Assembly (NCBI GenBank): GCA_902806565.1
Contig: CADCXA010000007.1
Coordinates: 558,001 to 622,000, forward strand
DNA: 64,000 bases
DNA from: Hypoxylon rubiginosum
Taxonomy: Eukaryota > Ascomycota > Sordariomycetes > Xylariales > Hypoxylaceae
Reading direction: 5' to 3'
The notes beneath the pieces were generated by a model. The model saw nothing but the letters and a program-made list of their open reading frames with translations. It was not told the DNA's origin and made no database searches. Position numbers and translations under genes: made by a program. Positions 1 to 64,000 of this stretch are shown piece by piece. Positions within the stretch are counted from its first letter, which is position 1. Each line of letters opens with the position of its first letter.

Positions 1-142
1 GACGCCTGAAAAAGACCCCATGCCTATGTACGAAATGAAGGACGAATTGTTTAATAGACAGTCATGTGAGTGTGCTCTATGGGCCACATATCAATTGTTC
101 GCGATTAACAGAGTCGAGATCTCCAAAATGGCTGTATTCCTA

Positions 143-408
143 GACTATCAACGTCATGGTGTTGGGCGTGTGCTGCTGTAGATATCGCCGACAGGCTCAA
201 GCTTCCAGTATTGTACTTCGAGGATACAGGAGCTGGACCGCCGTTTTACAAGAATGTGGGAGGCTTCGAGAGATTAACGAATGTAGGAATAGTTCACAAA
301 GCTGAGGTCACCGGTGGAGGACAGAACGTCGAAGTCCCGCTGATGGTCAGGATGCCAGGCAACGCAAAGGGTTCCAAATTCGATGACTGGTATCTAAAGA
401 ATACCTAG
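143..408 (+). pseudogene. GNAT-like acetyltransferase remnant
   Basis: Two adjoining open frames read like the C-terminal half of a GCN5-related N-acetyltransferase. The frame at 143-178 encodes DYQRHGVGRVLL, which resembles the acetyl-CoA-binding R/Q-x-x-G-x-G/A motif followed by a helix. It then hits a TAG at 179-181. The continuation, IADRLKLPVLYFEDTG, lies one frame over from about 181 and stays open to a stop at 406-408. It includes FYKNVGGFE, which resembles the usual 'YEKYGFE' strand near the GNAT C-terminus. No start codon or N-terminal half is visible nearby. I read it as a decayed gene with a single-base frameshift, although an unrecognised intron or a sequencing error could produce the same pattern. 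Family assignment is by motif only. Confidence 0.5.
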
Positions 409-553
409 AGGCTTATGGCCTGCGGAAATAGATCCTGATCGACAAATTAGCAAGCGCATCAAAGTTTGAGGAGCAGTAGACTTATCCCCAGGATGAGGGG
501 GCTGTCCTTCACCCAGTCAAGAGTGTAGGACAGCCTGGGACTGCCTCCCAAAT

Positions 554-736
554 GGCCTGTCCCTTAAACATATTCCCCAAAAAGAGTTTCCCAGAGACAA
601 GGCTCACCGTGTCGATGCCATTCGTTTCGCAGCGACCAAAGCCGGACAAGCACAAAACTTTGACTCCAACTCTAGATGGGTCCCGGCTCTGTTCTTCTAC
701 GAAGAATTATCTCCAACAGATCGCCTTGCAGCATAA
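554..736 (+). pseudogene. Open-frame gene fragment, unknown family
   Basis: The frame at 554-736 is open and protein-like: it encodes RVDAIRFAATKAGQAQNFDS, then SRWVPALFFYEELSPTDRLAA and a stop. It has no ATG start, and an overlapping frame (552-896) is of lower compositional quality. I do not recognise the family. It sits just downstream of the GNAT-like remnant and may belong to the same decayed gene or to a neighbour that lost its 5' part. Confidence is low and rests only on the coding-like composition. Confidence 0.25.
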
Positions 737-740
737 GACT

Positions 741-2675
741 CTAGAGCGTACCCCATGCCACCTCCTTCCAAACCCATTCGAGCCATCTTCGACCAAGTCT
801 ACCGTTGAAACCGGCGAATCGTATCACAACAACCACGCCGATCCTAATCTCAAGAGGGAAGCTCTTTCTGTTGAACGCACTGCCAACGTGGACTAGTTTT
901 TGATTCCTCCCCATCGAGCTCGCGCGAGCGGTAAAGGGGGGCATTTCCGTACGGCCAAAAGACATCCATAAAAGCCGCACTGTCATCTCTCCTCAGCCTA
1001 TGCCTGGTAGAGGGAGGGAAATCCATCGACTGCCGCGAGAGCATTCAACGGAAAGCGTTTGGCGTCCTCCATCATCGTGGGATGAGACGCACGAGAGGAG
1101 GTTAATGCGCCTGGTCGGACCTCACATGACGTGACACATCGATGGCGGGCGCCGGGACGTGGTACCGGGAGTTGGATAGCGCTGGAAGGTGAAGTGGATG
1201 GATCCGGGACGGCTCATGGGAACAAGTCAGGTTTTAGACCGACAGCTGCAGATAGCTAGATTGTGACCAGGAATGAAAAGGGTACCGAGAGTGTATGACA
1301 TGGCAGTAGAGGTCAAGAGCACATAGGTGAATTTCTGTTGTAACCGCATGACCGTCGCTCACCCAGCTTAAGCGTAGGTGATTCTGGCGAACCGGATCAG
1401 CGATAGAATCGATTGAAATAGCCATAGTGCCCCGACTGTGTGTAGCCGATGTCACGCCCTTCCCTCTCCATTTTGGAGGCACAGATACGGCCGAAATAAG
1501 CCAGTACCACGTCTAGCCAATAGCAGCAAGCTATCAGGAATACCATGTTTCACCTTATGCAGCCCGACAAACATCACCGGTACGGTAACGAAACGACCAG
1601 AGTACAAGTTCCAGCGGCGCAAAGCTGACGAGCGACTCCAGACCAGGAGTTCTTACCCAAAACGACTCATAGCAAAGGCCCTCGCACACCCGAAAGGCGA
1701 CTGGATTGTCCAACTGCCGCCCTTCCACCCCACGAAGCACCGGTCGGCCAAACCTGCTTTTCAGCAGGGCGAGGCGTCACGGAAGCAACTTGAGACTTAG
1801 AAGGCGGACCGTAGACGACTATAAGCGCAAGACTGAGAACCAAGGAGATGCTTAGGGTTAAGTTCCGAAACATCGTTCCCTGGCAGCCGGACCGTTGGCC
1901 AGACCTAGCTAGCCACCTTCGCACAACTATCCTCACGCGGCACGCTTGATTTCGAGCAGCGACGTGTTATGCGAGGTTTTTCGGAACCGACCGAGGGGTC
2001 GCGAAGACATTCCTTTCGGAAAACGAGAATCGGAGGACTGTGGTGGAGGCGTCGTGCGAGTTATGTAGGAATTCGATCTTGCTCAGCTAAGGAGAAGACG
2101 AAGAGCGAAAGAGATCCGACTTGAGGGGGATGCGACGTGACGGAAGATGATCCGATTCGTATCTCGGATTGAATTTCAAGGTAGACTTGTCTCCGGCATA
2201 GAAACTAGGAAGTTGGTCATTGGGTGTCTGCTAGAGTACGATGATTGGTGAGAGGATGAAAGTAAATTAGGTGCAAGTCGCGTTGCATTTAGAGACCGCG
2301 TCTTGTCAGCTGGCAGAGACTCTGACACCTGGTACTTTATTGCCCCGCTACGCCAAAGATGCCCCGCCACAAGTGCCCCGATAAGTACATGTGCTTAAGC
2401 AGCCTGGCAGCTTCAATTAATCGGTACCTTAGGTCTTACAAATTGCCCATCTCATTTCCATCTTCTATCAAGAATCTTCTATCAAGAAACAGCCTGTCTA
2501 CCACAAGATATAATTCTCTATATACCGCTTGTTACTTAATTTGAACTGGCAATATATCAAGTTCCAATTTCGATTACGATTTTTCAAAGGTGGCCACCAA
2601 ACTATTCGAAATATTTAACACCAAGTCGAAGAACACCAAGTCGAAGAACTTTGTAAACCATACGTCAACGCCACG
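741..2675. other. Intergenic, no supported gene
   Basis: Only short overlapping ORFs on both strands are present, with no recognisable domains. The segment just before 2676 should hold the promoter of the Rtp1-like gene. The 2580-2650 stretch contains a short direct repeat (accaagtcgaagaac, twice). Confidence 0.5.
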
Positions 2676-5507
2676 ATGGGCGATCCAGCCGATACAAGAA
2701 AGGAAACCCTCTCATCTGCTATCGAGAAGACTGCAACCAAAGCATTTCAACCTTCGGGTGATGATGCATCTCGCTCGGAAGGCCAGCGGGAGTTGGGATC
2801 TCTCTTGTCGAGGTAAGTAGGATAGCGGAGGTACAATTTCATTCTCTAAACTATAGCTGTAGGGCCAACACGATGGCGTTGATGTCTGCTCTAAGCAAGT
2901 TAACCCAGCCGGAACGCGTTCCGGTATGGCTTCGAGTTCACTTGATGGACATACTCACCTTGCTTCCTCAGCGTCCAGACGGCGTCCGGGCTACACTGGA
3001 GTTTGTCTTTTCCGTTCATCCGTCAGGTACCGTGAAATCGTCTGAGGCCGGGGCACCCCAGAAGCAGGGCGCAAATATCACCATGGAGGCGTTAAGGATG
3101 GCCACAAATCTACTGTCTGCCCCGCCCGCCACCATCCCTCCCGAGCAGTGGTTCCCGGGTATCGCGCCGCAGCTTTTAGCCCTTCTCGATGGGAAAGATG
3201 GCCCAGACCTCGTGAAAGCTGCTGCGTATGTCATCGGATTTGGCGTGTTAGGGAGAAAGCAGTTTGGAGCACCCGGTATGGCGAACCTGAGTGAAAACCT
3301 GTGAAGCATTGCACTGCTGACATGCGTATCTAGGGACGCCCGGTTGGAAAGCGTTTGCCGAACCGATGTTGACCAATATAAATCCTACGTTATCAAGGCA
3401 GAGACCGGTACGAGACTCTCTTGCACTTGCCGCCGCCGATCTGGGCGATGTTGTCGACTTACGTAGAGAAACCGTCCTTGTCGGAGCGGACGAGTTGTAT
3501 ACCGCGTTAAAGCGTCTCTCCTCCTTGCTAAATTCACATCCAAACCCGGGTTTAACAAAAAGGCTCCTCGCCCCTTTAGTCTCACCATTATGGACGATAA
3601 GTACGTGGCCATCTACGAGCAAAGAGTTTGACGAACGATATCGACGTCCGGCAAATACCCTCCTACAGATCTATCTTAAACTAGCGGGATCACCAGACAA
3701 ATTTCGTGCACTTCTTGGAAAATTGCTTGACAATGGCAACGTCGGAGCCTCTAATATTAGGTGGATGTACGATCAGCTCAGCGATTCTACTCTTCAGGTG
3801 AAACGCATGCAAGGAAGCACGAATGTTGTGGATCTAGATTTGGACCTGGGCCTTTTGGAATCAAAGTCGGATGCTTTTGTTCAACTCCTGCAATCGGTGG
3901 GAACCGATCTAGACATTTCTACGCTTTTCCTAAATTTACTCGAGAACTCGCTTGGATCCACGGAGCCCACTCATGAGATCAAAATAAAACCCGAGACCGA
4001 ACAGCAAACGGACTCGGTAGTACGGATAATCGAGGCGAAGATGCTACAGAAGATGATGGAGAAGCTGCCCGACCAGTTGGTATCGAGCTGGAAGCAAATG
4101 CTCGAACTGGTCAGTCAAATATTGAGCGGGGCGCAGACATCCCCAGCAAATGACGATGCCATACCTGTAGCACTCAGCTTGCTGAATCTCGTAGTCGCGG
4201 CCCCGGGATTTCAAAGATCCAACGCGCCCTCTGGTACCCTCGCATCTATCGAGAGCTCCCTCGAAAGGATAAGCAAGGCACAGGATACCGGCGTGTCGCA
4301 AACGGCTCACAACCTCTCCCTCCTTCTCAAATATCGAGATACGATAGACGATCCCTCCGAACGAACTACAGCACCGACAGACCGCCAAGTGGAAGACCGC
4401 AAGACCTACAACCTGGCCATATCCTACATCACGCAGGCAGATTCGCCCCCGCCAGTACGTACAGAAGGCCTCAGCTTGCTGTCAGGTCTGGTACGAGCTA
4501 GCAGTCCTATCATCGACGTCCAGGCTACGCTAGTTCTGCTCTCGTCCCTGCTAAACGAGGACGACGATTACATCAACTTGACAGTAGTTAGAATGTTCAC
4601 GCAGCTAGCGAGCAAGCATCCCCGCTCGACTACCAAGGAAATACTAGAGCACTACGTCGACACCGGCGAGAGAGAAACCACAGATGCCCGTCTACGATTT
4701 GGCGAAGCGTTGCTCCAGGTGATCCAGCGCCTAGGTGAAACCTTTTCGGGAGATACGGCAAAACAAGTAGGCGAAGCGCTCCTCTCCATCGCCGGTCGGC
4801 GCGGACACCGTCCTAAGACGAAGGCTAGACAAGAGCGCGCCGAGGTGCTCGAGAAGAGGAAGAACAAGGCTGCTAATGACGCCTGGCAGGGCGAGATGCC
4901 TGACCTGAGCGAGCTCGACGAGGACCAGACGGAGGAAGAGAAAGCGAGGAACGAAATCATCGCCCAGATCGTGTCTGGCTGGGAGAGTAAGCGCGGCGCC
5001 GAAGACACGCGCATGCGCGCTTCCGCCCTATCCATATTTTCGGTCGGTATCGAGACCAACGTTGCCGGACTAGGCGCCACCCTTGTCGAGGCTGCTGTTG
5101 ACCTGTGTATCAATGTGCTCACCCTCGAGTCGGGCCCGGAGACGGGTATCCTGCGCCGCGCCGCCATCGTCCTAGTCTTGCACTTCGTGCGCGCCCTCGC
5201 AGATGCCCGCGAACATGGCAGGCGCCTCGGTTTCGGGCTGCCCGACTCCAGCCGCGAGGATATCACAAGGGTACTCGAGTATGTGGCGCACACGGACAAC
5301 GACGGGCTTGTGCGGGAGCACGCGAATGACGTTGTGGAGAGCCTGCAGAATTGGCAGCTGAGCGCGCTCGTGCCTCCGGAAGCGCTCCATGGCGGAGACT
5401 CGGCGCCGTTGACGAGGTTGGCTGGGTTGGATATTGGGACTCATTCGAAACCGAGTTTGCCTCCGCTAGAACCCGGGGTTAGGCCTAGAATCGAAGAGAT
5501 AGAGTAG
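2676..5507 (+). CDS. RTP1: Rtp1/Tango6-family protein (RNA polymerase II import/assembly factor)
   Basis: Proposed exons are 2676-2812, 2857-3275 and 3334-5507, giving 909 residues. Intron 1 (GTAAGT..CTATAG) and intron 2 (GTATGG..TCTAG) restore one frame across the segments. The protein is an all-helical ARM/HEAT-like repeat protein without membrane segments. About residues 555-665 (VRTEGLSLLSGLVRAS and following) resemble the RTP1 C1 domain. A charged linker follows (KARQERAEVLEKRKNKAAND). About residues 744-790 (TRMRASALSIFSVGIET) resemble the RTP1 C2 domain. In yeast, Rtp1 is cytoplasmic and helps nuclear import and assembly of RNA polymerase II and related complexes; animal TANGO6 is the homologue. 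The length is near that of fungal family members. The start at 2676 is supported by phase and by the lack of an upstream in-frame ATG before stops. It converges on the transporter gene, with under 300 bp between stops. Confidence 0.82.
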
Positions 5508-5796
5508 CTGATTAGTAGTTAGGACTAGCCAAATAAGAGCTGCGTCACGATCACTGATCACTAATTTGCAGAAATATCTGCTCAGCTTTCTTTCTGCTCA
5601 TTTCGAAGATTGACCATGTATAGGAATACTAGAAACGCAGTGAAGATCTAACATGCTCTTCGTCCTCTTCCTCTATCTCCTTTCTCGGGTATAATCACTC
5701 TCGACATCTGCCTGACGCATATTTCCACTTAGCACATCATACTTGCTACCAAAGTTCTGTTACTTCGATCTAAACTCCCAGTGCTTTTGTACCCTT

Positions 5797-7743
5797 CTAC
5801 TCAGTCCGCTGTTCCTTGGGCCAAAGCAACTCTCTATTCCAGAGACAGCGCAACATTTTCACGAGAACGAGGATCCAGACGACGATAAGCAGGCCAGCCA
5901 TGACGCAGCCAGCTACGCGGAGCCCATTGCTACCAACCGCGGCGGCCAGAGCTAGCGTAGCTGTAACAAGGGCTGTGTTGGGGAACACGAAAGACCACCA
6001 GGTCATCTGGAAGGGCATCTTGCACTCGGGGCGCACGTATTTCCACAGCGAGCCAACCGATACCAGAAAAAACCATATGCTGAGACCCCAAAGCCATAGT
6101 CCTATCATAGTTGAGAGCAGCCGGAGGATCACAATGCTGTGTGTCGAACCTTGGAAGCTGTCTGGGATGACGATTTGGGATTGCTGGCCAAGGGAGACTA
6201 ATGCGCGTTAGTAATGGACGTGAGGCACAAACCAGATCAGTTCTATTTGACGTATCGAATGATCAGGTTTATATAGGCGTTTGAGATCAGGAAAGGGGCC
6301 AGGGGTCAATGAACAGGTTGTCCTACCTAGTCCAGCAACCGTGAACCCGCTAGGTCCAATGGAGATGAACTAATAAGATGTCAGTTCCATCTCGGATCCC
6401 ACAAGAGTTATTGACTGCAGCTTACCACACCCGGCCGTTGCATATCTCTAGGTAATTTTTGAGTCATGAGACGATATATGAACGCCGCACATATCATGAA
6501 GCTGATAAGAAAGCCGGTTCCTTGCACGGTGACGGCACACATCGCTATCGCTAGCCTGTTTACCGGCGAATTGGTCGAAGTCGCTTCATCCGCAGCTATG
6601 AGACTACTAGCGAAAGGTGCGGTTAAGAGTAATGGATAGGCCGGAAACACCCAGACCGGCGTCATCGTGTGAATGGGAAATATCCTGCAGAAGAAGGCTT
6701 GTTAGAGTTTGACGAGCGCCGAAGTCGATTTTCACGATTTTGACAAAGTTGCTTACTGAGTCGACCAGAGAACCAAATACATGCCGGCGCTAGCCACTAC
6801 GCTGACGATGATATAGATCCAAAACAGCCATTCCATCGTGTGACGAAGCCATGGACCTGTCATAGGGATTCCATATTCGCACGTGTTGATGAGGATAGTT
6901 GCTACACTGTCTTCCTGGTCAGTGATATAATACGGCCAATGTATGAGCATGACTTACGATACTACCTAATGAGGGACCATTAGTTTCTCGCCAAAAATGA
7001 TATATCTGGGAAGCTAAACTTACCACGGCAGGAATAAAAAGAGACTCCATCTGGTCCAAGAACGAACTCATGAAGCTCCCAGGGACCATGACGAATCTCA
7101 TTGTGATCAGGACGCAGTTCATAAAGAAGAGACACAGGTTGAAAAGGAAGAAGACAAGGCCGATGTACCAGAGCCACTCAGCGCGATAGGGGGTCCATAC
7201 TAATAATTCGCGGTTAGACACTTGTAATTTATTCGATGCGCTAAGGGTGAGAAGCCGAGGATGAAAACTCACCGGAGTGGAGGACGTTGGCGACGCCACC
7301 GGTTGCCTGTATAGTTACTCGGTTGAACATGTGTGAAAATGGGCGACATGACCTCATTTGTCAATGGCTTGGCTTACCATAGTCTAGAGTGTCATTAGCA
7401 AGCAGGTTCACACAGACTGCGAAATCCGCCAGAAACGAAGTGAAATTCATTTGAAGCATACCATCGTAAACCAAGTCCATTGATGACAACATATCCGATC
7501 ACGAATCCCAACCTTGCTCCCCCCTTTCGATCTTCTCGCGCCAGAGATCATCCTAGCTAAACTTTCGGCATTGGGTGGACTAGGAAGAGGAACGACAGGC
7601 GGCCACTTCTCCCGCTGATCTCGATTTGATATTGAAGTTACCGGCGAAGCAGCACCACCCCGACCGAAATGGTCCTCGCCCGGTGTTACATAGCCGTTGA
7701 TGGCGACCTCGATGTCGACTTGGGTAGTTAGAGCTCTTGACAT
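5797..7743 (-). CDS. TDT/SLAC1-family anion transporter (Ssu1/Mae1-like)
   Basis: Nine exons on the minus strand join in phase: 7743-7462, 7383-7378, 7306-7273, 7199-7024, 6965-6958, 6906-6757, 6684-6426, 6369-6327 and 6197-5797. They give 452 residues. The protein is very hydrophobic with about ten membrane spans and family signatures in order: a cytosolic N-tail, WTWFTM-TM-ATGGVANVLHS, ESLFIPAVV, the membrane hairpin GPWLRHTMEW, MTPVWVFPAYPLL, FIYRLMTQKLP and IGPSGFTVAGL, ending in a charged C-tail. These mark the tellurite-resistance/dicarboxylate transporter family, which includes the yeast sulfite pump Ssu1 and the malate permease Mae1. The plasma membrane is the likely site. The substrate (sulfite, malate or another anion) cannot be told from sequence. 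Two exons are only 6 and 8 nt long, yet both are needed to complete conserved motifs. An ATG four codons upstream (7755) is an alternative start. Confidence 0.85.
6958..6965 (-). other. 8-nt microexon of the TDT transporter gene
   Basis: GTAGTATC lies between a CTCATTAG acceptor and a GTAAGT donor. Its inclusion links AVV to SVATILINTCEYG in one frame (VV-S with a split serine codon). Skipping it would shift the frame, since 8 is not a multiple of 3. Confidence 0.7.
7378..7383 (-). other. 6-nt microexon of the TDT transporter gene
   Basis: The six bases encode Thr-Met. They are flanked by a branch-like TGCTAATGAC plus CTCTAG acceptor on the 5' side and a GTAAGC donor on the 3' side. Without them the motif WFTM-TM-ATGG would be two residues short. 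Confidence 0.7.
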
Positions 7744-7755
7744 TTCAACATGCAA

Positions 7756-9767
7756 AAGTCGTCGGGGCCTCGAGTAAGGAGTTTGGAGGCTATGTAAATG
7801 CCGATGAGAAGGACAGGCTCGACGTGAGACAAGGCTGACTGGAAGTTGACTAGGGTGGTCACAAAAACCACAAAATGTAGGACGATAGAGCCGACGTTAG
7901 AAATAGACATAATCTAGCCACGAGTCCTATCGGGAGCGCGATCTAGATGTGATGAGAATAAGGGGGTGAGAGGGGAGAGCGTGTTGCGAAGATGTCGCCA
8001 AGAGAGGAGATATATATGTATGTCACCTAGCACCTAGCACCTAGCACTTAGGTACCTAGGCAGGTATAGGCGTAATGAGAGCGTGACGGAGTAGAATAGC
8101 GCTAGTCTTTGCCTTTGCGTCGTGCCCGCGTGGAGCCCGCGTAGGGGGGGTTATAAAATACTACTTTAGACTTAGATCTTTGCCGGATCGGCGTCGTCGC
8201 CTCCACGTTTCTCGAATGTAACTCGATCTGGTTCGTGTACGTGCAATGTGGAACGTGGAACTGGTCGTACGAATGTGATGCGTGAGCTGGTGAAGTGGTG
8301 GTAATGGCGGTAGCTGTAGTCGGGTGTAGGTAGAGGTAGACGTTGGTTAAGAGGTACGGTAGAGTGGTAGGATAGGGTACCAGGTCTAGGGGACATAGCA
8401 AAAGCAAGCATCTCATTTTCTCCTGGTTACCCCCCTGCCCCCTACCTGTATACTTTATCTTATCGCCAATAACCTACCAATCATTACTCACCCCTCACTA
8501 AAGCCCCGCCTATATTCTTTGAGATTCTCAAACTAGTGCTCGGGTATGACGGCATAGCGCATATTGTTTAAACCCTTCGTACTTCAATTTCTTACGTGCT
8601 GTATCTTTGTATGTGTATCTTCTGTTGAGGCACATTCTATTTTGATTTCTAAACCTCACTTGAATCAACCAGCTCAGTCTTGTTATTTCGTGCGCTACAT
8701 TTTGGCAGTACGTCAATCAATACGCCACTACCTAGCATCCGAAGATACTCAATTGTCCTCGTGGTCCGGCGGTGATGTTTCGGCAACTTGGCCGACATGT
8801 AATGATCTAGAGGCCTGGTGTGTGCCCTAAACATTGCTAGAACTACTAGAATACGCTGAAAATAACCAAGACGCCACCAGCGATCTATCTTCCATACAGC
8901 CATGCTGACAGCCCTGAGCCAGCCCCGAGCTAGCACCAGGCCAGCACTCTAGACACATAATTTATGTAACACAGCGCTGGACTGTAGCGGGGCTTTCCGG
9001 CGTCCAGTGACCCAAGGCATCGGGTTGGGGAACAACAATTCCAGGTCAGCTAGGCCAGGCCACGACAGGGAAGTTCTCATTCACTAATCCACTAATTCAC
9101 CAAGGTTAGGCCGTCATTCAGGCATTTTACTGTCCTTGTCCAAGCCACATCTCTTACAATCTCGCATGCATCTCACGTCTCTTCCCAACAACTTTTAACT
9201 ATGTCTACCTTAGGTCTACATATGTATATATAAATTCATACCTACCTCTTTAAGTACATATATAATGAAATATTAAAATTCCCTCCCTAAGCTGAAGTCG
9301 GTGGCACATACAGCACGTATCGAGGATATATTCTACACCCATCTACTTGTCCACCCAAGGAACGATTAATGGTTAATTCGCATCTTGGTCATCCCGTGTC
9401 TGCCGTATCGCCGCCGTCTTCTGCATTACCCAATCGAAAATCTGGCGCGGGGACTAGATATACCTCTTCATCACTTTGTCCAACAAACCTGCCGGATCTC
9501 CCGACCTGATTCAATCTTGACATTCCTACACCTGGTTCGGATATCGGATGGATACAGTGGCGTGTCTTATGAAAACCTAGTACCACAAGTCACATCCTTC
9601 TTTGGGAGTACTTTAAGGTGGCGATGGGTCTCAGTCGTGGTCCCCCGAAACGGTGGTCCTTGAACGACACCTACGGTTAGTCAGTCTTGGTTGAGGACCC
9701 ATTTGCATGACATGTTTAAGACCTACAGACTCTTGCGCCTCGTAGAGCGCCTCGTAGAACTTGGCTA
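7756..9767. other. Divergent intergenic region, no supported gene
   Basis: This 2-kb gap separates the divergently transcribed transporter and PP2C genes and must contain both promoters. There is a short CCTAGCA-type tandem (about 8027-8047) beside a TACCTAGG palindrome. Short ORFs on both strands (for example 8102-8416 and 9385-9663) show no domain and are not called. Confidence 0.5.
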
Positions 9768-11657
9768 ATGAGAGATCGTCTTCGTACAGGCTTCATCGCA
9801 ACCTTCTTCGAACCACAACATGCGCGACCTTATGTTTTCCGGACAGCTGCAAGGTGTAGAGCAACACGACCGCCGTCTAGATCGTTGTCGGTGACCCGAG
9901 ACGCTAGCACCGTATCCCATACCGAATCACAGAATTCTCAGACGCAACCTCCAAAGCACAATGTACAGCGCGGTTTTCACACCTACTTCGTCACGCACCT
10001 CCCATCTTCGTCGCTGCACCCGGACTCGCGTATCGCAACTGGTCCTCACCACAAGCTCCCACGCTCGGCCGCCGCGCCTCATAACTCGATATCCGGCGCC
10101 GCACCCGTATCCCCGCCTCACCTGCCACCCAACCGCGACCTGACCGTCGTTCGTATACCCTTGCGCAGCGCTAAGCATCACTTCGGAGCGGCCGACTCGA
10201 GAGGCTCCCGGCCCTACAACGAAGACACGAACCAGGCGGGCACCATCGACATTCCCGCCTTTGCGAAGCGCGCCCCTATCAGCCTCGTTAGAAATGCCAT
10301 GAACAAGACCGGAGAAGGAACCTCGGCCGATAGCGCGTATGGAGACCCCCAGATCTTCTACTTTGCAGTTTTCGACGGCCACGGGGGCACGCAATGCAGC
10401 AACTTCTTGAGAGACGAGCTCCATGGCTATATCGAGGAGACCGCCGTGGAATTCGAACTACAGAGCAGCCTTCGATCGGCGCAGAAAGGCCGGAAACCAG
10501 ATTCCGGTGCCGCCGGGCCCGCAACCCAGATACTGTCCGACTCGGAGGCTGGCGGGCGGAAGAAGCTTGACCAATTAGACATCAAAGGTTCGGAAGCCGT
10601 CGCGGCCAAGGCAGAGATACCCGAAATAAACAAACACGGCGCGATCCAAGAAGTCGAAAATGCCGATGCTACCGAAAGCGCCAAACCCGTACCGGCCGAA
10701 GCCTCGCAGTGCAAAGCCCTCCGGCTGCAAAAAGAGTTGGTGCAGGAATACAAAAGCACCATAGGCGGATATTTCCGACGCTTCCACCCACCGCATTTCC
10801 GCTTGGAACAGAATCCCGACACTTCGAAATCGCTGGTCAGCATCGAGTCGGTTCTCACCTACGCCTTTCTCCGCGCCGACCTAGACTTTATCACGGCGCA
10901 AGCCCGAAAGCCCGACCCCGACGATCCGTACGTAGCCGACGCCGCTCTGAACACCGACGAAGTGCTAGGCAAACCTCACCATCTACCTCCGTCCGGCCAA
11001 GGCATAGGCGGGCGAACCCGATTTAAGGGGGGCTCGACAGCTTCGGTTGCTCTCATCTCGACACCTACCCCAGCCCCCTTTTGGCATCCGGCCGCGAGTT
11101 CAACATTGCTGGTCGGGCACGTAGGAGATACGCGCGTCCTGTTGTGCGAGACCTCCACAGGACTCTCTCGTCCCTTAACTTCCGACCATCACCCGAGCTC
11201 CCCAAGCGAGTCCCATCGACTTCGCCGGTTCGCGGCGTCCTTTGTGACGGACTCATTCGGCGAGGAGCGGATCCAGGGTCTGGCCAACTCGCGGGCCTTT
11301 GGCGACATGGCGTCCAAGCGTCTAGGCGTGTCGGCCGAACCCGAGATCACGCGCGTCGAGCTGGGACCCGCCCAGTACAGCTTTCTGGTCCTCATGTCCG
11401 ACGGCGTGTCGGGCACGCTGAGCGACCAGGAGATCGTGGACGTGGTCAAGGAAGCGAAGACCCCCGAGCAGGGTGCCCGGGATGTCGTTTCGTACGCGAC
11501 CGAGGTCGGCAGCGACGGCGACAACGCGACCTGCCTCGTGGTTCGGCTCGGCGGGTGGGAGCGCCGGAGTGAAGGCGGGCTGGGTAGTTTGGGGACTAAA
11601 GAGATACGCGATTTTAGAAGGGACGAGGCCCTAGATCCGAGACGAGGAATACGATAG
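9768..11657 (+). CDS. PTC6: Mitochondrial PP2C-type Ser/Thr phosphatase (Ptc6-like)
   Basis: This is a single-exon ORF of 629 residues. All PPM/PP2C metal-binding motifs are present: RPYNED at 148-153, VFDGHGG at 201-207, GGSTASV at 421-427, GHVGDTR at 450-456, SRAFGD at 508-513, SDG at 544-546 and GDNAT near 584-588. A long basic, serine-rich N-terminus (residues 1-60) resembles a mitochondrial presequence. A low-complexity insert of about 110 residues (about 225-330) lies between the second and later motifs. The combination of a late-starting catalytic core, an insert and a conserved SRAFGD block fits the yeast Ptc6/Aup1 group, which acts in mitochondria on pyruvate dehydrogenase and in mitophagy; that role is family knowledge. 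The ATG at 9768 is the first in the frame after upstream stops. It converges on the J-protein gene. Confidence 0.85.
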   Translation: MRDRLRTGFIATFFEPQHARPYVFRTAARCRATRPPSRSLSVTRDASTVSHTESQNSQTQPPKHNVQRGFHTYFVTHLPSSSLHPDSRIATGPHHKLPRSAAAPHNSISGAAPVSPPHLPPNRDLTVVRIPLRSAKHHFGAADSRGSRPYNEDTNQAGTIDIPAFAKRAPISLVRNAMNKTGEGTSADSAYGDPQIFYFAVFDGHGGTQCSNFLRDELHGYIEETAVEFELQSSLRSAQKGRKPDSGAAGPATQILSDSEAGGRKKLDQLDIKGSEAVAAKAEIPEINKHGAIQEVENADATESAKPVPAEASQCKALRLQKELVQEYKSTIGGYFRRFHPPHFRLEQNPDTSKSLVSIESVLTYAFLRADLDFITAQARKPDPDDPYVADAALNTDEVLGKPHHLPPSGQGIGGRTRFKGGSTASVALISTPTPAPFWHPAASSTLLVGHVGDTRVLLCETSTGLSRPLTSDHHPSSPSESHRLRRFAASFVTDSFGEERIQGLANSRAFGDMASKRLGVSAEPEITRVELGPAQYSFLVLMSDGVSGTLSDQEIVDVVKEAKTPEQGARDVVSYATEVGSDGDNATCLVVRLGGWERRSEGGLGSLGTKEIRDFRRDEALDPRRGIR

Positions 11658-12376
11658 GGGCGGATAGAAAAGAGGTAATTTTTTCATTTTTAAAAATCGC
11701 ATCATACGGCGTAGACGTCTGCCCTAGAATAGAAAAGGGGCTACGTTTCGGGATCATTCAATTTTAGAGGCAACAATAGAAATCATAAGACAAGACTACA
11801 TAAGATTACACAAAGACTATTAAATCATACCTTTATTATCAACTTTGTCCGTAACTGTAATAGCATGTATACTCTGCTGCGCCAGAGATGCGAAAAGGCT
11901 ATCACCACATTAGATTGCCGCGTCAGAATTAGGGTAACAAGAAATACGCTCGTATAGAATATTGATCTAGGTTTGGCTAAGCACCTAATGTCAAAAAATA
12001 GTACGCAGGACTGGACTGTGCAGGGCCCTACTCTATGCCTATGTGATGGATGCGAATACAAGAGCTTCCACATCAACCGTTCGTCTCCCCACGCCCGAAA
12101 TGCTATGAATCCCGAATCACGTCCTTAACGCCTGGCATGCCATTCAAAAATACTATCTCCTTCTTCCATCTAACAACCGTGGAGCTCCTTTTAGTTAGGT
12201 AGGTTTCATGTGTAGGCCACTTGTGTAGTTTGCTCGCCCACTTGGACTATTGCGCTTCATCCGTCTCTCTCCTTTTATATTTCTAGGTAAACTGGAATAT
12301 CGGCACCTCACACTCCCTCGGACGACGCCACAACCATGAATGAACAATACAACTATCATATTAAAGTCGGACGGAG
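11658..12376. other. Convergent intergenic region
   Basis: The gap lies between the 3' ends of the PP2C and J-protein genes. It is A/T-rich just after 11657 (a run of T and A around 11675-11695), as expected for 3'-UTR and poly(A) signals of both genes. No ORF is supported. Confidence 0.5.
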
Positions 12377-13601
12377 CTACCGCGAGATACCTAGGGAGTC
12401 CATACGCTGACAAGACTTCATCTCGAACTGGTCGGCGATCTTGAGCTTCTCGGGGTCCGGGAAGAACCAGCCCTGGGCCTTGTCGATCAGGTCGCGCTTG
12501 GTCCGCGCCTCGGCCTCGCAGTGGCGCCGCAGCGCGCGCGAGAACATGACCTCGGCCTCCTTGTCCAGCTGCCGCAGCTTGTAGTCGTTCCAGTCGGAAA
12601 CCATGGCGGGGTCGATGAAGTAGTCGATGTCGAGCTTGGGGGTCACCCGGTGGAGCGTCAGGGGGGGCTGGGCCGCGTCGAAGACCATCGGAGGCACGGC
12701 CGGCTGCGAATCGCCGCCGGAAAATATGGACGAGAGCAAGGGGAAGATGAAGAGGAAGAGGATGGGCAAGAGGCTGATGAAGGTGTCCCAACCCGTCTGA
12801 GGCCGCTCTTGGCCGTTGGCTGCTGCTTCTCGAGGTCTCCTCCGCGGGCCGGCGCCTCCCATCTGGTGTACGCGGAAGCCTCTGTTACCGCCGAGATTGA
12901 ATACGAATTGCGGCCCCGTGTCGAAACCTAGCCATGTTAGTTCTTTTCTGTTTTTTTCCACCTTCATCCCTCGTCTCTCTACTTTTCTTTCGATTTCTCG
13001 ACGTAGGGTTTCAACATGGTATCAAGCAAAGATCAATCTTACCTCCAAAGGGCCCTCCAAAACCACCACCAAACCCACCGCCAAAGAACCGCTGAAACAT
13101 CTCCTCGGGACTAATCTCATCCTCCCACATGCCCCCGCCGCCAAAGCCCGCCCCCGGACCTCCTCCTCCTCCTCCGGCCCTCGCGCCGCCAAACCCGCTG
13201 AAAGGATTGCCGCCGGCCTGGGCCCTGGCGCTCTCGAACCTGCTGTCGGGGTCGGTGCCGAAGCGGTCGTACTTGTCGCGCTTCTCCTTGTCGCCGAGGA
13301 CCCCGAAGGCGCGGCTCACCATCTTGAAGGCCTCGTCGGCGTGCTCGTGGCCGTTCTTGTCCGGGTGCGTGAGCAGGGACTGCTTGCGGTAGGCCTTCTT
13401 GACGTCGCCCTCGGTGCAGGTGGCCCGCACGGCCTCGAGGTCCAGGATGTCGTAGAAGGCCGTCGCCTTGCACCGCCGGATCCGCAGCACGGCCGCCTTC
13501 TGCTCCGGCGTGCACTTGCGCTCCTGGTTCCCCTGGTTGTGATCCCGCGATCGCGCCGAGCCGCCCGAGGCATCGGCGCCGGAGGCTGTCGCACTAGGCA
13601 T
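12377..13601 (-). CDS. HLJ1: ER-membrane J-domain protein (Hlj1/DNAJB12-like)
   Basis: Two exons, 13601-13043 and 12927-12377, are joined over a 115-bp intron (GTAAGA..GGCTAG), giving 369 residues. A J domain spans about residues 45-115 with the Hsp70-activating HPD at 79-81 (LLTHPDKNG). A Gly/Phe-rich region follows (about 130-187), as in class A/B J-proteins. A single hydrophobic segment lies at about 236-255 (DTFISLLPILFLFIFPLLSS). After it comes a 115-residue charged C-terminal domain like the DUF1977 region of DNAJB12/14. This layout matches yeast Hlj1, a tail-anchored-like ER protein that presents its J domain to cytosolic Hsp70 for ER-associated degradation. The ORF ends at TAG 12377-12379. 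It is transcribed divergently from the Aim19-like gene. GC content at third positions is high, so long antisense ORFs appear but are shadows. Confidence 0.87.
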
Positions 13602-14398
13602 GGCCGTGAGACCTTGCTAGGTGCTAGGGACGGGGTCTTTGGATATTTTTATGATTATCGGTTCGCTGTTCTTTTGGATCGTGCGGGATGGAACGTATTG
13701 ATGATTGAGAAAGTACCTAGGTAGGTGGATATGTAGATAGATAAGCTAGGCGAGTTCGTATACGTTGTCTATTCGCTTCGGAATGAAAGGGTAGTCGAAG
13801 GAGAGACGAAAGGACGAAGGAAACTCGAGTGGGTATTATCGTCTAAAGGCCCTTAACAAGAGAGACCTGGCCAAATCGAATTAACGATTGTTAAATTGGA
13901 ATCGAGGCTGAAGGCGAAGATAAAAGATGCGGATCGTAGGTTCTTTTTTAGTAAGTTCGTTCCGACTGCAAAGTGGCTTCAAGTCTCAAGCCCCCATGCA
14001 TGCGGATGTTCTAGGCCTAAGACTTTGTGGCTAGTGCACTGATAGTGAATGGATATAACGGGTATTTGAGTATAAGGGTGACAGCCAGGTAGTGAGGCTC
14101 CACATACGGGTATTTGCATGTTCATTGCCTCATCGATTACCAGCTTTGAATTTTGGTCAATTCGACTTCCAACGGCCATCCAACTATCGACACAAACCAA
14201 CTTTTAGAATCTCATGAAAGTCTACTTTATAATAACTTGCATTGAACTTTTTTCTCCTAAATTCTTTATTGTCTGTAATTAACTGTGAAACGTCCATTTT
14301 TTAGCAGGCAAGGAGCATACGTTCTCGTCACGTGAGATATAAGAGAATATCAACCTATCCCCAAAACACCATTCACCAAGAGCTGTGATAATTCGACT
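13602..14398. other. Divergent promoter region
   Basis: The gap lies between the divergently transcribed J-protein and Aim19-like genes. It contains a palindromic TACCTAGGTAGG-type motif near 13711-13722 and no supportable ORF. Confidence 0.45.
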
Positions 14399-14914
14399 AT
14401 GGCGACAACAGAACCACCCAGATCCATAAGCAAGCGTCTTGAGGCCTGGGGCAGTACGTATCCCTATCATATACTTTGCTGCCAGCTATTAGATTTCTCC
14501 CAAATACCTACAGTATACATGCTACTTGAAGAGACAGATAACTGACACACCACAGAATCCTCCTTCGCCCCCACGGGCCTCGCAACTTTAGTGACGGCCC
14601 TGCACTTTCGCCCGCTGCAAGTCCGGCCCATGCTCTTCGTGCCTATTCTGCTCTTTTCCAGCTACGCAAACCTGCAGGGGTTCAAAATCGACAGCGCGGG
14701 CATCACGGCCGCCGCTAGTGGCACCTACGCCCTACTGGCCATGAGGAGGCGGCCGGGCGCTTTCATGAAACGCTTCTCTATCAGAGGCATAGTCAGAGGC
14801 ACCGCCGTTGGTATAGGTGCCATCAATACTGCAGCCGGCGGCTGGGTGTACGCTACGGGCAACCGTGAGAGGGAGAAGGAAGAGAGAAGAGATAACCCTC
14901 GCTGGGTCGAGTAG
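14399..14914 (+). CDS. AIM19: Aim19-like mitochondrial membrane protein
   Basis: Two exons, 14399-14453 and 14556-14914, give 137 residues. The intron (GTACGT..CCACAG, 102 bp) lies after codon 18 and joins EAWG to KSSFAPTGLATLV in phase. The small protein has about three to four hydrophobic helices: residues 24-38, 48-66 with RPMLFVPILLFSSYANL, 70-86 with DSAGITAAASGTYALL, and 103-122 with Gly/Ala-rich IVRGTAVGIGAINTAAGG. The order, size and the 'IDSAGITAAxSGxYALLA' block resemble yeast Aim19 (altered inheritance of mitochondria 19), an uncharacterised mitochondrial membrane protein. The charged tail ends REKEERRDNPRWVE. The molecular function is unknown. It converges on the Siw14-like gene. 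Confidence 0.65.
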
Positions 14915-15583
14915 ATACAGTTGTTACAGCTTTTGATGAATTAAGGGTACTCTTACGGCACGGTGAAGCATTCTACAGAGGATTGATAGGCACTGCACAT
15001 GCAGCGGAACTAAAACGCACATCACGATTCCATATAAAACTGTCAATTGTGTTTTTGGGACGGTCATTCAGCAAACAATGCTTCATCCCTTAAATATTGA
15101 GTCAATTGAACCGACCAAGAACTCCCAGTGGTCTAGCCTAGCTCATCTCGAGCAATAATTCTTAACCCCTTTTCTAGCGATAATTACTCGGCGCCGTCGA
15201 GAACATCAGAAACAAAAGAAAGGCGCCGTCACAACTCGCCCCCAACAGAACACATAGAACGCCAGGAGACACCTCAGCACTTGATGGTCTCCTAACCGAC
15301 CGCCTGTATAGTTGTGTTTTTCTTGTATACCGTGAGAATATACGCCAAACCCTTCTTTTCGTGTCATGCAACCCGTGACCTTTGCCCCTTTTCTTTTTTG
15401 GTACGATTCATGTAGTCAACATGGTGATGCTGGGTCCTAGCCAACTTTCCTGAAGTTTAGGGTTTCTTCTCCAATTTCCAATCTGCATCCCGTGTGCAAA
15501 ACGTCGTCTTTGCGTGGTGCTATCCACGTGACAGTGGCAGCGGCAGTAGGCCGTAGGAGAGTAGATAGCGATTACTTCGTCCT
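14915..15583. other. Convergent intergenic region
   Basis: Nothing beyond probable 3'-UTRs of the flanking genes is seen. A short ORF on the minus strand (15174-15371) has no domain. Confidence 0.45.
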
Positions 15584-16378
15584 CTAGGCCGTGGAGAACA
15601 ATAGAAGCCTGGTGCTCGAGTATATCCAGACGTATAGAGTAAAGGACGCCAGCATCGCCATACCGTAGATGGTGCGCAGGACATACGGAACCTGACGAGA
15701 TGTCGGCATGGTGCCTGGGATATCCGACGGCTTAAAATCCGTAAGGTACCTCACATCAGTATCTCTAACCTTTGGCTCGGCAAATTTCGAGTACTCCTGA
15801 ACGATGCTAGTCGTATCCCATTCATTGATCTTGCGGAGGACGCCGATCACGCAGCCCGTCCGATGCTTGCCTTGATTGCAGTGGACGAGTAGCGGATAGT
15901 TTTTGCGGTCGTTGACAATCGAAAGAATAGACTGCATGGTCTTGATTGGGATCACAGCCTTCTTCGTGCCGGCCATGTCGAAGATTTGATGGGTGATCCG
16001 GTTGGCGTGGACGAACTGCTGAAATCCATCGGGTAATTCCTTTCCTACTAGGGTAACAATGGTCTTGAGATTGAGAGTCCGCATGAATGGGAAGTCGGAC
16101 GCCTCCGGATAGGCGCTTCGGTACAGGCCGGGAAGCACCACAGCGAAATTGGTGGGCGGCTTGCTAGCCAAGGGTAGAGGTCTCTCAACGGCGATATCCA
16201 TAGCCGAGACATATGCTTCTCGGAGCACAACTTCGGGAGATTTAGTTCTTATGTCGACCATACCAAGTGATCGACTCCGCTGTGCCTCCTCATCATCGAG
16301 AGTCGCGACGACGTGGTTTGGTGAGGACGCACGGGACCAGCCGCGATGCTGATACTGCCAAGGTAACATCCTTGCCAT
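15584..16378 (-). CDS. Siw14-like atypical dual-specificity phosphatase with C-terminal membrane segment
   Basis: This is a single-exon ORF of 264 residues. The P-loop HCNQGKHRTG at 166-175 has the Cys-x5-Arg active site (C167, R173). Together with NFAVVLPGLYRSAYP (77-91), LNLKTIVTL (102-110) and the LPDGF..FVHANRITHQIF stretch, it places the protein in the plant-and-fungi atypical DSP family. The yeast members are Siw14, Oca1 and Oca2. Siw14 removes the 5-beta phosphate from inositol pyrophosphates; substrate here is inferred from family only. A basic N-terminus and a hydrophobic segment at about 238-256 (MAMLASFTLYVWIY) suggest tail anchoring, which is not typical of yeast Siw14. The start is the only ATG upstream of the domain in frame. 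Confidence 0.8.
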   Translation of the reverse strand: MARMLPWQYQHRGWSRASSPNHVVATLDDEEAQRSRSLGMVDIRTKSPEVVLREAYVSAMDIAVERPLPLASKPPTNFAVVLPGLYRSAYPEASDFPFMRTLNLKTIVTLVGKELPDGFQQFVHANRITHQIFDMAGTKKAVIPIKTMQSILSIVNDRKNYPLLVHCNQGKHRTGCVIGVLRKINEWDTTSIVQEYSKFAEPKVRDTDVRYLTDFKPSDIPGTMPTSRQVPYVLRTIYGMAMLASFTLYVWIYSSTRLLLFSTA

Positions 16379-16770
16379 CCTTCTGGCACGTTCTCAGCCC
16401 GGTGACGTATGCAGCAGACGAGATAGAATGCTAATGAGATGGATTCAAAAGCTGTTCAGGTAGAGGATTCTGCTGATCTGACTAGAGTGGTGAACAAGAG
16501 CGTGCCGGATTATCAAGGGAAGATCGAGAAGGTACTATATGAGTATCCAGCTGAGGTAAGGTTGGTTGAGTGGTGGCGTAAAGGGAGTGGGAGTGCTAGA
16601 CAAGATGTGGCTGGCCCGGCGAGCCTCTGGATCAGAGAGAATCGAGAAAGGCCGACATATTGACAGGTTGTGACAAGAAATTCATCATGTACTGCCGATT
16701 GAGGATTTGGATTGGAAAATGAGATGATCAAAATGGCTGTTGAAGAAGATCTAGACTGGGAAAACTAAAG

Positions 16771-16820
16771 TGAATGGGTGAAGGTGAACTGGGTGAACTG
16801 GGTGAACTGGGTGAATGGGG
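16771..16820. repeat. 10-bp tandem repeat (GTGAACTGGG)n
   Basis: Three perfect and two imperfect copies of a 10-bp unit lie about 400 bp upstream of the Siw14-like start codon. Confidence 0.85.
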
Positions 16821-17640
16821 ATGGTCTTCCTTGACTGGTGCAAGTGAATAACAAGTCAAGTCGGAGAAAGGATTTGTTGGAGCTGGCGAAAGTGAACCGT
16901 GCTATTGTACTCGACGGCTCGCCCTTTTAGGGGACTTTCCGGGGCCATTTTTAGTGGGGTAATGATTCTAGCTTTCGTTTTGGTTTTAGTTTAGTGGACT
17001 TTTTGAACTGTTTGGGCTGTTGGCCACTAAAGTATGTACCTATTGTACAACGGAACCGCTATTAGAGACGCGAGGAGACAGGCCGTGCCATTTACAAAGA
17101 TTTTTCGGAATCGAATAGGGAGACTTTAAGAGGTACATGTATGCGACAAGTCTACCAAGTTATAATAACCTCGGTTCCATTGCTTTCTAACCCCATAATA
17201 CACCCCGACCCCGATACCAACACCAACTTGACACCGTACGATATACGATATGATACATACTTTGTATATCAAGGTAGACCTAATTTTACCCTAGCGTGAT
17301 GCCGGTGATGTGAGGTCACAGGCTGTACATCTGACTGACTCTTATTTTAGGAAGGCGGTGAAGAAAAGAGAAGCTGGAGATTCAGATACCAATACTTCTA
17401 GGTACGACCTCGAGTAAAGCCCGCTAACTATATCTACTATAGTGCGCTGTAGGTACCTAGCCGACCTGCCTAATAAAAGGGGGCCCCCGCTGTCTCGCTA
17501 TTTTTAATCTCGCCTTTAGCGGCTTTAACAACGGCATTCGTGATTTCTAGTATCCGGGACGACGGTAAGACGGATACCAGTTTACTACGATCTCGTACAA
17601 TAGAATGACAGAATGATCATCTCATCGCCTGCAATGGATT

Positions 17641-17698
17641 TGATCAACTAGATCAACTAGATCAGCTACGTCAGCTAGACAGCCTAGATCAGCTAGGA
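17641..17698. repeat. 10-bp imperfect tandem repeat (GATCAACTA)
   Basis: About five to six degenerate copies of a GATCAACTA/GATCAGCTA unit lie in a row. The repeat is AT-rich and not in any gene. Confidence 0.75.
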
Positions 17699-19106
17699 GG
17701 TATGGTCTCTCACGCGGATCTTCCCAGATGTTTTAAATCTCTCCACGTACTACGGAATACATGTACGTATGTCTTTTAGGTGGTATCTAACAGTCAAGCC
17801 AAGCCGGCTCACAATTCCAGATCTTGAACACAGCGTCGCCGTATCCTACCTTAATTAAGACGACAGTCACTCAGACGATCGATCTTGTAGCACCATCCTA
17901 TTTTTACTACGGCCTCGTGTCTGTATGGTATATTACTCCAATATGCGTACATTACATTAGGTACACGAATGGTAGATGGACATTGTCCCAACCCTCCTTT
18001 CTATCGCGAAAACGCTCGAGATAATAGAATAACGACCTAGATTGAATGTGTACCTATTTCATGGCACCGCTGATGGAAAACGTCAAACGCCACACCTACA
18101 CATACGTTAGAATCGATTCGGTCATCGGAAACGCCAATTTACATCAAATATCGCATCATTCTCACCATTTAAAGTGTTACTCTCACCGCAAAGCTTACCT
18201 CGATTTCCATTTGCCAATTCGTCTCACCTCCCTACGCTCATGTCTTGGTGAGGCGTATCAAAAGTTATACCACTAGTGCTATTTACGACGCTCGAAGCTT
18301 TCATGCATACCAACGGCAAGTTTCTGTTTGAGACAGACAGAGACAGAGGTGGATGCCCACGCAGCGTACAAGTACCTATAATACTACAAGTTCACTCTCG
18401 CTGCCTACGAGATAGGATAGGCAACTCCACGCTCGTTAGATACGCGTATTCTTGCTTCGACTCTTCCAACCTATTACGAACGATCCTAGCTGCAGTAAGA
18501 CGATCTTCGCAAATCCTCGCTCATACATATGTGATTATGCAGGTACTGTGTTCATCACATCGGCCAGCCGGTTGAGTACCTTCGCCGCCCGGTACCAGCT
18601 CTCTACCGTCGCTTACCCTAGCTTCCATGTTCCGATTCGGGACAAGGGTTATTCAGCCTTACCCGTGTTACTATGTGTGTAATAATTCCACATAATGATA
18701 CTGGTTTATCAACTATCAACTCGACAGCTCGACTACCATTCTTGGGTATGTAGTCACGCTCACGGTAAGCTTCTCTCTCGTCCCCCATTTGCCTCGTCCG
18801 AAATGGTGGTCAGACGAAGGATGTATGTGCAGTCACCGCTAGATTGGATTTTGCTTGTAGGTAATACCTGTTGTGATTCTCTATTTACCTAAGAGATATC
18901 TAGTAAGATCTAGTCATACATGCTTCATGTATCCCATGCCTACCTAGCTGGGACGAAACCGAAAACAGAACAAAGGATCCCCCGTCTATCTAGTGTACGC
19001 CGAGCTATGACTGTTTTCCCCGTGCCCCCTATCGTGAGATAGGAATTGATATAGAATGAGAGAGAGAAAATAATAATGAAGAAAAAAACCAATTGGCGAA
19101 TCACAT

Positions 19107-20697
19107 CTAGTAGCGCACTTCTTTGGGTCTTTGGAATCCCGCCGCTTTCCGTTCGAAGACCGTCTCGCTCATTGGCCTGGCCGCGATACCATCTAGGGCC
19201 TCATCCACAAGCATGGCAACGTCTTGTGCGCAACCGAACGAAAGACTCCAACCAGCACCTCCGTGCCCGTAAGAATGAACGATGCGGCTCCCCGTCCTGC
19301 GGAGCTCGCGCTCAACTCTTACGTTCTGGCCTCTAAAAGGACGTAGGCCTTGGGCTAACGGATACTCGGAGTCGAGGCGAGCGTTCTCTAGACCAGGTAA
19401 GAATTTCTCGCATCTTTCTCGCATCCTACGGATGATGGGGGTATCTAGCGTAAGGTCTAGGTCCCACTTGTGCGGCTCGGTTATACCGCCAATCACTACC
19501 GATTCGAGTCAGCAACTCCAACTTCTCATCAAATTTTGGAAGAGAGAAAAAGGAAGAAGAGAAAAAGAAAAAAAAGACGACGTTATCCTTTATAAAAACT
19601 CTCGAGTCGTCTCGCGAGCTATAACCATTCGGCATATCTTCGAATAGCCGGTCGGCACAGAAAGGGGAAGCCGAGAGAGGAAGGAAATGGCGGGGAGGAG
19701 TCATGCTAAGTAAGATACGTACAAAGAATGTTGTCATTTCTCGGCACCAGGAATATGATCTCGTTGGAAGAGCGGGCTGCGTCTGCCGTAATCGTCAGAG
19801 CCGCGTCGACTTTTGGGAAATCTGACCCGTCATTGATGACTCGAATAAGCCCACCCCTGATCGGGTAAACGCTCTCGTCGCCCGCGACAACATGCCCTTG
19901 CAGACCGGTAGCGTTGACGATGACGTCGGCTCCGAATCGAGCCAGCAGCGAGTCCTCGATCTCGACGAGGTCGTCGTGGATCGTCTCGGTGACGAGGTTG
20001 GCTCCTTTGCTCTCGACGAGCTCCATCAACCAGCCCATAGCTTTGTCGGTGTCGATAATCGGCGCCAGAAGCTCGTACGCGTCGACGGCGCCATACGACG
20101 GGTCGACTCCCCTCTCGTCTATTATGTCAGCTCCCCGGTAGAAACCCCTCACGCCGCTGGCCATGATCTCGGTCATCTTGGAGACTTGCGCCTTGTCGCC
20201 GTCTATGGGCTCGGGGAAGAAGAAGTCGGACGGCATCATGCGCACGCCGGACGCCTCGCTCAGGGCCGGGATGGACGCGATACCGTCCCAGATGTGGTAC
20301 GACGTCATAGACCAGTGCTTGGAATGGGCAAGCGAGATCTTGTCGGTGTGCTGACCGCATACGGCCGGCGGAAACTCCCAGAGGGCACCGGCGATCTGGG
20401 ATGTCAGACGCTGCTCGTCGCTAGCCCACGCGCTACTGACGATAGTGACGCGGTAGCCTCGATCGAGGAGCACCCAGGACCTTGGGACCGCAGTCAGCAT
20501 CTTTCTGCACTTCAAGTTGGGGCGCAAGGGGAAAGATGGCAATGTGGAAGCGGAGTTCCTTTTCGTGTTCTTATCTTGACTTACGATATCAGTCCAGTGA
20601 CGCCGCCACCAACTACCAAAACATGCGGAGATCTGCTAGTAGGCCTCCGGAGGGGCTGGCCAACAGGCGAGATATCTCTCCAAAGTGTGAGCGGCAT
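19107..20697 (-). CDS. D-amino-acid oxidase family flavoenzyme (DAO)
   Basis: Three exons, 20697-20585, 20480-19723 and 19495-19107, give 419 residues. Introns of 104 bp (GTAAGT..CCAAG) and 227 bp (GTACGT..CGGTAG) keep phase. The N-terminus has the FAD dinucleotide-binding motif VLVVGGGVTGL (about 26-36). Further DAO signatures are IVSSAWASDE, GLWEFPP-like ALWEFPP, ADVIVNATGLQG, YPIRGGLIRV, ILLIGGITEP and the C-terminal HSYGHGGAGWSLSFGCA. These place it in the D-amino-acid/D-aspartate oxidase family, which oxidises D-amino acids to 2-oxo acids with H2O2 release. The C-terminus (..RPKEVRY) has no PTS1 peroxisomal tripeptide, unlike many DAO enzymes, so location is unclear. Residues 1-24 form an extra N-terminal stretch. 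Substrate preference cannot be read here. Confidence 0.85.
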
Positions 20698-23600
20698 CTT
20701 GACCAGTGGAATATGTATAGTCTGTTATGGCTTTCACGAGCAAGTGTTATGCAAGAGATTGAAGTTCAAACAAGTATTTGGATCGAGCAGAAGACAAGTG
20801 TCTAGGAGAGAGCAGATTGATGATGGATTGATGATGTGATGTGTCTGGTCAAATTCTTTTCCGAAACCATGGAATTCTACCCCTTTAAATGGAAATCTCG
20901 TCTTCTCTCTTCAGTCTTCAGGCAACTATTTTGAAAGGCAGTGCTGATTCTTACGCCTCACGCCTACCGAGAATGCAGCCTGTGCATCTTCCGATCTGTG
21001 TGGAAGCTCCTTCGAAGGCTGACTCGCCTTGAGATCTATTTTCGTGCAGACCTCTCTTTCTGGCGGAGCACGAATACATTCTCAGCAAAGCGGGACGGAC
21101 CTACCGCCCGCCACTTTTAGGGTGCTGATGAGATCTATATGACCCGTATGCATCACGAGGGAGTACACACACCGCATGGCGTCTTATTACCGCGGAATTC
21201 TAGTCTAGCCAGTTTATCAGCACTACCTACAACTTTCGCCTTATAGGGCTGTGGCTAAGTATCCAAGTGGACTAGTGACAAACCGTCAGCAATGTAACAT
21301 CCGCCTCGAGAGCCGCCATTTTGAATCACAAGGGCGGGTTTTCATACAATTGTTGCGGTTTTCTGTCTGTCTTGTATTGTCTTACAAGGCTGACCGAAAA
21401 AGGACGCGTTTCCTTACCTGTCAATATGTTCTCTGCAATGGAATGGCATCCGCCTTGGAGTTCCCCTAAACGGACCGTCTCCTTTCCCCCCCTGTTCGTA
21501 TACGAACCAACATTATCTACCTAGTATACATCTCTTTCGAAGGACTCTACCGGCGACGCTCCCCGAGCTAGGCTGATAGGACAAGTTGTTCACTAGCCAC
21601 TCTACCTAGGTAGGTAGGTACGTAAGTAACTGACATGTCACTAGGAGGTCAAACTCATTGTAGAACATACTGCCGATCCCGGCTCTCAGACTCGACTCCC
21701 TCCGACTTTTACCGCTGGTCTACGTATTATATAATGTGTATATTTTGGCGTCATCACTCTTTGTCATCGACGCTATCTCGTACGATCATCGGTGTCTTGC
21801 GTAGGCCACGCCGTGCCTTTACGTCTCCCATCATCCTACAACAATCGTGCCATCCTACATGCAGGAAAGAAAAACGCTACCCGAAGCGGTGAATCGACTT
21901 TACACAACAGGAAGGATCACGTACCGCAACCTCCATATTATCCCGAAATGGCGGGCCTACCTGCAGAACAGCCTAGCTGTCGTACCCAAGTAGCCGCATA
22001 GGGCTGTTCCTCCGAACTGTGGCTGCTGCAAGGGATAAGCTCGTTTAGGCAACGAGCCCCCTCTGCCAGGCACCACCTGTCCAGGGGTAACGGCAGAGGC
22101 GGGTGATATTTGGCCTAATTCGCTGTACGATATACCCGTTTCGGTCGATAGTGTCATTTGTTCTTTCATGCTGCCGACGTTACTCTAGCCGAGTGACCTA
22201 TCGCTGCGTCAATTCTGATCAAGGTAGGGTACCTACCGGGTAGCAACGGGACCAAGAAGGAATTCCGTAGACGTAGTTCGTCGGTGAAAGCTTCACCTTG
22301 ACTCACGAAAGAGCCGCCGGACGGCTCCGGTCGATGTCGTTATCATGCAAGGCAAGGCTAGCTCGGGATAAGACGAGCAAAGCCACCGCCACTCGACTGA
22401 TCTAAATCCCAATACCACGGTTCCAACCGTTTCAGATGTGCGCCTCGGTCCGACCAAGTCTTGTCTCTCCGCCTTTTGGTTCGGTGGAGTGAATAGCTGG
22501 AATTACGAATCCAAAACCATGCTTCCCCGCGAACACTGCCTCATTCTAGACCGACTGGTAGACTACCGAGACTACGTATCGATATATTGAAGGCTGTACA
22601 ACTGCTCGTAGGAAGTAGGAACTGACTCAATCTGAAATCCTTCAAGATTCACCGAGAATGAATTTGTTGAATCAAGTCCCTATTAAGAGAACATAAATTA
22701 TCAACCGTTCCACGACAGCCGCGCGGACAGCTCTTTGCGATTATTACCTCGGTGCCTTGGTTGCCAAGTAAGGTGGCCAAGTATTAATTATCTGGACACC
22801 GGTCTTGTAGTTTCTCCAGCCCGGAGTCGCTGATTACCTAGTATCCGCGTTGATTAGGCCGTTCCAATTCCGTCTACCTTATACTTGGTGTTAGTTTAGC
22901 CGTACTGCTATGTGCGCTTCCCTCTATAATCTTCCCTCTATAATCTTCCCATTGAATAAGACATTTACCATAGCATGCGTCTACTTGTAATTCAACGGTT
23001 TCTCTTGAACAGCATCACCCAGGATATGAACAGGCTGAGGATACAAGTAAACTGGGTACTTATCGGACTACCAAAGGCACCTATACGGCGAAGGTCTCTC
23101 AATGGCCGACCTACACGATCGAAGGCTCTTGAGAGGCTGTCTAATACTACCACGTCGCACCAATCTGACAAGATCGACCCCTGTTCCGGTTGGATCTAGA
23201 TTGGCAAACGGTTTCCACCTAGCGCAAGTACCTCGCCGAGGAAGTTCCTAGTGCTCGTCAATATCACGAAGCTGAAATCTAAATGGGTCGTCGGCTACTA
23301 AACCTAGAATGGATGTGGCAACGTTTCCCCGGGAATTATATAAAAGTCGGCATTTCAATAGCCTATGCACGTGCTGGTCAGTTCCAGGCAGCCTTAGGGC
23401 TGATTTCTTCAGTCTCCTTGCATACCCGCCACGTACGTACATGGCGTTACCGTGGTAGTTGCTGATCGAGGAGACCTGAAGCAGAGTAGACTCGTATTTG
23501 AACTCGCATTTGAACTCGCTACGATAATAACTCGTCGTTTTCGTGGTCTATATCTCATCTCGGGGAACGCAAACATCTATAGGACTATTGTATGGTACTT

Positions 23601-24888
23601 GTTGATCAACGTCCGGTCTCGTTACTGAATTCGGATCAAAAGGAGCGGAGATATACATTTCGAGGAAGACAGCTGTGCCATCTCTCGTCAGAAAGTCAGA
23701 AATCTCCTTTCCCCCCACGTTGGTAGTCAGCAGCTCGAAAACGTGGATGTAAGTGTTCCACGAATAGAACCCATGTGGTGAAGAATCCAAGATCTTATGA
23801 GTAACCCTGGGTCTCGGTTTGGTGGTCAGATGCCTTTGCTGAAACATAAATAAATAATGGGGATAATATGATGAAGACGCTGGCAGCTAGACCGAGCTTT
23901 CAGGCTTTGAGATGATCTACTTACAGTACCTAATGTGCTGAGGTAGGTATCCGTTCTTGGACTGGTCGGATGTAGGGCATATTAGGGGGCCTAGGGGGCT
24001 ACGGTAACGCCGAAGCGGTGTCTTAGTATCTTCTAGTACCTCGACTCGCTATGGCTCGCTGTTAAGCATAAGCTTAAACTGAATTGGGGTCTTTGAGGCT
24101 GCATCTCCATGCATTCTTTGCTCTTTTGGGCAACTGGTTTACCCTACGATCCTACACGTGCCGGTAACCGAAGGCAACTTGGAACTACGTGTCGTGGGTA
24201 CGTACCTCATTAAATTTGACGTACTGGATGACTTCATTATGTGGCTGGAGACGGCAAACCGCAGTTAGTGGCGTATTTTTGCACAGCGAAGAACCTTTCG
24301 GGCAGTGCATTCGAGCTGCTTGATTGGATGATAACAAGTAAAAGTCAATTCGTAACAAATTTAATAGGTGGGATGTTCGTGTTGCGACTTGTTGCCAAGC
24401 TCGAGCTTTGCCCTTGAAGCATCGATTCTTTCAGCTGCGCCGATGACGATACAACCCATTACTTCGTAAGTTGGGCAATAATAAAAAATATTTGGCAGTT
24501 TTCTTTTTCACAATTTTTAATTCCGCTTCTTGTAACACCTTAAAACTTGACCATTAGAAGATTAACTTTTATCCTTCTAATTTCATAGACCGACCAGGCT
24601 CCAAGTTCCATCTACTTGCCACCCTTTCACAGCTGGGTCGCGTCAGTGGGCAGTTTTTGTCGGTAGAGGTACTAAATTCTTACGTCTGCATTGTACAAAC
24701 TACCCCGCCATCCGCCATCCGTTCCTTGAGCTCCCTCAGGACTTGCTTCGTACGCCACACACCACCCAACTTCATCTCAAAAGTCTTCAAGAGAGCAAGC
24801 GGGTGAAAGAAGAAAATAAATCAAGTTTACTAATTGCTTCAGAAAATCCTAGGGGTGTATCAGTGTATCACCAGGCCGGGTCTACACA
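20698..24888. other. 4.2-kb gene-poor region
   Basis: No gene is supported. The first few hundred bases are the DAO promoter and the last few hundred the HET-C promoter and 5'-UTR. There is a 15-bp duplication at 22918-22949 and a TACCTAGGTAGGTAGG motif near 21604-21620. One minus-strand ORF (23548-23847, 99 residues, with FELLTTNVGGKEISDFLTRD) has coding-like composition but no recognised family or partner exons. Confidence 0.45.
22918..22949. repeat. 15-bp direct duplication
   Basis: Two perfect adjacent copies of TTCCCTCTATAATC with flanking bases. It is in non-coding sequence. Confidence 0.8.
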
Positions 24889-27297
24889 ATGGCGTCCTCT
24901 CGCTTTGGTCCCGGCAGCTTGCTGCTGATCGCTGTTATCATCCTAATTGTCATGCCCCATAAAGCTGCAGCCTTCGGCGCTGGTAACATTCCTTCCATCG
25001 CTCAGGTCGAGGGTCACAACTGGCGCCATGGAGACATCGAAGACATGTTGAAGACGATTGCTTTCTTGCACGGCAAGAAATGGACTACGTTGATGGTACA
25101 GCGCACGTACTTTGGGAATTGGCTTCGCGATTACTCTCAGGCCGTCGACGTCGGCAGCTTGAAGGGAGTCAACGCAGCTACTATCCGCATCTTGGTCTGG
25201 GTTCTTTCTTTTCTCGCCAACGGATATGCCACCGAGGAGTTTGAGGTGACCGAAGAGCGCCTCGGCGTCTACCGACCTGAAGAGCACATCGATAACCCTC
25301 TCGGCTACGCCGACGGCGTGGATGCCAGGACATTTGACAAACGCCTTCGGGGACCGGTACTGCCTATCGAAACCGAGATCGACACGAGGACGGGTATGAA
25401 GAATTACATCGCCAACGAGCAAGGCAACTGGGCGACCAGCGCCGGCTATCTCCGCTTCAGCATCGGGCGAAGCGTTCACTTCGGTAGGCTTTACTGCCAC
25501 GGTTCGCACGGTAAGGGAAAGGAAGAGGATCTGTGCGAGGCCTTGAGATGCCTGGGCCAGTCGCTTCACTGCATGGAAGATTTCAGCGCTCACAGCAACT
25601 ACTGCGAACTTGCTCTGCGCGAAATGGGCTACCACGAGGTCTTCACCCACTGCGGATTAAATTCTCAGATCAACCTGCGCGGCAAGCAGGTATTTCCCCT
25701 CGTCACTGGAACCTTTGGCGGAGTCGATTTCCTTCACTCCGTCCTGGGCGAAGCCACCGACCATTTCACGCAGTCCGAGGTCGACCAGCTGGACATCGCC
25801 CTCAAAAACTCCGAGTCAGGCGCCGGCGCGGCTGGTGGAGGCGCTACGCGGGGGTTCGGCGGAGGGTTCGGAGGGTTTGGGGGTGGCACGAGTGATTTTA
25901 TCTCCCTCGTCGGCCAACTTCCGGGCATCGGGGGCGGGATGGCTTCCGAAGCGCGCGATCTAAAGCGGATGGCTGCCGAGCAGGAGAGGCGGAACGAGCA
26001 GGCGACGTACTCGGGCACGCGATCTAACGCGAATATCGTGCCAGGCATGAGCGAGAGTTTCGACCCCGTCAGGGTATCGAAGCAGATCTACCCTATACTA
26101 GAGTTCCGCGACAAGATTGTGAAGGCGATCAACAGGGGAATTGCCAAGATTCCGGGTCTGGAAAAGCTACTCGAGCACATCAGCGAAACCCTGACCGCGT
26201 TCGTCCTCGGCTTGTTAGCCCCGTTCGTGAGACCCATCATCAACGCCGTAACGAAAGTGCTAAAGGACGGCTCTTCCGGCGTCATCAACGCCAGCGCCAA
26301 CTCGCAGCTGGAGCCGTGGAAGAACCCGAGATGTACGGACCCGACGCACTCCATGCTGTCCAAGGACCACTTCACCAACGTTCTAAACCCGTGCGCCGGC
26401 AGAGTTGCCTCGACCATCCTCCAATACGTTGTGCCGTACGTATAGACTTGCGTCTCATAATACATTCGTCTCATATCACATTTGCACCTTGTATTATTAT
26501 GCTAACATCTCCCTAGGCGAGTTCTTTACGCGTGGGATAATCCAGACGTCCCCGTCGACGAGGTAGTAAACGACGTCATGCGCGCCTTTCACCATCCCGC
26601 GATTCGCGACGAACGGGTCGAGATCCAGCGCGACATGTTTAACACTGTACGCAAGTGGGCCGACGAGTATGGGGGACGTCACGAGATCAACCGCGTTTTG
26701 GGCTCCGAATCCGTAAAGAACGGCAAGAATCACATCCAAACCGGTCAGAAAAGCCACTCGCACGGCGGCGGCATATTTGACGGCGGTTTCATGGAGCAGC
26801 TAGGCCACGGTAGGCCTTCCGGGTCGCTCTGGTCGCAATGTGCTACGAGAGATCTCGACGCTATGGGTGCCGGGGGTCCTCAGCGTCCCGGTTCAGGTTA
26901 CGTGTCGCCTCGTCCGACGTCTTCGCATTCCCAGGGCCGTCCGACGGCAAGTCCGGGTTACGGTTACACGCCGCACCAACCTCCTTCGTACGGCGGTGAT
27001 AATCTTGCGCCGTATCCTAGCTACAGCGGTGGACCACCTGCTCAATACCAGGCGTACGGCCAACAAACTTATTCTCAGCAAGGGTACGGAGGAGCACCGC
27101 CTCAAGGTGAAGCTGCGTCGTACTACACCGCGACGCAGCCATCTCAGCCTCCACAACCCCAAGGGTACCCCGGTCAAGAGTACGGAGGACAGCCGCCTCA
27201 CCAGCAAGGGGGATACCCACCACATCAGCAAGGAGGATATCCACCTTACGGGAATCAGCAATGGGGAGGCGGGTACGGCAATCCCCCTTACCCCTAA
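24889..27297 (+). CDS. het-c: HET-C family heterokaryon-incompatibility protein
   Basis: Two exons, 24889-26435 and 26517-27297, give 775 residues. The intron (GTACGT..GCTAACATCTCCCTAG, 81 bp) splits a proline codon. A signal peptide or anchor (residues 9-27, LLLIAVIILIVMPHKAAA) is followed by the Het-C domain: AGNIPSIAQVEGHNWRHGDI, a central CLGQSLHCMEDFSAHSNYCE block (221-240) and a glycine-rich stretch (about 310-335, GFGGGFGGFGGG). The C-terminal 150 residues are Pro/Gln/Tyr/Gly-rich with QQGGYPPH-type repeats. In Neurospora, HET-C is a glycine-rich plasma-membrane-associated protein whose polymorphic segment around residues 200-240 governs vegetative incompatibility. The SLHCMEDFSAHSN pattern also resembles the His/Asp-rich core of zinc-dependent phospholipase C-like folds. 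It converges on the GT32 gene 486 bp away. Confidence 0.9.
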
Positions 27298-27783
27298 GAA
27301 GTATTGATACGTGAGTGTGACCGAGGTTTATATACTTCTTAGGGTACGGCGTTATGAGCAGTCGGGTGTTAGTCAAGGTGAAGGGATACGGAGATGATTC
27401 CCATAGGTATAGGTTTTCATTTTAATGCCTAACCCTTAGCGGCTTTTCTTATGCCTGCGCTCGTGAATATCTCGTGAACTTACAATGCTACAACCTACAA
27501 GGATAGGAAAGGTAAGCGTCTCCACCGATCCAGACATGTTTACAGGTATCTCTTAGGCAACTTCGTACGGAATAATACGTCCACTACCTTGGATATTAGC
27601 TCCGACAGCCGCTAGATAGATTCCGTTCGGAGCCCTGAGCTACTAAGCCAAGGTGGAAGCACGCGACCGCACTCGGAATGACAACCCGGCACTCTTAGGC
27701 CAAGTGTTCATTAGATATATCGCATTCCGACATGCTTCATGTTCGACTTGAGACATTAAATCTAATTCTGATGCTAGGCAAAT
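27298..27783. other. Convergent intergenic region
   Basis: The gap holds only 3' flanks of the HET-C and GT32 genes. No ORF or repeat is supported. Confidence 0.45.
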
Positions 27784-29073
27784 CTACGACTCTCTTAATA
27801 ATGGCCCCCTCTTGAATGGCTCAATCACCTTGAATTCCAACGCCGGCGGAAGCTCGTCTTGGTTCCAATACGTCGTCGCATATCTCAACCAGTGCGCATA
27901 GGTTCCCGGTACGTCGTCTGAGCCCTCGTTGTCTCTCCATAGCGACCCGAGAGTGCACCCCATTACCCTGATAATCAGCCCATGAGCTAATTTGAACCCG
28001 AAGCTCCGCTGCAGACACGCTTCCACAATCTCTCTCGCTTGCTTCTGCTCCGCGCTCTCTACTTCGCCCCGCTTCGGAAGCGGGAGCGACATCAGTTCGA
28101 ACGCCTTCTTTCCGTCCCAATCCGTGAATTCGTTAATCAGCTGCGATCCGACCATGTATTCGATCGCGTATATGTGCTCGGCAACGTATCTCGGCCCGTC
28201 CCAGACCTCCTCTTCGTCGACGAGACCGAGGACCATCGTTATAGCTTGCCCCTGGATGATGTAGTCCGACAGCAGCCTCCCCACCTCTTCAGGTCCGATC
28301 GTCCTCCCTTCCTCCTCGATAGTTAACGAACTAGTCATCAGGGGAACGCCCTTTAGCAGCGGGCTGAGGTGCATCCCTTCCGTGCTCGTCTTGCCGCCGT
28401 CCGCGCCCCAGAGCGCGAGCAGCAACCGATGGCACCGCTCGAACATCGGGTTGTCCCGCCGCGACGCCAGGAAGTAGTTGGTCAGGCGGCGCCCCTCGAC
28501 GCCGCCCATGTTGTACGACAGCACCTCGTACGGCGACGCGGGATCCGCGACGGTCTCGCGCCAGAGCCGGTCCAGGTCGCCGATCTGCAGGAACCCCACG
28601 TCCGCGTACACGCCGCCGTACCGCAGCAGCAGCGGGAACCGCACGAGGTCCGACACGTGCTGCACCGCGTACCGGCCGGAGAGGGTGCCCTCGATGAAGG
28701 CGCGGGGGAACGTGCGCGGGTCCGCGACGTCTAGGAAGTTGGCCACGTCCGAGGCCGAGCCCGGCACGCGGTCGAGCACGCGGACGGCCCAGCCGCGCCG
28801 CGACAGGCGGCGGTGCCAGGCGCGCACGTTGCGCTTGGCGTACGCGTGCATGGTCGCGTAGCCCGAGTGCCAGAAGAACCAGACGTTCTTCTCGTCCGAG
28901 ACGGGTCTGGGGTGTAGCAGGTCGTGGTCGACCTCGGCGTCGGACCTGCCGTCCAAGAGCGCCGGGGGGACGACGTGCATTCCCCGCGGCAGGGGATAGT
29001 CCGGCGAGTGGTTCATCTTGTCTCGGATCTGAGCTGCGGTGTTGGTAGACGCGCCTGGAACAGCTGGTAGCAT
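27784..29073 (-). CDS. GT32 / capsular-polysaccharide-type glycosyltransferase
   Basis: This is a single-exon ORF of 429 residues. Residues 63-90 (NVWFFWHSGYATMHAYAKRN) and 142-161 (DLVRFPLLLRYGGVYADVGF) match the two conserved blocks of the capsular polysaccharide synthesis/GT32 (Och1-like) superfamily. These bind a nucleotide sugar and transfer a hexose. The usual DxD metal-binding motif after GGVY is here ADVG, with the second acidic residue missing. Related fungal proteins with this variant exist as far as I recall, so activity is uncertain rather than excluded. There is no signal peptide or clear membrane anchor, and the N-terminal 60 residues are loop-like. The stop at 27784 and start at 29073 are unambiguous. 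Third codon positions are strongly GC-rich between 28400 and 28900, more than in the neighbours. Confidence 0.78.
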   Translation of the reverse strand: MLPAVPGASTNTAAQIRDKMNHSPDYPLPRGMHVVPPALLDGRSDAEVDHDLLHPRPVSDEKNVWFFWHSGYATMHAYAKRNVRAWHRRLSRRGWAVRVLDRVPGSASDVANFLDVADPRTFPRAFIEGTLSGRYAVQHVSDLVRFPLLLRYGGVYADVGFLQIGDLDRLWRETVADPASPYEVLSYNMGGVEGRRLTNYFLASRRDNPMFERCHRLLLALWGADGGKTSTEGMHLSPLLKGVPLMTSSLTIEEEGRTIGPEEVGRLLSDYIIQGQAITMVLGLVDEEEVWDGPRYVAEHIYAIEYMVGSQLINEFTDWDGKKAFELMSLPLPKRGEVESAEQKQAREIVEACLQRSFGFKLAHGLIIRVMGCTLGSLWRDNEGSDDVPGTYAHWLRYATTYWNQDELPPALEFKVIEPFKRGPLLRES

Positions 29074-30566
29074 GTGCGGATTGGTGTTGTTTGAGAGTCG
29101 TATTTTTTAACGATTCAGGAATTGGCGTATGAGTTTGGGATTGGAAGCGCTGTACACTGCGCGCTGCTATTGCGAAACTGACCGGCCATCTTTCTTAGAC
29201 CTTGGATGCCAACCTGTATTTATGTTCTTGAGCCGGCTCGAAGTGGTGGAGCGACCGAAGGATGAGACGAGAAAAATGACGACGTCGTAAGCCGGTTCCT
29301 TGCTGATTCCGACTGAGCATCGTTGACTCAGTATGAACATCATACACGTGACTTTGCCAATAGGGGCCTAGCGCTCCCGGGTAGATTATCGACCTATCAA
29401 GTATTTTAAAGGGTGAAGGATTGGCAGTGTTCCAGCCTGCCAGCCTACCTCCCAGCCCTCCCTCACCGAATGATTATGTTCATTTCTACTGTGCGTAAAA
29501 TACGTACCCAGGTACGATGATGAAATCGTTTACGTCCGGCTAACTACCTAGAAATACATCTATTGGCACAGCGACGCGTTTCAGTGGCGCTTAGGACGTC
29601 TGGAGTACCTCGAAGAGACAGAGCCAGAGTTTCGCCTGGCATAAGAAAAATAAAAGAATAGCCCCTCCACAAAAGAAATCCCATCCTGTATCTCTAGATG
29701 ACCTGGTCGTCCTTACGCCAGCCTTCTTCTTCCTCCCAACAAAATTCCTAGCCGTGTACGGATGATTGTACCCAGGTACGAGTATGGCACACATACCTCT
29801 CTATGAGCGCATGCCCAAGATTGCATAAGAGGCACTGCGATATATCATACCTCTAGCGTAAGGTTATCGTCTATCTTCCACAAGGCAGACTTTCAACTGA
29901 AAATGTTGACTGAGGCTTAGTACCTACCTGGTATACGTAAGACACATTAGATGAAAGCCCAACATGGCTGTGTACAAACATCTATCTACCTAGGTATCGG
30001 CAGCCAACAATGTAACCATTAAGGGGCAAGGCAAGAAAGCCCTCCGCAAGCCACATAGAACAACTCATAATCCTAAGCCCAATCACCAAATCAACTTCTC
30101 TTTATTTCATTAGTACTGCCACAATTTCACCGGCCAATCAGATACTTAGAATCGCCCCGCACTTTTCGACCTTTTCCTTTGCGATTTCATCGCTTTAGGC
30201 CTGGGAATAATGCAAATGGAATAGAAAGGTCACGCAAAACGAGCTCTATTAAACTATAAATTATTACTCTTTTTAAGAGGTGGTGGAAATGATTAATTGA
30301 TTTTACGAAGAATTTATTGGATGTGCGCTGAGGTGTGGCTAGCTAATTAGAGCCCGACTCCTGTGGCGTAAAGGAAGCTGGCGACAGGAACCCCCTTTCC
30401 CCGGCCGAAGGACGGGTCACGCAGCTAGTGGCTACCAATAAGCATATTATCCAATAGACTTGCAGCTTACAGCATCATATGACAGCTGGCTGAATCTCTG
30501 GCACTACAAATATGCATTCAAATCTCCATCTCAGTTGCTGTCGTAGGGACAAGGACTATATCAGCT
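29074..30566. other. Intergenic region
   Basis: The 1.5-kb gap carries the divergent promoters of the GT32 gene and of the large unknown gene. A CTACCTAGGTA palindrome lies near 29988-29997. The 29591-29794 minus-strand ORF has no domain. Confidence 0.45.
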
Positions 30567-33500
30567 ATGGATCCCGTCGTAGGACGACTGCAAGCCGCGC
30601 TGGCATCCGCGACAAATGAAATTACGGTCGCAGCCGCTAATTTCAATTTCGATTTCAGCATCGTCAAGTACGAAGCGCCCAAGGAGTTCCACCCAGTCGG
30701 AAAGCTGCTATCCGCTAAAAGGAAATACGAGGCCGAGGACGGAAGCTGCCATATTATTGCACGCCGTCTGGCAGCCCTGTTTGCCGGTGTCTGTCCAAAA
30801 TGCCCAGAACTGATAAAGGCTTACGGGCAGCGAGCATCGGAGATTGCCGGAGAAGCTACCCGCAAAGAATCTAAAGAGCATTTTGACTCGGTCTTTTCGC
30901 AATACACCGGTGTCGACGCTACGTCAATGTGGGCCGCCGCTACGTCGTCAAAGGATGCGGACGGCAGCGCCATTCAGGTCCATCTGCTTGCCTTCTTGCG
31001 TCCATGTGGGAAGCTCCGCAAGCGATATCCATATGGGTCCAGATCATTGCCGAGCGACGCAGCGAGATTGCGCTTCGGTTGGAGCGCGGTGAGCTAATGG
31101 ACTACGCCACCGCCGCCGCTGCTGCTCAGCAAGAGATACCGCGAAAGCAGCTAGCTGAATGGGACGCAAGCGCTCGATCTTGGCTCGAAACTGCGAACGG
31201 GATCAAAAGGAAGGAACGGACACAGTTGAAAGTGATCTTGGAAAATATAGAGTCGCCAGTGCCTCGCCAACCGACCGTTTACAAGAACGTTGTCGAAGTC
31301 TGGAAGACGGCTACCGCCACAATGGACAACCTAGTCTCGGGTATAGCTCAGGAAGTTTATGCCGGAACGATGTCCGGAACGATGGCCGGAACGATGATCG
31401 GACTTTCTGCATGGCACTTGTATCCCGACATGCATGTGTTTGGAAAAAGGAATGTGCAAATTAAGATGCATGACTCTTTGATTCCGGCGGGCGGTACCCT
31501 ATCACTCGGATGTTCTCCGTCTGCCACAACGCCCGAGTCGGGTATCACATGGTCACTCTCCTTGGCCAATCTGAAATTTTACGGCGATCCGGTTGAAAGT
31601 ACTGCTCATATGCAAGGAGACTCCTCTAGGCTCACGATCGAAGGGTTCCGAGTCACCTTGCTCGGATGTGTTCTACGCATATGGAACATCGAACCAACGC
31701 AAGAGTCGATAACGATTAGGCTTTTGGCGGCGCTGTCGCTTAGGCTTCTGGGCCAACTGAGAGAATGGGACAACGAGTCCCGGAAAGACAATGGTTGGTA
31801 TGGTAACTATGTCACCGCGCTCACTCTGCTCGAAAAAGCCGAAGCCCATTACCGAGATGACGAGTTGGGCTCGATTTCCTTCATCAATCTAGGCAAAAAT
31901 CGTCCAGAGTTTCGACCAAAGGAATACACCAAAGACAACAAAAAGTTTGGTTCCCGACCATTCTTTGGTCTTCTTGACTCGAAAATATTTCTCAAATGCA
32001 TGAGAAGCCCAGAGGATAGAGTTAGTGCGCTGCGGCGCTGCGGCTCCCGGATTGAGAAGCTTCGCAACTCTCCCGCCATTATCCGATATAAGACGGCCGA
32101 GAACGAGGTCCATTATACGACCCTAACTGATAATTCTAGATGGGTGGACCCGGATTTGACCGTACCTGTGGGGTCGGCAATGCAATTCGACGACGCCGAT
32201 AGCTGTGATGGCAAAACTACCAGCAGCCATGGAGACGACAGGCATGGCACGGCTGGCTCCGACAAGAGAGAAAGTAACGAAGATGGCGATTATGAGGATA
32301 ACATCCTATATGCTGCTTTCGGTTCCCTAAACCTATCGGTAGAAGATGATGATGGTACCCAAGATGGTAGTGAGGAAAGCTGCGATGACGAATACGATTA
32401 TGACGAGAGTGACGATGAAAATGATGACAATGACCCTGCTCCCTTCACTACTCTTCTTTTTGTGTCCGAAGGCCAATCGTATCGATTCTATTTTGGCGAG
32501 TCCGATATAGCAGCTATTTTTGTCCCTGTCGGATACCATGGTACAAGCTTACCCTTCTTCGAGCCTGAAGACATCTTTTGGGCGTTAGACCAAGACGTAT
32601 TAACGGGGAATGGGCGCAACTTTATCGCCACCGATGCCATGATTCCTTGGCTATCACAATTCGAATATGCACTGCGATGTCTTCAGGGACTGTCTGGGCC
32701 GGTTATCAGCGTACGGACTCTGAAAAACACTTCCTACACTCCTAAGTGGGTAGAAGAACTCCAATCAATCTTCTCTACCAAAAAATGGGATCCTACAACG
32801 CCAGAGATACTCTCCGTTCTTGCGTATTTTCTTGGAGGTTGCAATATCGGTCCGTCAGAACTACGCAATAGTACGATGGGCATATCTTATGGAAATTCTA
32901 TCTACGTGCCCACCGAAGTGGGTTTATATTCTCTACGCTTCTGTCTTATGAATATGCTAACCTCTCCGCAGTTGCTGCATGATCCTCTCCTTTCCAGAAC
33001 AGAGCATCGTAGCGTCACTCGAATCCTGGGCAATGTCGGCCTGCCGGGGCTGGTGATCTTCTCATCCGTCGGTAATCCCAAGGCTGCGTCAGTGGACGAC
33101 ACCCTTTGGAAGGTAGTCAACCCAAACCAGTTTGATGGTCGACCGGAAAACCATTTCGGTTCAACGTCGATGCATCTCAGCTTTACACAGTGGGAGAGGT
33201 CGTTGGACATGGTTAGCTCACAAGGACAGCAGGACGTTCAGTTTACTAGAAAGGAGTCGGTTATTTCCGTTCGCGAATCAGGTTGCTGGATCGGCGACTT
33301 TGATGTTATGGCCGCATTGAGGAGTCCTCACATCTACACATTATCACCTCAGGCTCCTTGCGATCACGCAGGAGATAGTCAGCCTCCAAACCAGCGGTTG
33401 CGGTCCATCGAGTGCTGGGATGAGCTTCGGGAATGCCAGTCGGGCTTGGTAGTAGTTAGGGTCCACGGGAATTGGTTAGCAAGACTTGCTGTGACGGCCT

Positions 33501-33619
33501 ACCTAGCTCAACGAGCCGATCAATGCGGCGACGGCGGACCGAGAATCACGCTGCTGCCAGCCAAGGTGTGCTGGATTTGCCTCGAGCATGACTTTCATTC
33601 TAATATTTATATCTACTGA
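30567..33619 (+). pseudogene. Large fungal gene of unknown function with a frameshift
   Basis: Frame 1 is open from ATG 30567 to 31097. Frame 2 is open from before 30929 to 33619. The reading switches at about 30983-30995, where CTG CTT GCC TTC of the first frame runs into TGC CTT CTT GCG of the second. The joint looks like loss of four bases in a CTTG-type repeat. No GT..AG intron of sensible length can bridge the overlap. The joined product would be about 1000 residues. It has an N-terminal helical region (MDPVVGRLQAALASATNEI), a GLSAWHLYPDMHVFG block, a highly acidic stretch at about 32281-32440 (many Asp/Glu) and a C-terminal Cys-containing tail (RITLLPAKVCWICLEHDF). I believe it belongs to an expanded family of hypothetical proteins in filamentous fungi, but I know no function. 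The alternative is a sequencing error in an intact gene. Confidence 0.6.
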
Positions 33620-34434
33620 TGGGGATCTATATAGGAGCCGGTCCACTGTCTGTCCTGATGTACCTTGGTGCTGGGTTATTGAATAGGGGCATCTTCCTGT
33701 TTCGCTATAAGAAAAATCAGAAATGAAATATCCCTATTAAGATAGTCCCCAGTTGGATCGGCTGCTTGAACGTAACTTGCAAAAAGTATTTTAAGCACAC
33801 AGGCTCACATATGATGCATGGGTCGGTCGCTGAACCCCAAGATCTCACGAACTACCACCTACCTTATTCGGTCACTACGTTCATCTCCCGCCATTTCCTA
33901 AACCGGAAATAGTGAGGCTCCACAGCTCATCCTTTTGGGGAATGACCGGCACGACACACTCCGTTTGACCCTCGTTATTCGAGCGTCATCTCCCACATCC
34001 ATCTCGAATTCTTACATATTATCATTTAGCAGGATCGTCAAAGGGAAGAATTAAAGTAATTCTGGACTTCAATGTGAGATATACAATAAGTGGACTGATT
34101 TTCGATCAACCAGATCCAAATGAATAGGGGGGATAGATCAACGGTCGAAAAAACAGCCTTCCCAGCTCAAAGCTGAAGTATAAAAACAGGGCGACTGTCG
34201 CAAGCTTTTCAACTTGGTCTGTCACGGCTTCGCTGGAACCGTGAATACAACATCACCTTATTTCTGCCGAGAAACGGGACAGACAGGGGCACGGGAGCTT
34301 CGAGCCGACGTACGCGTAGTCCTGAACACCACCAGCTTTCGACTCCACCATAACTGCCCGATGAACTGGTAGTATTAGTCTCATTGCCATGAGCTTGCTA
34401 CATCCGGCGTCATGATTCGCTGATTGGCAAACTC

Positions 34435-34445
34435 CCCCGGCGGAG
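34435..34445. promoter_or_regulatory. Adjacent CreA/CRE1-like sites
   Basis: The 11-base segment ccccggcggag contains GCGGAG (34440-34445) and, on the other strand, CCGGGG (34435-34440). Both fit the SYGGRG consensus of the fungal carbon-catabolite repressor, about 215 bp before the AA9 start codon. Repression by glucose is typical for LPMO genes. Binding here is inferred. Confidence 0.4.
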
Positions 34446-34548
34446 CGTAACCTCTAGGTGCCGTAGCCCCTGGACAACGTGACAATTGCTACTCGCAAAC
34501 CACAACGGGCCACATTATAAGAGAAAAAGGTGATGCGTTATGGATATC

Positions 34549-34555
34549 TATAAAA
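34549..34555 (+). promoter_or_regulatory. TATA-like box of the AA9 gene
   Basis: TATAAAA lies about 105 bp upstream of the proposed ATG at 34658, in a plausible core-promoter position. Confidence 0.5.
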
Positions 34556-34657
34556 GGGGCATATAGTCTGCCTTGGAGCAGTTGCATCTAGCGCGAAGAA
34601 TCTGTAGTACGCACCCATCTTTCTAACTCGCAAATCAGTCTTCCCCTTATCATCGTG

Positions 34658-35510
34658 ATGAAGACCTTCGCCATTCTCGCCCTGCTGGGCGCTGCTCAGG
34701 CCCACTGTACGCTCATCATACATCTCCCTTCTAGTGCAACGCTAACAACTCTCAAGACACGTTTCCCGGCCTGGTCTACAACAGCGCGACAGAGGCAGAC
34801 TGGTCGTACGTTCGGAAAACTACCAACTTCAACTCGCACAGCCCCGTGACGGACGTGCAAGATTCGCAGATCCGCTGCTATGAGCTGGAAGCAGGGTCGA
34901 ACGGGGCCAAGACCATGGCGGTAAAAGCGGGCGACTCGGTGGGCTTCCGCGTCGACGGGGGTATCCAGCATCCCGGCCCCTTGGCCTTTTACATGGCGAA
35001 AGCACCCAACGGACAGACCTCCGAGACCTTCACCGGCGAGGGCGCGGTCTGGTTTAAGATCTATCAGGACGGCCCCACTTTCGGGGAAGAGATCACCTGG
35101 CCGTCCGCCGGGCTTAAGGAGGTGTCAGTCGAGATACCCACGTGTCTCGCGGAGGGATACTACCTGCTTCGTGTCGAGCATATCGCGTTGCATAGCGCGG
35201 GAAGTGAAGGCGGTGCTCAGGTATGGCTAGACAAGTCTCTTTGCATAGAGGCCTGAAGAATCACTAACGGATCGATAGTTCTACCAAGGATGTGCCCAAC
35301 TCCACGTTTCCGGCGGAGGATCCAAGACCTTTTCCGGCGTGTCGCTGCCCGGAGCTTACAAGGTAATGCCACTCTAAAGATACTTCGAATTCGTGAAAGG
35401 AAGAAAGTTCTAATACTTTACAGGCTACCGACCCAGGTATTCTCTTTCAGCTTTACTGGCCCGTCCCGACTAGCTACACGAACCCTGGCCCAGACGTAGT
35501 TAAGTGCTAA
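34658..35510 (+). CDS. AA9 lytic polysaccharide monooxygenase (GH61 type)
   Basis: Four exons, 34658-34706, 34757-35220, 35279-35362 and 35424-35510, give 227 residues. Introns are 50, 58 and 61 bp with clear CTAAC/CTAATAC branch sites. A 15-residue signal peptide ends at AQA, leaving His16 as the mature N-terminus. His16 and His88 (IQHPGPL) form the copper-binding histidine brace and Tyr173 (AQFYQ) is the axial ligand. His162 and Gln171 match the second-sphere pair. Family blocks WFKIYQDGP, YLLRVEHIALHSA, ATDPGIL and the YWPVPTSYTNPGP ending are all present. These secreted copper enzymes cleave cellulose or hemicellulose oxidatively. There is no linker or carbohydrate-binding module. Both cysteine positions (57 and 176) are conserved for a disulfide. 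It converges on the four-domain gene. Confidence 0.92.
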
Positions 35511-35803
35511 AATATCGGCCTATAAACCAAGGGATGGGTGGAACGGGAAGTGCTAGTGGTATTGCATATATTCTTTTGAATTGTTTCAAATATTGACATG
35601 CCCTTTCATGTGCTGTGGCCACCAACCTGTCTCTCGAGTGTCTTATTATTCCGTGACATGACTTCCTCAGGCATCAGACAATATTCCACGTAGCGAACCA
35701 TTAAGAAGAAGCACGCGAGTGAGTGATCTTGAGATTTTACATTTTGGCTTGATATTACGAGGCTGATTCTATCACAAGTCTAGAAGGCTAGGATCTAGTC
35801 CCT

Positions 35804-38800
35804 TTACACACCACCATAGACCAAAAGGCTTTGAATGTTGACCTTGCCAAAACCACGTCGGCGCAACTCTTCCCGGCCTCGGTGAACTGGGAACTCGGCC
35901 ACGACCATGATGCTGATATCCTCAGCATTGATGCCAGCCTCAACTAATAACTGTAGCATCGCACAAAGCGTTTCCCCCGTGGCAAGCACGTCGTCCACCA
36001 CGACGACCGACGCGCCTCTAGGCACCACGTCCCGCTCCATCTCGATCCTCTTCCCACTAGAATTACTGGATTTCAAAGAAGAAATATGCGACGAGGACTT
36101 GACGACGGAGATGGTAGGCGGGGGAAGCTTTCCCGCTTCGCGGATCAGCGCCAAGGGTATGTTGACTCGGGAGGCTAGTGCCGAAGCGTAGAGGAAGCCG
36201 CCGGCCTCGCAAGTCACCACCGCAGCGATACTGGCCCAATCACCGGCGAAGTAGGTTTGCAACAGAGACGCGCACAGCGATAGCCCGCCAGGGTGCTGGC
36301 AGATGTCGAGTACGTGGCGGAACATGATGCCTCGGCGTGGAAAGTCGGGTACCGGACGCACCATTTCGGCCAGTCGCTTCAGGTCCTCGTGAAAGAAAGG
36401 AAGTAGGTGATTTTCAGCAAATCTTTTTATCTTTTCGTCTCCGGGAGTATTATTGTCGAAGATAAGATCAGGGCGGTAGTTTAAGGTCGTCACATTATTA
36501 TTGTCATTACTACTCCCATACCTTCCCCCATGAATCCGTCGCGTCTTCTCGGTAGCTTCGACGCGGACATCGAGTAGCCTGCTCTCTGGTACCAAATGCG
36601 AAAGGGCGGCGACGGGCGCATCCTCTCTCATCCCGGCGACTAGCAGCACGTCCACATCTTCGGCGCTGTATACTACATCCAGAAAATGCTCCTCTCGCAG
36701 CCGAGGTCGCTGTCGTACCTGACCCTTGAAAAATGCCGTCAATGCCGGCCGGTGTTGCTCCTTGTAGGCGCGGTCTAGCAGCAGTCGATTCAAATCGGCA
36801 CCGCTCGCGGCCGCGTATTCTCTCTTGGTCGCATCGCTAATGCTAACCGCACGCGCTGTGAGGCCCGTATTATCAAATACAGAGACCCAGATGCCGGCGC
36901 AATAGTCTTTGCCGGCACAGATATCACCTGTCACAAGAACGATGAGCTTAGGTTCCTTAGGAGCTTTTGCAAACGGACAGGCGTAAGCTAGCACGCGGCA
37001 TGGGTCCAATCTGTGTTTGAGACGGGCCAGGCGCGGCCCGTTCGGTCCAAATGCCTTAGCGGCGAGGGCGGCGTCTCGTGGGTCCGGTCCAAGATCAGCA
37101 CCGTAGGCTCCGTTACTCAGGGGCAGCAGGCTCTCGGCGACGTTGTAGACCCACCTCACGACAGCTCGAGCGGCCTCGGTTCCATCTTGATCTCGGGGCC
37201 AGACTCCTGTCACCACACAGGCGAAATCCCAGTCTCGACAGCCGAAAGCAGTGGCATCGGCCGCAACGTCGCCGACCGCTCCGCCGCCTTGTAAGAGATG
37301 GAAATAGCAATGTGGCGAAGGACGAGTCGTAATAGCTTTCGCCAAGGTATCGGCGATTTCGACTGCTCCAATGTCCTTTAAGAATAAACATCGCTTGAAC
37401 GAGGAAGTCTTGCCGCCTCCGTGCCCGCCGTGCATCCCAGACATGTACATCTCCGTCTCGAACAGACCAACACTGTCTACGACCTTGGAGTTGTTTTCCG
37501 GCCCTAAAATTGTACTTATGGGCGTGGGCGCGGGCGTAGACGCTTCCAAGGAAAGTCTAGTCGTGGAAGATTCGAACATGGTCACGCCGAGATGCAACTG
37601 ACCGGCATCCCAGTACAGATACGCGTCGGCAGAACAGTTCCGGGGGAGCTCCCTGGCAACGAGTTTATCGAAATCGCTGAGCCTGCGTTGCGTCTCAAGG
37701 TTATCGCTTAGTGGGAAAACCCAGTTTCGAGTCAGGTAGGTCGGAGCTCTGTAGGCTTTGAAAGTCACGCTGATAACGATGCCAAAGTTGGTACCGGCGC
37801 CTTTCATCGCCCATAGAAGATCAGCTTCATTTTCCGGGCGCACGGCACCGGCTGGCTGGTGTTGGCTAGGGACATGGCCAACGCAAAGAACCTCGCCAGA
37901 GTTGACGCTGACCAGCACGGCGCCGATGATGGCGTCACAGGTAAGCCCATGCAACCTCGCTAGGTGCCCGATGCCGCCTTGTAGCCACAGTCCCGCGCCT
38001 ACGCTTGGGCGAGCCCCTAGAGGTACTGTCAGACCCGCTGTCATGGTCTTGTCGACGATATCCCCCGTCTTGCAGCCGGCCTCGGCGACAACCAAGAAAC
38101 CGGAATCGGAAGCTTCATCTTTGTTGTCTCCAGCCGCGAGAACATGAACTTGGTTGAAGGCGCTCATATCAACCGAGACCACGCCAGTCCAGACACATTG
38201 GCCACTGTGGCCCCCGCCTAGAACTGTTAGGCCGACCCCGTGCTTTAGAGCCCATCGAACGTAGTGCTGGACATGCTGAACCTCTGTCGGTCGGATAATT
38301 GAGGCCGGGCGGCGGAGGTAAGCCTCTCTATTTTTAATTGTCCTATGCCCTTTTATCGTTGGCACATGCACCGTCAATTCCGCCAGCGACGTCGCATGTC
38401 GGGTAAAGGACATCATGACGCCAGGCGAGCTGAATAGGAGATCGTCTCCGCGGGCTTCCTCGCAATGACCTAAGGCACGGCATACCTTGCGCCACTCGAC
38501 TCGGACGGTGTTGTCAACGTTCACGTCTTGCATGACAAATCCCGCGATGAAAGCGGCGAAACGGTCTATTGACTCGTCGTCATTTACCACGCTAACAACT
38601 CCGGTAGGGAAAGAAGCCGTTTGATGGCACGCCAAGCCAGGGAGGTCCAAGACCCCGTCCCGATGAAAAACCACCACCATACCGCCTTCTAGCTTAACAA
38701 GCATCTTCAGCGCCCGTTCAATGAACGCATGCTTGGGACTCATGCCGTACATGCTGTGACAAAAGAGAATGACATCGTATCTTTTGCCGTCGTCGCTCGT

Positions 38801-39235
38801 GCCGGTGTGAGTACGGCTATCCAGACCAAATGGGACTCGACGGATGTCGGGTAGGCTTCCTAGAGAGGGCAGCGGGGACTCCGTCTCTGCGTGAGAGCCA
38901 AGCCATTCCTCTAGATTTGCAGCAAACAAGACGTTGGGCTCAAACGCGTCGTATCTACTGATCTTTCGTCTCATGCGGCTGGGTAAATGTCCAAGTATGC
39001 TCTTCGGGCCGGGTCCGATTTCTAGCACGGAGATTTGGGTGCGCGAGTCGAAGAGCGGAGTCAGAAGCTGGGATAATTGAGGGACGATAAAGTCTTGGTA
39101 CGTCGCCCACCCCGAGCCTTGTACCAAGATGTTAAAGCCAGCACTGTTCTGTATGTCGGATAACGGCTGCGTCGGGCACGACGTCGCTGTAGCTTTCTGC
39201 CTGAGTGCACTCTTGAGGAACTCGAGAGTAGCCAT
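35804..39235 (-). CDS. Four-module fusion enzyme: methyltransferase-like, BBE-type FAD oxidase, phosphomevalonate-kinase-like, APRT-like
   Basis: A single uninterrupted ORF of 1143 residues. Module 1 (about 1-285) is SAM-methyltransferase-like with motif I VLEIGPGPKS at 70-79. Module 2 (about 290-760) is a VAO/BBE-type FAD oxidoreductase: RPASIIRPTEVQ, GLTVLGGGHS at 335-344 with His343 at the usual flavinylation position, GLWLQGGIGHLARLHGLTCD at 415-434, and a BBE-like tail RLKHRLDPCRVLAYACPF at 737-754. Module 3 (about 762-947) resembles animal-type phosphomevalonate kinase: P-loop-like GDICAGKDY at 770-778, ISDATKREYAAASGADLNRL, DRAYKEQHRPAL. Module 4 (about 948-1143) resembles adenine phosphoribosyltransferase: PVPDFPRRGIMFRH at 961-974 and the PRPP loop VVVVDDVLATGETL at 1077-1090. 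No signal peptide or membrane segment is seen. Reaction and order of catalysis are unknown. The gene is divergent from a GTP cyclohydrolase I gene 1.7 kb away. Confidence 0.85.
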   Translation of the reverse strand: MATLEFLKSALRQKATATSCPTQPLSDIQNSAGFNILVQGSGWATYQDFIVPQLSQLLTPLFDSRTQISVLEIGPGPKSILGHLPSRMRRKISRYDAFEPNVLFAANLEEWLGSHAETESPLPSLGSLPDIRRVPFGLDSRTHTGTSDDGKRYDVILFCHSMYGMSPKHAFIERALKMLVKLEGGMVVVFHRDGVLDLPGLACHQTASFPTGVVSVVNDDESIDRFAAFIAGFVMQDVNVDNTVRVEWRKVCRALGHCEEARGDDLLFSSPGVMMSFTRHATSLAELTVHVPTIKGHRTIKNREAYLRRPASIIRPTEVQHVQHYVRWALKHGVGLTVLGGGHSGQCVWTGVVSVDMSAFNQVHVLAAGDNKDEASDSGFLVVAEAGCKTGDIVDKTMTAGLTVPLGARPSVGAGLWLQGGIGHLARLHGLTCDAIIGAVLVSVNSGEVLCVGHVPSQHQPAGAVRPENEADLLWAMKGAGTNFGIVISVTFKAYRAPTYLTRNWVFPLSDNLETQRRLSDFDKLVARELPRNCSADAYLYWDAGQLHLGVTMFESSTTRLSLEASTPAPTPISTILGPENNSKVVDSVGLFETEMYMSGMHGGHGGGKTSSFKRCLFLKDIGAVEIADTLAKAITTRPSPHCYFHLLQGGGAVGDVAADATAFGCRDWDFACVVTGVWPRDQDGTEAARAVVRWVYNVAESLLPLSNGAYGADLGPDPRDAALAAKAFGPNGPRLARLKHRLDPCRVLAYACPFAKAPKEPKLIVLVTGDICAGKDYCAGIWVSVFDNTGLTARAVSISDATKREYAAASGADLNRLLLDRAYKEQHRPALTAFFKGQVRQRPRLREEHFLDVVYSAEDVDVLLVAGMREDAPVAALSHLVPESRLLDVRVEATEKTRRIHGGRYGSSNDNNNVTTLNYRPDLIFDNNTPGDEKIKRFAENHLLPFFHEDLKRLAEMVRPVPDFPRRGIMFRHVLDICQHPGGLSLCASLLQTYFAGDWASIAAVVTCEAGGFLYASALASRVNIPLALIREAGKLPPPTISVVKSSSHISSLKSSNSSGKRIEMERDVVPRGASVVVVDDVLATGETLCAMLQLLVEAGINAEDISIMVVAEFPVHRGREELRRRGFGKVNIQSLLVYGGV

Positions 39236-40936
39236 TTTGGAATTAAAACCGGTACGATGAAGCCTGTTATTGTGTATCTACCTTGGTAGGCAGATTGGGT
39301 AGAAATATGCGAGCTCGCACTCTGATTTCTGGTTTATTGTAGTTGTATTCTATCGCAGTCCGTATGATACTTATGCTAATTCCAGTATCTCGGAAGAAGG
39401 ACAGTTAGGGGCACGGCATCCAGTTCTCTTGAATGAAATGATCAATGTGATGTCGGGGCACGAGACGGGAAGATCGCTTGGGAAGACGTCGCAAAAGCCG
39501 AGGACCCCACACCCTGGGTTGCAGTGTAGGTACCTATGTATATATACTCGGTGACAAGTGGCGTTGAGCGTCCCGTGTCATTGGAAACTGAAGGCTGTGG
39601 ATTGCTCACCGGTCTTCCTATCGTAGTGATTGCTTACCTACGTATGTGCTACCAATGCCCAAACTTTGAACGCAAGTCATTCACAATCTTTCAGAGATGT
39701 TACTCTACCTAGCTGTAATCCAAAGGGTAGGTGCAGAAAAGGTAACTGGTTCTGTCCTCTAGTTTCTCTGGGTTACAAACCAACAGTGGCTTTGTATTTG
39801 CCAAATTCCTCTCCTATCTATTACCTAGCACTTACCTAGGCACGCCGGGACCCAAGCAAGCGTATGTGAGTTGGCCCGTGAAGCCAATCCCGAGAGATAT
39901 ACAGAAACGGACCGGTATTGTTCCTGTGGTTAGTTGGCAGAATAGAATGTAGTAGCGGATGTAGTAGCGGCCCGGAGGTCGTGGGTTGAATCTAGTATGA
40001 TAGACTTGTGATCTATCTCCGTTTACCCTACGTATGTTTCATATGGTAGATGCCTAGTAGGTGGTCAAGATATAGGTCTACACGCCGTATACCGCTGGGG
40101 AGATATGCGAGGACTCCCTTGCCACGGTGTTAAATATAACAACTATTTACTTCATCTTATTTGGATGGCTCAATCCGCCAACTTGCATCGAGACATCTTC
40201 ACATTAGATGGATACTTTCTAATCTGTAGAGTACATATAGGTAACTTGGTACTATTATCAATGGAGTTTCAAATCGCAATCTTTCCAGTCATCCTTGCTG
40301 GCACGAATTGGAGTCGACATATTGGCCAAACGATCATAAGGCTTTTTCCCGCTTGCTTTCTATCATGCCAAAGACTTTTAAAATTAATATAGTACAAATG
40401 GAAGTGTAACCTAGTCTTTGCCCGCCATAGCTACGTTTCGTCTAAAGGAGCCTCGCAAACTGCGGAAGACTTTGAAGACATGGCTTTAGCCGGACGGCTA
40501 GTTACAGAAAACGGATCATATGTTTGAACACAAATAAAAACTTTCAGGTGTTGTTTGGTCCGTTAATATGTTTGCCTCTTGCGATATTCAGAGACGGGGA
40601 TCACGTCGTCGTCAAACAGCTCCTCGCAACACCATTTCCCGGCCGGTGGTCTGCTCTGATAGTTTTGCCCTTGGCCAGACTAACTACGTACCTAGGTAGG
40701 CACTTATATAGCACATGTACGTCTGTTGGACCGTGTTCTTAAAGAACTATCTCTATTCCAAGTGGTCTTTTGATAATCGGCATCTGAATGTACCCACACT
40801 GCTCAGTGCCAACGACATAAGACTTGATTCACTGAATTGAAGAGACGTGATAATTTAACTTTGAATACTCTTGCTAATGTTACGTTCATACTATTAGAAA
40901 TCCATGATACAATCGATAGCAGCATGAAGGGCAGAA
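39236..40936. other. Divergent region between the fusion gene and the GTP cyclohydrolase gene
   Basis: The 1.7-kb gap has no supported ORF and should contain both promoters. It includes a TE-relic-like repeat copy at 40082-40144 (listed separately) and CCTAGG palindromes near 39833 and 40690. Confidence 0.45.
40082..40144. repeat. Dispersed repeat copy A
   Basis: The segment starting ACGCCGTATACCGC and ending TGTTAAATATAACAAC resembles 54521-54588, with about 10-15 differences including C-to-T and G-to-A changes. It is probably a fragment of an old mobile element. Confidence 0.6.
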
Positions 40937-41904
40937 ATGAGGCAAGAGTCAAGAAGGTGAGTAGGAAAAGGGGACGTGTTAGGGCTCGTGAAATATGCGA
41001 CGTAAATGCGAACCGGACTTTATCCCATAGACACACCAGCTTGAATACGGCTATCGGAGATTATGGGAGCGAGCTAAATAAGAAGAGGGAGGAAGATAAA
41101 TCGGAAAGAACAGTGGTATCTCTCAGTCCCGTCGTTGATCTCGATGGTCTAAGCCAACCAAGTGTGTCACCTCCTGACATTCCGTGTCCAGGTATCTAGG
41201 GATTCAGACTACTGACTATCTATACAGGTCGAGGTACACGAGAGCGACTTGAAGAAAATACAGAACAAGCCACAGTACGACTTGAAAAGATTCGAGGAGC
41301 TGTCTCTACCATCCTTGAATGCATAGGGGAAGACCCCCAGAGAGACGGTATTCTCAACACACCCACGCGGTATGCCAAGGCCATGCTATTTTTCACCTCA
41401 GGCTACCAGCAAAACATCAACGATATCGTCAACAATGCTATATTCAATGAAGGTCACAATGAGATGGTGATTGTGAAAGATATTGATGTTTTCAGCATGT
41501 GCGAACACCACATGATACCCTTCACTGGGAAGGTAAGGTGCCCGATATGAGTTGGTCTGCTGAAGGAACCGTTGAAAGCTAACCTTTCCAAGATGCACAT
41601 AGGGTACATCCCCGAGAACAAGGTCATCGGAATCTCAAAGCTGCCACGTATCGCGGAGATGTTCAGCCGCCGGCTGCAAGTACAGGAGCGGCTTACCAGA
41701 CAAGTTGCGGATGCCATAATGGAGGTGCTCCAGCCTCGAGGGGTGGCCGTAGTGGTGGAATCCAGTCATTTGTGTATGGTCATGCGCGGCGTTGAAAAGA
41801 CTACAGCCACTACAATCACTACCTGTACCCTCGGGTGCTTTACGCGAAAAAGAACAAGAGAACAGTTCTTTGGCCTTGTCGGTGTAAACAGGACACTTGC
41901 CTAG
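40937..41904 (+). CDS. FOL2: GTP cyclohydrolase I
   Basis: Four exons, 40937-40956, 41031-41161, 41228-41532 and 41593-41904, give 255 residues. The donor at 41162 (GTGTGT) gives the family sequence [17 protein letters not shown] cyclohydrolase I converts GTP to 7,8-dihydroneopterin triphosphate, the first step of folate and pterin synthesis. Zinc and active-site residues are intact: CEHH at 142-145, Cys213 in [11 protein letters not shown], plus [27 protein letters not shown] and the RLQVQERLT helix. The C-terminal tail ([20 protein letters not shown]) is more divergent than in housekeeping copies, which usually end near a Phe-rich Leu motif. The short first exon is uncertain: another ATG at 40924 is out of frame, and the frame from 40837 could be read through without the first intron. 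Whether this is the sole copy or a cluster-specific paralogue cannot be told from the window. Confidence 0.87.
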
Positions 41905-42397
41905 CTGGAGAAGAGAAGGGGTCACGGTAAAAGCTTGACTTGCGTCTCCAGAGCTCTTGGGGTTTTGGGTATGCTTGACTTGTTTGCTCTAGGGACTGGC
42001 GATGATACATGTCATTTAAATGAGTACCTTTTGAATAAATGCAATATGCTTCTACCCCTTTATAACCTTTCTTGTAATTCTGGTCATATCTTTTGTACCT
42101 CGCCGATGGTGTATTCTTCAAGTTCGGCCTCGGAATAGACGAGCAGTCCAGACATCCCTAAACTACGGCATTGATCGATAGGCCTGTCTCTCCCAACATG
42201 TTCCCGGCTGATCTATTCCCTGTGCTGGTGTCGCTCTAAGCACTCGTAGGTGAACGTGGGGGCACGCGAATTAAACATCACAAGAGGGTCCTGCATGAAA
42301 TATGGACAGGTTAGGCATTCGCTTGAAAGGCCACGTAATTGCAGAAGGAATATATATAAGGCATTGCACGAGGTATTATGAGTCCAGTTGCAAGAAG
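41905..42397. other. Intergenic region
   Basis: No gene or repeat is evident. It contains the 3' flank of the GTP cyclohydrolase gene. Confidence 0.4.
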
Positions 42398-42960
42398 CTA
42401 CTTGCATACATGGTCAATGAAGTCTATTCCCTTTGCATCTAGTTTCCTGTCTGGATCAACACCTATCCACGAGTTCGAGAGCCCTTCGGCGAGAGCCATG
42501 AGAAGTTGGTCCTGACATATTCCGTACACGTATGCACCATCCAGCCTCTTTGGTGCGTCGATAGGAAAGGATACAGGAAAGAGAAGATAAACGTGCGTTG
42601 GCAATCGTGATGACAATGACCAAAGAAGTAGGGGGGGCAACCATGGAAGAACCGTCCATCGACCGATGACACCTCGCGCTTCAAGTGCTCGGGGATGTCG
42701 ATAAAACACACCATGAGCGTCCTTGTGAAATGGTTATCGTTCGGTCTCGAGATGATATGAGGTATCGGAATGTTCGTGATATCGGCCTTTCTCGTGCTGT
42801 TCTTGTTCATAAATAGAACACTGTAGTACCGGTCGGTGACGTGGACGATCTCTGGTCGGAATGTCGTGTAGATGAACTGCGTACCGGCCTCGGACGAGAT
42901 TGACTGGAAAAGTCTGGCCACGGCTGTTTTTTATTTCCATTTCGAACTTGGCGGCAGTTT
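42398..42960 (-). pseudogene. Disrupted fungal gene of unknown function
   Basis: Coding-like segments on the minus strand lie in different frames. Upstream (about 42960-42917) the frame reads AAKFEMEIK. A run of six A bases follows at about 42925-42930, after which the natural continuation ARLFQSISSEAGTQFIYTTF lies in another frame. That frame runs through YYSVLFMNKNSTRKADITNI and RTLMVCFIDIPEHLKREV to about 42650. A C-terminal part, DAPKRLDGAYVYGICQDQLL to IDFIDHVCK, is in a third frame and ends at 42398. A pyrimidine-rich tract before DAPKRL could be an intron end, but I see no good donor. One base lost or gained in the A run explains the first break. I do not recognise the family, and no start codon is clear. 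Confidence 0.5.
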
Positions 42961-43020
42961 GCGAGGATGAAACTTCTTGTCCACGTTTAGCTCCTTGTCT
43001 ATGTCTACCTTGGGCAGATC

Positions 43021-43190
43021 GTGGACTCTGGGGTGATTACTTACGACACAATCCCTTGCGTTCGCCTGTGCGAAAAGTGCAAGCCGTTGGCGAAAGACCT
43101 GTCGTGTCCTCACAAGTTTGAGGGGGAACCCTGGGATATTGGTATGGTGAACGCCTCAATTTCGAACATCATTGCCGGGCTAGGTCGCCT
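43021..43190 (+). pseudogene. Fragment of a HET-like or Cys-rich fungal protein, copy 1
   Basis: The frame encodes CVRLCEKCKPLAKDLSC and FEGEPWDIGMVNASISNI. The CxxC..L pattern followed by Phe-Glu-Gly-Glu-Pro-Trp is reminiscent of the stretch ahead of HET domains in fungal incompatibility-like proteins, but no HET domain is found downstream. A related degraded copy lies at 49760-49855. No start or complete gene is visible. Confidence 0.35.
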
Positions 43191-43251
43191 GCTGCGCTTA
43201 CGACTCTTAATTGCAAAGAAATTCGGAATTGCAGTCGCTGGAGACTTGACA

Positions 43252-43289
43252 CGTCGTCTCGTCGTCTCGTCGTCTCGTCGTCTCGTCGA
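43252..43289. repeat. 8-bp tandem repeat (CGTCGTCT)n
   Basis: About 4.7 perfect copies of an 8-bp unit, directly after the HET-like fragment. Confidence 0.9.
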
Positions 43290-45040
43290 CCATGGCTGAC
43301 ATTGCTTGCCAATGCTTGGACTCTCCTAAAACAGCCATCGATGCTGCTGCAACTCATAGCTCTACCTTCGGACGCCATATAGTCTATCGCGTTGATGTAG
43401 ACACAATGGGCTGGTTACCTGAGATCAGAGGTGAAGTCTAACTTAGCTACATGTATTTAACTAGGAGGTAGGTATTGTTTGAAGTTCTCTCAGGTCGGTA
43501 TGTCATAACTCCGTACCTTCCATCTCATACCATTTCTCTCATATACGTATCAGGTACACTGGCCCCGGCGAAAGCGTTAGATAAAATGCCGACACCCCCA
43601 ACAGACCTCTATTTTCCGCCACATTTCCGTGCATTCGACGCGTCGTTCTACGATCTCGCCAGAAGTACCCGCGTGCTGAAGCGATGCTGGCAGAATCGAC
43701 GATCAGTGCTTAGAACAGCTCATTGCCAACTAGATCCTGTGTTAACTAACAAATCAGTCTAGGCAGTTTTCTCCGCGTCGTGCCATTTGGCATAGCTAAT
43801 AGTATGTATAGGTCCGTTGCGTCTTCTGCCAACCGCGCCGGCGCCAATGCATCTTCCCCGTCTACGATTCAGGTAATATCCTTCCTATTGTGCTTCGCAA
43901 CATAACTAGGTAGCTGACAGTACTATATGTCCGTCCTGCCGCCTCATCCGATATGACCGCCGCCGCCTCGTCTCGTACCACCCCCAAGCTGTTTCTTTCG
44001 TTTGCGCGTGCTAGCCTCCTGTCGGGTCCTGGCCCTTGGCCACCTGGATACAACCGCGGATCTGTTGGGAGATGGGAGATGTGACAGACCACGAATGGAG
44101 AGACAAGGGATAGGAGAAGCCCAGCCGTTCCTAGTAGTTATTCAGTGTATATCTCTTCGCGCAGTAATATAGCTGTTACCCCTATGATACGGTCAGCTTT
44201 GTGATGTTCCTCTACAGGTAGAAAATGAAGCTATTCTCTATATACAACATGACTGTAGTGTATAATTCTTGGAGATTAGTGGCAGAATAGACATCGAGGC
44301 CCCTATAGATGTCCTGTTTAGTGCCTTGGGGGTCTTTGAGTCTTGGTTTAGGGGGGAGTAATGCGCTATAGCTGACCACGTGCAGGTGGGGGATTATACG
44401 ACTTTACCGATGGCCTGTAATTTAGAGTCAACCCTCATTTTAGCATTCCGTTCCTCTCTCTGTCATCTTTCTCGTACACGGATGTTTTCGCGACATGCCT
44501 CAACCTCAACAATCCTCAATATACCCGACAGCCCACACCCTTCCACACTTGATAATAGTTTACCGCTTGTCAACAGCACATACCTTTGGCAGATACTCCA
44601 TTTCTACTGCACAGTGAACTATTTACCTAGTCATTCATCTACCACGGGGTACGGGGTGGTGAGACGTGCGTTCTACGTCTACCATTTTCGACGTCTACTA
44701 CATTCGACGCCGACCATCTTTTACACCTCCCAGCATTCTGCACCCCGTCCCCCCGTCTCCTATGCCCCCTGGCAGACCATTCGTACTACACTCGAGAGAA
44801 CGCGTGCATCTACACCAGCCTGTCGACTGGCTGTGTCTCAATCGAGAAGAGACATACATCTACACCAACTTGAGACAATAACATCCGGTGTCCTCTAATC
44901 AGACCACGAAGAAGTACAAAACGAAAGAGCGTGGAAGACGTTTCGATCACTGACAAAAACAATACCTCAAAAACGAGGCTGCTGTAGCCGCCGCAGAAAT
45001 GTACAGCCTCCTAGATGCAGGAAGAGCAGGTCAGTTAACC

Positions 45041-45065
45041 CACACACACACACACACACACACAC
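45041..45065. repeat. (CA)n microsatellite
   Basis: About 12.5 uninterrupted CA units. Confidence 0.95.
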
Positions 45066-45490
45066 GTCGTATCTACCATACCAACTATAACAGCAAATTG
45101 ATTGACATAACTCTCAACAGATTGTCTAGTTCAACGCCGGTCCGCAGATCGTCCCCCTTTCGGGCCTTTCCTACCGTTGACGTCTTCTTTCGACCTTTTT
45201 AACCCCTTTTCGGCATCTCTCCCCGCCGACCTCTCCTCTGTTCGGGATACCCTCCTAACGACAATCTCCTCCGCTCGCGGTACTTTCCGAATAACCGTGG
45301 TTCCTGTCGTGACCAATACATCAATCGACTTTAGCAACATCCTTTGAGACAAAGATGGTCCCCAATCATCATAGGAAACAAGATGGGTTCGTTACAAGTT
45401 CGTTGCTACATCGGTGGGGCCTGTGGAGGATACGGCCATGTTGAGGTGAAGCTGTCGAGTCGTGTCGGTCTCTGCTTCGGATAATAGGGT

Positions 45491-45655
45491 ACTGGATTTG
45501 TAGATGTCGTCAACCTGCACCGCTTCATGCAACAGAACACTGTAATGGTAGATGTCGTTAATATCCACTACTTCAGGCGATAGGATACTGTAATGGCAGA
45601 TGCCAACCTGCATTGCGTCGTGAATCAGGATACCTTGCATGTAGATGTCAGTACC
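45491..45655. repeat. 48-bp degenerate tandem repeat
   Basis: About 3.4 copies of a unit beginning ACTGTAATGGTAGATGTC. The minus frame stays open across all copies (45392-45688) and encodes a 16-residue repeat with VDDIYKSSTLLSEA and VDINDIYHYSVLLHEA. This suggests a former repeat protein. No known family is recognised. Confidence 0.7.
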
Positions 45656-45845
45656 CAAATACTCATTCCGTTCCTGCGTCCCGCCCAAGGCAATGTTTTT
45701 ATCGTCACGTATTGTGCACCGCCTCTACTGCTCCATGTTTGCACGTCGGACCTTGTCTGTCTACGTCGGATTGGCCCCGCTCCTTTTCTAAGGGGGGGCA
45801 AGATGGATGAATACACCAGTGGACCATCTACATTCGTCGACATAT

Positions 45846-45902
45846 TTGACAGTACAGCCAGGAGCGTAGGCGACACAGCTACGGATTCGTACGATACAAT
45901 CA
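45846..45902 (+). repeat. Inverted dispersed repeat, copy 1
   Basis: This 57-base segment matches the reverse complement of 50081-50137 with four mismatches. In both, one frame encodes DSTA-x-SVGDTATD, so the pair may be paralogous coding fragments. The copies are 4.2 kb apart. Confidence 0.85.
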
Positions 45903-45983
45903 TGGGCGTGGCAATACACGCACGAGAATAAATGCTACAGCGACGAGGTGAGCAACGCAGATATCAATTTAGACTAATCATAC

Positions 45984-46019
45984 AAGGCAAGGCATAAGGC
46001 AAGGCATAAGGCAAGGCAA
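45984..46019. repeat. 12-bp tandem repeat (AAGGCAAGGCAT)x3
   Basis: Three near-perfect 12-bp units lie just after the stop side of the DEDDh-like gene. Confidence 0.9.
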
Positions 46020-46086
46020 TACTGAGGTGACAATAAAACCGCGCCGTCTGTCAATCTCTGCTAATCTCCATCCCAGGTACGAAAAT

Positions 46087-47202
46087 CTACTTCCGATAGT
46101 CTCTAGGTGGGTATAAGGGGCCTCGCCCGGAGCTCCCCGCCTTGTACGCCGCTTCGTTCTTCTGGACTCGCTTGTCGACATTGTTCTGCTCCTTTGGGGG
46201 CTTCCGCTCCTCGAGGTCCTCCTCCACCAGCCAGTAATTTGCCGCGTCTGGCGGCACGAATAGCGTGGCTAGGACACACATCATCGTCAGGAAGGAATCA
46301 TTGCAGGCCTCGTGGCAAAGGTCGCGGCCGTCGCCGTCGTGGTGCGGTACGCCGAGCTTGTCGCATACGAAGGAGAGCGACTTTCCGTTATTGTCATGGT
46401 CCGCGCGCTTGGTGTATGCGGTCCACTTCTGCAAGTCCACAATGGAGTGGGCTCTCGCCCAGAATGCCTTGCCGATGCGCATGTCGGCGGTCCTCTCGGC
46501 GTCCCAAGCCCACGCCGCTATAACGATCTTTCGTTTGTAACCCACCGCCTTCTCTTGCTCGGTGAGGTTTCTGTTCTCCAGGCCCGTCCAGAACCCCTCA
46601 AGGTAGTTGTTCATGTTCTTGAGTTCGACCTGCTTAGTCTCCACGAACGCCCCTATGTACGGAGCGATCTTCCGCTTCCAGCCGGTGAGGTTGCGGTCTG
46701 GGTGGTAGTCCTTCACGACCACATCGTACACACGGACGATCCCGAGTTCCATCCAGCGCCTCCCGAATCGGCCAGGCGGCGTGTTGGCTATCTTGGCCTT
46801 GAGGCCCGACTTCTTCGTATCTTTCTTGACCTCCTTCAGAACGTCTCGAGTGTCGAGGACCGTCCAGCCGAATTGGACCGGAAATCTACCCGTCTTCGTG
46901 TCTCTGATCGTGCGGTTCGTGACTTGGTCTTTGATTGCTCGGCCGCCCCAGGTCCTTCTCGGCACATCCCAGACCATGCTGTTTCGAGAGCCGACCTCGA
47001 CATCTTCTACGACGAGGATGTACTGCTCGTCCAGAGGGGGCGGGGTAAAGTTCTTGTTTGACGTCAACTCCTCGTCGGTGAAGGATGCTGGCTTTCTGCC
47101 GGGGTACAAGAAGAACTGGCCTATCTGGTCCAGGGATGGTTTATTGTAGGTCCAGTTGTTGGTCTCCCAAGGATTTTTGTACGGGGTTGGAACTGGCGAC
47201 AT
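46087..47202 (-). CDS. Predicted DEDDh 3'-5' exonuclease-like protein
   Basis: This is a single-exon ORF of 371 residues. Three segments fit the DnaQ-like DEDDh exonuclease fold. Residues 61-70 (YILVVEDVEV) match Exo I as Asp67-x-Glu69. Residues 228-240 (IAAWAWDAERTAD) could supply the Exo II Asp234. Residues 297-302 (HEACND) fit the Exo III pattern His-x-Ala-x-x-Asp. Fungal relatives of yeast Gfd2/YDR514C have a comparable arrangement. The spacing is longer than usual because of a central insert (about 100-200, rich in Lys). The C-terminus is basic. There is no signal peptide. Enzymatic activity and the nucleic acid target are not evident. The start at 47202 is the first ATG after upstream stops. 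A dense tandem repeat sits in its promoter. It may be a lineage-specific gene, since it stands alone in a repeat-rich region. Confidence 0.6.
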   Translation of the reverse strand: MSPVPTPYKNPWETNNWTYNKPSLDQIGQFFLYPGRKPASFTDEELTSNKNFTPPPLDEQYILVVEDVEVGSRNSMVWDVPRRTWGGRAIKDQVTNRTIRDTKTGRFPVQFGWTVLDTRDVLKEVKKDTKKSGLKAKIANTPPGRFGRRWMELGIVRVYDVVVKDYHPDRNLTGWKRKIAPYIGAFVETKQVELKNMNNYLEGFWTGLENRNLTEQEKAVGYKRKIVIAAWAWDAERTADMRIGKAFWARAHSIVDLQKWTAYTKRADHDNNGKSLSFVCDKLGVPHHDGDGRDLCHEACNDSFLTMMCVLATLFVPPDAANYWLVEEDLEERKPPKEQNNVDKRVQKNEAAYKAGSSGRGPLYPPRDYRK

Positions 47203-47318
47203 CGTAGAGAGCAGCGGTAGGAGGTGGCGGTAGGAAGTGAAGAGATATAGTAGACGAGAGTTGTACGTGGGAGTGAAGGGTCTAATGCGCAGGGGGCTAG
47301 TGCTCGAGGGCGCGTTTA

Positions 47319-47449
47319 CAGAGATGTGAAGTTACAGAGACGTGAGGTTATAGAGATGTGAGGTTATAGATGTGAGGTTAGAGATGTGAGGTTAGAGATG
47401 CGAGGTTAGAGATGCGAGGCTATAGAGATGCTAGGCTATAGATGCGAGA
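47319..47449. repeat. Minisatellite in the promoter of the DEDDh-like gene
   Basis: About eight to nine imperfect copies of a 13-18-bp unit (GAGGTTAGAGATGTG and variants) lie 120-250 bp upstream of the start codon at 47202. Confidence 0.85.
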
Positions 47450-49440
47450 TTGCACAAACGAGGACGAGCAGACGCAGGGGCAGCTAGTCTTTTATATTTA
47501 TCTTGTGCATGAACTTCGTAGCCCGCGACGGAGATCTCGACGCGCGAATTCTACACAGGCGAGTCCGCCTCTTCTGTCACCCGAACACGCTTTCTGTAAT
47601 CCAAGTCGCAACTGAGATCTCGAAGCGGTCTACATTTCGGTCTCGACTCACCTGTACACCTCCGATGACCATTTCCTGCTGCGCCGACGGCACTGTGACG
47701 TCTCGTAGCGAACCATTCGCCACCCCTCCGATTATTTGCGGCCGCTGCTATTCGCTGGTGTCACAGTGCGAACGTATTCATCTAGCCCCCCACTAGCCCT
47801 ATAAGTCCTCTAGGTGACTCACAATCGTCTCAATTGTCCCACTTGGCCAGTACCGATTCTCGATTGAAGGCCGAGTCGTCCCATGTCGACCAATGCCGTC
47901 CATCGAATTAATAAAGCTCTCGAGGGTGCTTCGAGGTCCCAAGGTCAGATGCCGAGGCCAGGCGGCCGGACCCCTTTCTATTACCAGGCATCAATCAATG
48001 CGAATTTTGGTGAAGGCTAGATAATTTCATAATTACAAGTCCCAGTTCTGCGTATGTCGAAAATTAGCATTGCTGTGCTGTGTGTAAAATTTCGCACTCA
48101 TGTACCCCTTGTCGGGTAGGCGACGAGAATATCGCGAATAGCCTCAAATATCAATTGAATTGCAACGCGTGCGGGGTGCTGTCAGCTGTCCCGCCCCGGC
48201 TATCCCCACGAGCGTCTCACTGATACTCCAAAAGACTGTACGTACACATACCACGATTTGTACGGAATGGTGTTGAGGACTATTGATGGAATAAAATAGC
48301 TAGTTCAATGTGAAGATGAAATCCGTTCAACCGCTACCCATTTCCATTGGCGATAATTCGCCTGACGTGGAATTGAAAATTTCCATCAAGTTCATACCGG
48401 CGTTGGCGGACTGAGTCGTCCATCTTGATGCTCTTCTGATCTCGTGCGCGCGATACTTTGGCCGGATGTTCTCTCGTCTGACGATCCGGTCCGATCTTAC
48501 ATATTATTCGCAAGGTCTTGTCGTCGGCTCCGTCGTGTCTTTCGGGGTTCGGATGTCGTTGATATCATCACGTGATGTTCGCAACCAACGACACATCCCC
48601 TGGGCCAATAAGCCCGTCTCATTGGTGGATCTACGAGCTGCCAAAACTACTGATTTGTCCCATTTTTCCTATACGCCGGACGGGATATGAAGCCATCGTC
48701 AGTTATAGTGCGCCCTACACCCATTTACCAGCTATTTTTAGCATGTGCGCCCACCCTGGGGCCTGGGCACCGTTTACGAGACCTATGTATATTTCATATC
48801 GCGTATCGAGACGTCTTAGGTAATGTCAAGTGTCAAACGCAAATGTCCATCGTCGCCTCGGATCACTTGCACCTACCCACCTGGGCAGGCATACGCCTTT
48901 CCCCTCACAAACCTTAATATGAATTCCTGTGCTCTAATCTGCGCAATCTATCCGTAGTTTCCTCGTGTGCCTGGATACATTAGGTAGGTAGAGTCAGGTA
49001 GACCTCAACCTTAGCCATGGTGAAATCAATCCCCCCCTCCAGATTTCCCCTTCGTCTATCCTCTCCCCTCTCTCCTCCACACACGCATTTCTCATCTCAG
49101 TCACCTCAACACTGCGAGCTCCCATCTTCCATCTCCCATCAGTATCAGTATTGTATTGTTGTAGTTCGCTCATAATACATACGTATCTCTGTTCATTCTA
49201 GCCCCTTCATTGTCACGTACGCACTTCAGGTCACGAGCTCATGAGTCCTTACAACCTTGGTCGACCTCTTCTCGAAGCCGAGCTCCGAAGTGCTCAAGAA
49301 ATGGTTGCACGAACCCAGACAAGGGCCTACAGGTGCACGCGTTGAACGTTCCGGTACCCGATTTTCTTTTTTTCTTGTTATTTCACATGTAAGTCTGGCT
49401 AACACTACTTAGTCTATTACTGTCCGCCCTTTCGGTTATA
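47450..49440. other. Gene-poor region
   Basis: No supported gene is found between the promoter minisatellite and the acidic exon at 49441. ORFs at 47503-47796 and 48466-48917 overlap in different frames and lack domains. Confidence 0.45.
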
Positions 49441-49748
49441 GCGGGACAGCTTCGATCGCGGACTCTGCCGAAGACGACGATTTCCGCTTGATGACATGCT
49501 TTCCCAATGTAGACAATGACGACTCGAAGGATGAAGATTACATAGACGACGTTGATGACGACGATGATCGGACAATCGGGTACTCGACTCCAGCGCCGTC
49601 GCGCAAACGAGCTCGAGGTCCGGTATGTTCCACTCTTGGTTCCTCATTAGAAGGCGTCAGGAAACCAGTCGAAGAAGAAGCAGGTAAGTCTACTTTCTTC
49701 CATTTACCTCCATCTCATAATCATTCCTCTCCATCATACACCTCCTGA
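49441..49748 (+). CDS. Possible internal exon, acidic protein with nuclear-localisation-like motif
   Basis: A frame open from about 49441 encodes TASIADSAEDDDFRLMTCFP, then an Asp-rich run (DDVDDDDDRTIG) and the basic motif SRKRARGP. A pyrimidine-rich TTCGGTTATAG acceptor precedes it. A GTAAGT donor follows at about 49683, after EEEA. This looks like an internal exon of a larger, perhaps decayed, gene. No clear flanking exons or start codon were found. The type of protein is unknown. Confidence 0.35.
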
Positions 49749-49759
49749 AGCTGAAACTG

Positions 49760-49855
49760 TTGGCGAAGGAGCTCTGCTACCTATAGCGCTGCGAATTTTG
49801 AGGAAGAGGTCTGGGAGATTGGTACGGCGAACGTGTCTATTATCGAACGTCGTCC
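49760..49855 (+). pseudogene. Degraded copy 2 of the 43-kb HET-like fragment
   Basis: The nucleotide sequence from TTGGCGAAGG to TATTATCGAAC resembles 43086-43186 at roughly two-thirds identity, and one frame reads NFEEEVWEIGTANVSII against KFEGEPWDIGMVNASIS. Frames are broken by stops upstream. It lies about 80 bp after the acidic exon and might belong to the same decayed gene. Confidence 0.45.
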
Positions 49856-50080
49856 TAAATGAAAATCGCTTCCCAGTGCCAGGACCTTAGCCGTTGCCAT
49901 CCGGATATTGACACAGGCCTGTCGGTCACCCTTAGAGCCTCGATGGGAGTCACGGGCTTCTCCATGGCATGGATTGGTATATGGAAAGGGATAGTTAGTT
50001 TACATTATCAGCAAGCTTGTCGTCGTCTCTCGATTTGACTCATCTTTGTTGACTATCCTCCCTTCGCTTCTGGCATCTTG

Positions 50081-50137
50081 TGATTGCATCGTCCGCATCC
50101 GTAGCTGTGTCGCCTACGCTCGTGGCTGTACTGTCAA
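50081..50137 (-). repeat. Inverted dispersed repeat, copy 2
   Basis: The reverse complement matches 45846-45902 with four mismatches in 57 bases. On the minus strand the frame DLDSTATSVGDTATDADDAI continues open to a stop. Confidence 0.85.
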
Positions 50138-50275
50138 GATCAACCTTCATATATCTACCTCTCTTATAATTCGTTAAGCCAATTTCCCATGCGTTCTGCA
50201 ACAAGTTCGTCCCAATTGATCCAACCCTCTTGTATTACCTAGGTATATGTAGGTATCTGTAATTGAGTACCCACT

Positions 50276-50500
50276 CAGGAGGTTCCTGTCAACGGATTAG
50301 CTATGTAGGTTAGGGGATAGGGCTGGCTATGGGAGCTAAGGGTTGCTAGCTATAGGGGGCTAGGGGATTCTGTTAGTGGGTTAGCCATGTGGGCTAGGGG
50401 GTGAGCTAGCTGTGGGGCTACGGGGTGCTAACGAGGAGGTATGGGGCTAGGGGGTTCTTGTTAGTGGGCTAGCTATGGGGCGTGAGGTGCTAACTGGGCC
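50276..50500. repeat. G-rich degenerate tandem repeat (~85-bp unit)
   Basis: About 2.6 copies of a unit containing GGGCTAGGGG and TTAGTGGGCTAGC. Short TTAGGG-like motifs occur but are not in telomeric arrays. Confidence 0.7.
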
Positions 50501-53500
50501 CTCTAAATCTACCAAACTGACTGCCTGGTAACGTACAATACAACGACAAACTCTACGCAAGGCTCGTAATAACCTAACCATCTTGTCAAAAGTCTCATAG
50601 ATCCTAATCGCATTACATTACTATTCAATCTGCACTATTTTCAGTCCGCTACGATAAGCCTGAAGACGGCGCGGGCTGCGTTGCGATTCCCAATGCCGTA
50701 CGGAGTCGGAGCGGTCCCAAGGGATACTTGCAGATCCGAAAAGTCACGAAAGCTGCAGGACAAGCTATGACAAGATGAGGCCGATACCAATCAATTCCCC
50801 TAATTGAGAGCTGTAGAATCATACTAATTTCGTGTTGGAAGAATCCTGGCGTCGAACCCTATCTTGAGAATCTTCCATTAGCACTGAAGAGCGTCACGCT
50901 ATAAAACCTCGACGCGCATAGATGAAACCTATACCATTCGATTCCTTCTGACGAGGGCTACATGTACATGTGTATAAACTACAGATACGAGCTCGACTCG
51001 TATAGTTTGAGGCGACGGAGATCGAGAGGAATCCCAGGCCCGAGCCGAAACCTAGCACCACCCAAGACGCCTCGTGCTAACATCCGATGCCGTTGCGTGG
51101 CCGTGTAATTAATCGATATTCGTTCTGGTGGCAGGAGGACGTGTAGTAGACCCGATGGACGAGTTTGAAACGAATAGTACATTCCTCTACGTCCCTCAGC
51201 CACGTCGTATCGAATTGATGGTGTTGGCCGGACTGCGCTTGGACGTGTAAGTGGACACGGAAAATAGGGGTAGACTAACTGACATCAGAAACTCTTGTTA
51301 CCTTCGAGGCTACGACGAATTAAGGCGTTGCTGGCAAGATGGCTCAGTGGAATGGCAGGTCAGATCGTGAGATGCCCAGCAACATTGGAATACGCACCGC
51401 GTGGGATGCGGTACGACGACATTCGATTCGGCAACGCCTAGCAGCCGTACCATCACCGCCGATCCAAGTCTAGAGCCAGACGGTCCCGATGAATTGTAGG
51501 ACAGGTATTGACCCGAACCCCAAACAGCGCATCGCAGATTCGGCCCGAGTTACACGTCAAGCGATTACTGGCACTCCACGACAGGTCGCCAGCAGCCCGC
51601 CCTCGATTTCCCTGCTCTATCCAAGCCAGCGCAAAAGAAGCAAAGAGCGCAGAGTGTCTCTTCTCAACTGTAAGATCTCCTAGCTCTACCGGAAAGGCCT
51701 CTATTTTCAACGCGATGGAACGAACCGTCTGGATTAGTTGCGAACCACTTCCCCGACACGCAAGACAGGAGCAAGAAGCCGCCGCGGAAACCATACGAAA
51801 CGCAGACGCGCATGTGCTCTACATACGTTCATCTAGGGTACTGATTAAATAGGCATCGCCATCCTCGTCCATTCCCGCGTCCCGTTTCTCGCTCGCGATC
51901 CTAGCCAGCTACCTCGACCGCCTTCGAAAATTTAGCCACCCGCACGCCGGTCTGGTCGTTATAATAGCGGCGGGCCATCTTCTTTAATCGTACCTAGATA
52001 TACTATATTGCTATTCATTGCTCTTCATATTAACCTGTCTTCAAGGGGTAGCCCATGGTCACCCAGATATCAACGAGTCTACCAGAAGCCTAACCCCTAT
52101 TATGAGGACCCCTCATGCGCTGGGGCAGCGCACTTATGCCACGCCCGCTAACCCACAACCCTAAAGAAGCCCCCAAATCGCACGCCCTTAGGGCGCCAGA
52201 TGCCGAAGCCCCGATTGAAGTATCTAAGCAGACACGGAATCACTATACGGTACGCCCTAAAGACTAGGGGATAGCTTCTAAAGCCGCCGTGCAACTAATA
52301 TCTTAGCAGCGAACAACTTTCCACGTTTCCTGCCCCTGGGATACCACTTTTACGTACATCCTCAAGACGTTAAACCAGTGCCAATCGATCAATCAATTCG
52401 AAAAGCCGGCCAGCGGGCTCATCCTTCCAAATTCCCCGGCTCTTCCAACAATCGCGTCGTTGTCGTCAACTTTCTCCGCTACTTTCGGTGCTTTGATGGC
52501 TTCATTCGTCACAAGTAGCCGTCGAACATTGCCTACATCCTTCCGAGTTCGCTCAATCGCCGATGAGAATCCCGGCGACCACGAAGCTGGAAATTCGCCC
52601 AATGCGTTCACCGATCGAGTGGCTCTCAAGCCTGGGATGGTACTCGATCCGACGAGCGACCTAAGAGAAGTATTGCGAATAACATACCGAGAGCTAGGAA
52701 CTCGAAGATTGCATCCGAGACCCCGAGCAAGGCGCCAGACTACCACGAGAAACGTCAATGGGACTAGTCCTCTTGTCACTGGTCGAAATCCTTACAAGCA
52801 TGGGGTGTATACAAGACCGGTACGAAACTCGGCACCAGCTCCTCGGGTTTCCCCTTTTCTACCTACTCTATCGCAAGTCTGCGTAACAGTTGCATATCTC
52901 AACGCCTCTCAATACCACTTCGGGTAAGTCTCCCTTTCGAAACCTCGACGTTTAATATGTCAATCTTCTTCTTGGACAACGGGTCCGTCCGCGTGTCCAG
53001 AGGAGTTCTAGGAAATGCTCTTGCCCACGCACCTCCATGGCACGCAGAAACACAGACTGACCGCGTCAAGGCCCTTTTCCAGTCGCAGCAAACTCCTCAC
53101 ATACCTCCGCCAATACCACGCCACCTCGTTCCAGCGCAATCCGCCCACATGATCTTTGTAGATTGACCGCAACAACAGCATCTCGACCAGGTTCAATCTC
53201 AGTGTCGGTTGATCCACTGCTTGCCGAGATGCGATCTGCACCACGCCGACGATAGGATGGACTCGTCCTCTCCGCCCAATTCAGAGCACAAGCCTTCCAG
53301 CCCAGTCACCTTGCCCCTGCATCCTTTGATTGTTACAGTCAAAACTACAGATTCTTCCATCCGCTGCTAACTCCAAGTCCAGGGTCTGCCGGTGGGATTT
53401 GCACCACTATGGAAGCTGAAGGCAGCGAAGTAGAGGTGAGAGGCATCTTTTATCGCCGACGTACCTACATATCGTCCCAAAGTCTGATCTAACGTATCTA

Positions 53501-53694
53501 CCGTCCCCGAGACGTGACAGTTTCGTTCATGGGTTACTGGGAATGGCGAGGGAATGTCCTGGGAGATCGAGAGCGGACCGACGATGGACGTCCACGGTTG
53601 ATCCCAAGGCTACCAACTTCGAATACCTCTTCATTATGACTACGACGTGGCGAGGTGCCAAGGGTTAGAGCGATTCCCGACCGTTCACGACCTC

Positions 53695-53760
53695 GTCTTC
53701 GCCAACACCCTACTTCTTCGCCAACACCCTACTTCCTCGCAAACGCCTTATTTCCTCGCG
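53695..53760. repeat. Short 22-bp tandem repeat
   Basis: Three degenerate adjacent copies of CGCCAACACCCTACTTCYTCG. Confidence 0.75.
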
Positions 53761-54520
53761 AATCCACGCCCGTCGGCGCAAGCCTGTGTCGACAACATTC
53801 GTCCTTCGAGTATGAACCCACCAACACCACGTACCGCATATACCCGATGCCCCTAGCACATCGTCACGAGCTGTTCCTTTGACAACCAATATTCATAAAG
53901 AAAAGCGGTCGTGGATTGTCGCACAGCAGTGGTACACTATGTTTCCAGAGATTCCCGCATTATCATCACATGTACTAGGTTAGCCCGACTGCTTGTAACT
54001 GGTACGAAAATAGATCACGTCGTGTCCACATAAGGGGCGGCGATGTAACGCAATACAGGGTAGAGTACCACTTAGATAGCCTCACCTCCGTGCAACGTCC
54101 CACGGCATAATGTTCCGCAGCGTAATCTAATTTGGAGGATATTGTACAGCTTCTTCGTGTCCATCCTCCTCCATCCTACACCAATGCTGTACGTTCCGTT
54201 CGTCATAGGTAACAACCTTAAGATCAGTAAGTGAAGTAGATGGTGAAAGGAGGTATCAGCAAGACGCAAGCTCGGAGCATAGTCGAATTCTGCTCTGAAT
54301 AAAGCAGATAAGGTCCAGTGCTCGGTATGATCCATGCCACCAACTTCGCCGTCGTAGTATATTAGATACCGCCATCCCTACCTCGTCTCATCACATCAGA
54401 CCTGACGGCCACCCCAGCGTTTTCCACATCATCATGTGTTCCTTTACGATTTGATTCGTAGGAGACATCTGAGAAGGACTTTCTCTATGCATTATAGAGT
54501 AGATAGTCTATATGTAGCCC

Positions 54521-54588
54521 TGCACGCCGCGTACCCCTACGGAGGTCTTGATCATTCCTCCTTGCCACGGCGTTGAATATAACAACAA
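54521..54588. repeat. Dispersed repeat copy B
   Basis: Resembles 40082-40144. The 3' part, CCTTGCCACGGCGTTGAATA, differs from the other copy by C/T and G/A changes, as in repeats mutated by RIP or by deamination. Confidence 0.6.
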
Positions 54589-55364
54589 TCACATCAGACG
54601 TCAGCCTCTCTCTGTAGGATCCGACATGCTCATCTACCTACTTTCCAGTCATTGCCAACAGAAACTAGACCTAACGATGTCAATACCGATAAGAAAACCC
54701 TTGCGAGTCCCGTAGTTCATAACTATAAAGGAGTGAGGCTACACAAGCGGGTAGGATCTCGCAGCCCCGTCTCTCGGTTTCTTTCCCGTCTAAGGAGCGA
54801 GTCAGAAGGCCGGATCCAAGGCCCAGCGCATCACGGTACTTGACAGACGGCGTACAAGCTTCAAGATTTATGTCACGAAGCCAACCATGTGATAGGAAAA
54901 CAACCATGCTGCTGCACGAGGAGCTACAAACCTAGGGGCTACCAAGTTCCATGCATATACAGGACGTCAGCACAAGAGCACCTACATATCAAGAGGCCTA
55001 GCTCACAATAACCTCCTTTCTTCATACTCATAAACCTATAACCCCTATCCAGGCCCCTTAGCCCCTATCAACACACGACTTGGTCAACCAATACAGTCCA
55101 ATGTAAAGGCCACAATCTGACCAATCGATTATCTTTATATCTACGTTGAGTATACGATTCCACGGTTTCTGTTCAACTAACTATCATTATGTGTGTCTTG
55201 GCCATTTAAGCCGGTGCGCCGGTGAGTCTGTCCCGCGGGTAAGAGACAGATGGCAATGAAGCAGTGGTAATCTCGGATTACATGGCGAAGTGACACACAT
55301 GCTTGACTTGGAGTTGGATCACTCAACTCTCCTCTTCGGGACTGACTAGCGATAAAGACCTAGC

Positions 55365-57371
55365 TCATCTTAGATTACATGCCTCCTTGATCAAGTCCGC
55401 TGCTCTTTCGGCGAACGCATACACCGTAGCCTGCAGGTTGGCCGTGCTCATCAAGGGAATCGCGCTCGAATCTACAATACGGAGGTTGGCAGTCCCGTAG
55501 ACCTTGAGTGCGCTATCTACGACGCCGTTCATCCTTTTCGGTAGCACTGCAGAGTAATAGATTAGTAGTTTTCCAGTATGAAGCATGATGATTCATCTCG
55601 TTCAGACCTTGACAGCTGGAACGGCAGAATCTCAGGGGTTACAAATAGCAACTTAAAAGGGGAAAGGGGTGTCGATAAATGTGAGACGCATACTTGCACA
55701 GCTACCCCCTAGATGCCACATCGAGTTCGAATTCTTCTGTACCCATCTCTTCGCGGTTTCTAGATCGGTCAGGTTTGAAGCCGGGTCACTGTGGATGATT
55801 GGATGCTTAAGTAGATCGGTAAGAGGGGCCGAACGAGCAAGTGTTTCGATGTAGAGCATATGCTCCGCGAATAAATCTAGGTCCAGCGGGTTCGACAGGT
55901 AATTGGGGTCGACGATAGGAGCTGCTGATATATCCTTAGAACCAATATGGACGCTGCCACGAGAGAGAGGTTGGGAAAGCATAACACAGAGGGTCAAAGT
56001 CCCGGAACCAGGTTCAGGGGGGCCACCCCATGGTCCGATGAACGAAAGATAAGCACCGGAGGCTTGTTTCGGGTCGAGGAGACCTTTCTCGGCTATTTTA
56101 TAGTACGCCTGAGCTCGAATCTGGTCAGGCCCATCACCAGGGGCGGGGGGGTTGTCCTGAAGCAGTTTCTTCAGTCGTTTCTGACCTTCCCCAGAGATGT
56201 GCTCCATTATAGGGAGATATGCGTACGTGTAGACTCCCATCGAGGTGAGCAAACCGGTCTGGCGCCCGGCGAAGTCCTTGGCAGCCTGCTCTCCTACGGA
56301 TGGGTCCAGGATGAGAGGATCGAGTGTTTCCAGGTCGTCTACCGCCCCGAAGCTGGTGGTGTTGACTAGGTGGTCGAAAAGGTTCTCGCCAACCCCCGGA
56401 AGATCGATGACGGGCTCGATACCGTGCTTTTCCAAGAACCTCGCATTGCCGACGCCGGATAGCTCCAAGACCTTGGGCGACTGAAGGGCACCTGCGGCGA
56501 GAATGACTTCCTTGCTACAGGTGACTTCCCGGTGCTCACCATTGTAGTTATAAACGACTCCGGTAGCCCTCTTCTGGTCTTCGCCGTCGAACCGAATCCT
56601 TTCGACAGTTGCATTGGTGAGTACGTGCAAGTTCTTTCTCGCTCTATTGGGATGGTAGTATGCCGTGGCGGCAGAAGTTCTCTCCTTCGTGACTGGGTCG
56701 ACAGTTGCGAGACAGGAGAAACTTCCCTGGGCCCCATCGATGAAGGGATCCTGTGTCTGATAATGCCCGTTGGCTCGAAATGTGTCTGCCCACGCCTTCC
56801 TGATCGGATGGGACGGGTTTCCAGGGAATGAGGTGGGAAGAGGGCCGTGTGCGCTACTATGACCGGTCCAGCCGTCGATCCCGAGTTTCACTGCCAACGA
56901 GTCATCGACAGGGGGAGTAGTGTATGCCTTGGCGTAGTAGGGGCTAAATGTTTCCCAATCCCAGCCGCTGTTTCCGAGAGACGAGCCCCAGTGGTCGATC
57001 ACAGCTGGGTTGCACGGGACGAATACCTGAGCATTGATGGAACTAGAACCTCCAAGGATCTTACCCTGGCTGACACCAATGGATCTACCACCGAGTAATG
57101 GCTTCGAAAGGTTCAGGTTAGATTTCTCGGCCTGATATGTAGTAGAGTGATATGCACAAACCTGCGCCTCGGTCCGGAAGCCCCAATCCATATCAGTGCC
57201 CTGCAAAGATACCCAAGAAGCTGGAATCTTGATTCGCGGATCCGAGTTGGTATCGGCACCGGCTTCTAGGACTAGAACTCGCTGTCTCGGGTCTTCGGAA
57301 AGTCGAGAAGCAACTACTAGCCCAGCCGTACCGCCGCCGACGACAATAAAGTCATATGTGTCTGAGGACAT
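55365..57371 (-). CDS. GMC-family FAD oxidoreductase (aryl-alcohol oxidase/choline dehydrogenase-like)
   Basis: Two exons, 57371-55694 and 55546-55365, give 619 residues. The intron (GTATGC..CTCTGCAG, 147 bp) splits a Met codon so that GSCA-M-LPKRMNG is continuous. The N-terminus DFIVVGGGTAGLVVASRLSE (6-25) binds FAD. The GMC signatures GKILGGSSSINAQVF and AAGALQSPKVLELSGVG are present. The catalytic pair is His553 (MWHLGGSCAM) and Asn596 (TANLQATVYAFAERAADLI). GMC enzymes oxidise alcohols or sugars and reduce O2 or a quinone. The substrate cannot be assigned. There is no signal peptide from the chosen ATG at 57371. The upstream frame to 57461 lacks an ATG. An intracellular role, possibly in secondary metabolism, is likelier than a secreted glucose oxidase. 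Confidence 0.88.
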
Positions 57372-57950
57372 GGTGATAGAACGGCGAAGATAGAAGCGAG
57401 ACTGAGGGATGCCGAACCGATCACCAAGACAGACGGAGGGATGATGCGAGAATGTGCGCAAGGAGCTGAATGAGAACTTGGAGCTAGAAAAGATGAAATG
57501 GGTAGATGTAAAGGCTTGGTAAAACTTGTGGTCCGTCTCAAGAACAAAGACATTTCAAAAGCCCCCCCTGAAGTAAGGGAGGAGGAAGTGGTACTGTCTC
57601 ACCAACAGCAACCCACCCGCTTGCTGTTTGTCCTACCATACCTCCCAACGTCGACAACTTTCAAGCTCGTCTCTTGTTGCGTAGACTCGTCACATTGTTA
57701 GCCATCATACATATATAGGCTGATACGTAGACGATGGATCATCAATGCTTCGATGGCAGCGATTCGACTAAGGGTGGTGGTAACGCCTCCGTTCAAACTG
57801 CATACGCAGGCCATTGATATATAAATAACTCTAGTTCGCACCAAATAAGTATTCAAATCTAATGTTGGTCCCGACCAATGGTCAAGAACCCAGATGGTAA
57901 TGACTTGGACTCAGCTTCAACATGTGCGGTACTTTGGGATGATTGACGAT

Positions 57951-58090
57951 GTGATCAATCGCGTTCGTGAAGACAGAGTAACCCTGCAAAATCTTATTGG
58001 AACCTGGGGCTGGTGTGGTAATGGCTCGGGCTACCGGCAGCCTCCATCCTCGGAGTTGACTTTCGCCATACGTCGTGCTGCGTTGGGGAG
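57951..58090. repeat. Dispersed repeat module, copy 1
   Basis: GATCAATCGCGTTCGTGAAG, CCGGCAGCCTCCATCCTCGG and CATACGTCGTGCTGCGTTGG occur in this order. The same three blocks occur in 59575-59760. Confidence 0.7.
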
Positions 58091-59574
58091 CGTCATGTCT
58101 CGCTGGTAAATAGGGTGTCGGCGTTGATGGCCCAGCTATGGAGGTAGAATGGACATGTTCTGTGTGCCGTATGGTGCTCGACAATCCGCTCGTGTGTGTT
58201 GATGCGAGTCGTAACGGAGTTTAGACATTTGTTTCGAGACGAGTTCTCTGTGCCAGAATCTGCGACGAGGTGTGAGAGGTTGCGACACGTTGATTGATAG
58301 ACCTCACATAGCTCACTATAAGTAGACATTGATTCTAGATACATTACTAGGACGTGTTGCACTCTAACGGGGAACAGCCGTTCTCACTCGCCGCGGCGGA
58401 GGTGGATTATAAAATGGAGGGTAAAAGGCTAGACTTGTGAACAGGTACTTGTTTGGGGCGACGATGCCTGCGCAGTTGGATTTCATGGGATAGGCACAGG
58501 CGATATCACATAGGCAATACGCCTTGCGCTCCTCTATCGCTTTCTGCCCAGTCCCTAGATACTATGGGTGCTGGGCACTCACATACACGAGTGAAGGATG
58601 AAGGTTACATTCCTACAGGCATGAGTGATGCTTTGCACGCGTGCAACTATACACACTGCGTCGGCATCACGCTGCATCGGCATACAAGGTTGGCGATACC
58701 CGTTCTCTGGGCCCAGGTGTTCCCATGCTCTACGATGCAAAGCTCTGACGTCAAAAGCCTCTTGTCGTGACCGAGCCGACGATCAGGGGTAGAGCATGAG
58801 AGGCGCATAGACTTGATAGATGATTAGACTCTACGGGCAAGCGATGACAAATGATGACAAACGACTACAAAGGATGAGAGGCGATGGGAAGATTGTTTGA
58901 CGAGATTTAGGCAACGATTGGGGTTCCGGAGCACCACTCGAGTCTCGAGGGAATTTCTACACTTGGTCGGGCGTACCATATTTCTAAGCTGGCCTCATTC
59001 TATGTATGATCTTCTTTTGGTATCATCTAGAGGATGGGATCACCTTACCCGTCGAGAGATTCCTAATGGGATTGGATATGGGCAGGGCATGGCTAGATGG
59101 AACCGACAACTCTACAAGAGGTAATCAAATATTCAACGATGCGACCAACGATAGGATTGAGAATAGATTGATGTTACAAAGCGTCATGCAACCTCCGCAA
59201 CGCGTGGGTCGGGGTTCAGACGACCAGGGCTACACTGATGTAGAGGGCTTGTCACGGGGCCGGTAGCAAGATGAGGATGACACGCGTTGCTCTGGATATA
59301 CCTAGGGGCTACGTACAAAATGACCTTGGCCTATCCCTTGGGTCTCCTTTGGCGACGTATCCTATCACGTATCCCCTAAACCCATGTCCTACAAGGTCGT
59401 AGGTCTGTTGATGCTGGTTGGATATCGCAGTGGGGGACTCGAGGCAATAGATGATATAGACTCCATAACGGAGGGGAACCTATAAGACGTAGATGGTGTC
59501 AAGGGGGACATGACGGCGTGGGAATAGCTCTAAATAGGTGTGATACTTCTGGATGACAGTTGACGATTAACAAC

Positions 59575-59760
59575 GAGATCGATTACGTTGGTGAATACAA
59601 AGTAACCTGTACTTGTGTCGGGCAAGCCTTGATCGGGCCGCCGGCAGCCCCGATCCTCAGGGTTGACTGCCGGCAGCCCCCAGCCTCAGACATGACAGTA
59701 GGCATACGTCGTGCTGCGTTGGTGAACACAAAGTAACCAGTACTTGTGTTGGTGGGGATC
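59575..59760. repeat. Dispersed repeat module, copy 2, with internal duplication
   Basis: GATCGATTACGTTGGTGAAT, then CCGGCAGCCCC twice in tandem, then CATACGTCGTGCTGCGTTGG, then a second copy of the TTGGTGAACACAAAGTAACC block. Order and spacing follow 57951-58090. Confidence 0.7.
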
Positions 59761-60481
59761 TTGAGTTGACATATATATGCTGTGTACTGTTTAGGGCTGT
59801 CGTTGACGCAGAGGGCCAAGTGATTTAGCGAAGAGAATAACGCAGTGTATATTTGGAACTAGACACTGACGGGAAATTGGCTGTCGTATAAGAACTGTTG
59901 GGAGATTGTCCTTATTATTACGGTTGCAGAGATGGTCACTTCAGCAGCGTAGTTAGAATTAATATTGCGTAGTTGACCGTAGAAGAAGGCAGCAACATTC
60001 TCTCGATAGAATTCAGGACGGCTGTTGGATATGACGACATTCGTACATCTGAGCTTCGGATTCAAGTCCAGCACACCTATAAGGATATTTCTCCAAGATG
60101 GAATCGATATTCTTAGAGAGAAGTAAAATTAATAAATGCTTTGTCTGGGTCGGGCTTGGTAAAGGCGTGATGCATTCGTATGGATAACTTACGGCGTAGG
60201 TAGATGGAGGAGATTCTGTCCGGTGAGAGAGCCCCTATTTAGTGGGAGAGCCCCTATTCAATGGGAATGGAGTCCGTATGAAGTGTATCAAGGTGAATTG
60301 GCACGAGACTGGACTGCTCTCTCTTTATTCGGGATCTGGGATCTTCGTAACGTGAATGTCGGGTCCATCATGGGATGAGGTTTCGGGTTCTGGGGCCGAC
60401 CGATGTTCCATTACGGGGACAGATATTGCAACATCTTTAGGATTCCGGTGTTTGCCAGCGGGCAAATGAAGGATCGAGGGG

Positions 60482-60613
60482 GATGATTGAGCAGTACAAT
60501 TGAACAGGATGGCTGAAAAAGACAATTGAACAAGATGCTTGAACAGGATTGTTGAGCAGGACAATTGAACAGGGTGATTGAGCAGGATAGTCGAACATGT
60601 AGATTGAACAGCG
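60482..60613. repeat. ~15-bp minisatellite (TTGAACAGGATGG)n
   Basis: About eight imperfect units of TTGAACAGGAtgg / TTGAGCAGGAcaa. The minus frame encodes a Cys/Phe/Leu-rich repeat (LFNC and SCSI variants) but is not a credible gene. Confidence 0.85.
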
Positions 60614-63600
60614 TGAAGTTGGAACCAGCTCCGAGGATGGATGCTAAGGACTGCCAGTCAAGCCCTCCCATATGTGCTCACATAGGACCAGTTTGACTTT
60701 AGAGCATCAATACTAGTAGGCAGCATTTTTCATCCCCTCAAAGGATAGCCGGTTTCGGCGTTTTCTCGTAGACTGCGTGTGACAACTACCCGCTCTTGAA
60801 GGCTACGTGAAAGTTGGTATAACGACGGCAATTTAGGAGGTTGTTAACCGGATAGTTTTGTTCGTTTGTTCATTTTAGGTATACCTACCGGTCTCGGTAG
60901 AGCGAGCCACTTGGATTGTGGTATCGTGAAGCCGCTAACAATCGTATAATACCAAAAAGCTACTGTGTCGACCCGCCTTGCCAGGGTGACGGTGAACTGC
61001 CTGCCGGTTTTCATACCTTGATACGGAAAATCATCGAGGCGCGTCGCCACTGCGCCAGATATTGAGGGCATGATAAAGGAAATCTATCGAGTAGCCGTCA
61101 CTCGGAAGCTGCCCTTCAACCACGCAGATAAAAAGCCCAAACTAGAAGTGAGCCAGTTGTTGAGGTTTGCTTCTTGCGAGAACCTATCAGTTTACCATCA
61201 CCACGTTGCCTATCAAAATTAGGTCGTCCAACGCCTCTTGTAGTATTAGCGGCAGAACTCACGACTCGATGCTTGTAGAAACTTTTATGTAATGTAGACC
61301 AAACATAACGCAGCTCAGGCGTTTTTTTTTTGGTTCTCGAAATCACAGCTGAGGTAGAATGTCTTCCCAGGTCCGGGTTCGCCGCTGTCAGACTTCATCC
61401 CTAAGGCTATGCAGAAGTAGCCAAGGCGATATCCTTATACGACCGAACGTCGTCAGAACCAAACAATCGGAGGATTGCCATTTTCTAGATATAAACTTGG
61501 TCAGTTCTTCGTTCCCCTGCGTAGCCGATAAAGTTAACTGGGCTTACGGCCTGTGGTGTTTTTAGAAGATTTTGGTAAACAATTTTAAATACATCGATAG
61601 GAGTCCGAGTTTCTCACGGAGAGGTTGAATGGGGTGTCGGCGGCCAAATGCCGATTCACCGGGAGTCGAGTGGACAGTCTCGTAAGGGCACGAATAGATA
61701 CTTCCTGGGTTGTGCCAAATACTTTTCACAAATTTTTCCAAGGTGGGCAGCTTCAGGGACAGCGACGACAGCGCCCTTCATGTTGATATTCGAAGTCCAG
61801 AGTCACTAGGAAGACCAGCCACATACCCACGAGAGGCGTTCTGCGCCTTGAATGGGTTTGTAAGGATTCGAAACAGAAATCCGATATCGCTACACCGCCA
61901 AAAGGTAGGGCATTATCAAGTCGGGTTCTTAGGCTCTTGATTTTAGTGCGATATATCATGATAGCCACAGTTTTTGTCGATCTTTTAGCATATTCTGTAT
62001 CTGCTTCAATGTCAACCCTACGTGCAAGCACGATGCTGGTGTACAGTTTTGCTCGCGTGTGGAATATAGTTGGTGTACAGCCTGGATGACAATGCGATGT
62101 GCTGTCTACCAGTGAGCTTGCATACGCGAGCCCGTGCTACATCCACGTTGAATTCCTACTTGTCTGGCTTAGAACCACTAATAAAGCTTACCAAAGTGCC
62201 TATTATGTTATTTGCTGACGAGTGGCTCAGATTCTGGTACGACCCTTACTCGAGATAGAACCGGTAGAAAATGGCTAATTGAAAAGTCCACGAATCACTG
62301 ACGCAGGACCAGTGTCACAAACCAAGAGGGCGCTTAAACAACGACTGCCATGAAAGGAATTCTAAGCCTAACTTTGAATAGCTACCTACCTTATAAAGGC
62401 TCCGAGGCACCTTGCCTTTTGAGACCAACCGAGCGGCTAGCCAACGTTTGACACCGCTAAGTCAATCATCTGAGGGACGAAAGCTTTCTTTCGCGACTGT
62501 CAGATTGGTTGATTGGTTGGCCAATACGTTTCACGCCGGGCGATCTGCTCTCGCCGACGAAGCCTGTTATGCGTATCCGACGAGGCAGGCCTGGAGTTTA
62601 TTATGTATCATTTAGGTTTATCTGGAAATCATCAGTAGTAAATCAAAACGTATCCACTTGCCTGCTTCTCGGAAGCATGCTTCTTCTCGGGCTCCGTGAT
62701 GTGCAGGTGGCCTTTAAGGTGGAGCAAGCAAGTTAGGATCGAGATTGAAGAGAAATATATATCAATCTACCGTCTTGGTAGCGCCTGGAGACCTAGGCCT
62801 CAGGATACCGATACTTAACTCGCGCCGTGTGTCACCTGGTGGCTAGACGATGGCTGCGAAGCTGTCCATCCAGAATGGCGATCATTGACTATGAGCGCGC
62901 ACCAATGAGTTGAGCGGGCCGCGACGGCTTCGACGACCTGGTCTGGGGGTCTCGTTATGGTGCGTAGCTTTGGGTAGACTGTATGAAAGCACTAGAACTG
63001 TTCAATTGGTTTCTAAAAAGCGCATCGCGCGAGATGCTTCTAGCCCATAGATTGACGGAGGGCGGGCAGCCTTTGATTAGAGATTGCGACTACCGTGTCA
63101 GGAAGCCTCTCGCAGCGGTTATCGTAAGCTATTGCTACGCGACTTACTAGGTTGCAAGCATCGTGACAGCTTACATTGTCATATACGTATTTAATTCTCG
63201 TAAAACTCCGGATGTAGCTTTATGCCTGTGAGCTGTTTAGCATCGACTGGCAAAAGTCCGGGCTCATACCAACATTTCAGGGCCTCTTTGTACTTTGCGT
63301 CGTTTACCAACGTATTCCCGCGCAGCCGTTGCTAGCATGACCGACGTGACTGATCGAGTTCCGCGTGATGTTCCTCGTGCAACACCGCCAAGTCTGCTGT
63401 CCCAGGCACGCGCCTGCGTGGTTTATGTGGTTGGGAGCTTTGGACTTGGCTCTAGAACTCGGCTCTTAGATTCCGAAGCAGGTTTTCCAGATCATCTTTT
63501 CTTGTCCACTTGCTTCCTATGCGTGCAACATTTATTGCGTCTAACTTCGTAAGTTCTACGATCTGTTCTTAATCGTGTGCGGGATGTCGAGTCCACCATT

Positions 63601-64000
63601 TACATGTGGAGCTAAGGGCCATCCAAATTCGTTAAAATGGTATCGCGTAAATTGATACCGCAACCCTAGTTGGGAGGACGTGCAAGGCGAATCGACCAAG
63701 TCTCACCGGAGCTACCCGGCATGCAGTGCAAGGAGTGCGGGCCAGCCAGGCCAGCGAAAAAAAAAAAATTTACAAACGGAAGAAAAAAGCTGGACCGCCA
63801 AGACCAAAAGCGGGGTACCCTTTGGATTATGAAAATACGTAACGGCCTCAACTTATAATGCAGCAAGGCGAAACACATACCAATCGACTCGTCTAATTGA
63901 GATCTATAAATTGAACTTTGTTGCATCTTTATACGATATCTTGAACAGGATTTATGGCGGATGGTAGCAAAATCGACACCTGGACCCTAGCGAGTGTACT

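Follow-up and report, generated by a model that had tools for sequence, protein, structure and literature searches.

In the fungus Hypoxylon rubiginosum (Sordariomycetes, Xylariales, Hypoxylaceae according to taxonomy), four enzyme domains are encoded one after another in a single intact reading frame, and this fusion is conserved in many filamentous fungi. It lies in the window, i.e., the whole stretch of 64,000 nucleotides that was analysed, and its parts are listed in Table 1. The last of the domains is a phosphoribosyltransferase (PRTase) that was possibly retooled from adenine phosphoribosyltransferase (APRT), and its specificity may possibly be new. We read the chain as a short specialised pathway of filamentous ascomycetes contained in one protein, its kinase acting from nucleoside monophosphate (NMP) to nucleoside diphosphate (NDP), and we give this reading not quite an even chance.

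Table 1. The fusion gene and its domains; positions refer to the window and residues to the encoded protein.
Feature	Position	Strand	Description
Four-domain fusion ORF	35804..39235	-	Single open frame, 3432 nt, 1143 aa
Class I SAM-dependent methyltransferase domain, histamine N-methyltransferase-like fold	38339..39235	-	Residues 1-299; predicted fold, conserved motif
VAO/BBE-type FAD oxidase	36950..38338	-	Residues 300-762; FAD_binding_4 310-450, weak BBE 726-749
P-loop kinase domain, P-mevalo_kinase family	36401..36949	-	Residues 763-945; P-loop GDICAGKD
APRT-like type I phosphoribosyltransferase domain	35807..36400	-	Residues 946-1143; PRPP motif VVVVDDVLATGETL, altered acceptor pocket

The ORF begins with ATG, and its sole stop codon is the terminal one. 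The five remaining frames across the same stretch contain 31–55 stops each, and when the 16 kb around the ORF were shuffled base by base 200 times, the longest stop-free run was 262 codons, compared with the 1143 codons found here. These counts bear out the sequence-only reading, in which the ORF had been described as intact. The closest named relative, P0001 (1142 aa), also comes from Hypoxylon rubiginosum and differs in 18 alignment columns, which argues against an assembly artefact. Many partial gene models do exist, some of them adjoining halves (SLS58_008226 and SLS58_008227 of Diplodia intermedia), and one could suppose that annotation or assembly fused separate genes into one. However, next to the uninterrupted frame itself, at least 120 full-length relatives (those listed) have the same three Pfam domains, and the start methionine falls in the same column in each of the 42 rows that make up alignment A1. 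Such an artefact is already refuted at the DNA level, and we regard it as scarcely credible.

Three of the four domains are recognised by Pfam above the cut-off, namely FAD_binding_4 (residues 310–450, E = 3e-15), P-mevalo_kinase (769–882, E = 6e-19), and Pribosyltran (977–1114, E = 1.3e-18), and the fusion therefore stands. The matches to Methyltransf_23 (53–186, E = 0.014) and BBE (726–749, E = 0.031) remain under it. Hence, the methyltransferase is not established by the Pfam scan and is identified by its predicted fold. With this addition, the four modules follow each other in the order first proposed from the letters, and the four motifs quoted at that time are all present within conserved stretches of the ORF.

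A full-length search, in which the 7997 candidates sharing most words were scored within a length filter, returned 1098 relatives at E-values up to 1e-3. The best 120 of these 1098 have a length of 1110–1257 aa, are 70–98% identical over 96–100% of the query, and show the same three domains in precomputed Pfam assignments. The organisms named among the matches listed are all, as we take them to be, filamentous ascomycetes. In the 42-row full-length alignment, the mean pairwise identity of the four domains is about equal (77.6–82.4%), and the SAM motif, the flavin-site histidine, the kinase P-loop, and the PRPP motif are invariant or nearly so across the family. A count of motifs in 360 fetched proteins, the best 120 of each of three length-filtered searches, is no census. 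In a scan of prokaryotes with alignment A2, the best 80 of 468 relatives match only residues 922–1143, essentially the PRTase domain, and the fusion was not seen among them; a scan of viral contigs with alignment A1 matched 14 stretches, none of which was confirmed as a relative.

Many relatives in the databases are partial, some lacking the methyltransferase–oxidase half. This counts against the one-protein pathway since the modules, if such proteins are real and functional, can work apart. Partial proteins on long contigs of Elaphomyces, Venturia, and Endocarpon, together with the Diplodia halves, hint that the gene has broken repeatedly or that its models were split, and a dispensable function would be in keeping with this. 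The two Diplodia proteins (P0204 and P0279) have consecutive tags and correspond to the kinase–PRTase part and the methyltransferase part, either as a split copy or as a split gene model. In P0232 of Apiospora rasikravindrae, the methyltransferase is joined straight to the kinase–PRTase pair without the FAD domain, which reflects either a true loss of that domain or a splicing error in the model.

In the methyltransferase domain, the SAM motif around residues 72–79 and Glu99 show no variation wherever a row extends over them (54 and 55 of 93). Folded separately, residues 1–300 reach a pLDDT of 91.6, and the structural matches are SAM-dependent methyltransferases. The predicted fold as a whole matches histamine N-methyltransferase, at an identity of only 13%. 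The ranking by Foldseek E-value places juvenile hormone acid methyltransferase first and histamine methyltransferase sixth, which speaks against the proposed pathway, and the domain on its own found no match up to E 10 among PDB sequences.

The FAD domain can be aligned to EncM and 6-hydroxy-D-nicotine oxidase and belongs, by its FAD_binding_4 match and the histidine of its GGGHS motif, to the VAO/BBE-type oxidases. It shares both features, as well as the BBE-type C-terminal region, with these two enzymes and with BBE-like oxidases (the motif herein being GGGH(S)); unlike them, it is joined to three other enzymes. The histidine, His343, occurs in all 54 rows that cover it and is the candidate site of a flavin that is probably bound covalently. 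Arg409–Pro410 (54 of 54 rows) lies near what we take to be the place of the second, cysteinyl flavin link of bicovalent BBE oxidases, in a part of the domain where the model is poor (pLDDT 25–45 in blocks of ten residues from 281 to 430). A reading as cytokinin dehydrogenase/oxidase was rejected: the cytokinin-binding C-terminal domain, presumably PF09265, is not one of the eight Pfam families listed with E-values of 10 or less, a list from which filtering removes most matches beyond about 0.1.

The kinase domain matches PF04275 with 68.5 bits (cut-off 33.8), and each of 11 pieces matches it with an E-value of at most 1. Within this genome the family was found in the fusion only, and it was found in 0 of 14 control prokaryotes. 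The initial description as phosphomevalonate-kinase-like is thus right with regard to the family. The function of a phosphomevalonate kinase (PMK) is doubtful because the equivalog of the animal enzyme, TIGR01223, is missed (28.2 bits, cut-off 188.15) and because the genome contains a separate ERG8-type gene. Shared with animal-type PMK are the GKD core of the P-loop and the positions of K804, YKE, and R829, whereas the basic residues of the PMK P-loop (GKRKSGKD in two PMK structures) are not retained, and 92 of 93 family rows have Asp or Glu in place of the second arginine of the "RR" pair in PMK structure 7xnd. Apart from PF04275, the domain gives a kinase signal only to a dNMP kinase family. 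Among the 50 matches listed in fold searches, which are filled by the other domains, the kinase is absent, and its fold is assigned from sequence.

The PRTase domain retains the PRPP-binding motif DD..[AS][TS]G (D1081 in 93, D1082 in 91, and G1087 in 92 of 93 rows). The 93 family rows were compared with human APRT and 75 bacterial APRT-like pieces (80 loci fetched, five of which gave none). A pattern that includes the PRPP motif and a GK served to select the bacterial pieces, which are therefore bound to be conserved in these columns; Arg67, Glu104, Tyr105, Asp28, and Lys88 (human numbering) lie outside the pattern. Two docking studies on APRT name Glu104 and Tyr105 as adenine-like contacts (PMC7414151) and Arg67, Glu104, and Tyr105 as adenine-binding residues (PMC8915579). 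At all five positions the 75 bacterial pieces carry the human residue. In the fusion family, Arg67 is replaced by Gly (91/93), Asp28 by His (87/93), and Lys88 by Glu (72/93); Glu104 corresponds to Ser (93/93) and Tyr105 to His (73/93, Tyr being kept in 15/93), a pairing that is less sure than that at Arg67 because the loop around 104–107 is gapped between the family and the bacterial and human groups. At Val25, most of the 93 rows have Glu or Asp and the window protein has Met. Phe26, Arg87, Lys91, and the PRPP motif of human APRT are kept.

The loop of the family has a conserved pattern of its own (Ser1049 in 93/93 and His1050 in 73/93 rows). Since the replacements themselves are conserved, a new function fits better than decay. 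The signature E-x-G-G plus S-H, as opposed to D/E-x-R-G plus E-Y, sets the fusion family apart from adenine phosphoribosyltransferases, the name under which many of its database entries are filed. The APRT equivalog TIGR01090 is missed as well (89 bits, cut-off 185.85), and the best-scoring NCBIfam model, NF002636, gives 99.1 bits against a cut-off of 125.

Without the loop Glu of APRT, the domain could also be slow or only bind a ligand, another point against the pathway. Taken further, it may bind PRPP or a nucleotide without turning it over and gate the methyltransferase–oxidase half, like PRTase folds of the PurR type. The complete replacement of the loop Glu alongside the retained PRPP motif agrees with such a sensor, as does the pur operon repressor among the sequence matches, but the loop letters are not random, and the P-loop of the kinase is intact. 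We consider this role improbable.

The genome (48.3 Mb, 70 contigs) contains one full-length copy of the fusion. A separate ERG8-type PMK is represented by three adjacent pieces (193.7, 65.7, and 63.8 bits, each alone under the cut-off of 376.95) and a separate APRT by two (131.7 and 25.1 bits, cut-off 185.85), the first of which has EARG and KEYG in their usual form. Hence, both the APRT and the PMK reaction appear to have genes of their own. This weighs against a salvage or housekeeping role, in which the protein would be an adenine PRTase fused to a phosphomevalonate kinase with extra domains, as source names such as "adenine phosphoribosyltransferase/phosphomevalonate kinase" imply. The fold and a match to PF00156 agree with that role, but Arg67, Glu104, and mostly Tyr105 are replaced and both NCBIfam equivalogs fall short; a housekeeping role is decidedly improbable.

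Among ten neighbouring ORFs scanned there is no obvious pathway cluster, which counts against the one-protein pathway. Nine of the ten gave matches: AA9, a glycosyltransferase, Het-C, a GMC oxidoreductase, DAO, two phosphatases, an exonuclease domain (below cut-off), and RTP1. The AA9 (lytic polysaccharide monooxygenase) exon at 34846–35256 of the window adjoins the fusion gene on the opposite strand, the Het-C heterokaryon incompatibility gene (PF07217, 824 bits) occupies 24889–26445, and an ORF of 896 aa at 30929–33619 has no Pfam match at E up to 1e-3. A DNA search of the same genome returned the fusion copy itself and one short upstream match: about 39832–39943 (some 110 bases, upstream of the gene) is 74% identical to contig C8:165578-165684, perhaps a dispersed repeat. 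A reading as a defence system was discarded, its two PADLOC matches (E 0.0023 and 0.0027) both being confined to residues 1064–1113.

In the proposed pathway, all four cofactors and cosubstrates (SAM, FAD, ATP, and PRPP) should be bound. The methyltransferase domain would place a methyl group on a small heterocyclic amine, at a nitrogen of its ring or side chain, and the FAD oxidase, probably with covalent flavin, would oxidise the methylated amine (or an alcohol) with O2; methylation and flavin oxidation of amines are ordinary alkaloid-type chemistry. The PRTase would then join the resulting base to ribose-5-phosphate from PRPP, and the PMK/dNMP-kinase-like domain would convert a phosphomonoester to a diphosphate, most likely NMP to NDP. 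We infer that the four domains work on one substrate line, in this order of steps, with the kinase after the PRTase and not before it. The sequence-only reading had already linked methyl transfer, oxidation, phosphorylation, and purine ribosylation in one chain. Methylation, oxidation, phosphorylation, and phosphoribosylation are a fair reading, but the word "purine" finds no support, given that the adenine-contact residues are replaced.

A PRTase adjoining a phosphate-to-diphosphate kinase suggests either the step from NMP to NDP or the making of a sugar diphosphate donor. In the latter case, the kinase would precede the PRTase and turn a sugar phosphate, e.g., ribose 1,5-bisphosphate, into the 1-diphosphate donor for its neighbour, a type of reaction performed by PhnN. 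The adjacency of the two domains, the proteins of ~390–400 aa among the matches listed that contain only this pair (and may be broken gene models), and the change at Arg67 are in line with it; in general, PMK-type chemistry yields a diphosphate, and PRTases use a sugar 1-diphosphate. Nothing points to a sugar phosphate, however, as the dNMP kinase family is the only other kinase signal, and we see just a small chance for this order.

The history of the gene was followed in a tree of 40 rows (quick search, LG+G4), in which lichen and MAG records could be mis-binned. The window copy, two further Hypoxylon rows, and three Daldinia rows form one strongly supported group, and the seventh row of the Hypoxylaceae, Parahypoxylon, groups with Xylaria. 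A tree that keeps the seven in one group is not rejected (p-AU 0.123), and the window copy may have been inherited vertically within its family. A single clade is rejected for the six Leotiomycetes rows, all Helotiales by checked taxonomy (p-AU 3.2e-6, with a log-likelihood lower by 315.5). For 14 Sordariomycetes rows the rejection is weaker (p-AU 0.0094), and for 12 Xylariales-type rows one clade is not rejected (p-AU 0.087); these p-values are optimistic because the tests were chosen after the first tree was seen. Most other class labels are those we presume. The labels change nine times for six groups, compared with a shuffled mean of 21.4, and much of the gene's history hence follows taxonomy. 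The copies of Trichoglossum and Lepraria, which we take to be of different classes, are 90.9% identical, whereas two Hyaloscypha copies of one species complex share 79.0% and stand in different parts of the tree. Horizontal transfer between fungi and old paralogy with loss both fit.

Multifunctional enzymes are known from fungi, such as AROM and Cns3 of cordycepin biosynthesis, the latter joining a kinase to a phosphoribosyltransferase. Like the fusion, both unite several enzymes per chain; their domain families and order differ. The domains described here are of known kinds, and the architecture is already in databases under phosphoribosyltransferase-type names. In the open-access literature, outside which most subscription journals lie, no title or abstract start among the papers listed names the fusion. 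What is new is possibly a variant of the multifunctional fused enzyme, with a PRTase specificity that may be new too.

With a last module that lacks the usual adenine-handling residues, the chain may make a modified nucleotide of unknown identity. More specifically, its product could be a nucleotide, as mono- or diphosphate, that is N-methylated and oxidised and whose base is not adenine, formed by a new phosphoribosyltransferase specificity. The protein would then be a complete pathway towards a natural product or cofactor of nucleotide type, and this pathway would have been passed between filamentous fungal lineages; on balance, we think this full version unlikely. A widespread and strongly conserved four-enzyme chain without known function is unusual, and since each of its domains is of a known kind with a known cofactor, the substrate can be sought directly by four orthogonal assays.
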